Part shown: positions 1 through 64,000 of the stretch, one piece after another
Position numbering within the stretch: position 1 is the first letter of the stretch
How the letters are laid out: every line of letters starts with the position of its first letter
From: Dacryopinax spathularia
Lineage: Eukaryota > Basidiomycota > Dacrymycetes > Dacrymycetales > Dacrymycetaceae
Assembly (NCBI GenBank): GCA_037974965.1
Contig: JBBPFI010000006.1
Span: 372,001-436,000 of the forward strand
Direction of reading: 5' to 3'
DNA length: 64,000 nucleotides
Made by a program: the position numbers and the translations under genes
The notes under the pieces: model-generated
What the model saw: only the letters and a program-made list of their open reading frames with translations
The model's database searches: none
What the model was told of the DNA's origin: nothing

Positions 1-194
1 ACCTCCTCGATCCGGGCAAGATACGCCTTGACGAGGTCGACAGCAGTAAAACAGCCAGCTTCCATCCCATCTGAGAGCTCCTTGATCGAAGCATCGTACA
101 AGTCAGGCAGGACGCAGTCCCTTGGAAGAACCCGAGAAGCGGTCGCGAGTCCCACGGCAGTAAGCGCGGAGATTGCGAGGGTGAGGAAGCGCAT
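1..194 (-). CDS. Secreted amidase, 5' part only (cut by window edge)
   Basis: This is the first coding exon of an amidase-signature family hydrolase, read leftward off the window. The start codon is at 194-192. The protein opens with a hydrophobic signal peptide of about 20 residues, and then a segment containing [12 protein letters not shown] and [20 protein letters not shown]. That segment is nearly identical to residues about 33-69 of the complete amidase at 13381-15222, so the family call rests on that paralogue and not on the catalytic core, which lies outside the window. The amidase family hydrolyses amide bonds with a Ser-cisSer-Lys triad, and a signal peptide suggests secretion. A TATA-like element lies about 75 bp upstream. 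Substrate is unknown. Confidence 0.85.
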   Translation of the reverse strand, partial: MRFLTLAISALTAVGLATASRVLPRDCVLPDLYDASIKELSDGMEAGCFTAVDLVKAYLARIEE

Positions 195-267
195 GCTGGA
201 TGATATTGGATGCTGCCGACTGCAAGTCCGGGAGGCTTCAGGGAGGCGGCATCAACGGCGTCGTCGG

Positions 268-275
268 TTATATAA
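268..275 (-). promoter_or_regulatory. TATA-like element of the left amidase gene
   Basis: The motif TTATATAA lies about 75 bp upstream of the amidase start at 194. A similar A/T motif sits about 110 bp upstream of the paralogous amidase, which supports a real core promoter element. The call comes from sequence and position only. Confidence 0.5.
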
Positions 276-1016
276 ACGCCAGCATCTTCCGAGCACAAAA
301 CGAGCAAATTGAGCAGGTCAACATCGCTCTGGTTCACCGACAATTCGGCAAGATCAAGTATGCAGGCCAGGCCAAACTGGGGTGTGTCTAGCCCGATTCT
401 AAGTGCAGCAGCATCCACAGCGCTCGCATTCAGTCGAACCGACCTCACAGCGCCAAGGCAAGGAAGGACATATCCCAAATGCAGACATGGGCGCCGAGCT
501 GGGTGGAGGGCACCGAGACGGAGTATGCTAGATCGGGGCAAGATAACGAGGAATCGGGCATCCTTGCAAGCCAAACGAGCTCAAAAGTGTGGTTCCAGGC
601 GGGCCGCCGGCCAGGCAACGCAAGCGATGCCAGGACGTCATCGATCCCACGTTCCCGCTAGCTGAATAGACCAAGGTCAAGCATCCAAGACTCAGACCTC
701 CCGATCCCCAGCTAGCTGAAGAGGAGAAGTTTGCCGGAGAGACATTCGGCATGTTGAGTCCATAAAGCAAGGTTGATCGGCGAGATAAGGGCGGGATCGC
801 CGCGCGATAGGGGCCGGGATTTCTTCGGCTCCGAATTTCGATCATCAACGCGGGTGATCGGAAGTTGAGGAAAGAGATGAGAATGTGGCTAGGGAAACAA
901 AGGATTGTTTTCTTTTAGCCGCCGGGCTGCAAAGTGTACATATAGAAACGTGGATATGCAGTCAAACACCAAAGGGTATCCTGCTCTACAAACTCCAGCC
1001 CCGCAAGTCGATCTAA
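276..1016. other. Intergenic region, no gene recognised
   Basis: This stretch holds the upstream region of the left amidase and the 3' flank of the BTB gene. Open frames here are short, show no splice-linked continuation and resemble no family I know. No repeat or RNA gene was seen. Confidence 0.5.
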
Positions 1017-3689
1017 CTAACGCGAATGCACCTCCCCCTTCGTACTCCCTCCACCAGGCTTCCATTCCCTATCCCCCCTCAGCGTACAATACAGGAAGTG
1101 CCTGCGCGGACCTGAGATCCCACTTGCTACGCTTACTCGGCCGCCGAGCGGGGTCGTGTCAGTTCCGGAACCGCGTACGCCGAGGGAGAACATGCGGTCG
1201 AATACTACAGGATGTTGTCAGTGATCAACATCCCAAAGTGGGTGGATGGGGAGGCGCTAAGCAGAGATCGCATCGTGTTCGGGCGGCAGGAGGTGCTGAT
1301 GATGGGAGTAGAATGGGGAAAGAACTCACGCGTAGAGATATAGATCTTCGCACACGTCTGACAGCTCAGATGCGTCAACGTCAACGGCGGCGAAAGCTCC
1401 AATTGCCTCAGGTAGCGAAAGACCATGCTCGGCTGGGGCGGGCCGAACCGGAGTAGGGAGAGGTAGCCCTGGCGCCATTTTTCTTCTAGCAGTCGGGCGC
1501 ATGTCGTTGGGTCGGGGCAGCTGGAGCACTAGGAGAGGCGTCAGCTCGAGTATATGGGCGGAACCTCATATGGGCGGAACAGATGCATGGTGGGGATATC
1601 GCTGATGAAGGAGGGAGGGAAGGAAGCGGGACGTACGCAGGTATAGTCCTTGGCTATTGGGGTGACACCGAGCTTTAGCAGCCGTTCAAGGAACCATGTC
1701 CTCCGTTTTTCGAGCTTGAGGAGCGTCTCCCTCGACAGCGTCTTCAGCTCCGAGTCCGGCCTGTCGCAAAGCGTCAGCATCTCCACCTTCCAATCGATAC
1801 AGCAGCCTGTAGTCCTTCCCAGGTCGACAACGAACGCAGGAGCGGAAGAGCAGCGCCGACGCTCGACGTGACAAGAAAGATAACGACAAGAGGAGAAGGA
1901 CGTACCAGCCCCCCAGATTATCCAAAACAAACCGACTCGCCTCCCTATACAGCTCGTCCTCCTCATACAATTCCGCAATCCGAAGGGCTTTGATAGGCTT
2001 GCCAGCCGCATGGGAGAGGAGGAACGAGAGACATGCGGATTGAAGGTTTGGCGAGATGAGCTTTTGGGAGAGGTGCATCCTGCCGGCATCGTAGTCAGTC
2101 TACTTTTGCCCGGTAGATGGGATCGTCGGGTAAGGGTGGGCGGAGGATGGAGGATGGAGGACGCAGAGAGAAGCAAGCTGGAAGGAAGCAGAGGAAGAAG
2201 GGAGAATGGGGAAGGGGACGTACAGGTTCTCAACGTTATTCCATGTAATCGTACACTCCAAGCTACCCCCCCACCCCAACGCGCATCAGCACCCTGTCCC
2301 CACCCTTCGCCACACCACATAGGCAAGAAAGGACTCACTGCGGATAAACAAACTTCAAAAAATCGTGGAACGCCCCAGCCCGTTCTTCCATCAGGTCGAT
2401 CACCGCTTCCGCCCCTCCCCTCCCTGTTCCTGTTCCTGCTCCCCCAGCTCCCGCGACTGCAGAGGCAGAACCAGAGCCGGGAATGGAGGACGAGCCAGGA
2501 CGTGGAAGCGTACGAGAGCGTCGATGTTGACCGGCTCGGCCGTCCCAGCTTACTCGCACGTGTGGGCGCGTCGTTTGGCTGTGTCGTTTTTCTTTTTCTT
2601 TCTCTTTTTCTTTTTCTTTGGCGTTGTCCTTGTCCTTGTCCCTGTCTCCAGGGCACCGTTTCGGGCCGGAGGATAGTGCGCGTAATGAGGCAGCTCTATG
2701 CGCCGACAGATCCGCCCCTTCCTCGTCCGAAGAAGAAGCGCCCATGGAGCAATCCGGTAAAGTTGACCCGCCGTCCGAGTCGGCCCTCGCCCCAGAACTG
2801 GGGGAAAGGAAATGCAGCGTCGTCTGTGGTGGTGGACTCCCCGCGCCTCCTCTTCTCCCAGCAGGGGAATGGGAGTGGGGGTGGACGTCCGACCCCGACT
2901 CGGAGTCTGCGTCCGGGTCCAAGTCCGGCTCCGCCTCCAGCTCAGCTGTGAACGGGCCTGGGGACGCCTTGTCGGGCGAAGCGGGGTCCGATTCAGGGAT
3001 GGAGAGGTGCGTTGCTGCTGCTGTGGAAGGGTGTGCTGGAGTAGTACTGGTGCTGTTGGTGGAGGAGCAGGTGACTGTGATGATGGATGAGCTGAGGGAG
3101 GCTGGGCGGCCTGTTTCGGCCCAGTTGCCTGATAGGGCTGCGGCGAAGAAGGGGGAGGCGAATATGAGGACGTCTTTGTGTGCCCTGCATGCCGGATCAG
3201 TATCAGTATCAGCATCATGCTCAGCGCTTATATGCGTGGCACGGGAGGGAAAGGGAGAGAAGGGAAGGAAGGGCAAGGGGCAAGGGAAGGGACGCACCAG
3301 AAAGTCGTATTCTCCACATTGATCCTGACCGTCCCCGGCCACTCCGCGTCCCTCCGAAAAGTCGGATCAACCTCGACCTCCTCCCCCTCTTCATCCGCCC
3401 CACTCTCGCTCCTCTCCCCCCTCTCCCCCGGGACACCAGGCCGGCGCACATGCACATGTTCATACGTATCCTCAGCCCCGCTCCCGCTCGCACTGGAATC
3501 CTCGACGTTCGCCCAGCTTGGGCTGGAGACGGACCGTCGGGGCTGATGACGCTGGGGGTGGGAGGGAGGTGGGAAGATCCCCATTGCTGGAGTGTGGTTT
3601 TCTGTTGGTGAGGAGAGGGAGGGACCGGTGGGTGAGCGGGCTGAGCGGGCGATGAGGATGTGGGAGGGGTTGGAGGATGTGGTCGCCAT
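1017..3689 (-). CDS. BTB/POZ domain protein
   Basis: The product is a fungal BTB/POZ protein. Reading phases join across about six introns. The N-terminal exon (start 3689) is low-complexity and acidic. The BTB fold then begins with HKDVLIFASPFFAAALSGNW, is interrupted by a long Ser/Pro/Asp-rich insert, and resumes with AFHDFLKFVYPHLECTITWN and NNVENLMHLSQKLISPNL. A helical part follows (AELYEEDELYREASRFVLDN; LSRETLLKLEKRRTWFLERL) and then a short Cys-rich tail (CSSCPDPTTC, SCQTC). BTB domains mediate dimerisation and often recruit Cullin-3, but no partner domain is visible, so the role is unknown. The last exon, ending in TAG at 1019-1017, is inferred from a GTGAGT donor and CTGTAG acceptor and is the least certain part. 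Confidence 0.8.
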
Positions 3690-4001
3690 CGCTGCTTCCC
3701 CACTCCTTCACTCCTTAGAACTCGTCAAATGCAAGCTGAGGTACAAGTCTAGGAGGAAGCGGAGGTCTTAGAGTGGTGAAGAGAAGCAGTAATGGGCAGC
3801 CCAAGTTCGACGATAAGTCGATCCGTGTCTCTCTCAGGCGTCTGTTGTGAGACACACGCGGGGAACACCCAAGCTCAGTGGCAGTGCCCCTCCAACACAG
3901 CCACCAATTCTCCGTCATTCCGCGCTCTCAACCCATCCTGGACCGCGGTTCCTCCTCCTCCTCGTCTCTGTGTGGTCGGACCTGGTAGAGCAGCAAGCAG
4001 G
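3690..4001. promoter_or_regulatory. Divergent intergenic region
   Basis: About 310 bp separate the divergently transcribed BTB gene and the small gene at 4002. It probably carries both promoters. I saw no clear TATA box or other motif. Confidence 0.4.
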
Positions 4002-4961
4002 ATGGCATCGAAGCGCGCTGCACAGCAGGCTGCACAAGCTGCGGAACATTTTGCAGACCATACAAAGTATCATCTTGCTCCTCATGGGTTCTGGAAACGG
4101 TTTCGTACGTCCCCGCTTCCCCCATCCTCTCCTGCTCCTGCGCCCCACTTCTCCCTTCCGCCTCCTCCTCCTCCTCCTCTTCCTCTGTCACACCTCCTCT
4201 CTCTGCGAAGTCCGTCAATGAGGGTATATGCTGATGGATGAGGGCAGGCGACGCAGTAGTGATCAACCCGAACATCTCGTCCGGCCTGCCGATCGCAAAC
4301 CTAAACCGGTACCCTCAGCCGGGGAGCAGGCCCGAGAAGTACGCTACGCCCGCAACGAAAGCGAGTGACGTAGCCCAGAACCCGGTGCGTGCCATCTCAA
4401 GTCATCCCCACCCCGTACCTCTCCCCCGTCGCCCTTCGCCCAACTTCCTCATCCCCTCTCCTCCTCTGCCTCTTCCTCTTGCCCTCCTTCCTTCCCGCTC
4501 TTCGCCTGCTTTACCCTTCTTCCCTCGCACCCTCCCTCCCTCGCTCCGATACGAGCTTTGGAAGAAAGATGGATGTAAGCAGGGTGCTGACTGCCTGGTT
4601 GTAGTATCATAAACGCGACTACCGCCGCGCCTACCCCCAAACATCCACCATCTCCCAACCGCACCTCACCTCCCTCCTCCTCCAGCGCCCCGCGCTCGCC
4701 TCCATCCATGCCCCCGAAGCAGCCTCCCAAGCCTCCGCCGAAAACCCCGGTGCCACCCAGCTCCCCATCCCCCTGCCCGAGAAATTGCCCGACCTGACCG
4801 TGGCGCTTAAAGAGCTGAGCGAGAAGGAGAAGTTGTTTGAGCCGAAGGAGGGGAGGCTCCCGCCCCGCCCGGCGAGGGTCGGGGAGTGGAGGGGGTTGAG
4901 AGAGGGGGATGATGTGCCGAGGGATCCGTATGCTTATTTCCCGATGGATTTGTGGAAATAA
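4002..4961 (+). CDS. Small conserved protein, possibly mitochondrial (198 aa)
   Basis: There are three exons: 4002-4104, 4248-4384 and 4605-4961, with phases that join cleanly (103+137+357 nt). The product is 198 residues. It begins MASKRAAQQAAQAAEHFADH, continues through HGFWKRFRDAVVINPNISSG and LNRYPQPGSRPEKYATPATK, then NPYHKRDYRRAYPQTS, and ends PYAYFPMDLWK. There is no signal peptide, membrane segment or catalytic motif. The style (basic N-terminus, many Pro and Tyr) recalls small fungal accessory subunits of mitochondrial complex I in the 21-kDa class, but I cannot confirm that from sequence alone. Both introns are longer (143 and 220 nt) than is usual in this window. Gene structure is well supported; function is open. 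Confidence 0.7.
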
Positions 4962-4996
4962 AGTTAGCTGTAGAGGTGTAGAGCGTGTAGATGGAT

Positions 4997-5045
4997 AATT
5001 CCAATTCCAATTCCAATTCCAATTTCGATCCAATCCAATCCAATC
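4997..5045. repeat. Microsatellite (AATTCC then AATCC units)
   Basis: Four copies of a six-base AATTCC unit run directly into three copies of the five-base unit CAATC. The tract lies just downstream of the small gene's stop codon and is probably in its 3' UTR. Confidence 0.85.
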
Positions 5046-5448
5046 TCGATCTCCGATGTCCTTTCCCATGCATGCAGTCCTGCGTTGAGCAGAGAGGGTA
5101 GGGAGACGAACCGATAAATATAGTTATTGAGGGAGTATAAGGTAAGTAACTATGTAAGGGAATAGCGAGGTCCAAACAATCATCAACACGACCAACGACC
5201 GAAGGGACATCTATCTACAGAATCACCACGCAAAAGGGGTATCTTTTTCTCCGGGGTATACAGAAGAACCACCGAGGTATCTCGCCAGCAGAAGGGGTAC
5301 ACAAATACAGAGGGATGGGACTAGGGAAATGAACGGTCCAGTGAGGGAATAGAGTGCGCTCTGCGGGAAGAGCGTGGGTCGTAAGGAGAAAGACAGAAGA
5401 GGAGAGAAGAGAGGAGAGGGGAGGGGAGGGATTGAGGGATTGAAGACG

Positions 5449-8400
5449 TTAGCTCTCCTTTTCCGGATCGGCGAACACGACCGGCGCGTTCTCGATCAGC
5501 CATCGGACGGTCTGGGTCTCACCGGACATGTCTGTGAACTCCCGTGAGCGGTCCTGCGAGCGCATCAGGGTAGCTATGACACAGAGTAAGCTAGATGTAT
5601 GCGCGAATGCAATGGGAAGTACTCACGTCCGAAGACGACGCCGAGATTCTGCGAGTTCATGCGGTTCACTTCGGCGAGGTTGGTCACTCTGTGCAGGTGG
5701 AGCATGAGGAACTTGACGGTCTCGTAGTGCTCTAGCGGGAGCTGCTTGATCAGGGCCGTTAGGGCTGCTCCTCGGGCTGCGGGGTCGTTGTTCTCCCCAG
5801 CAGTGACGAACTTGTCGTGCAATGCATGCGTGAACAATGGATTCGGAAGGGAGCGGAACCAAGTCTTGAGGACGGACGTAATGCTCGACACGTCGTTGAA
5901 CAGCTGGACGTCGTTCAGGTCGAACGCATCGTACGGTCCCTTCTCAAACAGCTGGGTGATGTTCTTGCACTGCGAACTGCCGCCGGTCTTCCGGTAGATG
6001 CCCTCGTAGTCCATGCCTCGCTGCTCCAGCGCATCTATACACTTCTCCACAATGACCGGGATCACACGTGGGGTGTCTCGCGCATCGGCACGGACTTGCT
6101 CGATAAGGTCGCGACCAAAGATGGTGTATTCGACTGGAGCGGACTTCTCCATGGACGGACGACGACATTGGGCCTTGACGAACGTCTGGCACCGGGCGTG
6201 GCAGACGATCCCGCAGTCCACACAACGCAGATGCAAGCCCCACATCTTCTCCCCACAATGCTCGCAGCGTGTCAGCCGCAAAATACTGTGCTGCTGGAAA
6301 TTATGTCCGCCTAATGGATTGGGCCGTTCCTGTCCGTTGACAAGAGGCGGCGTCGGCGTTGTCGAGATCGGTACAGCAGCCTTACCGGCAGCAGGAGCGT
6401 TGGAGTTACTCGAGCCCTTGTTGTACCACCTGAAGCGCCGTCCAGTCGTCGTTGCGGCGGTTGGGGGCTCTTGGGTATGCAGGTCGACCTTCTCAACTTT
6501 GACAAACCGCTGGGATTCATCACGATCGTCATGTCCAAGCAATGAGCTAGTGAGGTTGGTTGAAGTGGAAGCAGTCGTAACGCTGGCCAAGCTCTCGTCC
6601 GCTCTCCGCAGACGGGAACCAGGAGTAGGGCTGACGAACGCAGACGGCGGGACAGAACGCGACGCATCCCTTGTCGGGGGCGAGATAAGCCCACCCTCCG
6701 GCTTTGCGTCTGACTGGGCTAGGACTTGCTGAAGCAGAGCGCTCAACTCGTCGTTCCTTGCCTGAAGCGAGGCCGCTTCGTCCTGATACTGCGCCCTCGC
6801 GTCTTGCAGCTCCTGCACTTCCCGAGCGAGCTGATCCCGCTGTTGTTGCATAATCTCCAGGTCACGGGCATAATCCGCCTTGACCACCTCCAATCTCTGG
6901 CTAAGAGAATGGCTCGCACGAAGTGAAAGAGCGTCTCCATCCCCCACCGTAGGCGGTTCGAGGTTGGAGGCAGTCCTACCGCAAAAATCAGCGTCAAAAG
7001 GCTGTGTATATGCGCAGCAACGATTAGGGGGGACATACGACTTCGACACTGCCAGCTGCTCGACTTCTGCAATAACGAGTTCCCTCTCGACCTTGAGCTT
7101 GCTCAGCGTTTGCTGGAGGTTGTCCATCTCCTCCTTGAGCTTCTGACCTTGCTCAGTGCGGCGCTTGACCTCTCGGTCGGGAGCTTCGAGCATCGTCAGC
7201 CTTGCAGCTTGGTCCGAGACCTTCACCCGCAAGCGAGTGACCTCAGCTTCTACTTCTCGGCGATGGGTGAGCTCGCGGTCGTATTCGGCCCCAGCGACGT
7301 TCAGGCCTTTTACGTAATGCTGACTCTTCCTCTGCACACGATCATCAGAACATGTCACGAGAGCGCCGGGGAGACGAGAAAGACAGCGGACGGACCTTAA
7401 TCCCATCATACTGCGCTTTTAGCGACGCATACTTCTCGTTCATACTCTCCATCGCGGCCAGCATACCAAGGGCAATACCCATATCGAGTACCACCTGTCC
7501 GGTTCCGCCCTGCTTCTCTCCGTCCCGGATGGCATCGCGCAGCTTCTGGAGCACCGCCTCCGTGGTGAGTGCGGGCTCGGGCGAAGGGCTGGCGGGCGTG
7601 GCGGTCGAGACGGCTGAGAGGGGGCCGAGGACGTCGTCGTCCGATACTTCTGAGTGGGAGAAGGAGATCCTTGGTGATGGGCTTCTTGCAGTGGGTGGGA
7701 GACCGTCCAGGAATGAGCCGGATACTGCCGGTGCGCTGGTCGAGCCTCCGCGGTTAAGGGAGGCGATACTTGTCATCGAAGGTGAAGTGACGATATGCCT
7801 CAGCCCAGTCGGAGTCACATCCTGGCTCTGATTCGGGCGGGTCGTGCTCCCGCTATCTCTGCTCGCAGTACTCCGCAGATCAGCGGTGAACCCGCTCCCT
7901 GTAGCCGGGGCGCTCGCGGGCTGCTGATGGTCCAGCTGCAGACTCGAGCTGGCCGGGATGGGGGAAATGACCCCCGCAAGTTCGGCAAGATTTTTCTCCG
8001 AGTCGCTGTGCGCCACCCGGCTGAGGATATCGCTGAAGTCTGTGCCGTACAGGGAGAAACGCATTGGCGGGAGAGCGGGTGCGGCGAGCGTTGTGGGCTG
8101 GTCGTCCTCGCCGTCTGTTGCAGGCTCGGCGGGCGTACTGGTCCCTGTTGGTGCACTGGAGCTGTTTGGCGCAGGTGAAGCGTCGATGCCGTCCTCCATA
8201 CTTGGCCGTGTCAGCTCCTTGGGGTAGTCTCCCTCCGGCGGCTCGCGCGGCTCCGAATCAATGACGATCACCTCCTCGCCCAAGTCCACATCCACGCCAA
8301 GCCCGACAACACCATTTCCATTCGTCCCTTTATGGCCGGAATCGAGATGCTGCCGATTCCATTCTTTTGGCGGAGGGGTGGGAGGCATGTCTGTACTGCT

Positions 8401-9913
8401 CTTTCGGGAACTGTCGCGTCTTGCTGGACTGGGTTCACGACTCCTTCCTCTCCTATGCGGAGGGGGAAAGGAATGAGCATCGTGTGGCAGTAGGCTTGGG
8501 CTCGCACTGCGCGCTCCTTCGGGCGAAGGGACAGCAGAGTGGAATGAGGTTGGCGACGGTGATGAACGATAGGAGTGGGGTTGAGGTGATAGTGAGCGAT
8601 TTGAATGCGGTGGTGATGCTGCATCTGCGATCCAGCTCCGGCGGTGGAGATCGCTCGGATCGGACATGAGGAAACCGTTGAGCATCGCTGACCGACGGTT
8701 GGGATGGGAGGCAATCCCTCCTCCGTGAGAAGGAGGTTGGAGTGACCGACCAGCGGAAGGGAGGTTGAACCCCAGTCCGGTTGGAGAAGGGAGGGGCGAG
8801 GGCGGTTTGGGTGATGGAGCGCGAGGCTCGTCCCATGAGCTGGTGGAAACGAACGGTGGTGGAGCAGGAGAAGGTGATCGCTCTGGTGCGAGTGGTGGTG
8901 GATGTGTCGGCTTCCTGGGTCGAAGAGGCGCGACCTCAGGTTGTCCTGCTTGAAGACTAAAGCTTGTTCGCTTTGCGCTCGGGAACTCGGTAGCGGAATC
9001 GAGGAAAGGTGTGCTGTTCGGGGTGTAGAAGTGGGTTGATGTCGGTGACGCGGCCCCGACGTTATTACTCGCACTCGTATTCGCTTCCCTCACAACCGGG
9101 GACGGCGGAGGGACACCATTGGCCGACTCGGCCTTGGACGACGTCGGCGTCGGGACTGATGGACCCGCCGAGCCGGAAGCCGACTTGACGGGTAAAGTCG
9201 GCACAGGAGACTGTATCGACCCATCACCATCAGCGCGTCGCCGCAGCCCCTGAGCGGGCTCACGCACCTCTCCCTCCGCCCGCTCCTTCTTCCTCCTGCT
9301 CTTCCGCCTCTCTATCGCCCGCCTACTCCGTGCCGCCTTCTCATTATGGCACGGCATGCAGTATATCCCATGGTTGGTCTTGGCGAACACGAGGTCCTCG
9401 ATCTTCTTCTGGCATTGCTGGCATTTGAAGCAGTTGGAGTGGTAAGTGAGGTCGCCGGTCATGACTGCTTCGTCTTGGATTGGGAGGCCGCAGGAGGCGC
9501 ACTGGTAGGTGCAGTCCATGCACACTGGCGAGCCGTCTGCGAGGATAAGCAGGGTCATATCAGGCTAAAAGATGGCGGATCAGTGAGGCCTCGCAACGAA
9601 GAGCGAAGTCGAACTCACATGGACCTTCTTCTTGCATGTTGAGCAAACGAAGCTGTCCTCTGATCAGTGACCTATCCAAGATGCTCATTTATCTCGCCAT
9701 ACCAGTCCATATGCCATAGTGAGTCCCTTCATGACATCGCATTAGCATCCTGAACCATCAACCGCGCATATAGCAAGCGTACCTGAGAGCGATGACGAGT
9801 CCATGCTGATCAGCGTCGATCGCGTTCCCACATCCGAAGCATGGCTGGCCAGCAGGGTTGATCGCCGCATCCGGATCGCCCAGCGCTGAAGCAGGATGAA
9901 CCGTCGCTGCCAT
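5449..9913 (-). CDS. LIM-C1-RhoGAP protein (Rga1/Lrg1-type Rho GTPase-activating protein)
   Basis: This is a GTPase-activating protein for Rho-family GTPases, about 1,380 residues. Small N-terminal exons (first 9913-9783) encode the first LIM motif: CFGC, then HMDC FVC STC joined across a 24-nt microexon and a short exon. The second LIM follows as CMDCTYQCASC with CQQC and CMPC. A long Ser/Pro-rich region leads to coiled coils (about 7400-6730), then a C1 zinc domain (HSILRLTRCEHCGEKMWG with Cys/His spacing intact). The RhoGAP domain carries the arginine finger in DYEGIYRKTGG and ends NLGVVFGPTLMR across the last intron. Stop is at 5451-5449. In fungi this architecture controls polarity, septation and cell-wall signalling through Cdc42 or Rho1. 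All GAP landmarks are present. The exact target GTPase cannot be told. Confidence 0.9.
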
Positions 9914-11033
9914 CGTCGTGGACGGTGGTGAAGGTGAGTGACGCGCCCAGATCGCCCTGAGCTCGTTAGGGTGTTAGGGTGCGCGATGGGGGACGCGTCG
10001 CGACCGTGTCTTGCCGTAAGCAGGCCGTAGCTGTCTAGCAGCTTAGTCGTTCGCCCTGTCTAGTCGTTGCCCAACTAGCTCAAGACGATAGGTCGTGGAG
10101 GATAGGGATGGAGTTGAGAGTAGTGTGTGTGAAGGGCTGACTGTATGGGCCAACGGGGAAACGTGAGAGTCGCATGAACCCGCGACGTTGCTTCTCAGTG
10201 AGTACGGGCGGAGCGGGTCCATAATTCTCAATTGAATTCGACCCCCAATGAACCCGCGCGACCCTGAGAGCTCCCCCTCCGCCGGCTGCTACAAATATGG
10301 ACTGCGCTTGGGAAGAATGATACAATCGGGCAATTCTGGCCGGTTGCACATGCTCAAGTAATAGGTGATACAATCGTGTTTTCCCTTGTGAGTGGGGGCG
10401 TCGTTCCTCCGACTGCCCTACACCCACACACCCGCAGTCGCGTCAGACAAGCTTGGCTGTAACAATGCGCTACAACCAGTGTCCCGAATTAACTGAACCC
10501 GTGATAAGAGTACAGTCAGTACCTGAGCAATTTTTTCCTACTTCCTTTGATGCTTCTCAGCCCGACGCGCCCGGCCAGCTCAGCCCGACTCAACGGTTGT
10601 CTCACGCCAACAGCTGTGCACTGATCCCCCCATCTCCCGCTGATGCTGGCCGCCCAAGCAAAGCGACGCGTGTTCTGGGCCAGGCGTCCGCGCGGGACCT
10701 GGGCCTTGATCCCTACCTACCGCTGCACAGGCCAACCTTCTTTGACTGGAACCGCCCATCGTCTGCACACAGCCCAATTATAGCATAAGAACTTCCAGCA
10801 GCGTGTTATTCTTAGTCATGATGCTGTTGCTGCGCTGCTGGCAGTCATTGCCGGAATTTTCACCTCATCGTCAACAATCCGGGGTGCCGTACAAAACAGG
10901 CAATGTGATTTTGAACAGCGACATGTAACATCGCGCATAATCGAGCTCGTTACATAATCGCCCTGCCCAAGCGCGAATGCAGTGGAGAAGACTACAAGGG
11001 GAAAACAGCAACGACAACAGTGACAGCAACCGC
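9914..11033. other. Intergenic region with two TTAGGG motifs
   Basis: This lies between the start of the RhoGAP gene and the 3' end of RPS2 (same strand). Near the RhoGAP start, at 9968-9982, the sequence TTAGGGTGTTAGGG gives two TTAGGG motifs, a known binding word for Tbf1/TRF-like factors in fungi. No coding sequence is recognised. Confidence 0.4.
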
Positions 11034-11949
11034 CTAATACTCGGCCCGCTTGGCAGTGAGCTGCAGGTGGGCGGAGTGCTGGTCGTACGGGGTCTTGGTG
11101 AGTTGCGACTCGGGCCAGAGATCGGGGGTGATGAAAGCGTAGGTCTTCGTGATCTGTGACATTCACGATCAGCGAAGCTCATCAGACTGGTTACAGGGAG
11201 CTTACGGCAGCGAATGTCGCCTTCAAGAAGTTACCCATCGTAGCAGTAGACCCCTTCGACTGCGTGTACACATCCTGAACACCAGCGAGCTGGAGCAGGC
11301 GCTTGCTTGCGGGCGCAGCGACGATACCGGTACCACGGGGAGCCGGGATAAGACGGCACATGACGGAGCCGACCTTGCCAGACACCTTGCTCGGCACGGT
11401 ATGGGGGTCACCGAGATGGGCACCCCAGTAACCTCTCCGGACAGGGATAACGGACAGCTTGGCGAGGATGATAGCGCCACGGATGGCAGTAGCGACTTCC
11501 TTGGCGCACTTGACGCCGAGGCCGACGTGACCATCGAAGTCACCGATAGCGACGAAAGCCTTGAAGCGGGTACGCTGACCGGCACGGGTCTGCTTCTGCA
11601 CAGGCATGATCTTCATAACCTCGTCCTTGAGGCGGGGCAGGAAGATATCGACGATCTGGTACTCCTTGATCGGCAGGGAATACAGATAGATCTCCTCGAT
11701 GGACTTGATCTTGCCATCCTTAACCAGGCGGCCCAGCTTAGTGACGGGGACCCTGCAAGCAATCCAACGTCAGTTTCTGCTACTCGCATGCTGGTGGTCT
11801 AGTAGGACGTACCACTCCTTCTCCTCGTCCTTGCGGCCACCACGACCACCACGACCACCACGGCCCCTAGGACCACCACGCCCACGGCCACCACGGCCAA
11901 AGCCGCCCCTGCCCCGTCCCTCGCCAGCGCCAGTTCCGCGATCAGCCAT
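11034..11949 (-). CDS. RPS2: 40S ribosomal protein uS5 (Rps2)
   Basis: There are three exons: 11949-11813, 11752-11206 and 11153-11034, giving 267 residues, normal for eukaryotic uS5. The N-terminus is a Gly/Arg-rich RGG tract typical of Rps2 and a substrate for arginine methylation. Then come [20 protein letters not shown], the dsRBD-like S5 core with [20 protein letters not shown], and the C-terminal fold [20 protein letters not shown] and [16 protein letters not shown]. The protein sits at the mRNA entry channel of the small subunit and helps decoding fidelity. The introns are 60 and 52 nt. A GC-rich upstream region probably holds a further 5' UTR intron, which I did not place. Identification is secure. 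Confidence 0.97.
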
Positions 11950-13380
11950 CGTTCAGTAGTCGGTTCTACAACATCCAAGCGTCAGCATCCATCCACCATC
12001 GACACCATCCATCCAGCCCGCCCGCTTTCCCGCTGCTTCCCGCGCTCTTTCCGCAGGGTACGGCGGTAGACTGGGGTGCGAAAGGACTCACAAGAAGGGA
12101 GAATGAGAGGAGATTACCGTGCGGAACGTCGAGGATGGGGAGGTCGACGACGAGCTCTGTATGCCTGGGATGGGCTCAATGCGGCGGAAGCTAATTTTCG
12201 ACGAGGAGGAATGAACCCGCAAGAAGCCCATGCGGAGGAGATCACGTGATCATCACCTACCGTGCGGTTCCCCTGGCGGCACAGTTACGCTTTCTCTCCT
12301 GTCGTCGCCCCTCTGCCCCTCATTTTTCATCCTTCGACTCGCTCGATGCTCTAGATTCTCCACGCGCGGTAGCACCTTATTGTACCTGTCTATCTTCTCG
12401 CGTATGTTTCCTTCGAGAAGCTCCCAACCTCGCCGCGGTTCAAGATACTCCTCATCGACGTTTTTGCTGGACTGATCATGCTGATAATCAATGGACTCCA
12501 TCATGCAAATCCACACACAAGTCCTGGGGATCCACTCCGATGGTTACATGCTCGTCGACTGACGACACGCACGCCAAACGAGGGTCTCGTCGGAGGTCCT
12601 TGCACCTTAGGACTAGGAGCGCCGGGTTTATCGTCATATGATCCTCATGATCAGCGCTTGACAACGGGGTGGAACATCTCTCGCTTGACTTCATTACACC
12701 GTCTCTTAAACTTCAGAAGGGCAGACACGTCTGTTGCTCGAACTCCCCTGTTGGAGGCTTCTCTCGCCCACTTATCTCGGAGGGTGTGATCCCTTTTCGC
12801 CACAAAGCAAGGGTTACAGAGTGCTCCCAGGACCAACCCAGGACACTCTGGCCCTCCTTTATCGACCTACCTCCTCCATGCAAGCCAGAGCGACCTCCTC
12901 ACCTCACCTGCCCTCTCATTGCTCGCCCAGCCTGGTTCGCCGCCTCTTTCAGGCTTCATATCCTCGACTCGCCACACGGACGAGTCGTAGCTGCCAGAAC
13001 AGAAAGAGAGGAGAGGTATGTTGAGGGCGGGTTCTTGTGCGTCCCTTTGCTCAAGACAAGAGTAGCTGAGTCTTGATGGTTGGGTTCTTTGTGCGCTGAG
13101 TGATGAATGCGCGGATACGGGCGGCTTCTCAGCACTGGATTTTTTTGCTCCGAGGTATTGCAGGCGTAAGCTCGTTCTATCTCCGTGGGTTTATCAGTTC
13201 TTCGGGGCACAAAATACTGTCTCCTGTGCATCGAAAGTATCCCTCGCGCCGGGACATCCGCGGGGCTGAGTCAGGGGAAGCAGCTTGTGACTTTCCAAAG
13301 AGCCGCAATCAATCAGCTCCATTCATTCTTATTATTCCCTCTATCTACCATTCCTAAGGTCTTATAAAACCCTGGTGAGA
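11950..13380. other. Intergenic region, no gene recognised
   Basis: This is the RPS2 promoter side followed by 1.2 kb up to the 3' end of the second amidase. Several 60-130-codon open frames exist on both strands. One minus-strand frame near 12253-12516 has a mildly charged, coiled-coil-like composition, but it lacks splice-linked extension and no family is recognised. No tRNA was found. Confidence 0.4.
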
Positions 13381-15222
13381 TTACATAACATCCGCCAACT
13401 GCGTCTTCGGCGTCGCCTTATCATACGCATGATTCTCGAGCCTATGTTTCGTCCCCTGCTCATAAGCATACGCCATCCCCATCAGCCTCGCATCGTCCCA
13501 CTGTCTCCCAATAAAGCTGAGCCCGAACGGGATCCCAGGAGCAGGGAAGAACTGAGTGCCATTATGGATCGGCGTTGCCGGCACCGAGGACGGATAATAA
13601 CTCAGGGGCACGTTGATTATCGGACAGCCCGCGATGGTCGCTATGGTGGTCGTGCGGCCCTCGGAGGGGAGGGCGATGGCGTCGCACCCATACTTGTCGA
13701 GCGTAGCGTGGATGCCGTCCGTGCGCCCGATATAGTAGTCCAGCCAGACATCGGCCAAGTAAGTGCTGTTATCTTGTCCAGTAGTGGCGTTCGCGGTCAG
13801 CCAGCTCGCCTGGTTGTTCTGCAGCGGCGGGAGCTCCAGGTCGGCATGGGCGATATTGAACTCTATCAGGTCGGACAAATCATGTACGTCCGTGGGGATG
13901 GACACGAGCTCCGAAAGGTAGTTCTTGATGTCCACCTTGAAGTCGGTCGCGAACACCAGTCCCGTGCTGACGTTAGTGGGGTAGAGCCCGTCAAGCACGC
14001 TAGGCATATCGGCAGGGTCGATGATCGTCGCCCCCAGACCGGCGATCTCGCTGAGGGACTTGTTGAACGCGACGCCGATGCTCGGGTCGTTGTGCGTTAT
14101 GTTGTCCTGGTTGAACACTTTGCGCGGGACGCAAATCTTCTTCCCTTCCAGCGCTTTTTCGTCCAGGTAGTACGTGTACCGGGGTACGACGTCCGGCTGG
14201 TCGAGGGTGTAGTTATCCCTGAAATCGGGGCCGGAGATGATTTCGAGGACCAGAGCAGAGTCGGCGGCCCAGCGAGTGATAGGGCCGACTGTGTCCTGGT
14301 GCTCGGACAGCGGGACGACGCCGGAACGGGAGACCCAGCCAAGGGTCGGGCGGACGCCGAAGACGTTTTGCCTGTCGCTGGGGCAGATCACCGATCCGCC
14401 GGTGTCGGAGCCGAGTGTGACGGCCGCGAGGCCGACGGCGGCGGCTACTGCTGAGCCGGAGGAGGAGCCCCAGGTGTCGCCTTTCGGGTAGTAGGGGTTG
14501 GAAGTCTGACCACCTCGGGCACTACGAGCAAACCCCCATCAGCATTAGCTCTTATCTAGCAGAGAGGGAGGAGAGAGGACGCACGACCACCCATTACTGA
14601 TCCCACTCCCCCGATAATACGCCCACTCGCTCAGGTTCGCCTTGCCCAAAATGATCGCCCCCGCCTCCCGGAGCTTCTTCACGACGTGCGCGTCGCGCGG
14701 GACTATGCTCCCCAGGAGGGCGTATGAACCGGCGGTCGTGTTCATCTTGTCTGCTGTGCCGATGTTGTCTTTTACTAGGACGGGGATTCCGTGTAGCGGG
14801 CCCCAGATTATGCCGGCTGCGCGGTCTTTGTCGAGCTGTCTGCATCATCACCGTTAGCTGCTCATCTCTTCGACAAGCAATCCGAGCGATCGAAAGAGCC
14901 AAAAGAGAGGAAGAGAAGAGGGTAGGAGGAGAGGAGGAACAGAGACGCACGCAGCGATATCCAGCGCATCCGGATTAGTCTCAATAACCGCATGCAGCTC
15001 CTCGTTCACCTCCCCGATCCTAGCCAAGTACGCCTTGACCAGATCAACAGCCGTAAAACATCCAGCCTCCATCCCGTCCGAGAGCTCCTTCACGCTCGCG
15101 TCGTACAGATCGGGGAGGACGCAGTTCCGGGGAATGTGGCGCTTGGGCACGCCGCCCGGGGCCGCAGCGGCGAGGGCGGTGGAGGCGGTGAGGAGGAGGG
15201 AGAGGGAGGTGAGGAGACGCAT
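13381..15222 (-). CDS. Secreted amidase (amidase signature family)
   Basis: Three exons (15222-14951, 14839-14585, 14521-13381) encode 555 residues. A signal peptide ([20 protein letters not shown]) precedes the mature enzyme. The amidase core shows the catalytic lysine in [16 protein letters not shown], the glycine-serine segment [13 protein letters not shown] and the cis-serine/nucleophile loop TLGSDTGGS, so the Ser-cisSer-Lys triad is intact. The C-terminal part ([20 protein letters not shown]) is usual for the family. It should hydrolyse small amides, probably outside the cell; substrate cannot be predicted. The 5' end matches the partial gene at 1-194 closely, so the two are paralogues in the same orientation about 15 kb apart. 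A TATA-like element lies upstream. Confidence 0.93.
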
Positions 15223-15332
15223 GTTTGCCTTTGCTTGACTGGGGCGAGGATGAGGGGGGGGGGGGGGATGAGAGGGGCAGGTGCTACGACTAAACGAGCG
15301 CCTGAGGTGTCCTGCCTTGCAAGGCGAGGGCG

Positions 15333-15340
15333 TTATATAT
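15333..15340 (-). promoter_or_regulatory. TATA-like element of the second amidase
   Basis: The plus strand reads TTATATAT, which is ATATATAA on the coding strand, about 110 bp upstream of the amidase start at 15222. A poly-G run of about a dozen bases (from about 15255) lies between it and the start. Confidence 0.45.
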
Positions 15341-16307
15341 GCCTCATTGCCGGAACGAGCGGTTCGCGAACCCGCCTTCTCCACCTCCAACACCTCTTCC
15401 TGCAGCAAGCCAGAGCCGATACCAGATCTGGGGTTTGTCTAGCCTATTGCGTGCCCCCCCTCTCCTCATTCAATAATGCCTCCCATCATCCCATTTCATC
15501 GCACCAGCTGAGACAAGTCAACCAACGCCAAGCCCATTAGCCTAGTTCCCAACCGCTTTCTCATTGGCCTCACCCATTTCCGACCCGAGCAGAAAAGTGG
15601 AGGTCAGGCCCTAGCTGTCCCACCTTCCAAGTTGGGAGTTGCGGATTGGACCAAGATAAGCTGCGGCTCCTAAAGGAGAGTCATGCATGACAGCGGAGAC
15701 CTCCGAGCCACCGAGCCCCGAGGATGCCGATGCACGGCGCCGGGCTAGTCCAGGGCAGGGAGAGGGGAAGTAGAGTTGAGGGGTTGTCTCGCTTGAAGAG
15801 GCTGACTTGGGTTGGAGTAGGGAATTGACAGGATATTCAGAGCAAGAAGAAGGGAGAGATAAGGACGAAGAGCGAGGCGGAGGTTCGGGCTTCGGACGGC
15901 AATGCGGGAGCCGAGAAAGCGGTCTTGCGAGAAGCTTTCCGGCGGCGCTTCTTACTTCGGAGGAGTCATAAGTAGCACGTCATCCCATCCCAGCCAAAAC
16001 CGGGAAGCAGCAGCCCCAGATTAGGCAGGTCGAACCAATAATATCATCGACGGCAGACAGAGACGGAGGACGATAAGCAGGGACGGCATTCCGCTCTCCT
16101 TCATTAGGCTCTCAACCCAACGCTGCCGAGATGCCGGCTTGGCAGAGTCAGGGACGTCGGAGCCGAGGACATGAATAATCCGACGCACGGGGTTGGCCGG
16201 CATGACATGAACAGTGCGGGGTAAGGCGTTCACCCGTCCTCCTCGACGTCTTTACTGCTGCCATCGATTGGAATTCTCAGCTCTTCTGCTAAACTCGGAG
16301 TTGAACG
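15341..16307. other. Divergent intergenic region
   Basis: This separates the second amidase from the hydrolase gene. No gene, RNA or repeat was recognised. It probably holds both promoters. Confidence 0.4.
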
Positions 16308-17579
16308 ATGAGCTTAACGCCCAACAAACCTCCCGCGTACACGTCCGGCGCTCCATTAACCCGCGTCCGCTCGCCCGAAGCGCCTCTCCAAAACCCGCTC
16401 GGCGCCCAATCCGTCACAGTCCAAGTCCCCTCCGGCGCCCAGCTCTTCGCTCTCTATCTGCCATGCGAAGAGTCCACCGACGAGTCCCGTTCTACGACTG
16501 GCAAGCCGGCTAGGCCACTACTGGTGCTGCTGCATGGATATCCGCAGAATCATAAGATGTGGTATTCCTTCGCGCGCCATTTTAGGGATTGGGATCTCCT
16601 TATTCCTGACTTGCCGGGCTATGGACACAGTACGAAGGAGCCCTCGGCGGACGGGTCGAGCTTGGCGCATTCGAAGCGGGAGATGGCGAAGGACGTTGTC
16701 CACTTGGTCCATTCGCTGCATCCGGCCTGCGCAGAAGGAGGGAAAATCATCGTGTACGGACATGATCGCGGAGCTCGCCTGGCGTACCGAATGGCTTTGG
16801 ACTTCCCCGACCTGGTCTGCGGCCTAGGCGTACTGGACATCGTCCCCACCCCACACGTCTGGGAAAGCATGTCCCTCGAAAACAACCTCCACGCCGCCAC
16901 GCGCAGGAGCTACCACTGGATATTCCTCGCCGCGCCGCATCCGATCCCGGAGATGCTGATCGAGGGCAGGCCGACGGCGTACATGCAGGCGACTATGAAG
17001 AGCTGGATGGGCGCGCGGGAGAGGGAGAGGGAGGGGGGCGGGGTGCATGCGAAGTGGGTCGGGGAGAGTATTCAGCCGTATTGCGGGCCGGGGGGGATGA
17101 GGGCTATTAGGGGCGCTTGCGAGGATGTGCGTTGCCTGTTCTGCTTTCTTCCCCCTTCCGTCTTCCTCTTGTCTTGTTCTCCTACTGTCATCTTGCCCAA
17201 CCACCTATTTGCCTTCCTGCGACTGATGCTGGTGGATGATGGTACTGACATGCTACGGCAGTACCGCGCCGGCGCGACACACGACCTCCAAACGGACCTC
17301 CCCCTCCTGCACCACACCCAATCCCTCTCCTCCCTCCCCTCCTCCACTCCCGCGTCCGCCAAGCCCCCAGCACCATTCAGAATCCCCATCCTAGCCCTCT
17401 CCTCAATCCACCTCCACCGCAGTCTAGACGTCGGCGGCATCTGGCACTCCCTGGGCGAAGAGGGCAAAGTTAGGCATGTCGAGATTGGGGATGAAAGGAC
17501 GGGACATTTTTTGGTTAATGAGCGGGAGGAGGAGTGTGTGAGGGCTACGAGGGGGTGGTTGGGGGCGTGGTGGCCTTGA
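16308..17579 (+). CDS. Alpha/beta hydrolase, haloacetate dehalogenase-like
   Basis: The product is a cytosolic alpha/beta hydrolase close to the fluoroacetate/haloacetate dehalogenase and epoxide hydrolase branch. Landmarks are the oxyanion segment LLVLLHGYPQNHKMW, the cap-adjacent DLPGYGHSTK, the nucleophile elbow GHDRGARLAYRMALDFPD with Asp as nucleophile, and YHWIFLAAPHPIPEMLIEG, as in dehalogenases. A 135-nt intron (17127-17261) joins ACED to YRAGATHDL. It is frame-preserving and free of stops, so retention would add 45 residues. Without it the protein is 378 residues. The C-terminal His lies in ERTGHFLVNE. Substrate cannot be assigned, since plant-type epoxide hydrolases share many of these motifs. 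Confidence 0.85.
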   Translation: MSLTPNKPPAYTSGAPLTRVRSPEAPLQNPLGAQSVTVQVPSGAQLFALYLPCEESTDESRSTTGKPARPLLVLLHGYPQNHKMWYSFARHFRDWDLLIPDLPGYGHSTKEPSADGSSLAHSKREMAKDVVHLVHSLHPACAEGGKIIVYGHDRGARLAYRMALDFPDLVCGLGVLDIVPTPHVWESMSLENNLHAATRRSYHWIFLAAPHPIPEMLIEGRPTAYMQATMKSWMGAREREREGGGVHAKWVGESIQPYCGPGGMRAIRGACEDVRCLFCFLPPSVFLLSCSPTVILPNHLFAFLRLMLVDDGTDMLRQYRAGATHDLQTDLPLLHHTQSLSSLPSSTPASAKPPAPFRIPILALSSIHLHRSLDVGGIWHSLGEEGKVRHVEIGDERTGHFLVNEREEECVRATRGWLGAWWP

Positions 17580-18148
17580 GTGGGTTGGGGGGTTGATGGG
17601 TGGGTGGTTGCGGGTTTGGGATGTTCGATACTGTGTAATGTAAGAATAGCTCAAGCGGCGAAAGAAAGGATCCCGAATGACATAAATGTATCGATCGGTT
17701 CGTCGCTGTTGGGACCCCGCTTGTCGTGGCACGGAATGGCAGCACAAACAGACTAGATTTACACTGCACACAAGAGGTACATCACAGACAGCAGCAGACA
17801 GGAGCAGGGAAAAGATTAGCTCAGACAGACGAAAAGAGAAGAAAAGCAAGAAGACCGCCCTCATCCAGAGAACCAGCCTTTTGTGAGACAAGAGAAAACA
17901 ACACCACGGAACAGAAGAGGAATCGGACAGCAGGGGGAAGAGAAGAGAAGAGAAATCGGATATCTACAAAGTTGGTGAGGGGATCGGTGGTGGTAGAAGT
18001 GGTGAAAGTGCCGGGTGTCGATGTAGCGGTGAATATATGCGCAACTTCCCATCGCAATACAAAGAAGTTCATCCTCCTTCCCTTCAACCCTCCAGATCCA
18101 GATATCTCAGGCGGACGAGCGGAGCAATCGACCGAGTCTTCGTGCGGC
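17580..18148. other. Convergent 3' intergenic region
   Basis: This holds the 3' flanks of the hydrolase (plus) and the PHD gene (minus). It is purine-rich around 17800-17960. No gene was recognised. Confidence 0.4.
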
Positions 18149-20517
18149 TCATCGTCTCCCAACACTAACTACCACCCCCTCGCCTACACCACCAAGCGGC
18201 ACCTCCGCCCTCGAGTTCCACAGCTCGTTAACCTGCACAAGCCTTTGCGTAAGCTGACGCAGGAGGTCTTGTGCTTGAGAGGCGGAGGTGAGGTTGGAGG
18301 CTGTTTGGAGGAGTTGGAGGTCTGAGGTTGAGGCGGGCGCTGAGGGGCCCCTGGGTGCTGTTTTGGTGGTTGTGGGAGCGGAGGCTGGGACAGCGCTAGG
18401 TGGGGCGGAGTCGGTGGCGGATGTGGGTGCGGGCTCGGTAGTGGTCGGAGCGGCGGGTCCGTTGGATGATGGGGCGGTCGAGTCTGCGAGAAGGGTGGGC
18501 ATCTTCTCCGCCATAGCCTTATCGAGCACATTCAGCTCCTTCCCCTCCACTGCTTCAACCTGCTTCTCTCCCTCAACCACCTTAGCGGCATCCTCGCTAG
18601 AGGGTGCAGCTTCAGCACCAGTACCAGCAGCCGGAGCACTCGGCAACCCACTCTCCGCAACAACGGGACTCGCACTCGCACTTCCCGTCCCCGAAGAGCC
18701 CCACAAACCCAACTCCCTCCCCCTTTCCTCCCTCCTCTCCAATTCACTCCCGACCCGCATCCCCCACATCAACATCGCCCCTACGCGTTTCTTCATCTCC
18801 CCCGGGGTGATCCGCTTGGAGGGCCACTTGATCTTACATTTCAGACCGAGGGAGGAGGGGATGTCGGATGCTGAGAGTGGAGTAGGGGTTGGCGTTGGCT
18901 GCTGGGCTGAGGTGGGAGCTGGTGCGGTGGTGGAGGCGGAGGGAGGTGAGGGGACGGATGGGTCGGCGGTGGTCGCGTGTGTTGGGGAGCTGGTGGGTGT
19001 GGGCACGGGAGAGGCGGCGTGTGCCACTACGGATGGGAAATGCTGCACCAGTGCAGGGAGAGAAAACGCGTTGATGGGCACAGGCTTGACCGATAATCCC
19101 AGTCCGGTAGTAGGCGAACCCGCGCTAACGGCGCCCATGGCACTTCCATTCGTCGCGCCATGTCCATTTCCATTCGACGGCGGGTCGGCGAATACGAAGC
19201 TCAGATGGCTCAGGTGGTCGGGGATGCTTCCTGCTGCGTTTGGTGCATAGCCAGCAGAGGGAGAAGGCGGATCCTTGGCTTTGTTATGCGCTGCTCGCGG
19301 TCGCTTGGAAGGGGTGGATGTCGCTGCTGCGGCTCGGGATGGACGAGCGCGAGAATTTTGCGCTGGGGCAGGTGGGGGAGTCGGAACCGAGCTATATGCG
19401 CGAAAAATTAGTTATATGAGCGCACTGGAGAAAGAGGGGACGTACGCAGAAGTGACGTCCTGATCGTCTGCTCTCCTGCGTTTCTTGCTTCCTCTACGAT
19501 CGCCTTCATCTTCGACAGTGGCTTGAGCGGGAGCGCCGCCGGAGAGCAAACCGCGCTCCTCAGCGTCGAAAGCAGCGGCGCTGCTATTCATGGTTGCGCG
19601 ACGCTTTGGCTCGCGGGAGAGGAGCGGGCTATCGGGGTGGTTGCCCAGCACTGGAGAAGTAGTGTTGGCCTGATTCAGCGCAAGGCCGGAGGATGGCGTG
19701 CGTTTATGTTTATCGCGCGAGCGGGTGAGGCGTCTAGCGCGCATATATAATCAGCATACATGCGGATGGTACGTGGAAAGAGACAACGACATACCGGAAG
19801 TCCGCGCCCCACAGATCAGGCCTGCAGATCTCGCACAGGTGGTGGAACCCATCTCCTTCCACCTCGCTCTGGTCCGTAAAGCCCATGCAAGGTCCGTGCT
19901 GCCACATCTTGCAGACCTCGCATTGGATCTGGAATGCGTCGTCGTCTGCCATACATTTTAGCATTAGCACATGCGCATATAGGCTGTGAGGAAAGAGGGG
20001 ACATACCGGTGTTGCCGCACCAACAACGCGTTTCGCCTTCTCCTTCTTCTCCATCCCCGTCAGCGTCGGCGTCTTCGCCTGTTGAGCCGCCAGAGCCGTC
20101 CATACGCGTGTCGGGCTCGAGCTCGGGCACGTCTGCGGGGTGCTCATCTTCCATCTTGACATCTGACGACGAGGGTGACTTTTTCTTCCCCGTCTGTTCT
20201 TCTTGTACATCTTCTAGTGCAGCAGCGCCACGGGCGGGAGGACTGCGCTTGCCCTTCTTGCCATTCCCAGCGCCATTGGCGCGAGTGCCACTGGCGAGCG
20301 GTGAGAGCTCTTGCTCAGGGCTGCGAGAGGCACTCGCACCACTACGTTTGGAACGGGAGTTGGGCGGGCGAGAGGCACCGTTGTTGGCATTGGCGGCGGC
20401 GGCGGATTGGGGGAGGGACGTGTCGCGCGGTGCGACGTCGGATGAGGCGGTGGAAGAGGGTGGGGGGTAGGGTGCGGTGGATGGAGGTGGACGACGGGCT
20501 GAGCGGCGGGGTGCCAT
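18149..20517 (-). CDS. PHD-finger protein, Cti6-like (Rpd3L deacetylase complex)
   Basis: The protein starts at 20517 and has a basic, Ser/Pro/Ala-rich N-terminus. A single PHD finger is split by an intron: RCWCGNTG joined to DDDAFQIQCEVCKMWQHGPC, then FHHLCEICRPDLW, with the C4HC3 ligands in order. Further exons carry basic patches (RRLTRSRDKHK, RRGSKKRRRADDQD) and a C-terminal block GLKCKIKWPSKRITPGEMKK with VGAMLMWGMRV, then LLRQLTQRLVQVNELW. In yeast and S. pombe, a single PHD of this kind followed by basic low-complexity sequence is typical of Cti6, which docks the Rpd3L histone deacetylase complex on methylated H3. Orthology is inferred from domain order only; Bye1-like proteins are the main alternative, but no TFIIS or SPOC domain is visible. 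Confidence 0.75.
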
Positions 20518-21302
20518 TGCTCAGAAGGTTGGATGGATATAGGAGGGGAGTGGATGAGGGGAATGGAGGGCCTGACAGGTTGAGTTGCTGGGAAGAGGGA
20601 GAGGGGAGAGGGATGTGACGATGCTTGAAGAGGAGGATTGTAAGCGATGACGAGCCTCGGTCGAGTGGTGTGCGTGTGCGTGCGTATGTTCAGCGGGTGT
20701 GGTGGGCGAACGATGTGTACGCAGCGGCGGCGGCGAGGGGCGGTATGAACAACAGTCGTCCTTCCCTTCCTTGACCGTCGTCCTTGAACAAAGGGGGGAA
20801 TGCTGGCCGTCCGAGTGCAAGATTGCCACTTCCCCTGCTATGGTCGCGTGTGCGTAAGAGTGTGAGTGGGAGGGAGTGTGATGTCCGTGCGCCGCTCCTT
20901 TGCCCTTTCGCCCACTTTCCCCTAGCCCTACTGTAGCCGTGCCCTTTCACCCGCCAAGCCACACCCTATTGGCCAACCGGCCGAACTCGGTCACAAGAGG
21001 GTCCGGGCCCGTGCACACATCCATCCATTCACACAGCCACAAACTGGAAAAGCTGGTGACGAAAGAGCACTTGCACGTGATTCTACCTTGCTTTTCCAGT
21101 ACATCCGTGTCCCGTGACACTGGCTATGCGCGGTGCATTATGCACGCGCAGGACCCTATGCTTCTGCTGACCAAGCTCGGCAAATCAACAGAAGCATCGG
21201 CTTCCGGCCTTCCGTCCGCGTGCAACGCATGGTCCATTGTTGTTAACTTCGTCGTGTTGTCTCCTAAAGCGACAACTCTTCTCTGCTGCTTGACTTCGAA
21301 CG
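20518..21302. other. Left boundary of the accessory island
   Basis: This is the divergent region between the PHD gene and the KDZ gene. It contains the PHD promoter side. No gene, terminal inverted repeat or obvious target-site duplication could be recognised at this edge. Confidence 0.35.
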
Positions 21303-24204
21303 ATGAGGCTCATTTCTCTTGCTCTGGCAATCTGGCGACTTCAAAGGCATCTCGGCGACCTGACTGTTCAACAAGCGCTCTCTTTTCTGGCTTGTGCTCG
21401 GCGACTTCAACCTCGTATTGCTTGGCAAGAGCTCACCCAAGTCGGGGAGCTCGCCAGCCCCCCTCAGTCGCTGCCGAACACTGTCGCTGCCTTTCTCGCA
21501 GCTGCGATCAACGTGTCCCCAGCTCAAGTCGCTTATCTCTGGCATGCTCTCCGACACGTTGTCTGGCTCCCTGCCTGGGATCCTACGGGACTCGCTGTCC
21601 CTTTAATCGACGACTTCGAGCCCTTTGCTTTGTTGGCACAGAGCTATAACCTAGGTAAGCATCCCCGCTCAACCATCCACGCTTCCAACACCCATCCAAC
21701 AACCAACAACACCAACATCCCCACCAACACCCATCCGAACCACACCCTCGCCTCCAACACCCATCCAACAACCAACATCCCCACCAACACCCATCCGAAC
21801 CACACCCTCGCCTCCAACACCCATCCAACAGCCAACGTCCCCGACAACCCCGACAACCCGACCAACACCCATCCAGCCCCCACCCGCGCCTCCAACACCC
21901 ATCAACAACATCCTCCCCCTTTCAATACTTGTTCCCATCCCCTAACGTTGCTCCTTGTTCGTGCTGACATCCCTCTCAGCAATCGAAGAACTGTATCCCC
22001 CGACTCGCGTATGTACGCGGGATCGCTGCCCAGAGTTCGTTAACAACAATCGAAGGCAGCCGCTACACGACGCAAGGAGATACTATGCTGGTCTGTATAC
22101 AGTCAGCCAAGGCGCCATTCCAGTCTTAGTCGTATCTTTGCATTGTCGGTCTTGCAAAGCGACGTACAACCTCAATTACTACCGCGAAGTGGACGAAGAG
22201 GGAAAGCAAGCTAGGGTGTACTATCGTGGGGTTCCAGCGGTCGTCCAAGCAGAAAAGCATATGCTGTTTGAACGGCAGCTGTGTGAGCTCTTCCGCGCTC
22301 AGACCGTTCACGCACAGTGAGTTCTTCTTCCTTTCAATACGTCCTCCCCTCCCACGCTTCCAACACCCATCCAACCCCCACCCGCGCCTCCAACACCCAT
22401 CCAACCCCGACCCGCGCCTCCAACACCCATCCAACCCCGACCCGCGCCTCCAACACCCATCCAACAACCACCCGCGCCTCCAACACCCATCCAACCCCGA
22501 CCCGCGCCTCCAACACCCATCCAACAACCACCATCAACCCCTCCAGCACCCATCCAACAACCACCATCACCTCCAACACCCATCCAACAACCACCCATTC
22601 CCTTATCATCTCTATCTTTGCTATCTCGTTGTCTTCCCTTCTAACGCTGAAACAGTGCCTCCGCTACTGCCAACGCGAGAATATACGATCAAGCCTTGCG
22701 AGCACCGAAGACCCGTTCGGTAGGGGCTTACGATGCATCTCCACTTCGCGGCGAGTGGATCTCCGACCTATTTGATCTATTCGCTCTTCTGTTGCATCAT
22801 AGCGAGCAAGAGTCCTCGCTAAAACTTCCTGAAGCCGCTGCAAGCCAAGCAGATCGACTTTTCGGCGCTATGCAAGAGCGCAATTCCTTCATTGCGAAGA
22901 ACGGCCAGCCGCAGTGGGCGCATGCGTGCGACCTGTGTCTTAAGGTGATTGAGCAGGATGGCGAGCAGAGTAAGTTCAATCTTTTCTGTTATTACCGGTA
23001 GCTGACGAGTAATAGAAATGATACAATGCGCGGTTACGGATGGGGTCGCTATCGGCAGACCGTGTTGTGCGGTCCACAACTGCCCCCTCCCCTTGACAAG
23101 TAACCGAGGTCGATTCTGCGCCGAACATGCCAAGCGCGAACATCTGTGCGCTGTCGATGACTGCGATATGCCCAAACAGCCCGGCCGGCTCACCTGTCCT
23201 GCGCCAGATCATCGGGAGCTCGAGGACCGATACAAGGCGCCTGGCAAGTCTTTCAGCCTTCTTAGTCGTCGGCGTCGGCAAGCGTACGAGAGAGGGCAGG
23301 AAGAGGATGGAGTTGCAGAGATCGTGCAGGATGGAGGCGTAGGACATGTAGAGGTTGGGGTGATGGGTGTTGGAGGCATAGGTGAGCAGAGAGGAGAAGG
23401 CGTGATGGGTGTTGGAGGCATAGGTGAGCAGAGAGGAGAAGGGGAGTTTGAGATTGAGGCTGGAGCGATGCCTGGCTTGGACGAGGAGGGATTGGTGGAG
23501 ATGGAGGTCGATGCGGCGGGTGCAGAGATCTCCAACCTGGAGGAACTGGTCCGTCTTGACCCGCTGACAATCAAGGAGCGGAAGAAGGTGGTTCGAGCAC
23601 GCTTTGGAAGGCGGCGGACGCACAACGAACAACTTATTGTGCGTCCATGCGGAGTCATCGTCGGCCGTGGTACTTTCTATGGAGCAGAGGCTCTCGGATC
23701 GGTTGTGGTACGTCGTTTATTTCCTTTCTCGTGCGTGCTAATAATATTGTTAAGGACTTTATTATGTCTATTTTCCCAACGAAGGCGTCTATGCCGGATG
23801 TTCTCTACTTCGACAACAACTGCAACCTACAAAGGCATCTGGAGAATCGCACCGAGGACGTCCGCAAGCATTTCGAGCATACGACGCTCGTAGTCGATGC
23901 TTTCCATTGGGAAAACAAGCACAAACACGGGGACGATCAATACTGCAGCCGATACTGCAACCCAGCCACCTACCCCGAGTTGTATGACGAGACGAAACCG
24001 AACAAATGGCTCTTCAACTCGTCAGTCTGCGAGCAAACGAACGCCTGGGTGCGCAAATTCGCTGCACAGACGCGAGAGATGACCGCAGTTCGGTATGAGT
24101 TTTTTCTGGACGAGGTAATCAAAGCGCAGAACGAGAACATCGTCGAACAGCTTCGGCAGGCCGGGCATTTACCCCACCTGATTCCTCCCAGTATATTAGA
24201 GTAG
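21303..24204 (+). CDS. KDZ-family transposase-like protein with CxC5 and CxC6 clusters
   Basis: Five exons (21303-21654, 21980-22316, 22656-22969, 23016-23707, 23755-24204) join in phase to 714 residues. Domain order is an N-terminal helical region, a CxC5 cysteine cluster (VCTRDRCPEF then LHCRSCKATYNLNYYRE), a helical linker (SATANARIYDQALRAPK), and a CxC6 cluster (IGRPCCAVHNC, RFCAEH, CAVDDCDMPKQPGRLTC). A transposase-like RNase H fold follows (CGVIVGRGTFYGAE, VLYFDNNCNLQRHL, VVDAFHWENKHKHGDDQYC, FNSSVCEQTNAWV). This layout is known from Kyakuja-Dileera-Zisupton DNA transposons, which are abundant in mushrooms. Introns 1 and 2 are mostly minisatellite, and exon 4 carries an in-frame 42-bp duplication. 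No terminal inverted repeats were identified, so mobility is unproven. Confidence 0.88.
21677..21905 (+). repeat. Minisatellite block A inside KDZ intron 1
   Basis: Tandem copies of a C-rich unit with core CAACACCCATCCAAC fill most of the 325-nt intron. A 60-bp higher-order unit is present twice. The C-rich strand is the transcribed-sense strand. Confidence 0.92.
22357..22600 (+). repeat. Minisatellite block B inside KDZ intron 2
   Basis: About eight copies of a 30-bp unit (core CAACACCCATCCAAC followed by a variable ACCCGCGCCTC part) occupy most of this 339-nt intron. Variants alternate CCCC and CAAC after the core. Same family and orientation as block A. Confidence 0.92.
23358..23441 (-). 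repeat. In-frame 42-bp duplication carrying the minisatellite core (block C)
   Basis: Within KDZ exon 4 the segment coding VMGVGGIGEQRGEG is repeated twice. It contains the reverse complement of the minisatellite core (ATGGGTGTTGGAGG). The reading frame stays open. Confidence 0.8.
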
Positions 24205-24250
24205 TGTTGTCTATGTTGCTTCAGATTAGTAATGAGAATCAAGTTGTCCT

Positions 24251-24408
24251 TAAGTAGTGTAGTCGTGCCGATAGAATGGGGCAGGACTGGTGTGATAAGT
24301 AGTGTAGTTGTGCCGACAGGTTCGGCACACACACAGGCTCTTAAGTAGTGTAGTTGTGCCGACAGGAGGGGCACACACACTCGCTTTTAAGTAAGGAGTG
24401 GTGCCGAC
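24251..24408 (+). repeat. Tandem 45-46 bp repeat downstream of the KDZ gene
   Basis: Copies begin at 24251, 24296, 24342 and 24388 (last one diverged). Each starts TAAGTAGTGTAGTTGTGCCG or a close variant and is followed by a G/C-rich part with GGCACACACAC. The array begins 47 bp after the KDZ stop codon. The same opening motif is found elsewhere at 25196-25266, 25858 and 26528. Confidence 0.85.
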
Positions 24409-24484
24409 CCAAAGGTCAACACCAAAGTTCATTCAACGGGTATCGCTCGTTCTAATGTACAGGGAGAATCTACTACGCTCGCTT

Positions 24485-25674
24485 CTACCACTGGATCTGA
24501 TCCAGAGCGTCCTCCAGCGCATGCTCAGCACCATCCAGAGCAAGTTTTCCTGTAGGTCGCGTCAGTTTCGGATTAGAAGAAAAAAGAAGAGAGCTCACCG
24601 CCGAACTTAGCAAACTTGGGCCCATACTTGGCCAAGAACTTCTTCGTGGCGGCCGCGATCTTCTCCTTCTTTTTGGAGCCATCGTTGACCGGCGTTGACG
24701 TGCTCGCCGACGTGCTGGCCGGCGTGCTGGCCTCGTCCTGGAAAGGATCGGGGAGAGGGAGATCGACCCCGTTCTCGTCCACCGAGAGCTTGCCACGCTC
24801 GACCCAGGCCTCCCAAGTCGCGTCGTGCTCCGCCTGACGCTGGCGACGAAGCTCGGCGAGCTTCCGGGCCTTCTCCGCGTGAATCTCCTTCTTGCGGAGG
24901 ACTTTACCGTACTGGTACGCAGGATCCCTGATCCTGCGCAGCTCCGCCTGATACTCCTCCGGGAAGAGTATCTCCAGCTGCCACTCCGGCTCCCGCTCCG
25001 CCAAGAAGTCGTCGAGCTCGACTTCATCCCCATCGAGGAGACCAGCAGGGAGAGAACGGCGGGGTTGCGTCTCCTCCGTAGCAGGAGCGACCTGCTGGGC
25101 GACTGTGCCCAAGTCTTCAGGCCTGGCGGAGGCCACTTCCGGCTCCTCGTCGGTGTCCTGAAGATGAGTCAGTGAAAACTCATAGTGTGCCGAACCTGTC
25201 GGCACAACTACACTACTTATCAATGTAGTTGTGCCCACAACCAGTCGGCACAACTACACTACTCACCTGAGGGACACCCTCACTCTCCATGACCGCCACC
25301 AGCGATCTCCCGGCGATGAGGGCCGGCGCATGCATCTGCCGCTCCACACTGCGGACAGCGGCGATGATGGCCGCCTTCAGCCTGGGATCCATCCCATCCC
25401 ACTCCTCCTGCTCTCCTACACCTCCAGCGGCTCCCCGTCCCTCCCCCACGTCTTCCTCCGGCGCATACACTTGCCTATTCGCGCCCTCATCGACCCCCGG
25501 CACTCCCGATGAAGTATTCGCCCCCCTGCCAGACTTGCGCACGGGGGGATGGTTGTCGAGGGCGAGCTTGACGTCGCCGTGCACCTCGTGGTGCGGATCG
25601 AGAGCGGGCAGGGATAAAGCAGATTTAAAAGAAACAGGAGTAGACGGCGTAGAGACGCCGTCCGTGTCGTTCAT
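24485..25674 (-). CDS. Unrecognised protein in the accessory island (343 aa)
   Basis: Three exons (25674-25267, 25157-24599, 24549-24485) join in phase to 343 residues. I do not recognise the family. The N-terminal third is polar, with one likely helix (DPRLKAAIIAAVRSVERQMH). The middle holds an acidic stretch (DEVELDDFLAEREPEWQLEI) and a basic, probably coiled-coil helix (EIHAEKARKLAELRRQRQAE) around residues 210-245. A Ser/Thr/Ala linker leads to a Lys-rich helical end (KKFLAKYGPKFAKFGGKLAL). No zinc ligands, signal peptide or membrane segment are seen. The 109-nt first intron consists almost wholly of the dispersed 20-nt repeat. It is transcribed toward the KDZ gene. Confidence 0.65.
25158..25266 (-). 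repeat. Repeat-built intron: two direct and one inverted copy of the 20-nt motif
   Basis: On the coding strand this intron starts GTGAGTAGTGTAGTTGTGCC, so the repeat itself supplies the splice donor. A second direct copy follows at 25219-25196, and a partial inverted copy (plus strand TGTAGTTGTGCCCA, 25224-25237) lies between them, allowing a stem-loop. GTGCCGAACCTGTCGGCAC at 25187-25205 forms another small stem. Confidence 0.8.
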
Positions 25675-26324
25675 GATAATGGTCGACGAGAGAAGAAAGA
25701 GAGGGAGGTGGTTACGGACCGCACAGTATAAGGTGCGCCCGCGCGGAATCAGATGACTCCCGGATTAGGAGTACTGATGCCCCTATGTAGAATTGCTTCT
25801 ACACGAGGGCGCCTTGAGGTTCGGGAAAGCGGCGAAGAGAAGGTCGCCAGCGAATGTGTAGTGTAGTTGTGCCGACGGGGCACGAGGCACCTGCCAGCAC
25901 AGCGTACGAGGAGCAGTGCCGCCAGAAGCTCCGGGGTGCTCGTTCGATCCAGAATCCCGCCAGAGAGTCATTTGTACGTGGTGTCGGAGAATACAACCAA
26001 AGTCAAGCAAGGAAGACAATTGTCGACGAGGAGGAGAAGAACTAACCCAAATTGAGATTAAGCGCCCGTCGGTCTATATCAGTTCGTCCCTGAGATCTCG
26101 GACATCTCGTAAGCGACGGAGCTAAGTCCGAGAACGGCTAAAGGGGCGAGCTCATCGCCTCCAGCTCCCAGCTCGTCCTCGTCGCATCTTTACCAACTAC
26201 GTCCACCTCTGTATCACTCTTTTCACCATTACTGAGCTCCATAACATCCAGTAAGTGTGGTTCTCATCAGCAAGTAACTCATGTGAACTAATCGCCTTCT
26301 AGATCGATCCATACAAAGGCCACA
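25675..26324. other. Divergent intergenic region with one 20-nt repeat copy
   Basis: This lies between two divergent unrecognised genes. A plus-orientation copy of the dispersed motif lies at 25858-25876. A likely 5' UTR intron of the right-hand gene (donor GTAAGT at about 26251, acceptor CTTCTAG at about 26302) was seen. Confidence 0.5.
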
Positions 26325-27696
26325 ATGGCCGAGTGTTTCTCAAATGAATCCCCTCCTTGGGTGACCGTTCGCTGCGGCTTCCGAATGGCAGGGGATACGT
26401 CAGGTGCGCTCAATCCTCAAATCATACCTGTACAACACTGACAATGTAATAGGTCCACCTTTCAGAAGTGCAAACCCCGAGCAAGCGGCCGGCGTGGTTG
26501 CTCGGGGTTGGAAGAAGACCGTCGGGACCTGTCGGCACAACTACACTACTTATCTCGCCCGTCGCCTGTGGACGGGCCCGGCAGCCGACACTGCTGCCAA
26601 CCCGTCGTCAGTACCCTCTGATCTTGAGGACGCTGTCGACACCACCGCCTTCCGCCTGCGGGAGGGCCCGATCACCGACACCGTGATCACCGATGCGTCA
26701 GGCTCAGCCAGTACTGCAGAGCCCGACAACATCGTCTCCTCAACCCCCATATCGGTTACCAATATCACATGCGACATTTCCGAGACTACTGTGGGTGAGG
26801 GTAGCCAAGCTCTCGCTTCGGACAACCAGCCTGAGTCGGCGAATGGGGAGGAGGACACGGATCCGCCTTCTCCCCCACCCCCTTACTCCCTTATCCTTAA
26901 CAGTACCGACCCCACCTATGCCTCCAACACCCATCCAACAACCACCATCAACCCCTCCAGCACCCATCCAACAACCACCCATGCCTCCAACACCCATCCA
27001 ACAACCACCTATGCCTCCAACACCCATCCAACAACCACCTATGCCTCCAACACCCATCCAACAACCACCTATGCCTCCAACACCCATCCAACAACCAACA
27101 ACCCCGACAACCCTGACAACCCCGACAACCCCATCAACACCCATCCAACCCCCACCCGCGCCTCCAACACCCATCCAACCCCAACCGACCCCTCCGACAC
27201 CGATACCTCCAACACCCACGTCTCCGACACCCACACATCCAACACCCATCCAACTACCACCCATGCCTCCAACACCCATCCAACAACCACTGACATGAGC
27301 ATTGCCATCATCGATGACAATGCTTCGGTTGAGAGTCTGCCCAGGTACAAGAGATGGGAAGACATCCCCCCAATCTACGCCACACTGCGTATTCCGCCCG
27401 AATTTGCTGCTGCTTCTGGCCCTGCTCGTACTCCATCGCCCACCCCTAGCGCATCCAGCAGCTCCAGCAGCTCCAGCAGCTCCAGCAGCTCCAGCAGCTC
27501 AACATCTCCTTCGCCTCACACCTGCCGTGTATCCAAGCGCAGGCCATTCCGCGAGCGTTTCAATCTGGACCCAGCGACGCTCGATGCGGTTGCCCGTCGT
27601 GCAGCATACAAGGAAGTGCAGGAGGAGATGGATAGGGCTGGATGTGGCTGGGCTGGACCGCTCGCTGCTGGGCGGACCATCTCCAGCAGGGCATAG
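26325..27696 (+). CDS. Unrecognised repeat-rich protein in the accessory island (about 440 aa)
   Basis: Two exons (26325-26403 and 26453-27696) join in phase. The start MAECFSNESPPWVTV was chosen because it follows a plausible 5' UTR intron and splices into the long frame. I do not recognise the family. Residues about 44-57 are encoded by a copy of the dispersed 20-nt repeat (TVGTCRHNYTTYLA). A long middle part is the minisatellite read as THPTTTYASN-type repeats; it could equally be an unspliced or alternatively spliced intron, since the unit keeps frame. A run of serines from AGCTCC units precedes a basic C-terminus (SKRRPFRERFNLDPATLDAV, AAYKEVQEEMDRAGCGWAG) that looks helical. Coding status is moderate. 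Confidence 0.5.
26528..26552 (-). repeat. Dispersed 20-nt repeat copy inside a coding exon
   Basis: The plus strand reads CTGTCGGCACAACTACACTA, the reverse complement of the motif at 24296 and 25858. With the copy at 25858 it forms an inverted pair about 690 bp apart. Confidence 0.75.
26925..27290 (+). repeat. Minisatellite block D inside the 26.3-27.7 kb gene
   Basis: About ten copies of 30-36 bp units carry the core CAACACCCATCCAAC, interrupted by a CCCGACAAC-type sub-repeat near 27100-27130. The unit lengths are multiples of three, so the frame stays open throughout. C-rich strand is sense. Confidence 0.92.
27447..27505 (+). repeat. Trinucleotide/hexanucleotide repeat coding poly-Ser
   Basis: AGCTCC units, each preceded by AGC, run in tandem and encode an uninterrupted serine tract near the C-terminus of the 26.3-27.7 kb gene. 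Confidence 0.85.
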
Positions 27697-28027
27697 ACCC
27701 ATTGTAGGGTTGTATAGGAACCAGTAGTCTTCCATGATGTGTAAAACAGTCCACCATTCCAGTTTCCCACCCATTCCTCCCCTTCCCACCTTCTCCAGTC
27801 GCAGCGCTCCCTGTATGGGATCTCTCCCACTCCTTGTTTATACTCCCACATGGGAAACGATTGTATTAGGCTTTTGAAAGCCAGTGCCAACTAAATACAT
27901 TCATTTCTATAAAAATCGTAGCCCATCACTAAGTTAAGTCATAAACAGGGGACCACATTCGACATGAACAATAAGAAAACCAAGGATTACTTCTCTGCGG
28001 CCAGTTCTGGCGCTGAGAGAAAGACTT
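27697..28027. other. Convergent 3' intergenic region in the island
   Basis: The 3' flanks of the converging genes at 26325-27696 and 28028-30021 meet here. It is more A/T-rich than its neighbours. Nothing else is recognised. Confidence 0.4.
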
Positions 28028-30021
28028 CTAACTCGTGGATTGCTGCCTTTTCAGCTCCTTCAGCTTCTTCCTCGCCTTCTTTGCAAACATCTCCCACGGG
28101 CGGTCGGGTGTTGCTTGGAATTTGTCCACCAACTTTTTCAACTTCTTATTCCGAAGGTAGCCGGTATGCTGCGCCCAAGTCGGGTACGGCAAGTCGAAGC
28201 CATAGACGTCACGAAATGCCTGGATGTACTTCTTCTTGCCGTTGTGAATCTCGTTATCGATGAGGTTATAGTCACGGACAACCTCCCTGAAAGATCTGTT
28301 GCCGGGCCAGCCCTCTCCCAGATTCTCACTCTCCGACGAAGGATCCGAATCCGATTCTGAATCAGAGGGCGACAAAGGACGCTCAGGAGGGGATGAAGGC
28401 GGAAGTGCGGGTGAGGGTGCACGCTGAGCAGGAGAAGAGGGAACCACTTTGGCGATATCGGACTGAGATCGACGAGGAGGCTTGACAGGGATGGGGATGG
28501 GCCCAGTAAGATCCCACTCCTCGATGGGTTCAGGCGACGAGTGGGTTAGGTCCAGGTCGACGCTTGTGCAGCGCCATGCGTGCGTAGCGCACCGAGTGCG
28601 AACGGGCAAGGGCCGCTTCCTCCGCTGGTGCTGCTGATGATGAGGGGAATGGGGTTGTTGGATGGGTGTTGGAGGCACAGGTGGTTGTTGGATGGGTGTT
28701 GGAGGCATAGGTGGTTGTTGGATGGGTGTTGAAGGCTTGCGAGTTGGAGGGCAGCGTGGATTGGAGGCCTTTACTCCACGCCTTGCGTCTCGTACGACCG
28801 GCAAGATGAGATCCTTCGCCTCTTCTTGCAAGGCAGGCAGGTCTGGTGCTACACCTGGCAGGCGACAAAGGAGACGTTCTCCGCGCAGGACTGGGCGGTA
28901 GGTGAGGTAGTCGTACGAGTCCCAGCTGCGCGATTCGGGATTGAAGAGGAAGACCTCGTCCCCGTCTGGACCGACTTCAGCAGTGATCGCGTTGGTAACA
29001 CGCTTCGGCCAGTCCCGAACGCGAGTAGCCAGCCCCTCCGAATCGGACGTGCACGCTGGGATGGCGTAAGAGAGCTTGTCGGTCTACAAGAGATGTAAGT
29101 AAGAGTCTTACGATGAGGAGAAATACTTACCTTAGTGAAAACGACGAGGGTAAATACCCGCGCCAGCATCTGGGCACGTTCTCTGCTCTCTTTCTCTTCC
29201 TGTTGCCTCGCATCCGCTGACTCCAAGTGGGCCTTTCGATAGTCGCCGTACAGAGGGGGCATCGTACGTCCAAGGGGGGCGGGACCGTGGAAAGCCTGTG
29301 TTGAAGCAGGCAGGTCTCGACCAACCCCTCTCCCTGCATCGTCTCCGCAACCCCCAGCTTCCCAATCTCGCCCTTGCCGGCTCGTCCCGGTCTCCCTGCT
29401 ACTCTGGGTACCGCCCAGACCCCACTCACCTGTACCAGGACCGTCCCCACGGTGGTAGCAGCACTCGAGGGGCTTTCCCCATTCTTCGCATACGCGGGCA
29501 TTCTGGCAGCAGGCCTTACACCAGCTGTTCTTCTCGCACGCTTGTGCTCCTCGACCAGTACCGCAGGCGATACACTTGCGATATCGTTTACCCGAGACAT
29601 CCCGCGTAAATCGAGCTCGCTTGTGAGGACGATCCTCAGGCGCCGGGCTCGAGCTCCAGGCGGGAACGGCATCTTCGAGGCTGCGTCTCAGTGCCCGGCG
29701 ATCATCGGGATGAAGTGGTAGGGTTATCCAAGTAACGCGATCCTTCTTCTCCATATGTTCATAGCACTATCGTACATGAAGTCAGGCACAAATGAAAAGG
29801 GCAGCGCAAGAGACACTCACCAAGCCGTAGACCCGCCCGTAATTCTCCTCGTCCTTGTTCCCGCGGTCCATACATACTCGAATAAGGGCTGCCTTGCCAC
29901 ATGAGGGGCAGAATACCCGGTCTGGAATTCTAACCTTGGCTCGGGGATCTTGGATCCTATCGTTGATGATCACGAGGACGTCTTCGACCGCGAGAGTGGC
30001 TTTGGAAGATCTGGGGTGCAT
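28028..30021 (-). CDS. Unrecognised Cys-rich protein with two zinc-binding-like motifs (about 624 aa)
   Basis: Three exons (30021-29821, 29748-29131, 29083-28028) join in phase. I do not recognise the family. Residues about 35-65 hold FCPSCGKAALIRVCMDRGN, a two-Cys knuckle faintly like the start of a GRF zinc finger but without its second Cys pair. A Cys-rich cluster follows at about residues 110-150: KCIACGTGRGAQAC, WCKACCQNARVC, ECCYHRG. The centre (ATRVRDWPKRVTNAITAEVG, SWDSYDYLTYRPVL) looks globular. The C-terminal half is Pro/Ser-rich, contains in-frame minisatellite (PPTPIQQPPMPP), then a conserved-looking end (FREVVRDYNLIDNEIHNGKK, WAQHTGYLRNKKLKKLVDKF). The start at 30021 is the first Met after the upstream minisatellite and is uncertain. 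Confidence 0.6.
28655..28735 (-). repeat. Minisatellite block E inside a coding exon
   Basis: Three copies of a 30-bp unit on the minus strand with the core CAACACCCATCCAAC, read in frame as TPIQQPPMPP-type peptides. C-rich strand is the sense strand of the host gene. Confidence 0.88.
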
Positions 30022-30029
30022 GTTGTGGT

Positions 30030-30395
30030 GATCGGAGGGGTCGGTGGGTGTTGGATGGGCGTTGAAGGGATGGGTGGTTGTTGGATGGGTGTTGGAGGTG
30101 ATGGTGGTTGTTGGATGGGTGCTGGAGGGGTTGATGGTGGTTGTTGGATGGGTGTTGGAGGCGCGGGTGGGGGTTGGATGGGTGTTGGTTGGATGGGTGT
30201 TGGCTGGATGGGTGTTGGAGGTGTGGGTGTTGAAGACGTGGGTGTTGGTTGTTGGATGGGTGTTGGAGACGTGGGCGTTGGAGGTGTGGGTGTTGGAGAC
30301 GTGGGCGTTCGTTGTTCGATGGGTGTTGGAGACGTGGGTGTTGGTTGTTGGATGGGTGTTGGGGGTATCGGCGTTGGAGGTGTAAGTGATGGTTG
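30030..30395 (-). repeat. Minisatellite block F upstream of the 28-30 kb gene
   Basis: A long run of 18-36 bp units with the core on the minus strand, directly upstream of the chosen start at 30021. Sub-variants contain ACGTGGGTGTTGG. It may be 5' UTR, promoter or an N-terminal extension, because the frame is open. Confidence 0.9.
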
Positions 30396-30596
30396 GGACG
30401 GTGTCGGAGGTGTGGATATGAGTAGTGAATATGTATCCGACCAGACGGGGTATTCGTGCGGCAGTAACGAGTGCGGCTGGGTGATGTGAGTATGTGCAGA
30501 TGTATTGTACGATGTTGTGTGCTGAGCTGTTGAGCGTGGATGTTGACGAGGACTTGATGTAGCTACGAACGATAGGTAAGGAACGAATGGGTATGC

Positions 30597-30722
30597 TAGT
30601 GGATGGGTGTTGGAGGTGTGGGTGTTGGAGGTGTGGGCGTTGGAGGTGTGGGTATTGGAGGTATGGGTATTGGAGGTGTGGATGGTGGTTGTTGGATGGG
30701 TGTTGGAGGAATGGGTGGATGA
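30597..30722 (-). repeat. Minisatellite block G (short 18-bp units)
   Basis: Tandem GGTGTGGGTGTTGGAG units and two full-length units on the minus strand. About 200 bp of non-repeat sequence separates it from block F. Confidence 0.85.
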
Positions 30723-30865
30723 GATGTGGATGTTCGTGATGGGCGAAGGAATGTTGATCGGACCGGCGGCCGACCTGCCGGAAGCACCAAAGGCAAAAGA
30801 TTAGGGGGGCAGAGTTTTTGGGCACAAGGCAGGCGAGACCGTCTCACCTGCTTCAAATGTTGTGA

Positions 30866-31076
30866 ATAATAATATTGATTTTATTATTATAAATAAATCC
30901 TACATCGCACCGGGAGAGGTGCGATGTAGAATGTTGGTTCATCAACCAACTTAAAGGCCCACTGTCCTTATCAGCGTCATCGCACCCTGATCCGCTGCTC
31001 GGCTTCGCTCGGCACCGGAAGGAAGCACAGAAGCTTAAAATTACTAAGCTTTACCTAAGCTATGCACCCTGCATAG
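30866..31076. repeat. Cluster of five consecutive stem-loops at the island's right edge
   Basis: Perfect inverted repeats occur in series: 9 bp at 30866-30874/30882-30890 (A/T only), 12 bp at 30900-30911/30918-30929 (CTACATCGCACC), 7 bp at 30933-30939/30944-30950 (GTTGGTT), 7 bp at 31031-31037/31045-31051 (AAGCTTA) and 7 bp at 31060-31066/31070-31076 (CTATGCA). Loops are 3-7 nt. No gene overlaps them. Confidence 0.85.
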
Positions 31077-31333
31077 TGCCGGATGCATAGTTGTTGTCAC
31101 GAAACTCGGATGTCCTCTGCTTTTCGCTGGCAGCCGGGAGACACGCCACTCGCCCGGAGCCGACGGAGATGAGGGGATCGCCACTCTGGGTAGGGTCTCG
31201 CGATTCTCCGCCTTCTCTTCGGCCGGCTCGCTCGACAACAGGAGCACGAGCGCGTAGGCGCATACACGCACCAACAACTCGTAAGTCCCCTCCTCTCCGT
31301 AGCTTGATGGTACTAATTGGAGGAGTAGGACAA

Positions 31334-33965
<2,632 letters not shown>

Positions 33966-34932
33966 TGGAGGCCGGGAGGCCGCCGTCTTTTCTTTTCTTT
34001 TCTTTATCTTTCATCTTGGCGCGGATTAGTGTACAATTGGATGTACTAGAAACGATACCATCAATGTAATACCTTGCACTTCTTCTACTGTTTACTATCA
34101 ACCATCCAGGCGGGAGAAGGTGGAGGACGCACGTGCGAAAAACGCCCGTACCTGATTGGCCCATCTTTCTGCCGCAGGATTCCAGGCTCGGCAATTTCCG
34201 AAAATAACACAGACTCTTTCCCAATTCACGCTTCACACTACAGCACACAAAATACGTAGCTAGTTACAATAACTTAGTCTAGTTAGCACTTACTTGAACA
34301 GCGTCCAGAATCCAACCGAACATCCCCTGTTTCCCGCGGGAAAAGAAAGGAATAATCCCATCGATCCATCACCATCTTCTATAGTTAGATCTATCGCATC
34401 ATCACGCCAAGAAGGGAAAGGTGGAGGACCCTATGCTTCTTCAGGAAATGACGGCCAAATCTGCAAGAACCTCTGCTGGAAGAAGAGAAGGAAAATGGAC
34501 CAATGGGAGCGGGAGCAATTTCCCGGTCACTCGTTCGTAGAGTGAAGTCAGTGCTGTCTGAGTCTTGTCTGTGTGGCCCCTTTTCATCCTCGACGTCAAC
34601 GGCCACTATTCACTGCTACAAAAAGTTTACGGCTTTTTACTAAACGACAAGCAAAGCAAGAAGGAAGAAATTGACACCTGGATGGTTGTCTCTCAATTCA
34701 TATTCCCATCTTCTGTCCTGCTGCTGCTGCTGCTCGACAAAGCGCATGGCAGCTGCCCGTCAGTGCGGGGGGTACGCACATCTCGCGCAGAGTGCGTAGA
34801 CGACACGGATCTGTATCTCCAGCCATAGCGGGCTAGGAGTCAAGATTAGAAGGACAAGACGAAGACAGCGAGAGAGCAAAGAGCAAGACGAGGTGAAGAT
34901 ACCCAGCACGAACAACATAACGAACGAACAAG
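33966..34932. other. Intergenic region, no gene recognised
   Basis: This holds the 3' flank of GCN5 (with a short TTTTC microsatellite near 33990-34010) and the upstream region of the CorA-type gene. No gene or RNA was recognised. Confidence 0.4.
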
Positions 34933-37900
34933 ATGAGCGCGCAGGAAGACCGCAGGGACCAGAGGCCCTCCTCACCCGATGCACTCTCCCCCACCTCCTC
35001 AAGCTTCCCCACCTCCCCCACATCGCCACATTACCCCCACTCACATGGTTCAGACGGCTCGCCCTCCCGTCCTCCCTCTTTCGCCTACCCTGAGCTGGCG
35101 GACCTACCCGATGTACCTGGCCTCGCCGTCTCGCCAACGCAGAACGAGCGAGTCGAAGTGGAGCAGGATATCTACCGCAATCCCAGTCCGCCACCAGGAC
35201 CGTACGCGACTGGAGAGGCACACCCTCTCCCACAGACGCCGCACACGCCAGGTCATTGGTGGGAACAAGGGCGCAGGCTACATTATGCGGACGAAGAACA
35301 AGCTCTTCAGCATCAGCATCAGCGAGACGACCGTGACCGCGAACGTGAGGGGGATCGGCCGGTGGAGAGACACGACATGCACCTCACCCCTCACACCCTC
35401 GTCGGCGGGCACACTCCACCCACACTGGGGGGTATAAGCCCTCTCACGTTGAAGGGTTCAGACTCCCTCCCGCACGGGCAACAACAACCGCCGACGATCC
35501 ACATCACCCCCGCCGCGGCTTTTCCACCATATCAGCAACCCTTTCCCTCTACTCCCTCGCGCGTCAACCCGCTCCGGCGGCGGAACACGCTAGCATCTAC
35601 GATCTCAGGCACGACCGGTAGCAGCTCCAGCTCTTCCAGCAGCGGCTGGGGCCCCATTGGTGGTCTTGCAAATCTTGTCGAGCGCGCGATCGCCAAGTGG
35701 GCCAGACATGCGCACGATAGGAGCGAGAGCAGCGATGCGAGCAGCAGTCGGAGCAGCTTGATCTCCTACCCTACATATCGGGCACCACCGAGGACAGAAC
35801 GGCTGTTTCAGCTTCTCTTGCCGGAGGATGGGGTTGGACTTTCGCCTCCACATGGAGAAGGGGTGCAGCCGGATCCGGACACGAGGGGGGAGGGAGGTGC
35901 GGAGAGGGAAAAGGAGAGATTCGTGAGGACTGAAGACCTTTCCGCTGTCTTGGCGAGGCTGGAACCGGAGCTGCAGAGACGATACAGACATAGGAGGCAT
36001 CATCGGCGGAACGCTCCGTCCGGCTCTGCGTCCGCTGGTCAAGATGTGCAGGCAGGGGCACCAGGGCAAGATGGCGAGAGAAGACGAAGAAGGCGGAGGG
36101 ATAAAAGTCGCCTTAGGGAAGAGACGGGCGAAGGAAGCGGGACGAGCACACCTGACGCACTCGTCTTCTCCGGATCAGGGAAAGGCAAAAACCCCGCGCC
36201 CATCTCTACCACCACTGGCGGCGCTCCGGGCCAGGGGACGATAACGCCAAACTCGGGCAGCTCGACGCCCAACTATCAACCCCAGGCGCACTCTCCCACA
36301 GCAGGAGCAATGAACTACGTCACCCCCGCCGCGCTCCTTCGTGCCGACCTCGGCTCACGCGCAGGGAGCGGCGTAAACCTCAGCTTGCTTAATACGTTGC
36401 ATCAGAATCTTGCTGCTGCTGCTTCTGCTTCTGCTTCTGGCGCCGGGAGTGGAGGAGCGAGCGGGAGCTCGACGCAGGTTGGGTCGCCTGTTTCGCCTCA
36501 AGGACCCTTTTCGGGGCCTGGACATGGGCATATGGTGGGGCAGGTACATTCTGCCTTAGGAGGGCATCCGATGCACCCTCCTACTCTTGCCGTCCCTCCT
36601 TCCGGTGCTCAGGCCAGCACCCCTCACTCACCGTTGCCAAGAGCGGGGAAGGAACGTTCGGCGTGGTGGCTCGACGTCGCCTCCCCCACTCCCTCGGACA
36701 TGCGCGCCCTCGGAAAGGTGCTCCACCTTCACCCGCTAACGCTAGAAGACGTCCTCTTCCAAGATCCTCGCGAGAAGTTAGACCTCTACCCACGCTTAGG
36801 GTACTACTTCATCACATTCTCCGCCATCCCCTCTCGGGAAGAGGCTCCTGGGATGCCGTACTCCCGCACGCTCGACCCGGACACTTTTAGTATCGCGAGC
36901 AATGCCTCGAGTGCAACTGGAACCGGACGGTGGGAAGGAGTGGATATGGGCGATTTGGGCCCGAGTAAAGTTGAGGGCGTGCAGATGTACATGGTCGTTT
37001 TCGCGGATGGGATCGTCACTTTTCATTTTCATGATTTCGAGCAGCATATACGCCGGGTCAGGGATAGAGCGTTGAAGTTGGAGAAGATGTTCCCTATCCT
37101 TGCTGGTTCGTCCTCTCCCTCCCCTCTTCTCCTGCTGGCAAGCGTGCTGACGATGATTGGGGGTAGACTGGATCGCACATGGACTCGTGGACTCGATCGT
37201 CGATGCTTACCTGCCGATCATAAAGCGGCTTGAGCGGGAGACCGACCGGCTAGCGAGCATGATCCAGAGTTTCTCGTTCCACAAAGGCGAGCCGCGTTTC
37301 CACGCTCCGACGGCGAGCAAGTCCCCGCTCTTGCATAACCCCGACGGGGCCGCAATCAAGAAGGACGACGACCTCTTCACTCGTGGATTCGGGAATACCG
37401 GCGAGGAGGGCGTTTTCGGTGCGACGGTGTTTGACTCGAGTCGGGAGAAGTCGCAGGCTCGTAGGAGGGTCAGTACGGGCAGTCCTGGGTCTAGCAGCAG
37501 AGATCGGAAACAGAATGAGGAGATCGAGATGGAGGAAAAGACGAACCGGCAGATCGACCGCCACGTTGAACAAAAACTGGCTCGTGAGCAAGAGGTGGAG
37601 AAAGAGGCCGAGATGGCGCATACGCACTGGGACGGACCGATCAAGCCCCCAAAACGGCGCTTTGCGTACCTGCGAGACGTGTACAGCGTTCTGGTTCGCT
37701 TGGTGCCGCATCGCGGGCTGCAGAGGGTGATGAGCATCGAGCCTCAGCGGCCGAAGCCGCCTCATCCGAGGGTTGTGACGCTCTATCGGATTGCGAGCGC
37801 TCGACGGATGGTGACTAGCATTACTCGCCTGCTGGTGCACAAGCCTGTCGTCCTCAGCAGTCTGCGTCGCCGGTTTGCGGGGGTGAAGGGGATCAAGGGA

Positions 37901-38340
37901 GACGTGGGCGTATATTTGGATGATGTGGAAGGTCAGCGTCCCATTTCCCTCTGCAAAACTCTAGAATTAACACCCTAGCAACTGCAGACCACGTAATAGG
38001 CATGCAGCAAGCGCTCGCATACTGCGACGGCACGCTTTCCCAACTTCATCCAGGCTACCTCTCCCAGCTGAAAGTAGCATTCGAGAATGCCAAGAACGGG
38101 ATGGACAAGCGGCTCCTCTTCCTCTCGCTGATATCGATCTCGATCCTGACGATCCAAGTCTGGATCGGCATGTTCTCGATGAACGTGACGGTGCCGAACA
38201 ACTTTGCTGATGGCGGGTACGAGATCTTCGGGTTTGTGTTCGTGGGAATGGTCGTGCTGCTGTGCTTCGTGATGGGGATAGTCAGGTTCTGGTGGGTGAC
38301 GAGCAGGAAGAGGTTCAAGGAGCGCAGGCGGAACCGGTGA
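34933..38340 (+). CDS. CorA-type divalent metal transporter
   Basis: Three exons (introns near 37109-37168 and 37931-37987) encode about 1,100 residues. The N-terminal half is long, Ser/Pro/His-rich and likely disordered and cytosolic. The CorA core starts with SAWWLDVASPTPSDMRALGK, then LHLHPLTLEDVLFQDPREKL, LDLYPRLGYYFITFSAI and VQMYMVVFADGIVTFHFHDF. The long stalk helix includes DWIAHGLVDSIVDAYLPIIK, with a charged insert (EEIEMEEKTNRQIDRHVEQK). Two membrane helices close the protein: LLFLSLISISILTIQVWIGM and FGFVFVGMVVLLCFVMGIVR. In CorA proteins a Gly-Met-Asn motif follows the first helix; here that place reads Ser-Met-Asn (GMFSMNVTVP). Fungal relatives move Mg2+ or Mn2+ at plasma or vacuolar membranes. 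The family is secure; the ion is not. Confidence 0.92.
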
Positions 38341-38575
38341 ACGAAGCAGCAGCGAATAGATGGGCAAGAATACCTCAAGCAGCAATTTCCAACTTCTCTC
38401 TCTTCGAATAATGTGTACTATTCTATACCTTTGTATTTCTATCACGTAGACGTAATCGGCTAACGGATCATCGCACCGTTGTTGTCTCGTTGTCTCCTTG
38501 GGATGGGGTCCCTACCACTGGGCGATGCACATTCGACGTGGACCCTGCGTGACATCACCCCTCCTGCTTGAACAT

Positions 38576-38965
38576 ATGCGACCACCTCAATCTCTTCTAC
38601 TATTGCTGCTCAGTCTACTTATACCTCTCATACAAAGCAGCATGGCCCAACCCTCCCAACCCCAACCACTAAGACTCGACTACAGCTCCAACGTCTACCT
38701 CGCCGTAACGCACTCCCCATCTCACACGCCGAGCAGCGCACTGCCCGTCCAGCTCGCAGGGCGTGACGCCCCGGTGTCGCTAGAACATGTCGGCCAAGTT
38801 GGGGAGCTGAAGGATGTCCAGCTCTATGGGGTGCCGAAGAATGAGTGGGGGGGATTGGGTGAGAAGGGGAGGAAGGAGGTGTTGGAGAAGGTTAGGGGGA
38901 TGCAGGGTGTGAAGGGGGTTGAGGAGCAGGTGTTGAGGCAGAGGGCGAAGAGGGACGAGTTCTGA
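38576..38965 (+). CDS. Small secretory-pathway protein (129 aa)
   Basis: This is a single-exon gene. The start at 38576 gives a strong signal peptide (MRPPQSLLLLLLSLLIPLIQ); an in-frame upstream Met at 38498 would bury it and is less likely. The mature part contains LRLDYSSNVYLAVTHSPS, VQLAGRDAPVSLEHVGQVGE and a charged helix (EKGRKEVLEKVRGMQGVKGV). The last four residues are RDEF, close to ER-retrieval tetrapeptides of the RDEL/HDEL type. I do not recognise the family; no cysteine pattern or catalytic motif is present. It may be a small ER-lumen or secreted protein. It converges on PUS3 with about 150 bp between stops. Confidence 0.65.
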   Translation: MRPPQSLLLLLLSLLIPLIQSSMAQPSQPQPLRLDYSSNVYLAVTHSPSHTPSSALPVQLAGRDAPVSLEHVGQVGELKDVQLYGVPKNEWGGLGEKGRKEVLEKVRGMQGVKGVEEQVLRQRAKRDEF

Positions 38966-39114
38966 GCACGGAGAGCCTAGATGTACGTACGTTTCTGGCG
39001 ACATGGTTTTGAGGCATCAGGATCGATGGAAGTGAGCAGACGGCCAAATGTATTATTCCCCTTAGATGTGTATGCTACAATACCATCCTGCTACCGACCA
39101 TGTCACACCTCCCG

Positions 39115-40734
39115 CTACTCGTCCAAGACTTCAGCGTTCTCCTTCTCCTCGCCATCCTCTTCGGTCCGCGCCGCCCGCTTCTCAGCTCTTCGAACCGCTC
39201 TCCCTTCCCTATACTTCCTCACCGCTTCGTCTGGCGTATCACCACGTTCCCGAGTCAACAGCGGCTTGTACTTCTCGTTCACCTTCAGCCTTCCGCCTCC
39301 CATATCGACCGTCACTCTCGTCTTCGACAGATCTCCAACGCCTCTATCGACCGGTGACGGCCTAAGCTCCGCCGCTCGAGTGAAATACGACAACACGGTG
39401 CTCCGCATGAGCGAGGCGGTATAAACGCTCTCCATGCTGATCTTTGACGCCTCCCAATATCTCTGCTCTTCGTGTTGCCAGTTCAGCTGTTCTTCAGGGT
39501 ATCGGCAGTCCCAGAGTACGAGAGGGAGCGGATCGGCCATCTCGTAGTTGGGCTTGCTTTCGATTATTGGGGGTGTGGGCTCGCCTTCTCGGAAAGGAGG
39601 GAGAGGGTTGGCAGGGTCGACGTTAAGGAGGGCAGTCACAATACTTGGTTCTTCCAGCCCTTGGCCGACGAGGAAAAGAATAGCGGCGATATGTCGGATC
39701 TGGTGCCAGAGGAAACCCCAGCCCTTGACGTTCAGAACGTAGAGCGACGGATCTGTGAGTCGTGGTGGAGAATTATGCCCAGATGGGAACCCACTCTCGT
39801 CTTCCGCTGCAGGGTCGATCGACACTTCCACCACTGTCCGAACGTAGTTGATATCCCCCTTGCTCCCATCCAGCTTGCAGAAATTTCGCCAGTCGTGTGT
39901 CCCTGGTAGACGAGCCGCCGCTTCTCGCATCCGGTCTAGGTTGAGGTGGGGATGTAGTCGGAAGAAGTACTTGTAGTGTCGGCCGATGCAGTTGAAGCGA
40001 GCGTCGAACTTGGATTCTACTGGTGACCAGGCGAGGACTCGGATGGATGCTGGGAGGACTTGGTTTATAACGCGGACGTAGGGGATTTCGGACATGGTAG
40101 GCAGAAGGTGCTGAGTGGATTCGTCTACTAGAGAATCAGGATCTTCCGGGACTGGCGGTGCTTCGGACGTTGACGGTTCTGCTGATGAAGAGGAGGTCCC
40201 GCTCGGACCAGCAATGGCAGAATCGTCCACCTCGTCATCCAGAGCAAGGTTCACCTCCTCTGCCTCCCTCTTCCGTCCATCGTTCGCCCCAGCACCGGCG
40301 ACCATACTCCTCACCCAGAGCGTGACAACCTGCCCCGCAGCACTAACACCCCTATCCGTCCTCCCGCTCTTGCTTAACCCTGCACCATCAATCCCTTTCA
40401 CGGGGTCAATGAGCCGCGTAGCAATCATAGCTGCTTCCAGGACGCTCTCCACGGTCGGCAGGGGCGTAGAATCCTTCTGCTTCTCCAGCCCGCAGAAGTC
40501 CCACCCCTGGTAGCAGAACTTAAGTGCGATCTTCCGTTTCGGCTGCTTAGACACGTCGTACGGCTTCATCTTCCTCTGGGTGTCCTTCCTCGGCAGGGAA
40601 CCATCATCGATAGATTGTAGTCGGGCGACGAGCGCCGCTCGCGGCCAGCCGTCGTATCTGGACATGTGCTTTTTATGTAGTGGGGACGTGGTAGAGAAGC
40701 AACGTCGAGCAGAAGCCCAGGGTGTCGAGGGCAT
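39115..40734 (-). CDS. PUS3: tRNA pseudouridine(38/39) synthase Deg1/PUS3
   Basis: An uninterrupted frame of 539 residues encodes a TruA-family pseudouridine synthase. Landmarks are KIALKFCYQGWDFCGLEKQK, the catalytic loop SKSGRTDRGVSAAGQVV with the catalytic Asp, FDARFNCIGRHYKYFF, HDWRNFCKLDGSKGDINYVR and GWGFLWHQIRHIAAILFLVG. The extra QGWDFCG and DGSKGD features fit Deg1/PUS3 rather than PUS1. The enzyme makes pseudouridine at positions 38 and 39 of tRNA anticodon stems. The N-terminus (MPSTPWASARRCFSTTSPLH) resembles a mitochondrial presequence and an internal Met (HMSRYDGW) could give a shorter cytosolic/nuclear form. An acidic Ser-rich insert lies near residues 175-210. Being intronless is unusual in this window. 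Confidence 0.93.
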   Translation of the reverse strand: MPSTPWASARRCFSTTSPLHKKHMSRYDGWPRAALVARLQSIDDGSLPRKDTQRKMKPYDVSKQPKRKIALKFCYQGWDFCGLEKQKDSTPLPTVESVLEAAMIATRLIDPVKGIDGAGLSKSGRTDRGVSAAGQVVTLWVRSMVAGAGANDGRKREAEEVNLALDDEVDDSAIAGPSGTSSSSAEPSTSEAPPVPEDPDSLVDESTQHLLPTMSEIPYVRVINQVLPASIRVLAWSPVESKFDARFNCIGRHYKYFFRLHPHLNLDRMREAAARLPGTHDWRNFCKLDGSKGDINYVRTVVEVSIDPAAEDESGFPSGHNSPPRLTDPSLYVLNVKGWGFLWHQIRHIAAILFLVGQGLEEPSIVTALLNVDPANPLPPFREGEPTPPIIESKPNYEMADPLPLVLWDCRYPEEQLNWQHEEQRYWEASKISMESVYTASLMRSTVLSYFTRAAELRPSPVDRGVGDLSKTRVTVDMGGGRLKVNEKYKPLLTRERGDTPDEAVRKYREGRAVRRAEKRAARTEEDGEEKENAEVLDE

Positions 40735-40921
40735 GCAGATGTTTGCACACGACTCGACTCGACTTTCCTGACTTGGACTGACTTGTTACTCAGTCCCTGA
40801 AAAGAGGCGCCGAAATTTGGGTTATATAATACTATTAGATAATCTAACCCATAAATACGTCAAATACAGGAGAGTCACTTCGCATCTAGATTTCTATCGC
40901 TCCAGAAAAAAAGAGGGAGAT

Positions 40922-43900
40922 CTACCCGATGTGGATGAAAGGCGCCCAGCGAGAGATAGGGACGTTTTGTCGTCTTAGCTGCGAGACTGCGCGACGCAGC
41001 CCTTCTGCAGCGTCCTGCTGGTTCGGTATCTGACCATCACGGGTCATGTAGGCATAAAGATGTTTTGCGACTTCTGCACCGTCCTAGAGTTTCTCAGTAT
41101 TCTGGAAAACTGACTGTTACACTTGCTTACACTGTCACCGACGGGTCCCATGGTAGCAACAATGCTCTCTATACCAACGAAGTGCAGCGCGGTGGCAAGC
41201 TGCAGACACTCACCAGGAACAGCGTTCGGCCCAGGAGCACTGAAAGCGGTTGACAAGAAGGCCAGCTTGATATGTGAAAGCTTCAGCTGTGAAAGACGCG
41301 AAAGCCTCAGCGGACCATCATGAAGGTATAGACAGCTGTCCAGCGCTGAATCGGAAACAGTCTTCGCGTACGTTCTCACGTGTATCCAGTCATAGTGCGC
41401 CAACGAGTTACAGACCACTGCCGTAGTGGCGTCCTGTCCTTCCAAGAATGCTGGTGCTGTTGGGAGTCGAAGCTGTTGGATTACCCGCTTCTCTACGTGA
41501 GAACCGGCCCCAGGCGGCATACCGGGTGTAGACGGGTCTATTGTTGCCAGAAGCCTTTGCATTCCATTTTGACCCTCTACAAGTCCCTGCTTGCGCAAAG
41601 TGGAGATCGACGAGATATACGAGCAGAAGAAGAGATCCGGGAAGCCACGTTGTTGCGTACCCCGAGGCATGGCGGCGTGCAAAGGCAGCAGGGAGGCGAC
41701 TCCAACTGGACACAGGCGTATTCGAGAAGGTGGACCGCCAGGATACAGCCTTGCCAACGTATTGACCAGGGGTTGCCCGAAAACCTGCCAGAGCTTGTCT
41801 AGTACATTGAGCCAGGTGTTCTCCCTTGTCGTCCGAGCTGGTCGGTCGTTCGCGGGGCCGGAGACGCGGGCAAGGGACAGGTATAGCTCCTCCGCCAACT
41901 GGAGAGTCAACGTCGGCAGGGGAAGGTGTTGGATCCGATGATTGTTGGTAATGACCAAGGCATCACACCGTCGTTCACTGACGTTCACCACGATGACAGG
42001 AATATCTCGCACAGCCTGGCGAAGGAGACCAAAACTTGCCGGTATCAGGAATCGTTCAAACCCTGGTAGCCTGCGAACTTCTCGAACGAGATACTCCCAG
42101 CGCTGAGTCTGTCGTCGTCGTCGATCCATGGCTGCTTCCACATACAGAAAGGGCTCGACTCCGTCACCTTCCATAATTCTTCCTAGTTCTTCCAGTTCCT
42201 TCGCTAACGCCGGGGCAACAACTGTGAGCTCCTGCAGGTCGCTTCGTAAACCTCGGATCTGGGTCCAGAAGACGTGCTGACTGCCTTCGAGGAGCTCGAT
42301 AGCTTGCTCATAAGCGCCGAGTTCGATCGCCATCGCCGCCGCTTCGGCACCGAATGCAAGTGAGTTATGCGTCTGTTCGCGTAGCTGAGGATTATGATTC
42401 GAGCCGGCCCATGCAAGCCGAGGGAAGAGCATCATCGCTTGCCTGCTAGCCTCCACCGCGTCCTGCAGGTTCCCTTGTTCCTTGGCAGCTTCTGCCCAGA
42501 GAGTAGCCGCTTCATATCGATCCCTCACGAAGCTGGATTCATCTCGAGTAGCCGTCTTGTATGCGTTGAGAGCTTCATTGAGGCGATCGGCATCTTGATC
42601 TTGTTGATACAGGAGAGTCGATGTTCGTCCATATTCGATAAGCGCCCTCGCCCGAATCTGCACTCCGACAGGTGTTGCATCCCCTGCTTCCTGTAGTATG
42701 TCCGTCGATTCCTGCAGATCTCCATGGCCGGTTGCGAGAAAGTACTCCCGGATCACAACACCCAGCGTCACGAGGGCTCTAGTGCGTCCTGCATGACCTT
42801 GCGGAATATACTGGATCCCTTGTCGATGCGCTTGAATGCTGTTCGTCCAATCTGCTGGATCGTTCGCGTGCTTGGCCCGTGCGACGTAAGCTTCACCAAG
42901 CTCGAAGTACTCAGCGTGCAGTTCCAGTCCGTCGGTGACTTGTTCTCCCTGAAGTTCGATCGAACGATGCAAGTTGTTAATCGCCGTGTCCAGGAGCTCC
43001 GTGTCGCCCGTCGCTGAAGCTGCTCGTCTCTGTGCCGTCCCCAGATTCCCGAGACACGTAGCTTGCATCGCCGTATACCCCGTGGCCATATAGTCAACAG
43101 CCCGTTGTGCCAGCTGGACATAGTCCTGCAGATCCCGTCCCTGGCGTAGGTGGTTGTACCGTGTCCACAGAGCGTTCGATAAGAGGATAAGGCTCGCATG
43201 ATATCGGAGGCGTTGTGGGGTGGTAGAGGGGAGACATTGCCGAGCATAACCGACCATTGACTCCAGGTCTGCTGTACGGCCGAAGGCGTCGTATTTGTAG
43301 AAAGAGAGCAGGGTGAGGGTGTACAACGCAGGTGCTCTGTCGAGACCGTTTGGCGGGATCGACGAGAGCGCCGTTTCGAGGTCGGTCAGTACTTCGGGCA
43401 GGTCGACCACGTTGCCTCGGTTCATATACCGATGAAGTTCCATCAGCCCAAGCTGGATCTTCGCTCCCGGCGTCAGCGTCGCGAAATCTTGAACCAGCTC
43501 CAGACCTTGCTTAGCAAGTATGACCGCCGTGTCAAGTTCGTCCCTATTTCCATTCTGCACGGCACGCAGCGCACACATGGCGGTAGCTGCTTGCAATAAC
43601 GCCGCTCTGACCACTGGTACGGGTTCGGTCGTGAGGAGCGCTTGTTCACACATCGATATACCCAGCTCTAGGTCGTTGGAGTTTCGGGAGCGGTAGTACC
43701 GCTGTTGGAGACATCGGGCGTACGTGACCAGTGCGATGTCGCTGAGCTGATTGGAGGTCGAGCCGAGGAGTGCGAGTGATCGGTCGAGGGCAGCCGTGTC
43801 GTTAAGGGCGAGTGAGCGAACTCGGAGACATTCTGCCAGACAGGTGGCTACTAGATCGTAGCTCGGAGTACCTTGGACGACGGGAAGAAGTTGGTCGAGT

Positions 43901-44385
43901 AGTGCTCCTGCGCGATGGAGCGAGCCGATGTTCCCCGTGTGGGAGAAATGAGCAAATAGCGCATTCGCGTGCGTCACGATCCTCGTAGCGAACGAAGCTG
44001 GGTTGTGCACCGCTTGGATGGACGCTTCTCCCGCTCTGACAGCCTCAAGTAGAGCGGATTCCTCACCGGTGCGTTCGTACACCTGCCTGAGGGCCGCACA
44101 TAGTCCACTCTGAAATTCGGCAAGCTGGTACGACCCCGGAGAAAGACCCGCCGAAAGAGATCGAAGCTCGCGGATTGCTCGCGTTAGGGTGTTGAAGTCG
44201 GATGTGGTGGCGTACTGCTGGATTTGAACGAGGATGAGGTCGAGGACTACGTTTCCTGTCGAGAGCAGACTCGGAGAGCCTGGACTCGCAGTTCCGCGTA
44301 GAACCACACCGGGTATCGTGAGAGGCGCCTCTTGTAGGAAGAGCAGTTCCTCTCTGCGATGGATCATCTCAGCCTGCATCAACAC
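40922..44385 (-). CDS. TPR-CHAT protein with degenerate catalytic pair
   Basis: A long exon (44385-41131) and a short last exon (41083-40922), joined by a 47-nt intron, encode about 1,138 residues. The first 750 are TPR-like helical repeats (LAECLRVRSLALNDTAALDR, LDTAINNLHRSIELQGEQVT, DRLNEALNAYKTATRDESSF). The C-terminal CHAT domain shows LWQVFGQPLVNTL, IRLCPVGVASLLPLHAA, the strand-loop WIHVRTYAKT, LHDGPLRLSRLSQLKLS, LAFLSTAFSA, ESIVATMGPVGD and the end VPISRWAPFIHIG. CHAT proteases normally carry His in an HxxxHG-type motif and Cys in an LSAC-type motif; here those places read Tyr and Ala, so activity is unlikely. Fungal TPR-CHAT proteins are caspase/separase relatives of unknown role. An upstream exon is possible, because GATGCAG just before ATG-proximal GCTGAG looks like an acceptor. 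Confidence 0.88.
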
Positions 44386-45490
44386 AATTGTTTAGAACAC
44401 CTCGATTGACAAACGGATGGAATCTATCACCTTTTTCTGCCTTTCTTGGGCTCCGGTTATCTATCGATGTCTTGTATGATCCGTCATCCATTGATTCAGT
44501 CATCTTATATACCCATCCCAAGCTGATCAATCCTCAACCAAAAAGAAGCTCACGCGCCGTCGCATCAGCAACGGAGCACGTTATTCAGCGCTAATCATAC
44601 CGGCTGGGACGAAGTAGCGGTGCTGAATCACCGCACTCCACGTCCCAAAAGTGAGCATGGTACGGCGGGAGATACGTCGCGAGCACATAAAAGGCAGGAG
44701 GGTGTTGGGCCGGGTGTTTTCCAGCAGGACGGCGAAGCTTGACGGCGGACGCTAGCCGGTACCTCAGGCTGACGGTCCATGCAGACGCAGTGCAAGCCGT
44801 GAGTCCGCAGACATCTGTGATGAACGAAGCATGAGTTTTGCAGTCCATGCTGCACGGAAGATACCCACCGTCTAGACTGGAGACAGTGACAGGTGAAGAG
44901 GTGTGGGAGAGTTAACCGAGGCGAGGGAAGCGCAGCATGACTAGCCTTGACCGATCAAGGGCAGCTGTACAGGACCTCCGTGATCTTTGTCCGAGCTTTT
45001 GCTGCGCACATCAGCGGTCGGGAGGGGTGTTCGGGCTATACGGCAGTGCGTGGTACGGTCCGTGGTTGGGTCGAAGGACACGTCGTAGGACGCTCGTGCT
45101 TTGCCGTACTACAGAACTCGTTGTGTTGCTGACAAAGTCGACGATGTGTCATCATGTTGAGACGTTGCGGACAAGACGAGGATTGAGTCATTATCCAGCG
45201 GGTAAGCGAGCCAGAGGAGAATCGAGAACTATAGTAGAAATCCAGTGCAGGATATTGCTATCAATGACGTCGAGGACCACTTCATGGTAGGTGGGCGCTC
45301 ACGGCTGCGCCCGATGCGATGCCCGTCTCCCCGGGAATCGGACAATCTTCGGCTCCGAGACTGAATAACCGGAGGACCCTGAGCGCCGATTTTTATCGCG
45401 AAATAACGGCGTGGGTCCGTTTGCAACCCGGACCACTGTCGACCCCGCTGTCTGTTCCCAGCCGTTTCCCACGATATCGCCCACCGTAAC
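44386..45490. other. Divergent intergenic region
   Basis: This lies between the TPR-CHAT gene and the ZCCHC9-like gene. Minus-strand open frames near 44591-44855 do not splice in frame into the CHAT exon in the ways I tried. Nothing else was recognised. Confidence 0.4.
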
Positions 45491-46605
45491 ATGACACGAT
45501 ATACGAACTTGGGATACAAGAGGACCTATGTCGAGGCTTCGAAGCTGGACGACAACCCGGCCGCCGCCCCTTCGCCCGGGGAGGGCGCTAATGGGACCGG
45601 AGAGGAGCCAAAGAAGAAGAATACGCATCGGGCGGGGAAGAAGTGGACTATGAAGCGGAAGAGGGCGGCCGGGGAGGTCGACGAGAAGGATGAGGTCGGG
45701 GCTGGGGAGGAGGCCGATGGAGAGCGGCCTAAGAAGAAACGGAGGATCGGCGCCGGTGCTGGTGCCGAGGAGGATGCTACTACTGGTGACCAGGAGGGCA
45801 AGGAGAATCAAGAGAATGCTCCGGTGGACGGGGATCGTGCTCCTACTGGTCAGGATGGAGCTCCTACGGGACAGAAAACCAAAGCTTCCAAACCCAAAAA
45901 GAAATTCGAGCGTAACAAAGGTGCCAAAGGTCCGTTCCTCCCCAACCTGCTGTCTGCCCATCTTTCCTGACATGGTCTCCAGATGCCAAAGCCCGCGCCC
46001 TAGCCTCCGAACAACGCCGCCTCGCCCGCATAGCCGAACGTCAATCCCACACGATTTGTTTCGCCTGCCGCAAGCCCGGTCACTCCATCAAAGACTGCCC
46101 CTCCGCCGCCGCCTCCGCTCCAACAGAGGGCAAAGTCGCCCTGCGAGGAGAAGCGATCTGTTACCGCTGCGGCTCGACGCAACACACCCTCTCTCGATGT
46201 CGCAAGCCTGAGCTGCCGGGCGGTGAATTGCCCTACGCGAAGTGTTTTGTGTGTAACGGGACTGGACACTTGGCGGGCCAGTGTGAGCGGAACGAGAGGG
46301 GTGTGTATCCGAAAGGGGGGAAATGTAAGGTCTGCGGGGAGGTGACGCATTTGGCGAAGGATTGTCCGTTGAGGGCTGAGGGTGCGTGCTGAAATTCATT
46401 GCCCTTTCTGGATAAGACTGCTGACAAGATGGGATGTGTAGATGCGAAGGCTGATACGCTTGTTCTGGGCGTGGCTGGGGACGGCGGGGACGAAGACGAT
46501 TTCCACGTCCTGAAGCGCCGAAAAGCAGAGGTCGATAAGGAGTTCGCGGCGACCGCAAAGCCAGTGCCGGAGGTCAAGAAGCCCAAGAAGGTCGTCAAGT
46601 TCTAG
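45491..46605 (+). CDS. ZCCHC9-like zinc-knuckle protein
   Basis: Three exons (45491-45920, 45983-46381, 46442-46605) join in phase. The N-terminal 145 residues are lysine/glutamate-rich and likely nuclear or nucleolar. Four CCHC zinc knuckles follow in order: CFACRKPGHSIKDC, CYRCGSTQHTLSRC, CFVCNGTGHLAGQC and CKVCGEVTHLAKDC. The spacing and linkers (GELPYAKCFVCNGTGHL; RGVYPKGGKCKVCG) match the human ZCCHC9 family closely. ZCCHC9 is a nucleolar RNA-binding protein. A short acidic-then-basic tail (DDFHVLKRRKAEVDKEF, KKPKKVVKF) closes the protein. Role in ribosome biogenesis or RNA surveillance is inferred from the family. Confidence 0.9.
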
Positions 46606-46940
46606 CTTCTTCCTGATATGGATTGATGGGTAATGGGTTGACGGAGTCGTGGGTGAGAAGTTGACGGCGATTGATGGGTGAGGGGTTGACGACCGTCGCT
46701 GATGGGCGACGGGCTGAAGCATGAACCAGGAGGGTCGATGAGGTTCATGCTTGGATATCCTTCGTTATTCGTATGATACCACTGTACTTCTATGCATACA
46801 CTGCAGGTCTCCTGCCTAATCCACTTCCATCTCCCTACATCGCGCTCCCCCCAGCTCCCGCAGCTCATCCTCCTGCTCCCTCACCCACTTATCAACCGCC
46901 CGCCTCCTCGCGCCCTGATAGTCGGACGGGGACGGGTCGA
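46606..46940. other. Convergent 3' intergenic region
   Basis: The 3' flanks of the ZCCHC9-like gene and the pterin-dehydratase-like gene meet here. Short GATGGGTGA-type near-repeats occur at 46620-46710. No gene. Confidence 0.4.
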
Positions 46941-49132
46941 TCAATAAACCCGCTTAATCACCTCCCTCACCTCCCTCACATTCCTATACGGACACCTCCT
47001 CAACCAATGATTCCCACCACAATTCGGGCACGGACTCGGCGGTCCCAACAACTTCCGACCCATCTCATCCACCGGGATCATCGAGATGGGGTTTTCCCGT
47101 ATGGGGACAAACTCGCGCTGCGTAGGGACGAGGCATCGATGAAGATATTTCACCACCGTCGGCGTGAGCGGTACTTCCGGTACCTCTGAGCTGGAAGAGC
47201 TTGAGGAGAGGGAGAGAAGAGGATCTTCGGCGGGTAAAGGGAGGGGATCGGAGATCTGCTCGAGCAGGTAGGCGAACCGGACGTCGTGCATCGTTATCCC
47301 CTGCGCTTTTTGAGGGGGGGTGTCGAATGATAGGGCGCTGTGGGTGTGGGTGCGAATGTAGACTGATTTGGAGAAGATTGCTAGGACGGGGTGGTGCTGT
47401 GCGCAAAGAATCATTGATCAGTATCTTCTCTCTGCATCCAAATGAAGGAAGAGGAGTGCGGGAACAGAAGGGAAGAGGTAGAGCGGGGGAAGATGGGAGA
47501 AGAAAGATTGAAGATAGAAGAAGGAAGAAGAGAAACGGAACGTACGTCCTCTTCCTCAACCAACTGCAACACCTTCCCCGCCCACCTCACCGCGTCCCCC
47601 GCCCCCGAGAACTTAAACCTCCTCAACAACGCATGCGCAAACACGCCCTTCTCCATCTCCGGCTGGCCCGGCAAGGCCGTCTTGGGCAGTTCGGCCGGTG
47701 CGAGCTTGTTGAGTGCGCGGCGGACGTAGGCGATGCTCCATCCTCTTGCGTAGAGCGGGCGGAGGTAGGTGTCCAGCTCGGCTTGATTTACAAGGGGCGC
47801 TGGCCCCGGGGCAGGCTTGGGCGGGACAGCGGGAAGAGGGAGGGAGGCTAATAGGGCTCTGATGGAGGACGGGAGGACAAGCTCCGGGTTAGCAGCAAGT
47901 CGTTCTTGCGCTTTGATGGTTGGCAGCGGCGCGGTGGGGTTGATGCCTAACAAGTCGTCGAGGGCTTGGCGGGCCGTGTCGATAGCTGTTACGCCTGCTT
48001 GAGGCGGCTTAGTGGCACGGTACTCGAGGTGTTGGGCGGCGATGGCGGCTGCTTCGGCTTTGAAGTGGGCGCGCCATTCGTCGGCTGTCATTTGTGTCTC
48101 TGGAGGAGGGGCAGAGGGAGGAGATGGGTCGGGGTGAGAGGGATCTTCTGCGAACGTTGGAGGCGCGGACTCTTCTGCGAAGATTGGAGGCGGTGGTTCT
48201 TCTGCGATTGTCGGAGGTGGGTGTTCTGCGACCGTTGGAGGAGGATGAGGTTCTGCGAACGTTGGAGGAGGAGGCTCTTTTGCGAACGTTGGAGGTTCTT
48301 GTTCTTCTGAGAAGGTTGGAAAAGGCGGTGGTTCTGTTCCGAACGTTGGAGGTGGTTGTTCTTCTGCAAAGGTGGGAGGAGATGATTCTTCGGTCACTTG
48401 GGAGGGAGCACGGAAGACCATCCCCAGATCCTGCGTTGAGGGAGGGACGACCCTTGCCTGATCATGCATCTCTGCAGAGAAAGCGTCGCTGCTCTCCTGC
48501 ACCTCGTCTCGCTGCCCTCGTAGCCAGTCCAGGCCTAAGGGTGGCCAGTTAACCGGTACGTTCGGCGGCGGGATCTCGATCCTCTCCGCTAACGGTTTCC
48601 TCTCCAGCGGCGGCTCCTCCGGCAGTTCCGGCGACTTGAAGACACGGAAAGCGAGCGGAGCGTCGGAGTACGGATCCCAGGGGTCACCGTCGAACAGGTC
48701 TTTCAGGGCGGAAGCACGAGCGTCCCAGAACCGCTGGACGAGGAGGGCTTCTTCTTTTATGACTTGTTCTTCTTCTGGAGTCAGGGGTCTGCGGGCGGAG
48801 GAGGAGGAGGAGGAGGAGGAGGAGGATGGTCGGTCCGAGGAGTGGGAGGAAGGGGTGAAGAATGAGAGGAGGGCATCGAGGTGACCGGCTGGCGGTCGGT
48901 TGCGGAAGTCGTCTTCATCTTGCTGTTTAGATTGCTGCTCGTGCTCCTTGTCCTCCTCGGGAGACTTCTCTGGTTGTGGTGATGGATTCTCGGTGCTCGA
49001 TGTATGCGCACTTCGTGTCCGCTTTGATGTGTGTATGCGTCGTGTTCGGTGCGGACGTGAAATTGCAGCTCGTGTTGGACAGCATGATGCCGATGCCCGT
49101 CGGGCAAGGGCGAAGGTAGCACGAAGGCTCAT
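46941..49132 (-). CDS. Mitochondrial pterin-dehydratase (PCD/DCoH)-like protein with zinc knuckle
   Basis: Two exons (49132-47546 and 47396-46941) encode 680 residues. The N-terminus (MSLRATFALARRASASCCPT, then many Arg/Ser) looks like a mitochondrial presequence. A Ser-rich stretch and a Pro-rich array of about ten short units of the form PPPTFAEE fill the middle. A PCD-like domain spans the intron: GVFAHALLRRFKFSGAGDAV, LQLVEEEDHHPVLAIFSKSV, YIRTHTHS, then GITMHDVRFAYLLEQ; the HHP pair and later His match the family's active-site pattern. The C-terminus carries CPNCGGNHWLRRC, a CX2CX3HX4C zinc knuckle. PCD enzymes dehydrate carbinolamine pterins, and DCoH also acts as a dimerisation cofactor. 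This size and layout are unusual for the family, so function is open. Confidence 0.8.
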
Positions 49133-49634
49133 ATCATCCCTTCAGCGCGTTATAATCCCAACAGCGACAGCAAAGTAAAGCACAGACGGCACCGAGCCGT
49201 GTAATATCGTATCGTAAGTCGAGTCGAGCAGCACTTACCAAACCACAACCGAATTCGGACAACGACGAGCACACACACTCAACGAAATGCCTCCGCCCAA
49301 AAAGGACCCTGAGAAGCACAACCCTGAGAACAACGGCGAATTTCGTCCCTGGGCCGCCATAGCCCGACATCGCCGCACACACGCAGATACACGCCGGTAC
49401 CGCATTCCTTTTCTCTCGGCTCCTCGATACCGACGCTGCTAGGCACGCGTATCATTGACTTCGATTCCTCTGCGTCTACCGGGAGCGGTGAGGAGATAAA
49501 GGCAGTGTGCAAGTCGAGGTGGTCATATAGCTCGCTTTGCTTGGACGTCCCACTTGCGCGTGCAGTGGTGTTGTGGTTTCTCTTCTCGTCTTTTGTCTTT
49601 TTTGGGTCTTTTGTGAAGCAAGTTCGACGCAAAC
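49133..49634. promoter_or_regulatory. Divergent promoter region
   Basis: About 500 bp between the PCD-like gene and the mevalonate decarboxylase gene. Pyrimidine-rich DNA lies just upstream of 49635. No motif was securely identified. Confidence 0.35.
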
Positions 49635-51005
49635 ATGTCTGAAACCACCATGACCGAGTCCGATTTCTGGCAAGCAACAGTAACGACCCCTGTGAACATC
49701 GCCGTCATCAAGTACGCCCTCCGCTCTCCTTCCCCCGTTACAACACCCACTGACCCGCGGCGAACACAGATACTGGGGCAAACGCAACGTCCCCCTCAAC
49801 TTACCCACCAACTCCTCCCTCAGCGTAACACTTCACCAAGACCAACTCTGCACCACCACGACCGCTCAGTGCTCGCCCAAGTTTGACCGGGACAGACTTT
49901 GGTTGAATGGGAAAGAGGAGGAGATCAAGCCTGGCGGGAGGACAGACACGTGTATCCAGGAGATGAAGAAGCTGCGAAAGCAGTTTGAGCAGAACAGTGA
50001 GGGCAAGCATGAGGTGCGTCCCTGGCTTCTCTTCATCGCGGTCATACGGCAGAGAAGCTGATGAGAGGGCAGGCATCGAGCTGGCACGTCCATATTTGCT
50101 CATTCAACAACTTCCCCACTGCTGCTGGGCTCGCTTCCTCCGCCTCGGGGTACGCCGCGCTAGTCCACTCGCTGGCAACAGTCTACCGCTTGCCGTACAC
50201 CTCCACCGAGCTCTCCCTCATCGCCCGCCAAGGCTCTGGCTCTGCGTGCCGCTCGCTTTTCGGCGGGTTCGTAGCCTGGGACATGGGCGAAGCCGCGGAC
50301 GGAAGCGACAGTAAAGCGCGCCAAGTGGCCAGCGAAGACCACTGGGACGACATAAACGCCGTGATCTGCATTGTCTCCGATGCGAAAAAAGGCACTTCCT
50401 CAACCTCGGGAATGCAGCGCACCGTCGAGACCTCCCCCCTGATCAAAGAACGTATCCGGATCGTACCCGAGCGGATGGAGGCGATGGAGCGCGCGATCGC
50501 CGCGCAGGACTTTGACGCGTTTGCCCAGCTGACGATGAAGGATTCGAACAATTTCCATGCTGTTTGCTTGGACACGAGTCCGCCGATCTTCTACATGAAC
50601 GACGTTTCCCGCGCCATCGTTGCGCTCGTGCACGAGTTCAACCGCGTCAGCATACTCCAAAAGCGCGGGCATCGAGCGGCGTACACGTTCGACGCAGGGC
50701 CGAACGCGGTGATATACTGCTTGAGGAGGAACGTGAAGGATATAGTGAACATGATCATGCGCTATTTCCCGCAGGAAGAGGCTTTCAAGGATACGTACAA
50801 GGTGTTCTATGCCAAGGACGTGCCGGGGCAGATGCCTCTGCCGAAGGAGTTTAATGAGGGCGTGGCGAAGGTCTGGGAGGTCGGCGCGGTGAGGGGGATT
50901 ATCCATACGAAGGTGGGGCCGGGGCCGAGGGTGCTGGATGTGGAGAAGAGTCTGTTGACGCTGGATGGGGTGCCGAAGTCTTTGGCAGAGGAGAAGAAGG
51001 ATTAA
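49635..51005 (+). CDS. MVD1: Diphosphomevalonate decarboxylase (Mvd1/Erg19)
   Basis: Three exons (49635-49711, 49770-50013, 50073-51005) encode 417 residues, normal for the family. The enzyme makes isopentenyl diphosphate from mevalonate diphosphate, the last mevalonate-pathway step feeding sterol and isoprenoid synthesis. Landmarks are TTPVNIAVIKYWGKRNVPLN, LPTNSSLSVTL, the GHMP ATP-binding segment NNFPTAAGLASSASGYAALV, GSGSACRSLFGGFVAWDMG and the C-terminal AYTFDAGPNAVIY. All characteristic residues, including the catalytic Asp in TFDAGPN, are present. It is cytosolic. Both introns are short and the first splits the codon for the Lys before YWGKRN. Identification is secure. Confidence 0.97.
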
Positions 51006-52205
51006 GTCTTTGGATAGGGCGGAGGGCATGATGAAGAGATATGAATAGATTGAATACCCATTTTTTGCTCTCCTGGCGGATGTTACTCTTACAGAGACTA
51101 TGCAACGCTACTGTCACAAGGTTTGCTTGCTTGCTTTCGCCGCCCGGTGCTATTGCCTGCAGTACGGATCCTCGCTCCTCGTGGGAGCAGCCCGCCCGTT
51201 GATGAAGGCAGTGCGAGACGTCATCCCCGCAAGTCCGGTCCAGTACGAACCTGACGCTCGCGAAGAGGCTCAGGTGCTAGCCGATCAAGCATCACAGATC
51301 TTCGTTGCGTTCAGCCTCATGTCTAACTCGCATCACCAGCGGTTCGTGAGTGTAAAGGCGACAAAGTGACAAAGCGATCTCTTCACCAACCCAATGTGAG
51401 CAAATCCACGGATCTTCTCTCTCAGATGAGCATCCGAGCCGGCCATGAAGCTCAGAAAGGGATATACATCATACGATCCCCTTCTCTGAATCCAGCCTCG
51501 GCCGAGCATCCCGGACTTCCGTACGAGTACGGGCGGCGGGTCAATGTTATTTTCTGCGCTCGTCACCATCAGGCATCACCAGCCCGCATCTGATTACTAT
51601 TCTGGGCCGTGTCCCGCGCCCCGAGTTCTGGAGACTTCTTTCGCTGGATCGTCACGTGCTTTATATAGAACGTCGTGCGCCGCAGAAACAAAGCCGGGAG
51701 ATCATGCTTTCTTGGGTGAAGAGGATGAATGGGATGGTGCGATTGTTTACAAGGTTGGTGGATGTGTTGACGACCCCGCACGGTCGTTATGCGCAACCGC
51801 CGGCCGGAGAGGTGCTGCCGACCGGCACGGGAAGGTTGTGACACGTCCGGCGCGAGTCAGAATTTAAACGGCGCAGGGGTCTTCTCGCCCACGTTCTTCG
51901 TCCGAAAATTCATCCGGGCGGTGTGATGGGCGCTGATCGGCTAAGACAGTGATTTAGGGCCGGCTCATCGCTCCAAGGCGTTTACACGGCACGGCACGGC
52001 GACTGACTGATAAGAACCATCCGCTGAGAGACACGACTCCGCCTCTCAGGTCTTGCCCATTTGCACGTCCTCGCTATCATTGTTTGCTCACACCACACAC
52101 CACACACACTCGCTCGTCGTCGACCATCACTACTTCGCTCGCTCTTATCCACCGCAAACGCATATCGCAGTAGCGCCCTCATCACCCCAGCGAAGTTGGC
52201 TAGCC
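51006..52205. other. Long intergenic/5' region upstream of antizyme
   Basis: About 1.2 kb lie between the decarboxylase and the antizyme start. No gene was recognised. The last 200 bp are pyrimidine-rich with ACACCACACACC-type runs and probably form promoter and 5' UTR. Confidence 0.4.
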
Positions 52206-53379
52206 ATGTCGATCAGTACCAATATAAATTCCAAACAACACTTTAGTATCTGCCCCACGTAAGCAATCCATCCCATCCCATCCACCCTTATTATGCGTCG
52301 TACTGACTTCGAAATGATAGCGACGCTGTTCGCGGCAGCGTCGGAGATGGGGCTCCTTCCTATGCAAGCGATACTACGCCCGCCGCACTCGCGGTAGCCA
52401 AGCTCGAGGGAGCCCCTGGCAACATCTACTATTACTCCACTACCTTCAGCGGAGGCCCGGGGGTACGTTCTCCATTCCCTTCCTTACCGCATATAGCGAG
52501 CGAGCCCACTGCCACTGGGGACCAGGCGGTCGGGTGCTCCTCCCCGCGCCTGCGCGTGCCTGCGGCCCTGGTGGCAGTCCTCGTTACGCCATGCTTCGTT
52601 ATGAGCGCTTGTAGCTGACATCCGTTATCTGTAGTGGCGTTTTTGACGCCCCCAAGGAGAAATGCCCGCCGGACATACGTTCCGGCGGGTCGTCTGGCTG
52701 TGTGACAGGCAGCCAGGCGTCGGCATATACCCGGGCATCGGCAGGCTCAGGACCAGGCCCGATCAACGCTTTCGGCCTGCCCTCCCCGCCATCGCCCTCC
52801 CCTCCCAGCTACTTCCCACCCCCCACCAAGGCACCGCTCAAGCATGCAGTGCCCGTACAGATCCCCAAGCCCCGCGCCGCGCCGCTCCCTTCGCCGCCTA
52901 AGACACCCAGCCCTGTGGCGACGCGCAACCCGCTTCAGAGCCGCTCTCAGGTGCTGGAGTTCCTCGCCAAGGTCTTTCCCCGCTCGGCGGTGTCACTCCT
53001 CCCGCATGCGAGGGGGGTGAATATCACGAGCTACATGGATGGCCAGCGTGGCGATTGGGACGGTGCAGTGCTCGCGCTCCCTGGAAAGGAGCGCGCTCTG
53101 TACGTCGACGGTGCAGGTGTGGAGAATGTGCACCTGAAGGAATGGTACGTTGCTTTCCCTCGACATGATACTGATGACTGACCCTGTTGCAGCGTCGTCG
53201 CCCTCCTTGAATTGGCCGACGAGCATCTTCAGTGCACCTCCCTCGTCATCGCTCTCCGCAAGTCTTCTCCCGATCTGGGTGAGGTCCTGCATGCGATGAT
53301 GTACGTCGGTGGGAGTATCATGACCCGTCCTCCGTTCCCTATTTCCGAAGATCACATCCTCGTCGGGATCGAGCTGTAG
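52206..53379 (+). CDS. OAZ1: Ornithine decarboxylase antizyme (+1 frameshift gene)
   Basis: Four exons (52206-52258, 52321-52462, 52635-53144, 53193-53379). ORF0 (exons 1-2 and the first codons of exon 3) ends TGG CGT TTT TGA at 52644-52646. The +1 frame entered at GAC (52645) runs to TAG at 53377-53379. The +1 product has a Pro-rich linker, then the antizyme fold: VLEFLAKVFPRSAVSLLP, DGAVLALPGKERALYVD, LKECVVALLELADEHLQCTS and the end DLGEVLHAMMYVGGSIM. Antizyme binds ornithine decarboxylase monomers, sends them to the proteasome and blocks polyamine uptake. Synthesis is switched on by polyamine-stimulated +1 frameshifting, which matches what is seen. ORF0 is only 68 codons. The acceptor of intron 2 lies six bases before the TTT slip codon. 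Confidence 0.94.
52641..52647 (+). promoter_or_regulatory. Programmed +1 ribosomal frameshift site
   Basis: TTT TGA C: the ORF0 stop TGA follows a TTT codon, and reading from the G (GAC) continues as antizyme. UUU-UGA shift sites are known in some antizyme genes. Position relative to the conserved domain leaves little doubt. Confidence 0.9.
52665..52689 (+). promoter_or_regulatory. Stem-loop downstream of the frameshift site
   Basis: CCCGCCGGA (52665-52673) pairs perfectly with TCCGGCGGG (52681-52689) around a 7-nt loop, 18 nt after the ORF0 stop. Its position suits a 3' frameshift stimulator; that role is inferred. Confidence 0.65.
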
Positions 53380-53804
53380 ATCTTAGATCTCACGCGAAAT
53401 AGGGCAAGGCGGGCATCCCTTCCATAGTAGCTGGTTTCCCATCATTAACTTGTTCATTATCTCTTTCTTGAATATATCGTTTCTATGCTTCCTACCTATC
53501 TACAGTATCTGCTAGCTCGGCCACACGTTCATACATCTACTCCGGAGAACAAAGCCGGAACGTGCGCAACCATTGTCCGTCGTCCCTGAACAGGCCAGCC
53601 AGTAGGGGACAAGTAGTTTTGCCTCGCGCGGCGCCTCATCCTCACCCGATTTGCTTGCCCAATAATGGCTCCGTCAAGCTTGACGTCAATCGCAAACCGG
53701 GCAACAACGACCTGAACACTCCTACGATCGACTTGAGTAGGACCGCTGAGTACTGGTTCATTACTGTCAGGCTTGTAGCGACCAGCAGCTGCAGGAGGAA
53801 GAAG
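53380..53804. other. Intergenic region
   Basis: Antizyme 3' flank and upstream region of the Mdm31/32-type gene. No gene or repeat was recognised. Confidence 0.4.
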
Positions 53805-56800
53805 ATGTATGCGCTCCGATCTGAGCTGGGCGTGCTGCGTCACACAGCGGCAGCGGCAGCGTCGACTTCCCGTTCTCTCTCCGCTGAGTCAAGTCGGACG
53901 GCGGCAGCATGGGGAGGAATGAGTCGAAGTAGGACTCGGCCTGCCTCCAGGTACGTCCGTTCGCTTGCTTGTTTGTTTCGTTGACCGGGGGAGTTGATTA
54001 TGGCCAAACAGCAAAGAGAGCGTCCAGCGGTACACGACAATATTTTCCTTTTTCCGGTCTTTACATTCCTCTCCCTGCTCCTCAGCTCCGTCTACACCAT
54101 CCCACTCCCCCGTCTCCAGCTCAGCCTTACGAGCCTCGACATCCACCAACCCGCGGGCGACATTATCAAGCGCATACATCTCCCGCTCGCGGCCTGCACT
54201 GCCTTGTCCGGCAGGGTATGGGTCGTACTATGTGACAAGAGGGAAGAAGAAGAAAGCTAGAGCGGGGGCGCCGAGTTGGCTATATGACCTGCGGGAGTGG
54301 GAGCGGGAGTTGGAGTTGGAGTTCGAGGGAGATGGGGAGAAGGGGGAGAGAGAGGGGTATCATTCCACTCCTCCGAATGAGCCGAGGCCAGCTCGACCTT
54401 CGGGTGAGGATGGAGGCGAGGAGAAAATGGCAGTAAGGGTGAGGGGAGGAGAGGGTGGGGAAGAGGGCGGGGATGGACCTCCTGCGCCGGGGTCGGGGTC
54501 TGCGACGATGCCGGAGCGATCGGAGGAGCGAGCGGTGCATCTTCCACCGCCGGTCGCCCCGCCTCCGGTGCAGGCGTCGCTGTCCTTCGGCAGACCGACG
54601 GAGCAGGTTATACCAACGGCGTCGTCTGCTCCTTCGCTGCTTCGGTCGAGCGATACTATCCCCGCCTCCACCATTCCTGTCACGTCTGCAGGGCCCAGCT
54701 CGCAGATGACAATCCCGCAAACTCCCTCGACGATGTATCAACCGGCGCCGACAGCTACACGTGCTACGCCGGCGATCCCGCAGGCGTCGTCCTCGACGAC
54801 AGGTCCGGCGGCTGTAGCGCATATACCTCCCACTCAAGCACCTTACAGTCCAGCAAGTCATACACCACCCGTTTCGCTGCCTCGTGTACCTCCTGCTCAG
54901 CCCTCGCAGCTGCCTAAGCCGTCTTTTTCAGCTCAATCCCCTCCCGTCCAACCAGGTTCATCAGGAGCTTCACCAGAGGCTGCTCAAGCCTCTCCTACTC
55001 CGCCACGCCATGTACCTCCTGCTGAGCCCTCGCAGCCTTCGCAGCCTTCTTCAGCTCCCCCTCCTTTCAAGCAGCCAGCTTCATCAGGAGCTTCACCAGG
55101 GGCTGCTCGAGCACCTCTCACTCCGCCACCTCACATACCTCCCGCTCAGCCTTCACCGCCTTCGCGTCCTTCTTCAGCTCCTCCTACCGACCAACCGGCT
55201 TCACCAGGAGCTTCTCGAGAGGCTGCTCAAGTACCTCCCCCGCCGCCCAGCCATCCATTACCTTCCCCGCCTCCTCAAGAGCCTCCTGCTCAGCCCTCAC
55301 AGCCTTCGCAGTCTTCTTCAGCTCCTCCTACTCCTCCCGACCAGCCGGCTTCGCCTGGGGCACCACCCGAGCCTCCGAAAGGAGATCCACCGTACCTTCG
55401 CTTCTATCCTCGCCACCTACGACGTCTAGCTCGTTCGCTACCGTACATCCATATCCGTCCACCTTCGATCGATGATATCCTCAAAGTCACCACGGGGTTC
55501 TGGCAGCGCTTGTCCGTTCGGTTTCGCTGGCTCACTATCCGGAGCTTCCGGCGATTCACGGCAGAAGAATACGGCACGTTCTTGGGCTGGTTCGTCCTAA
55601 GCCAGACGGTTTGGTTGCTCCTAGGAACGACGACATTCGTTGGAGCGATCGTCCTTACCCTCAATAGCTTACGGCTGCAACACTACGTTGCCGGAGTGAT
55701 CAGCAAGTACTTGACCTCCGAAACGGGCTGGGACATCGCCTATGAATCTGCTACAGTACCAAGATGGAGAGACGCCACGATCTCGTTCAAGAACGTCTAT
55801 GTCTCGCAGAAGCCGAAGACGTATACAGCTACAAACGAGGATGGGACGACTGAGGAGCGGGCGAGCTATATGACCGTCAACCTCGATATCGATTCGATCG
55901 ACGTGACGCTCAGCCTGTGGAGGTGGTTAGACGGGAAAGGATTGGTCAAGAATGCGGTCGTCAAGGGCGTACGGGGCGTTATGGGTGAGTCACCATTTTC
56001 CGCGCATACTGCATATATGCTCATTTAGACCTAGATCGGCGTAACGTATACTGGGATCCCGATAAGGTCTACAACCCGGCCGACTTCCGTCATCAGCCCA
56101 CGCCGGGAGCGTTCGAGCTTGAATCACTCAGGATCGAGGATGCCCTCGTCACGGTCTACCAGACCCGGCGGTTCCGCCCGTTCTTCGTGTCGATCTTCAA
56201 GGCGGAAATTGGTCGGTTCCGGCGGCAGTGGATGTTCTACGATTTCATCTCGGCTGAGAGCATTGTTGGGCAGTTTGATAATTGCTTGTTCAGTGTGCAT
56301 AAGCCGCAGAGCGTGAGCCGGACGAGGGATGCTGCGATGAAGGAGGAGGGCTGGAAGCGATTGGTACGTTCCTTAGCAGAACGTACGCTTTCTGTGCTGA
56401 CCCGTCTGTAGTCCCGTCTGCGGATCGACGGCGTCAGCATCGACCACTTCAAGGCTACCCTTTCGTCAGAGACCGGCTTATGGTCCTGGATCCAATCAGG
56501 CAAAGTTGACGCCGTGCTCGATATTCGTTTCCCGACGCATCCTGACGACGATAACATCGATCTCGGCCAAATAATTAGCAACATCACCGCCGAGCTTGCA
56601 GAACAGCTTGATCGTCTGCCTGGCCAACGTGAACTTGCTCGACCGGCCTTAGAGGTTCCTGGGGATCTGGAAGAGTCTGAAACGGCCATCGCGGAGGATC
56701 TGCAGGGCGATGCGAAGCAGCGAAAGGTCGAGATCGACATCGACCTTCGGTTCAGGGATCTGAAGGCGGCCGTGCCGATCTTCACGAACGAGCTGAGTTA

Positions 56801-57193
56801 CGTGAACAACGCGCTCATCCGGCCGATTGTAGCCTTTATTAAGTAAATATGCATATTCATCGCGTTCTGTGTACCCTACTAACGCATATATGCAGCGCAA
56901 ACCGCACACTGCTCCCAATCCGCTGCCGTATCGTGAAGGATCTCTCAGACTTTGACGGCTCGTGGACGTTGTGGGAGACAGGCCTGATGGACGATATCGC
57001 CGCGAAGACGTACGATGCGCTCGCGTACCACGTTCAGCACGGGATGAACCGGAATATCAAAGCCGTCAGTCTTTGGAGCTTGCAGATGACGGCTAGCGCC
57101 GTTATTGCTGCGCTGAGGAATGCGTTGGAGCATGCAGGGGATGGGATGTTCAATCTGCAGGCTTTGCAATCTTTGCAGGCGTTCGCGATTTGA
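53805..57193 (+). CDS. Mdm31/Mdm32-type mitochondrial inner-membrane protein
   Basis: The first exon (53805-53950) encodes an Ala/Ser/Arg presequence (MYALRSELGVLRHTAAAAAS) and splices to 54012 in phase (AG|C), entering the long frame that runs through YYVTRGKKKKARAG. About 300 Pro/Ser-rich residues with tandem repeats follow. The conserved part starts YLRFYPRHLRRLARSLPYIH, then FTAEEYGTFLGWFVLSQTVW with a membrane segment, TGWDIAYESATVPRWRDATI, SIDVTLSLWRWLDGKGLVKN, then across introns RRNVYWDPDKVYNPADF, FELESLRIEDALVTVYQ and FKAEIGRFRRQWMFYDFISA. The end is IVKDLSDFDGSWTLWETGLM and the C-terminal helix. Mdm31 and Mdm32 are needed for mitochondrial shape, DNA inheritance and lipid homeostasis. 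Which of the two this is cannot be told. Confidence 0.9.
54880..55370 (+). repeat. Degenerate coding repeats (Pro-rich, about 40 residues each)
   Basis: Within the Mdm31/32-type gene, units of the form PPAQPSQPS...SSAPP..QPASSGAS are repeated about four times with drift. They lie between the presequence and the conserved domain. Confidence 0.75.
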
Positions 57194-58081
57194 CGTGCGA
57201 AGATGACTTTACGTGTTTGACTCATCTGGGGTATGACGCGACCGGACAATACGCGTTTTGAAAACCACATCGCTTCTCACTATGTGCATTGTATACCCTG
57301 TACTATGAGCCCGCCAATGTTTATGATGATGTTCCGTGATCATTGATTTGCATTAAACGTTGACCATATGGGAAGATAAAGGATCGTACTCATCCTTGAC
57401 GTAAAACGAACGAGCGGAAGCTCCCTTTGAGCATGGACGCGGCGCTAGACGGACGTCCGGCTTGACTTTCAATTGTCGACGTCCATTTGCAACTATGCAG
57501 CCAGATCATCACAACGTCCCCACCTTCAGGTATCAAACAGACTTCCCCCTATCATCACACAACAATGATCTCCGGCTTGCCGCTGATCATCAACACAGAA
57601 AGAAGCATGGCTGTGCTTCTTTCTTCTGACGTGTTCTCGGAGCCCTTGGTCAGGCGCCTGCAGGCCGCGAATAACGACCGGCCGACCACTCTAATAAACA
57701 AAAGACGAAAAACGGCGCACGCTCTCGTTGCCCCTCTTTCGTCTTTCCCACCACCTACTGTCAACTCTCGTTCATCCGCCCTTGCTTACTCTCTCGTTTC
57801 TCCTCGCTCGACTCTCGTTCCTCTGGACGACGGGCCCGCTCAAGACGTTCGCGGGCCCGCGTCGTACTATCGCACTGTCGACTGCTTGAGTGCGTCTCCG
57901 CTCGCTTTCCCCCGCCCTCGCCTCCCTCTCGTTTTCGCCGAATATCTCGCACGCTCGTCTCATCTGCCCTTCGTCCATCGTCCGACCTGGCCCCCGCGCG
58001 CGAAACCTCTTTCTGGAGGGTTGGCAGCAGCGTCCTGACAGAAGGTTGCCACACGTGCTATCGCGTCCGTTCCCGGACGAC
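57194..58081. other. Intergenic region, possible long 5' UTR
   Basis: Between the Mdm31/32-type gene and the zinc-finger gene. A plus-strand open frame (57487-58038) shows no recognisable domain. Pyrimidine-rich DNA at 57725-57990 suggests a promoter or 5' UTR. Confidence 0.35.
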
Positions 58082-59242
58082 ATGGACGAACGCTGGAACC
58101 GGGACGACATCGAGCGGCTCCTGGTCGACGCCTTCCGGCCTGGCGGACTCATCTGCCAGTGGGTCCATACGGATGTCGACCCGCGGATGGACAAGCTGAT
58201 CCGCCGGAACTGTGGCCGTCTATATCAGACCGGAGCGCTATTGCTGAAGGTGCGCTGGTTCCTCTTGTCGGACTAGGACAACCTGTGCTAACTGGTCTCC
58301 TAGCACGTCCGGGTTGCCCACTGCCAGCCAGCTCCGGCCTCGGACAGCAAGCAGCATGGCACGGCCTCCCGGCCCGCCAAACGCTTCCGGTGCTGCTGGC
58401 CAAGGTGTCCGGGCGCCAAGTTTGCGACACCGGATGAGCTGTATGAGCATGTCAGGGATGCACACATCTCTCGACTGCTCTACAGGCTGTGTCCTTACGA
58501 GGAGTGCCCGGCTCAGCCTTCCAGCCTGATCCGGGCGGTTGCCCATCTCCGGGAGCACCTGCAATCCGGCTGGCCTGAGCCAACTCCCCACCTGATCCCC
58601 CTCTCCTTTCTTTCCCCACCTCCTTCCCTTCCAACCCACCCAGTTCCCCTATGGGATCTGGAGGTCCATGTGCGGCTGCCCCAGCGCACATTCCAGCAGC
58701 CGCTGGCACTAGTCAACCAGCCGTTGGCTGCGGTTGACAGTGAGCCAGACACTGCTGAAGACAACTCCGCCTCGGACGAAACAGGTTGCCAGGCTCACCC
58801 AGCCTCGGACAACCCTAACCAGCCAATGCTGGTTCGGCCTCATCCAGCACGCCCCGGCCCATCCCACCTTCAACTTGGCCTTCCCCAGCGTCCACCTACT
58901 CCAAGCCTTCAAGCCCAGCCTGTCCTGCCGGTCCGCTTCTTCCAGCCTCAAGTCGGCTGGGACGCGCGCTCTGCTGCGTCAAACGACAACCCGCCCGGCA
59001 GCAGCGCTCAGCCCGGGTCACCCGGGTCAGCCGGGTCAGCCGGGTCGTCCGGGTTGCCCGCCGCCCATCCGTCGAGGGACAAGGGCAAAGGCAAGGAGAG
59101 CGCACCTACGGATGGCCCAGTCCGACCCACCGACAGCAATCGGCGACCTCGACTTCCCGGCGAACGCGAACGCGAACGACAGCAGTACTGGCCTGGACCG
59201 TCCGGACTCGGCAGCGACGTCCGCCCCGGAACGTCGTCCTAA
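58082..59242 (+). CDS. Zinc-finger (C2H2-like) protein of unknown function
   Basis: Two exons (58082-58249 and 58304-59242) join in phase to 368 residues. The N-terminus (MDERWNRDDIERLLVDAFRP, GGLICQWVHTDVDPRMDKLI) looks globular. Two C2H2-like fingers follow at about residues 80-140: RCCWPRCPGAKFATPDELYE with HVRDAH, and LCPYEECPAQPSSLIRAVAH with LREH. The rest is Pro/Ser/Gln-rich and likely disordered, with a short Gly-Ser tract (PGSPGSAGSAGSSG) from a CCGGGT-type DNA repeat near 59016-59060, then a basic end. Paired fingers of this spacing occur in fungal DNA-binding and chromatin-associated proteins, but I cannot name the family. The start Met lies near the first in-frame ATG after a pyrimidine-rich leader. 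Confidence 0.7.
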
Positions 59243-61477
59243 CCCGCCAGCCCCTAACCCAACCGCTCACTGGGCAAGAAGCACGCTCGCTTCCAGTGTC
59301 GCATCGAACGAGCCTACAACGTACATACCGTACATAGGACGACAATACCCAATAACCCGCTTTCAACCCTAACCCAGTAGATACAAAGAGGCGAGCAGGC
59401 AACGCCTCAACCCCCAACAAAATCAATTACCAAGACGCCATCGGCATCCCCGCGTTCATCACTCAGCGCAAATCAAATCAACTACCAAGAAGAACAGCCC
59501 GGCATAAAGCAAGAAAAGAACAAAAACAATCAACACACTATCGCCTTTCTTTTATTTCGGCATGGACATTTTCTACGAGGGGGTCAGTCTCAAATATAGG
59601 CGCGCTCAGGGAGAGTGATTGGGAGGTGCGGAGAGCATCGAGAGCGGCATCGACATGCTCAAGGCCTGCACTCTGTCCTATGATAGGTTGACAAGAAAGG
59701 AGGACCGGAGCGATACGGGTTACTCCTGCAAGCTTCGACCAGTGTCCGATGACGAGAAGAGTACATTCCCTCCGAGACAAGCAGGCACGCTCCCGTGCCT
59801 ACTCTCGGAGGGGATCTCATCTCCCATTGCAAGCAACACGTCTGCCAAACTCAACCTCTCACATTTCAAGTCTCCACTGTCGACCTGCTATGACCCCGCT
59901 TCTCCCAACGGCTTCTCTCTTCCGATTACAAGCAGCTAAGGCACGAGGATCTCGCCGTCATCCATTACACAAGACCAGGCCAAACTACGCTTTGGCCATC
60001 ACTTCATCAGCCTTTTTCAGTGCCCTGAGCACCCAGACGAAGGCCGGAGCGTCCGAAACGTCTGTCCTTCCGCTGCCTCACGAGCCTCCGGAGCTCTCTC
60101 AATAAATCAGGCCACCCACATGAGTCTGTCATCATCCCAATCGTCTCTTTCATATCACCGCTCTCAAGATGTCTCTCTCTCTTACGGGCGATGAATTTTC
60201 TGCGATCGAGCTTCAACCTCCATGAATGGCTGCCAAGATCGATCGACCTCAACATGCTGGGACATTTCACTGCACCAGGCGACAAGAAGATCAACACCAC
60301 CAGCGTTCGCCTGAAGGACCATGCGACTCACAGGTTCGGCATGTGCACAAACACCCAACGGCTGGTTCCCGGCCCCGTCTTCTGTCTCCCGTCTCCCTCT
60401 TAACCATCTTCGGGTGCATCAATCAAGTCTGTCACTCAACCGATCATTCTCCATTTCGGGTTTCCCATCAAGCGCTCAAGAAGATCAAGAAGTACGTCAT
60501 GGCATTCTTGATCGTCCATTTCAAGCACATGTCAGTTTCGGCAAATTCATTGATTTCACACGATTTCACCGATTTCGCCGATTTGCCAATCTTGCCGATT
60601 TCCTGTCTCATTGATGTCTCTCTTTCTTTCTTTCTTTCTCTCTCTCTCTCTCTCCCCCTCTCCCTCTCTTTTTCTCTCTCGCTACAATCTCCCACAACCA
60701 GGCCTAAGCTCCCAAGCTAAAGCTGCCTGGTTGCCGTCCGCCACCCAGCTGCATTCATAAGAGAAGTAGCCGTTCGGCCAGACAACCCTATCACACAAAC
60801 CCACAACCAACCTAACCCTGACCTCACCCCGCACCAGCGCTCACTGCTTCGGTGTGGGATACAACATCAACATCATCCACACTCCTTTTTTCCCATCTGT
60901 CTGTCTGTCTTTTCTGTTCAGTGTTTACTTCCAGCTAGTCTTAGTGTCCTAGTTTGACATGATGTTCACAATCCATTTATTCATTGCTGCTGCTTCCGCA
61001 GAGAAATTGGTGTGCCGGAATGATCAGTAGGAGCAGGAATATGAGGAATATGAGCTCTGCATTTAATGCATAGGGGGGGTGAATTATTTTCGGCAACTCT
61101 TGAGGATTGAAAAAGGGTGTTCGATTTGACTTGGAAGACTAGATAAGCGCGAGCGAGATTGCGGAAGGGAAAAGGGAGGTTAATAGGGGGTTGATTAGGC
61201 TTGTTCGATGTAAGATTATCGAACGCGGAGGGGAGGAACGGCAAGATTGTCTTAGTTTGGCCTTAGCGTTGACCTTAGATGTGCGAACGGCACTGTGTGC
61301 AGTATGAGGAGTGCTCTGGCCCAGCTGTCCAGCCTGTGAGTAGGCCTCAGCGCAGTGTTCGAGTACCCTGCAGGGGGAGCGATCCAGTCCAGATCAAAAT
61401 TCGGTTTATGATTCTATGGGTTCATGATATTCGTCGGTATGCTACAGCTGAGATTGTCTCTATTCCGGGCGATCGAA
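59243..61477. other. Large gene-poor stretch with CT microsatellite
   Basis: About 2.2 kb between the zinc-finger gene and the convergent Mpv17/Sym1 gene, the longest gap in the right half. Open frames are short and unrelated to any family I know. A CTTT/CT microsatellite lies near 60615-60680. No RNA gene was recognised. Confidence 0.4.
60615..60682. repeat. CTTT/CT microsatellite
   Basis: Tandem CTTT units pass into (CT)n and CCCT runs. It is intergenic. Confidence 0.9.
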
Positions 61478-62214
61478 TTATGCTTTCGTCGGCTCATCCT
61501 TCACAGCCTGCGAATTCGCATACGACAGGTATGTGCTAACGCCCATCAGCACATGCTCTGGCAGGTTGAAAGAAAGAAAGCCACTCACTTCCAGAACAAC
61601 GACACGACATTAACGACCAGCAAGCGATGATGCAGCGGCACAACGCTAAAGTTGACCAACTGGGTCGGGATGAACACACCCCAGTTCCTAACCAGGGTCG
61701 GAGCCCACGCTTCCTCCAATCTCCGCTTCACTTCCTTTGTCCCTTGGCCTTCCATCAGGGCCATGCTGGAGAAGAAAATGGCGACTATAGCGGGGGTGAG
61801 GACGAATTGGTCCAGGCCGACTTTGAGCAGGACGACGAATTTTGGCGAGGGGGGAGGGGAGAGCCGGGCGAGAGGGAGACGCTCGAGGAGGGTGTACCAG
61901 CGCGAGATTATGGGCGCGAAGATTAGACCGCCGTACAGGGTTAGGCGGGCGGTGCGGGTGTACTGCACGTCCTGTCAGACGATCTCCTCCGAATATGACA
62001 TAAAGACAAAAGCGCACATCATGTTTTGCTAAGCCCTTTCGTTCGATACCCTGCTGTGCCAGTACGTCTCCGGCGCCGAAGAGGACCGCTGTGGGGATCA
62101 TGAGAGCGGGGTTGAGCATGGGGAGGAGGACCTGAGCGTACCGGCCGAAGCCATCCCCGTGAGCAGAGGTCTGCGAGCTGCGAGGGTGTTGTACCCTCGC
62201 AGAAAAGAGGCCAT
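61478..62214 (-). CDS. SYM1: Mpv17/PMP22-family membrane protein (Sym1-like)
   Basis: Four exons join in phase from the start at 62214 (MASFLRGYNTLAARRPLLTG) to TAA at 61480-61478. The order is exon 1, then AVLFGAGDVLAQQGIERKGL, then DVQYTRTARLTLYGGLIFAP with IISRWYTLLERLP, FVVLLKVGLDQFVLTPAIVA, VRNWGVFIPTQLVNFSVVPL, VVNVVSLFWN and finally TYLSYANSQAVKDE. These are the Mpv17/PMP22 hallmarks, with four predicted membrane segments and a length of about 200 residues. The yeast homologue Sym1 is a mitochondrial inner-membrane protein needed for respiratory growth on ethanol at high temperature. The DVLAQQ, DQFVLTP and W-PTQLVNF motifs are intact. Subfamily assignment is by similarity of motifs only. 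Confidence 0.93.
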
Positions 62215-62731
62215 TTCCACACACTCTCCCAGCTAGTAGTCCGACGATGTCCAAGAGCAAGAGATGCAGACCGGTCCACAACGCAAGATCAACCCCAAGA
62301 CCAAGGATGAAGAGCAAGCAAGACCGGACTGAACAAGACGTAAACCAATCGTCAACAAGCGTTGGACCGCACCCCACAACGCTTCAGCCTCACCATCACA
62401 CCTCCGGCCCAACAGCGTCAGGGCCCAATCATGCCCGGGCCAACTTCGGCACCGACGGCCTTGGCAACGCGAGCGATGAACGGAAGCTAATTTTGGTGAG
62501 GGGTCTCGCTTCCCTCCGAAGGGGTTCGGGGTTTGCCGGTGGCGCGGCAATGGGCGATATTTGCTGACTGACTTTGGAGTCATTTGCTGGGTGCTGGTGC
62601 TTAACTATCGCACTGTCCACTGCTTCGCTGCTTACACGTCTCTCTCTCCCCTACTTCCTTCTATTTCAGCACACTCGTATTCGACAGCAAGCACCTATAT
62701 CAACAAGCTATAATATCGACCATCAATAAAA
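62215..62731. promoter_or_regulatory. Divergent promoter region of SYM1 and REI1
   Basis: About 520 bp between two divergent housekeeping genes. A pyrimidine-rich tract (62640-62665) precedes REI1. A long shadow frame is present but no gene is recognised. Confidence 0.35.
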
Positions 62732-64000
62732 ATGGCTGCCGTTGTTGCCCCTGCTACGCATACGATGCATGGCGCTGACGGCCAACCGCTCTTCACTTGC
62801 TTGTCATGCTCCATCGCCTTCCTCTCCGCCGAGGACCAGCGCGCTCACTACAGGAGCGACCACCATAGATACAATATGAAGGTACGCTCTTCCTTCCCTA
62901 CATTATTACTCGATAGACGCTGATTTGCCCTCCTTAGCGCCGAGTAGCCAACCTCCCCCCAGTCTCAGCATCCGTCTTCAACCAAAAAGTGCTCGACAGA
63001 CGGGCCGAGACGGCCGTGACGGTCAGCGTAAAAGACACGACGTGCGAGTTATGCAAGAAAGTGTACGGGAGCGAGGGCGCGTATAGGGCTCATATGGGGA
63101 GTAAGAAGCATAAGGATAACGAGCTGCAGGCTGCTATTGCTTTGAGCTTGAGGCAGCAGAGAGGGGAGGTTACGGAGGAAGAGAAGAAGGATGAGAAGGA
63201 GGTGGATGAGGTGCCGAGCTACCAGGCTCCTGTGGTGGACGAAGTGCCGTCTGCTCCTGAAGCTGCTGTATCATCCACACCAGCAACGGAACCGGCAAAG
63301 CCTACAACGTCGGGTCCAGCAGACGTGGATATGGACTCAGACACCGAGATCGAGCAGACCCTCGAACAAAAGCTCGCCTCGGCCCGCACACACCTCACCC
63401 CCTCCTCCTGCCTCTTCTGCCCCGTCCAGTCCTCCTCCATCGACGCCAACCTCGCACACATGTCCTCCGCGCACTCGTTCTTCCTCCCCGACGCCGAATA
63501 CCTCTCCGACCTCCCCGGCCTGCTCACTTACCTCGGAGAGAAAATTGCGATTGGGAACGTATGCTTGTACTGTAATGGAAAGGGCAGGGCGTTCCACTCC
63601 CTCGAAGCGGTCAGGAAACATATGATCGATAAGGGACACTGTAAGGTCGCTTATGATTCCGAGGAGGACCGGTTCGAACTGGGAGAGTGGTACGACTTTG
63701 AGAAGAGCTATCCGCGGAAGAAGGGCAAGAAGTCGTCGTCGTCCTCCAAGTCAAAGTCGGCCAAGGTCACCGTTGAAGAGGAGGACGAGGACCAGGAGAT
63801 GGCAGATGAAGGAGAGGAGTGGGAAGACGTCTCGGACGACGGCCAGGAAGCGGACGAGATCATCGAAGTCTCCGACTTTGAGGAAGACTCTGACTCTGAC
63901 TCGGACGACCGCCCACAAATCACCTTCGGCGACACGCCCTTCGAGCTCGTCCTCCCCTCCGGCGCGCGTATCGGGCACCGCAGCCTCAAGCGGTACTACG
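62732..64000 (+). CDS. REI1: 60S biogenesis factor Rei1/ZNF622 (cut by window edge)
   Basis: This is a cytoplasmic pre-60S maturation factor that follows Arx1 and Tif6 release and probes the exit tunnel. Exon 1 (62732-62881) encodes the first C2H2 finger, FTCLSCSIAFLSAEDQRAHY with HYRSDHHRYNMK; the next exon continues RRVANLPPVSASVF. A second finger is CELCKKVYGSEGAYRAHMGS with KKH. After an acidic linker come CLFCPVQSSSIDANLAHMSS and YLSDLPGLLTYLGEKIAIGN with CLYCNGKGRAFHSLEAVRKH, then HCKVAYDSEEDRFELGEWYD. A highly acidic stretch precedes LVLPSGARIGHRSLKRYY at the edge. All four finger ligand sets are present. The C-terminal end lies outside the window. Confidence 0.95.

Follow-up and report, generated by a model that had tools for sequence, protein, structure and literature searches.

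A predicted +1 frameshift signal set of the Basidiomycota type in an antizyme gene of Dacryopinax spathularia

Antizyme keeps polyamine levels in check. A stretch of 64,000 nucleotides of the Dacryopinax spathularia genome (positions 372001–436000 of contig 6; the genome comprises 29.2 Mb in 24 contigs), referred to in the following as the window, contains a gene in which the stop codon of a short upstream frame, in the context TTT TGA C, is followed by a perfect hairpin. The original prediction read this as the +1 frameshift site of an antizyme gene and suggested that the simple hairpin may be a stimulator of separate origin. The locus raises the question of whether the gene encodes an antizyme, whether the hairpin is more than a chance product of the coding sequence, and whether it is specific to this lineage.

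Gene model, reading frames and domain

A four-exon model of the gene (52206–52258, 52321–52462, 52635–53144 and 53193–53379, all on the forward strand) was drawn from splice-site letters and reading frames only. The upstream frame, ORF0, starts with the ATG at 52206, is open through exon 1 (52206–52258) and crosses intron 1 (52259–52320), with GT–AG junctions, into exon 2 (52321–52462), which carries two Ala-Val dipeptides (DAVRG and LAVAK). Intron 2 (52463–52634), 172 nt in length and reading GTACGT...CTGTAG, falls on the boundary between codons −4 and −3. The predicted ORF0 product has 68 amino acids (MSIST...YYYSTTFSGGPGWRF). ORF1, in the +1 frame, encodes 228 amino acids, of which the first part lies in exon 3 (52645–53144) and the remainder, after intron 3 (53145–53192), in the last exon (53193–53379), ending in a TAG stop. 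In this exon model, ORF0 and ORF1 joined by a +1 shift give a predicted protein of 296 amino acids. The frames fit a +1 shift at the UGA stop, the shift event itself being predicted.

When ORF1 was compared with Pfam, residues 147–214 matched the ODC_AZ domain (PF02100) with an E-value of 9.9e-11 and 42 bits, against a cut-off of 24.2. Residues were converted to coordinates by hand, placing the domain at 53083–53334, where it is interrupted by intron 3. This gene gave the only ODC_AZ match found genome-wide. Four matches to ORF1 at E ≤1 were obtained from the PDB, all of them antizymes and all weak (E 0.087–0.32). The sequence fits the proposed antizyme +1 frameshift site, with an ODC_AZ domain in the +1 frame that scores above the Pfam cut-off. 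We regard it as nearly certain that the locus encodes the ornithine decarboxylase antizyme of a basidiomycete of the Agaricomycete type and carries the +1 frameshift signals described in the literature as a set.

The next long open frame 3' of the antizyme gene (54232–56028) matches MDM31_MDM32 (PF08118, E 2.3e-56), and the match is preceded by a long Pro/Ser-rich N-terminal part.

Upstream signals, introns and alternative splicing

The shift site, TGG CGT TTT TGA C (52635–52647), consists of the remainder of module A (52635–52640), the shift codon TTT (52641–52643) and the ORF0 stop TGA (52644–52646). Module A itself, G UGG CGU adjoining UUU, corresponds to base 52462 plus 52635–52640. Further upstream, codons −15 to −5 (52427–52459) encode YYYSTTFSGGP, a nascent-peptide signal of the Agaricomycete type, and ORF0 contains GGG, UGG and CGU codons and the AV dipeptide, the latter twice. 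A 5' stem is predicted between 52252–52258 and exon 2 bases 52321–52353, with intron 1 in between (52252–52353 in all). In the spliced mRNA it has 17 predicted pairs and a stability of −30.3 kcal/mol, which was matched in none of 2000 synonymous draws, with 115 nt between its end and the shift codon TTT.

These elements have counterparts in the system described for Basidiomycota, with Coprinopsis cinerea as the model. The 5' signals in PMC4505036 are module A, an Ala-Val dipeptide, an 11-residue nascent peptide encoded by codons −15 to −5, and a 5' stem, placed in the first half of ORF1, whose 14 pairs have a predicted stability of at least 30 kcal/mol. All of these are common to the C. cinerea system and the present gene (PMC4505036); the predicted 5' stem reaches the stability given for Agaricomycete antizymes, has 17 pairs against the published 14, and lies 115 nt from the shift codon compared with 106 nt stated for C. 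cinerea (PMC4505036). SGGP likewise occupies codons −8 to −5 before the shift site in C. cinerea (PMC5009743). The Ganoderma lucidum antizyme, GlAZ, resembles the present gene in having YYYSTTFSGG, the AV dipeptide, a TTTGA shift sequence and a single gene copy (PMC9604110); its short product has 66 amino acids versus 68 here, and its full-length antizyme 333 versus 296 (PMC9604110). The word "stem" does not occur in that paper (PMC9604110).

In the exon model, intron 1 interrupts the 5' stem, whose inner part lies wholly in exon 2 and would be able to fold unspliced, and intron 2 falls inside module A, of which only the initial base (52462) lies in exon 2. Both signals would consequently be complete only in the spliced mRNA. 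Within the gene model, the splitting of the 5' stem and of module A by introns is the new detail here; neither "intron" nor "splic" occurs in the text of PMC4505036. For gene prediction, the placement of the introns could be of consequence: during annotation, the frameshift might be mistaken for an error of splicing or of sequencing. Splicing and frameshifting might even be coupled, such that correct splicing is needed to complete the recoding signals and use of another acceptor (e.g., 52614) yields antizyme with no frameshift, a polyamine-independent bypass of the sensor, but we consider this very unlikely.

A related possibility is that alternative splicing of intron 2 gives access to the antizyme frame, either instead of or besides frameshifting. 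A scan of 52560–52659 covered six AGs, three of which (ends 52614, 52656 and 52659) would, when joined to the donor at 52463, lead to proteins of 288–303 amino acids in the antizyme frame. However, chance alone should put roughly one AG in three in frame, and the splicing bypass was accordingly given little weight. With 52467, the other GT considered, as donor, none of the six AGs reaches the antizyme frame; an mRNA that retains intron 2 encodes a 116-amino-acid product that lacks the domain; and the junction at 52634 rebuilds the published UGG CGU UUU UGA context. CTGAC at 52615–52619 resembles a branch-point motif that would serve the 52634 acceptor. Alternative splicing as the route to the antizyme frame is very unlikely, and we retain frameshifting at the UUU-UGA site as the preferred reading.

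Two abutting stem-loops 3' of the shift site

The arms of the hairpin, CCCGCCGGA (52665–52673) and TCCGGCGGG (52681–52689), enclose the loop CATACGT and begin 18 nt after the ORF0 stop. All the bases of the original description, from TTT TGA C through the 18-nt spacing to the perfect 9-bp stem and its 7-nt loop, are present as described; what it overlooked were an additional G–U pair (52664/52690), a second stem, the nascent peptide and module A. When 52660–52720 was folded, stem 1 (52664–52690) had 10 contiguous pairs, nine Watson–Crick and the outermost G–U, closing a 7-nt loop, a count that leaves out a lone pair within the loop. It starts 19 nt after UUU_U (52645–52663) and is adjoined by AAAU (52660–52663), which is unpaired in the fold. 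Stem 2 (52691–52719) has 11 contiguous pairs, two of them G–U, between 52691–52701 and 52709–52719, with the 7-nt loop GUGACAG (52702–52708), and directly abuts stem 1 with no unpaired bases in between. In the minimum-energy fold of a longer segment (52635–52740), both hairpins are kept, but the outer pairs of stem 1 are opened and AUGCC pairs with a downstream GGCAU, so that the two-stem form has a competitor.

The hairpin might be a product of chance in a GC-rich coding region and play no part in decoding. The pair of stem-1 arms occurs at a single place in the 29.2-Mb genome (both strands, loops of 3–12 nt). The window contains seven perfect stems of at least 9 bp with loops of 3–10 nt, stem 1 included, and a single 9-bp hairpin is thus uncommon but not extraordinary. 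When the same 26 codons over the two-stem region were redrawn synonymously 1000 times, the draws averaged −27.5 kcal/mol and none attained the minimum free energy of −42.5 kcal/mol (z −3.6); permutation of codons within the gene reached it in 2 of 1000 cases. Complete stem 1 (10 pairs) appeared in 81 of 5000 synonymous draws and complete stem 2 (11 pairs) in two, while no draw had both. Dinucleotide shuffles of 52635–52740 gave z −3.3, with one of 200 equally stable. The structure is not explained by codon choice, and the 3' element is shown here as a predicted two-stem structure that exceeds synonymous chance.

Fold energy alone does not make the two-stem element unique. Six of the 12,786 78-nt stretches on both strands of the 64-kb window fold at least as well: the element itself, two in intron 2 (52501–52588) and three on the other strand (25183–25260, 58983–59060 and 59753–59830). 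The five other equally stable stretches, like the seven perfect stems, are what a chance origin has in its favor; against it stand the synonymous draws and permutations and the match to a published, experimentally tested element (see below), and we give it almost no credence.

The fold predicted within intron 2 (52501–52588) is itself very stable, and 52501–52578, at −47.5 kcal/mol, ranks first among the 12,786 stretches.

Two DNA patterns, both loose, were used to search for further loci and gave at least 120 stretches in genome contigs and at least 120 in viral contigs. Among the 243 matches listed (120 + 120, and 3 from the same genome), only three, all of the same locus, had either an antizyme tblastn match (E ≤0.01) or the full architecture. 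The architecture filter was drawn from the window, which passes by construction, and it requires uninterrupted stems and would miss the published bulged variants of stem 2. In a protein search of viral contigs with the exon 3 part of ORF1, one stretch fit a pattern and none encoded a relative.

Relation to the published element and proposed mechanism

Antizyme mRNAs of Basidiomycota are described as having two stem-loops with no gap between them, the first of which begins 19 nt past the UUU-UGA shift site (PMC4505036, which credits its reference 36 for this 3' stimulator). In that source, AAAU adjoining stem 1 is invariant in the sequences that have the 3' structure, loop 2 has 7 nt with six invariant positions, and stem 2 has bulged variants; covariation is extensive in stem 2, whereas in stem 1 it is limited to a few cases within the Agaricomycetes and is numerous outside the Agaricomycotina (PMC4505036). 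UUU-UGA, the 19-nt spacing, AAAU, two abutting stem-loops and a 7-nt loop 2 are all common to this C. cinerea-type system and the present gene (PMC4505036). Loop 2 was compared by length only, the six invariant letters being given in a figure. As judged from its sequence, the hairpin makes up the first of the two stem-loops in a signal already described from mushroom-type fungi. Agaricomycetes share the 3' structure with published sequences of Ustilaginomycotina and Pucciniomycotina, and four Tremellomycetes sequences are reported without it (PMC4505036); it is not peculiar to D. spathularia.

A single-hairpin stimulator of separate origin in this lineage, for which a perfect 9-bp stem at a single genomic place would speak, is hardly credible given that stem 2 abuts, AAAU precedes, and spacing and loop-2 length equal those of the published Basidiomycota element. 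These features speak against a separate origin, and the idea of a simple-hairpin stimulator survives in part: the hairpin forms part of a 3' structure that differs from the animal pseudoknot and is stimulatory in C. cinerea, but it does not stand alone. Animal antizyme likewise has a 3' RNA stimulator of +1 frameshifting. Where present, it is a pseudoknot 3 nt past the shift site (PMC5009743), whereas here stem 1 of two plain stem-loops starts 19 nt after UUU_U, and no animal-type pseudoknot was found at about 3 nt. An Rfam search over 52000–53500 gave no family at E ≤1.

In C. cinerea reporters that lacked the 3' structure, frameshifting was 1.7–2-fold lower when measured in HEK293T cells, and in S. 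pombe the drop was 3.75-fold (PMC4505036). In HEK293T cells with DFMO and 50 µM spermidine, the values fell from 38 to 19.7% for the full-length construct and from 22 to 13% for a short one; in untreated cells they fell from 26 to 13%, and in S. pombe from 16.5 to 4.4% (PMC4505036). With DFMO and spermidine, deletion of the nascent peptide caused a 12-fold drop and complementing module A a 38-fold drop (PMC4505036). The smaller fold-changes show that, in C. cinerea, the 3' structure is a minor stimulator, weaker than the nascent peptide and module A. Stalling was absent in toe-printing experiments, and the 3' structure was placed just outside the mRNA tunnel (PMC4505036).

By homology with C. 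cinerea, from which we infer that the present gene undergoes the shift, what its individual elements do and how it responds to polyamines, UUU would occupy the P site at the moment of the shift, with UGA, the stop of ORF0, in the A site. YYYSTTFSGGP in the exit tunnel, together with module A (G UGG CGU), would favor a +1 slip to GAC over termination, producing the 296-amino-acid antizyme, and the stem-loops (52664–52719), just outside the mRNA entry tunnel, would add modest stimulation and polyamine sensitivity. High polyamine levels would then lead to more antizyme, lowering ornithine decarboxylase and polyamine uptake. The gene is an ordinary case: it extends a thoroughly described autoregulatory recoding system to a further genome and shows that the published signal set is recognizable from genomic sequence.

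The shift site also lies inside a short inverted repeat (GGCGTT TTT GACGCC, 52636–52650), which would melt within the ribosome.
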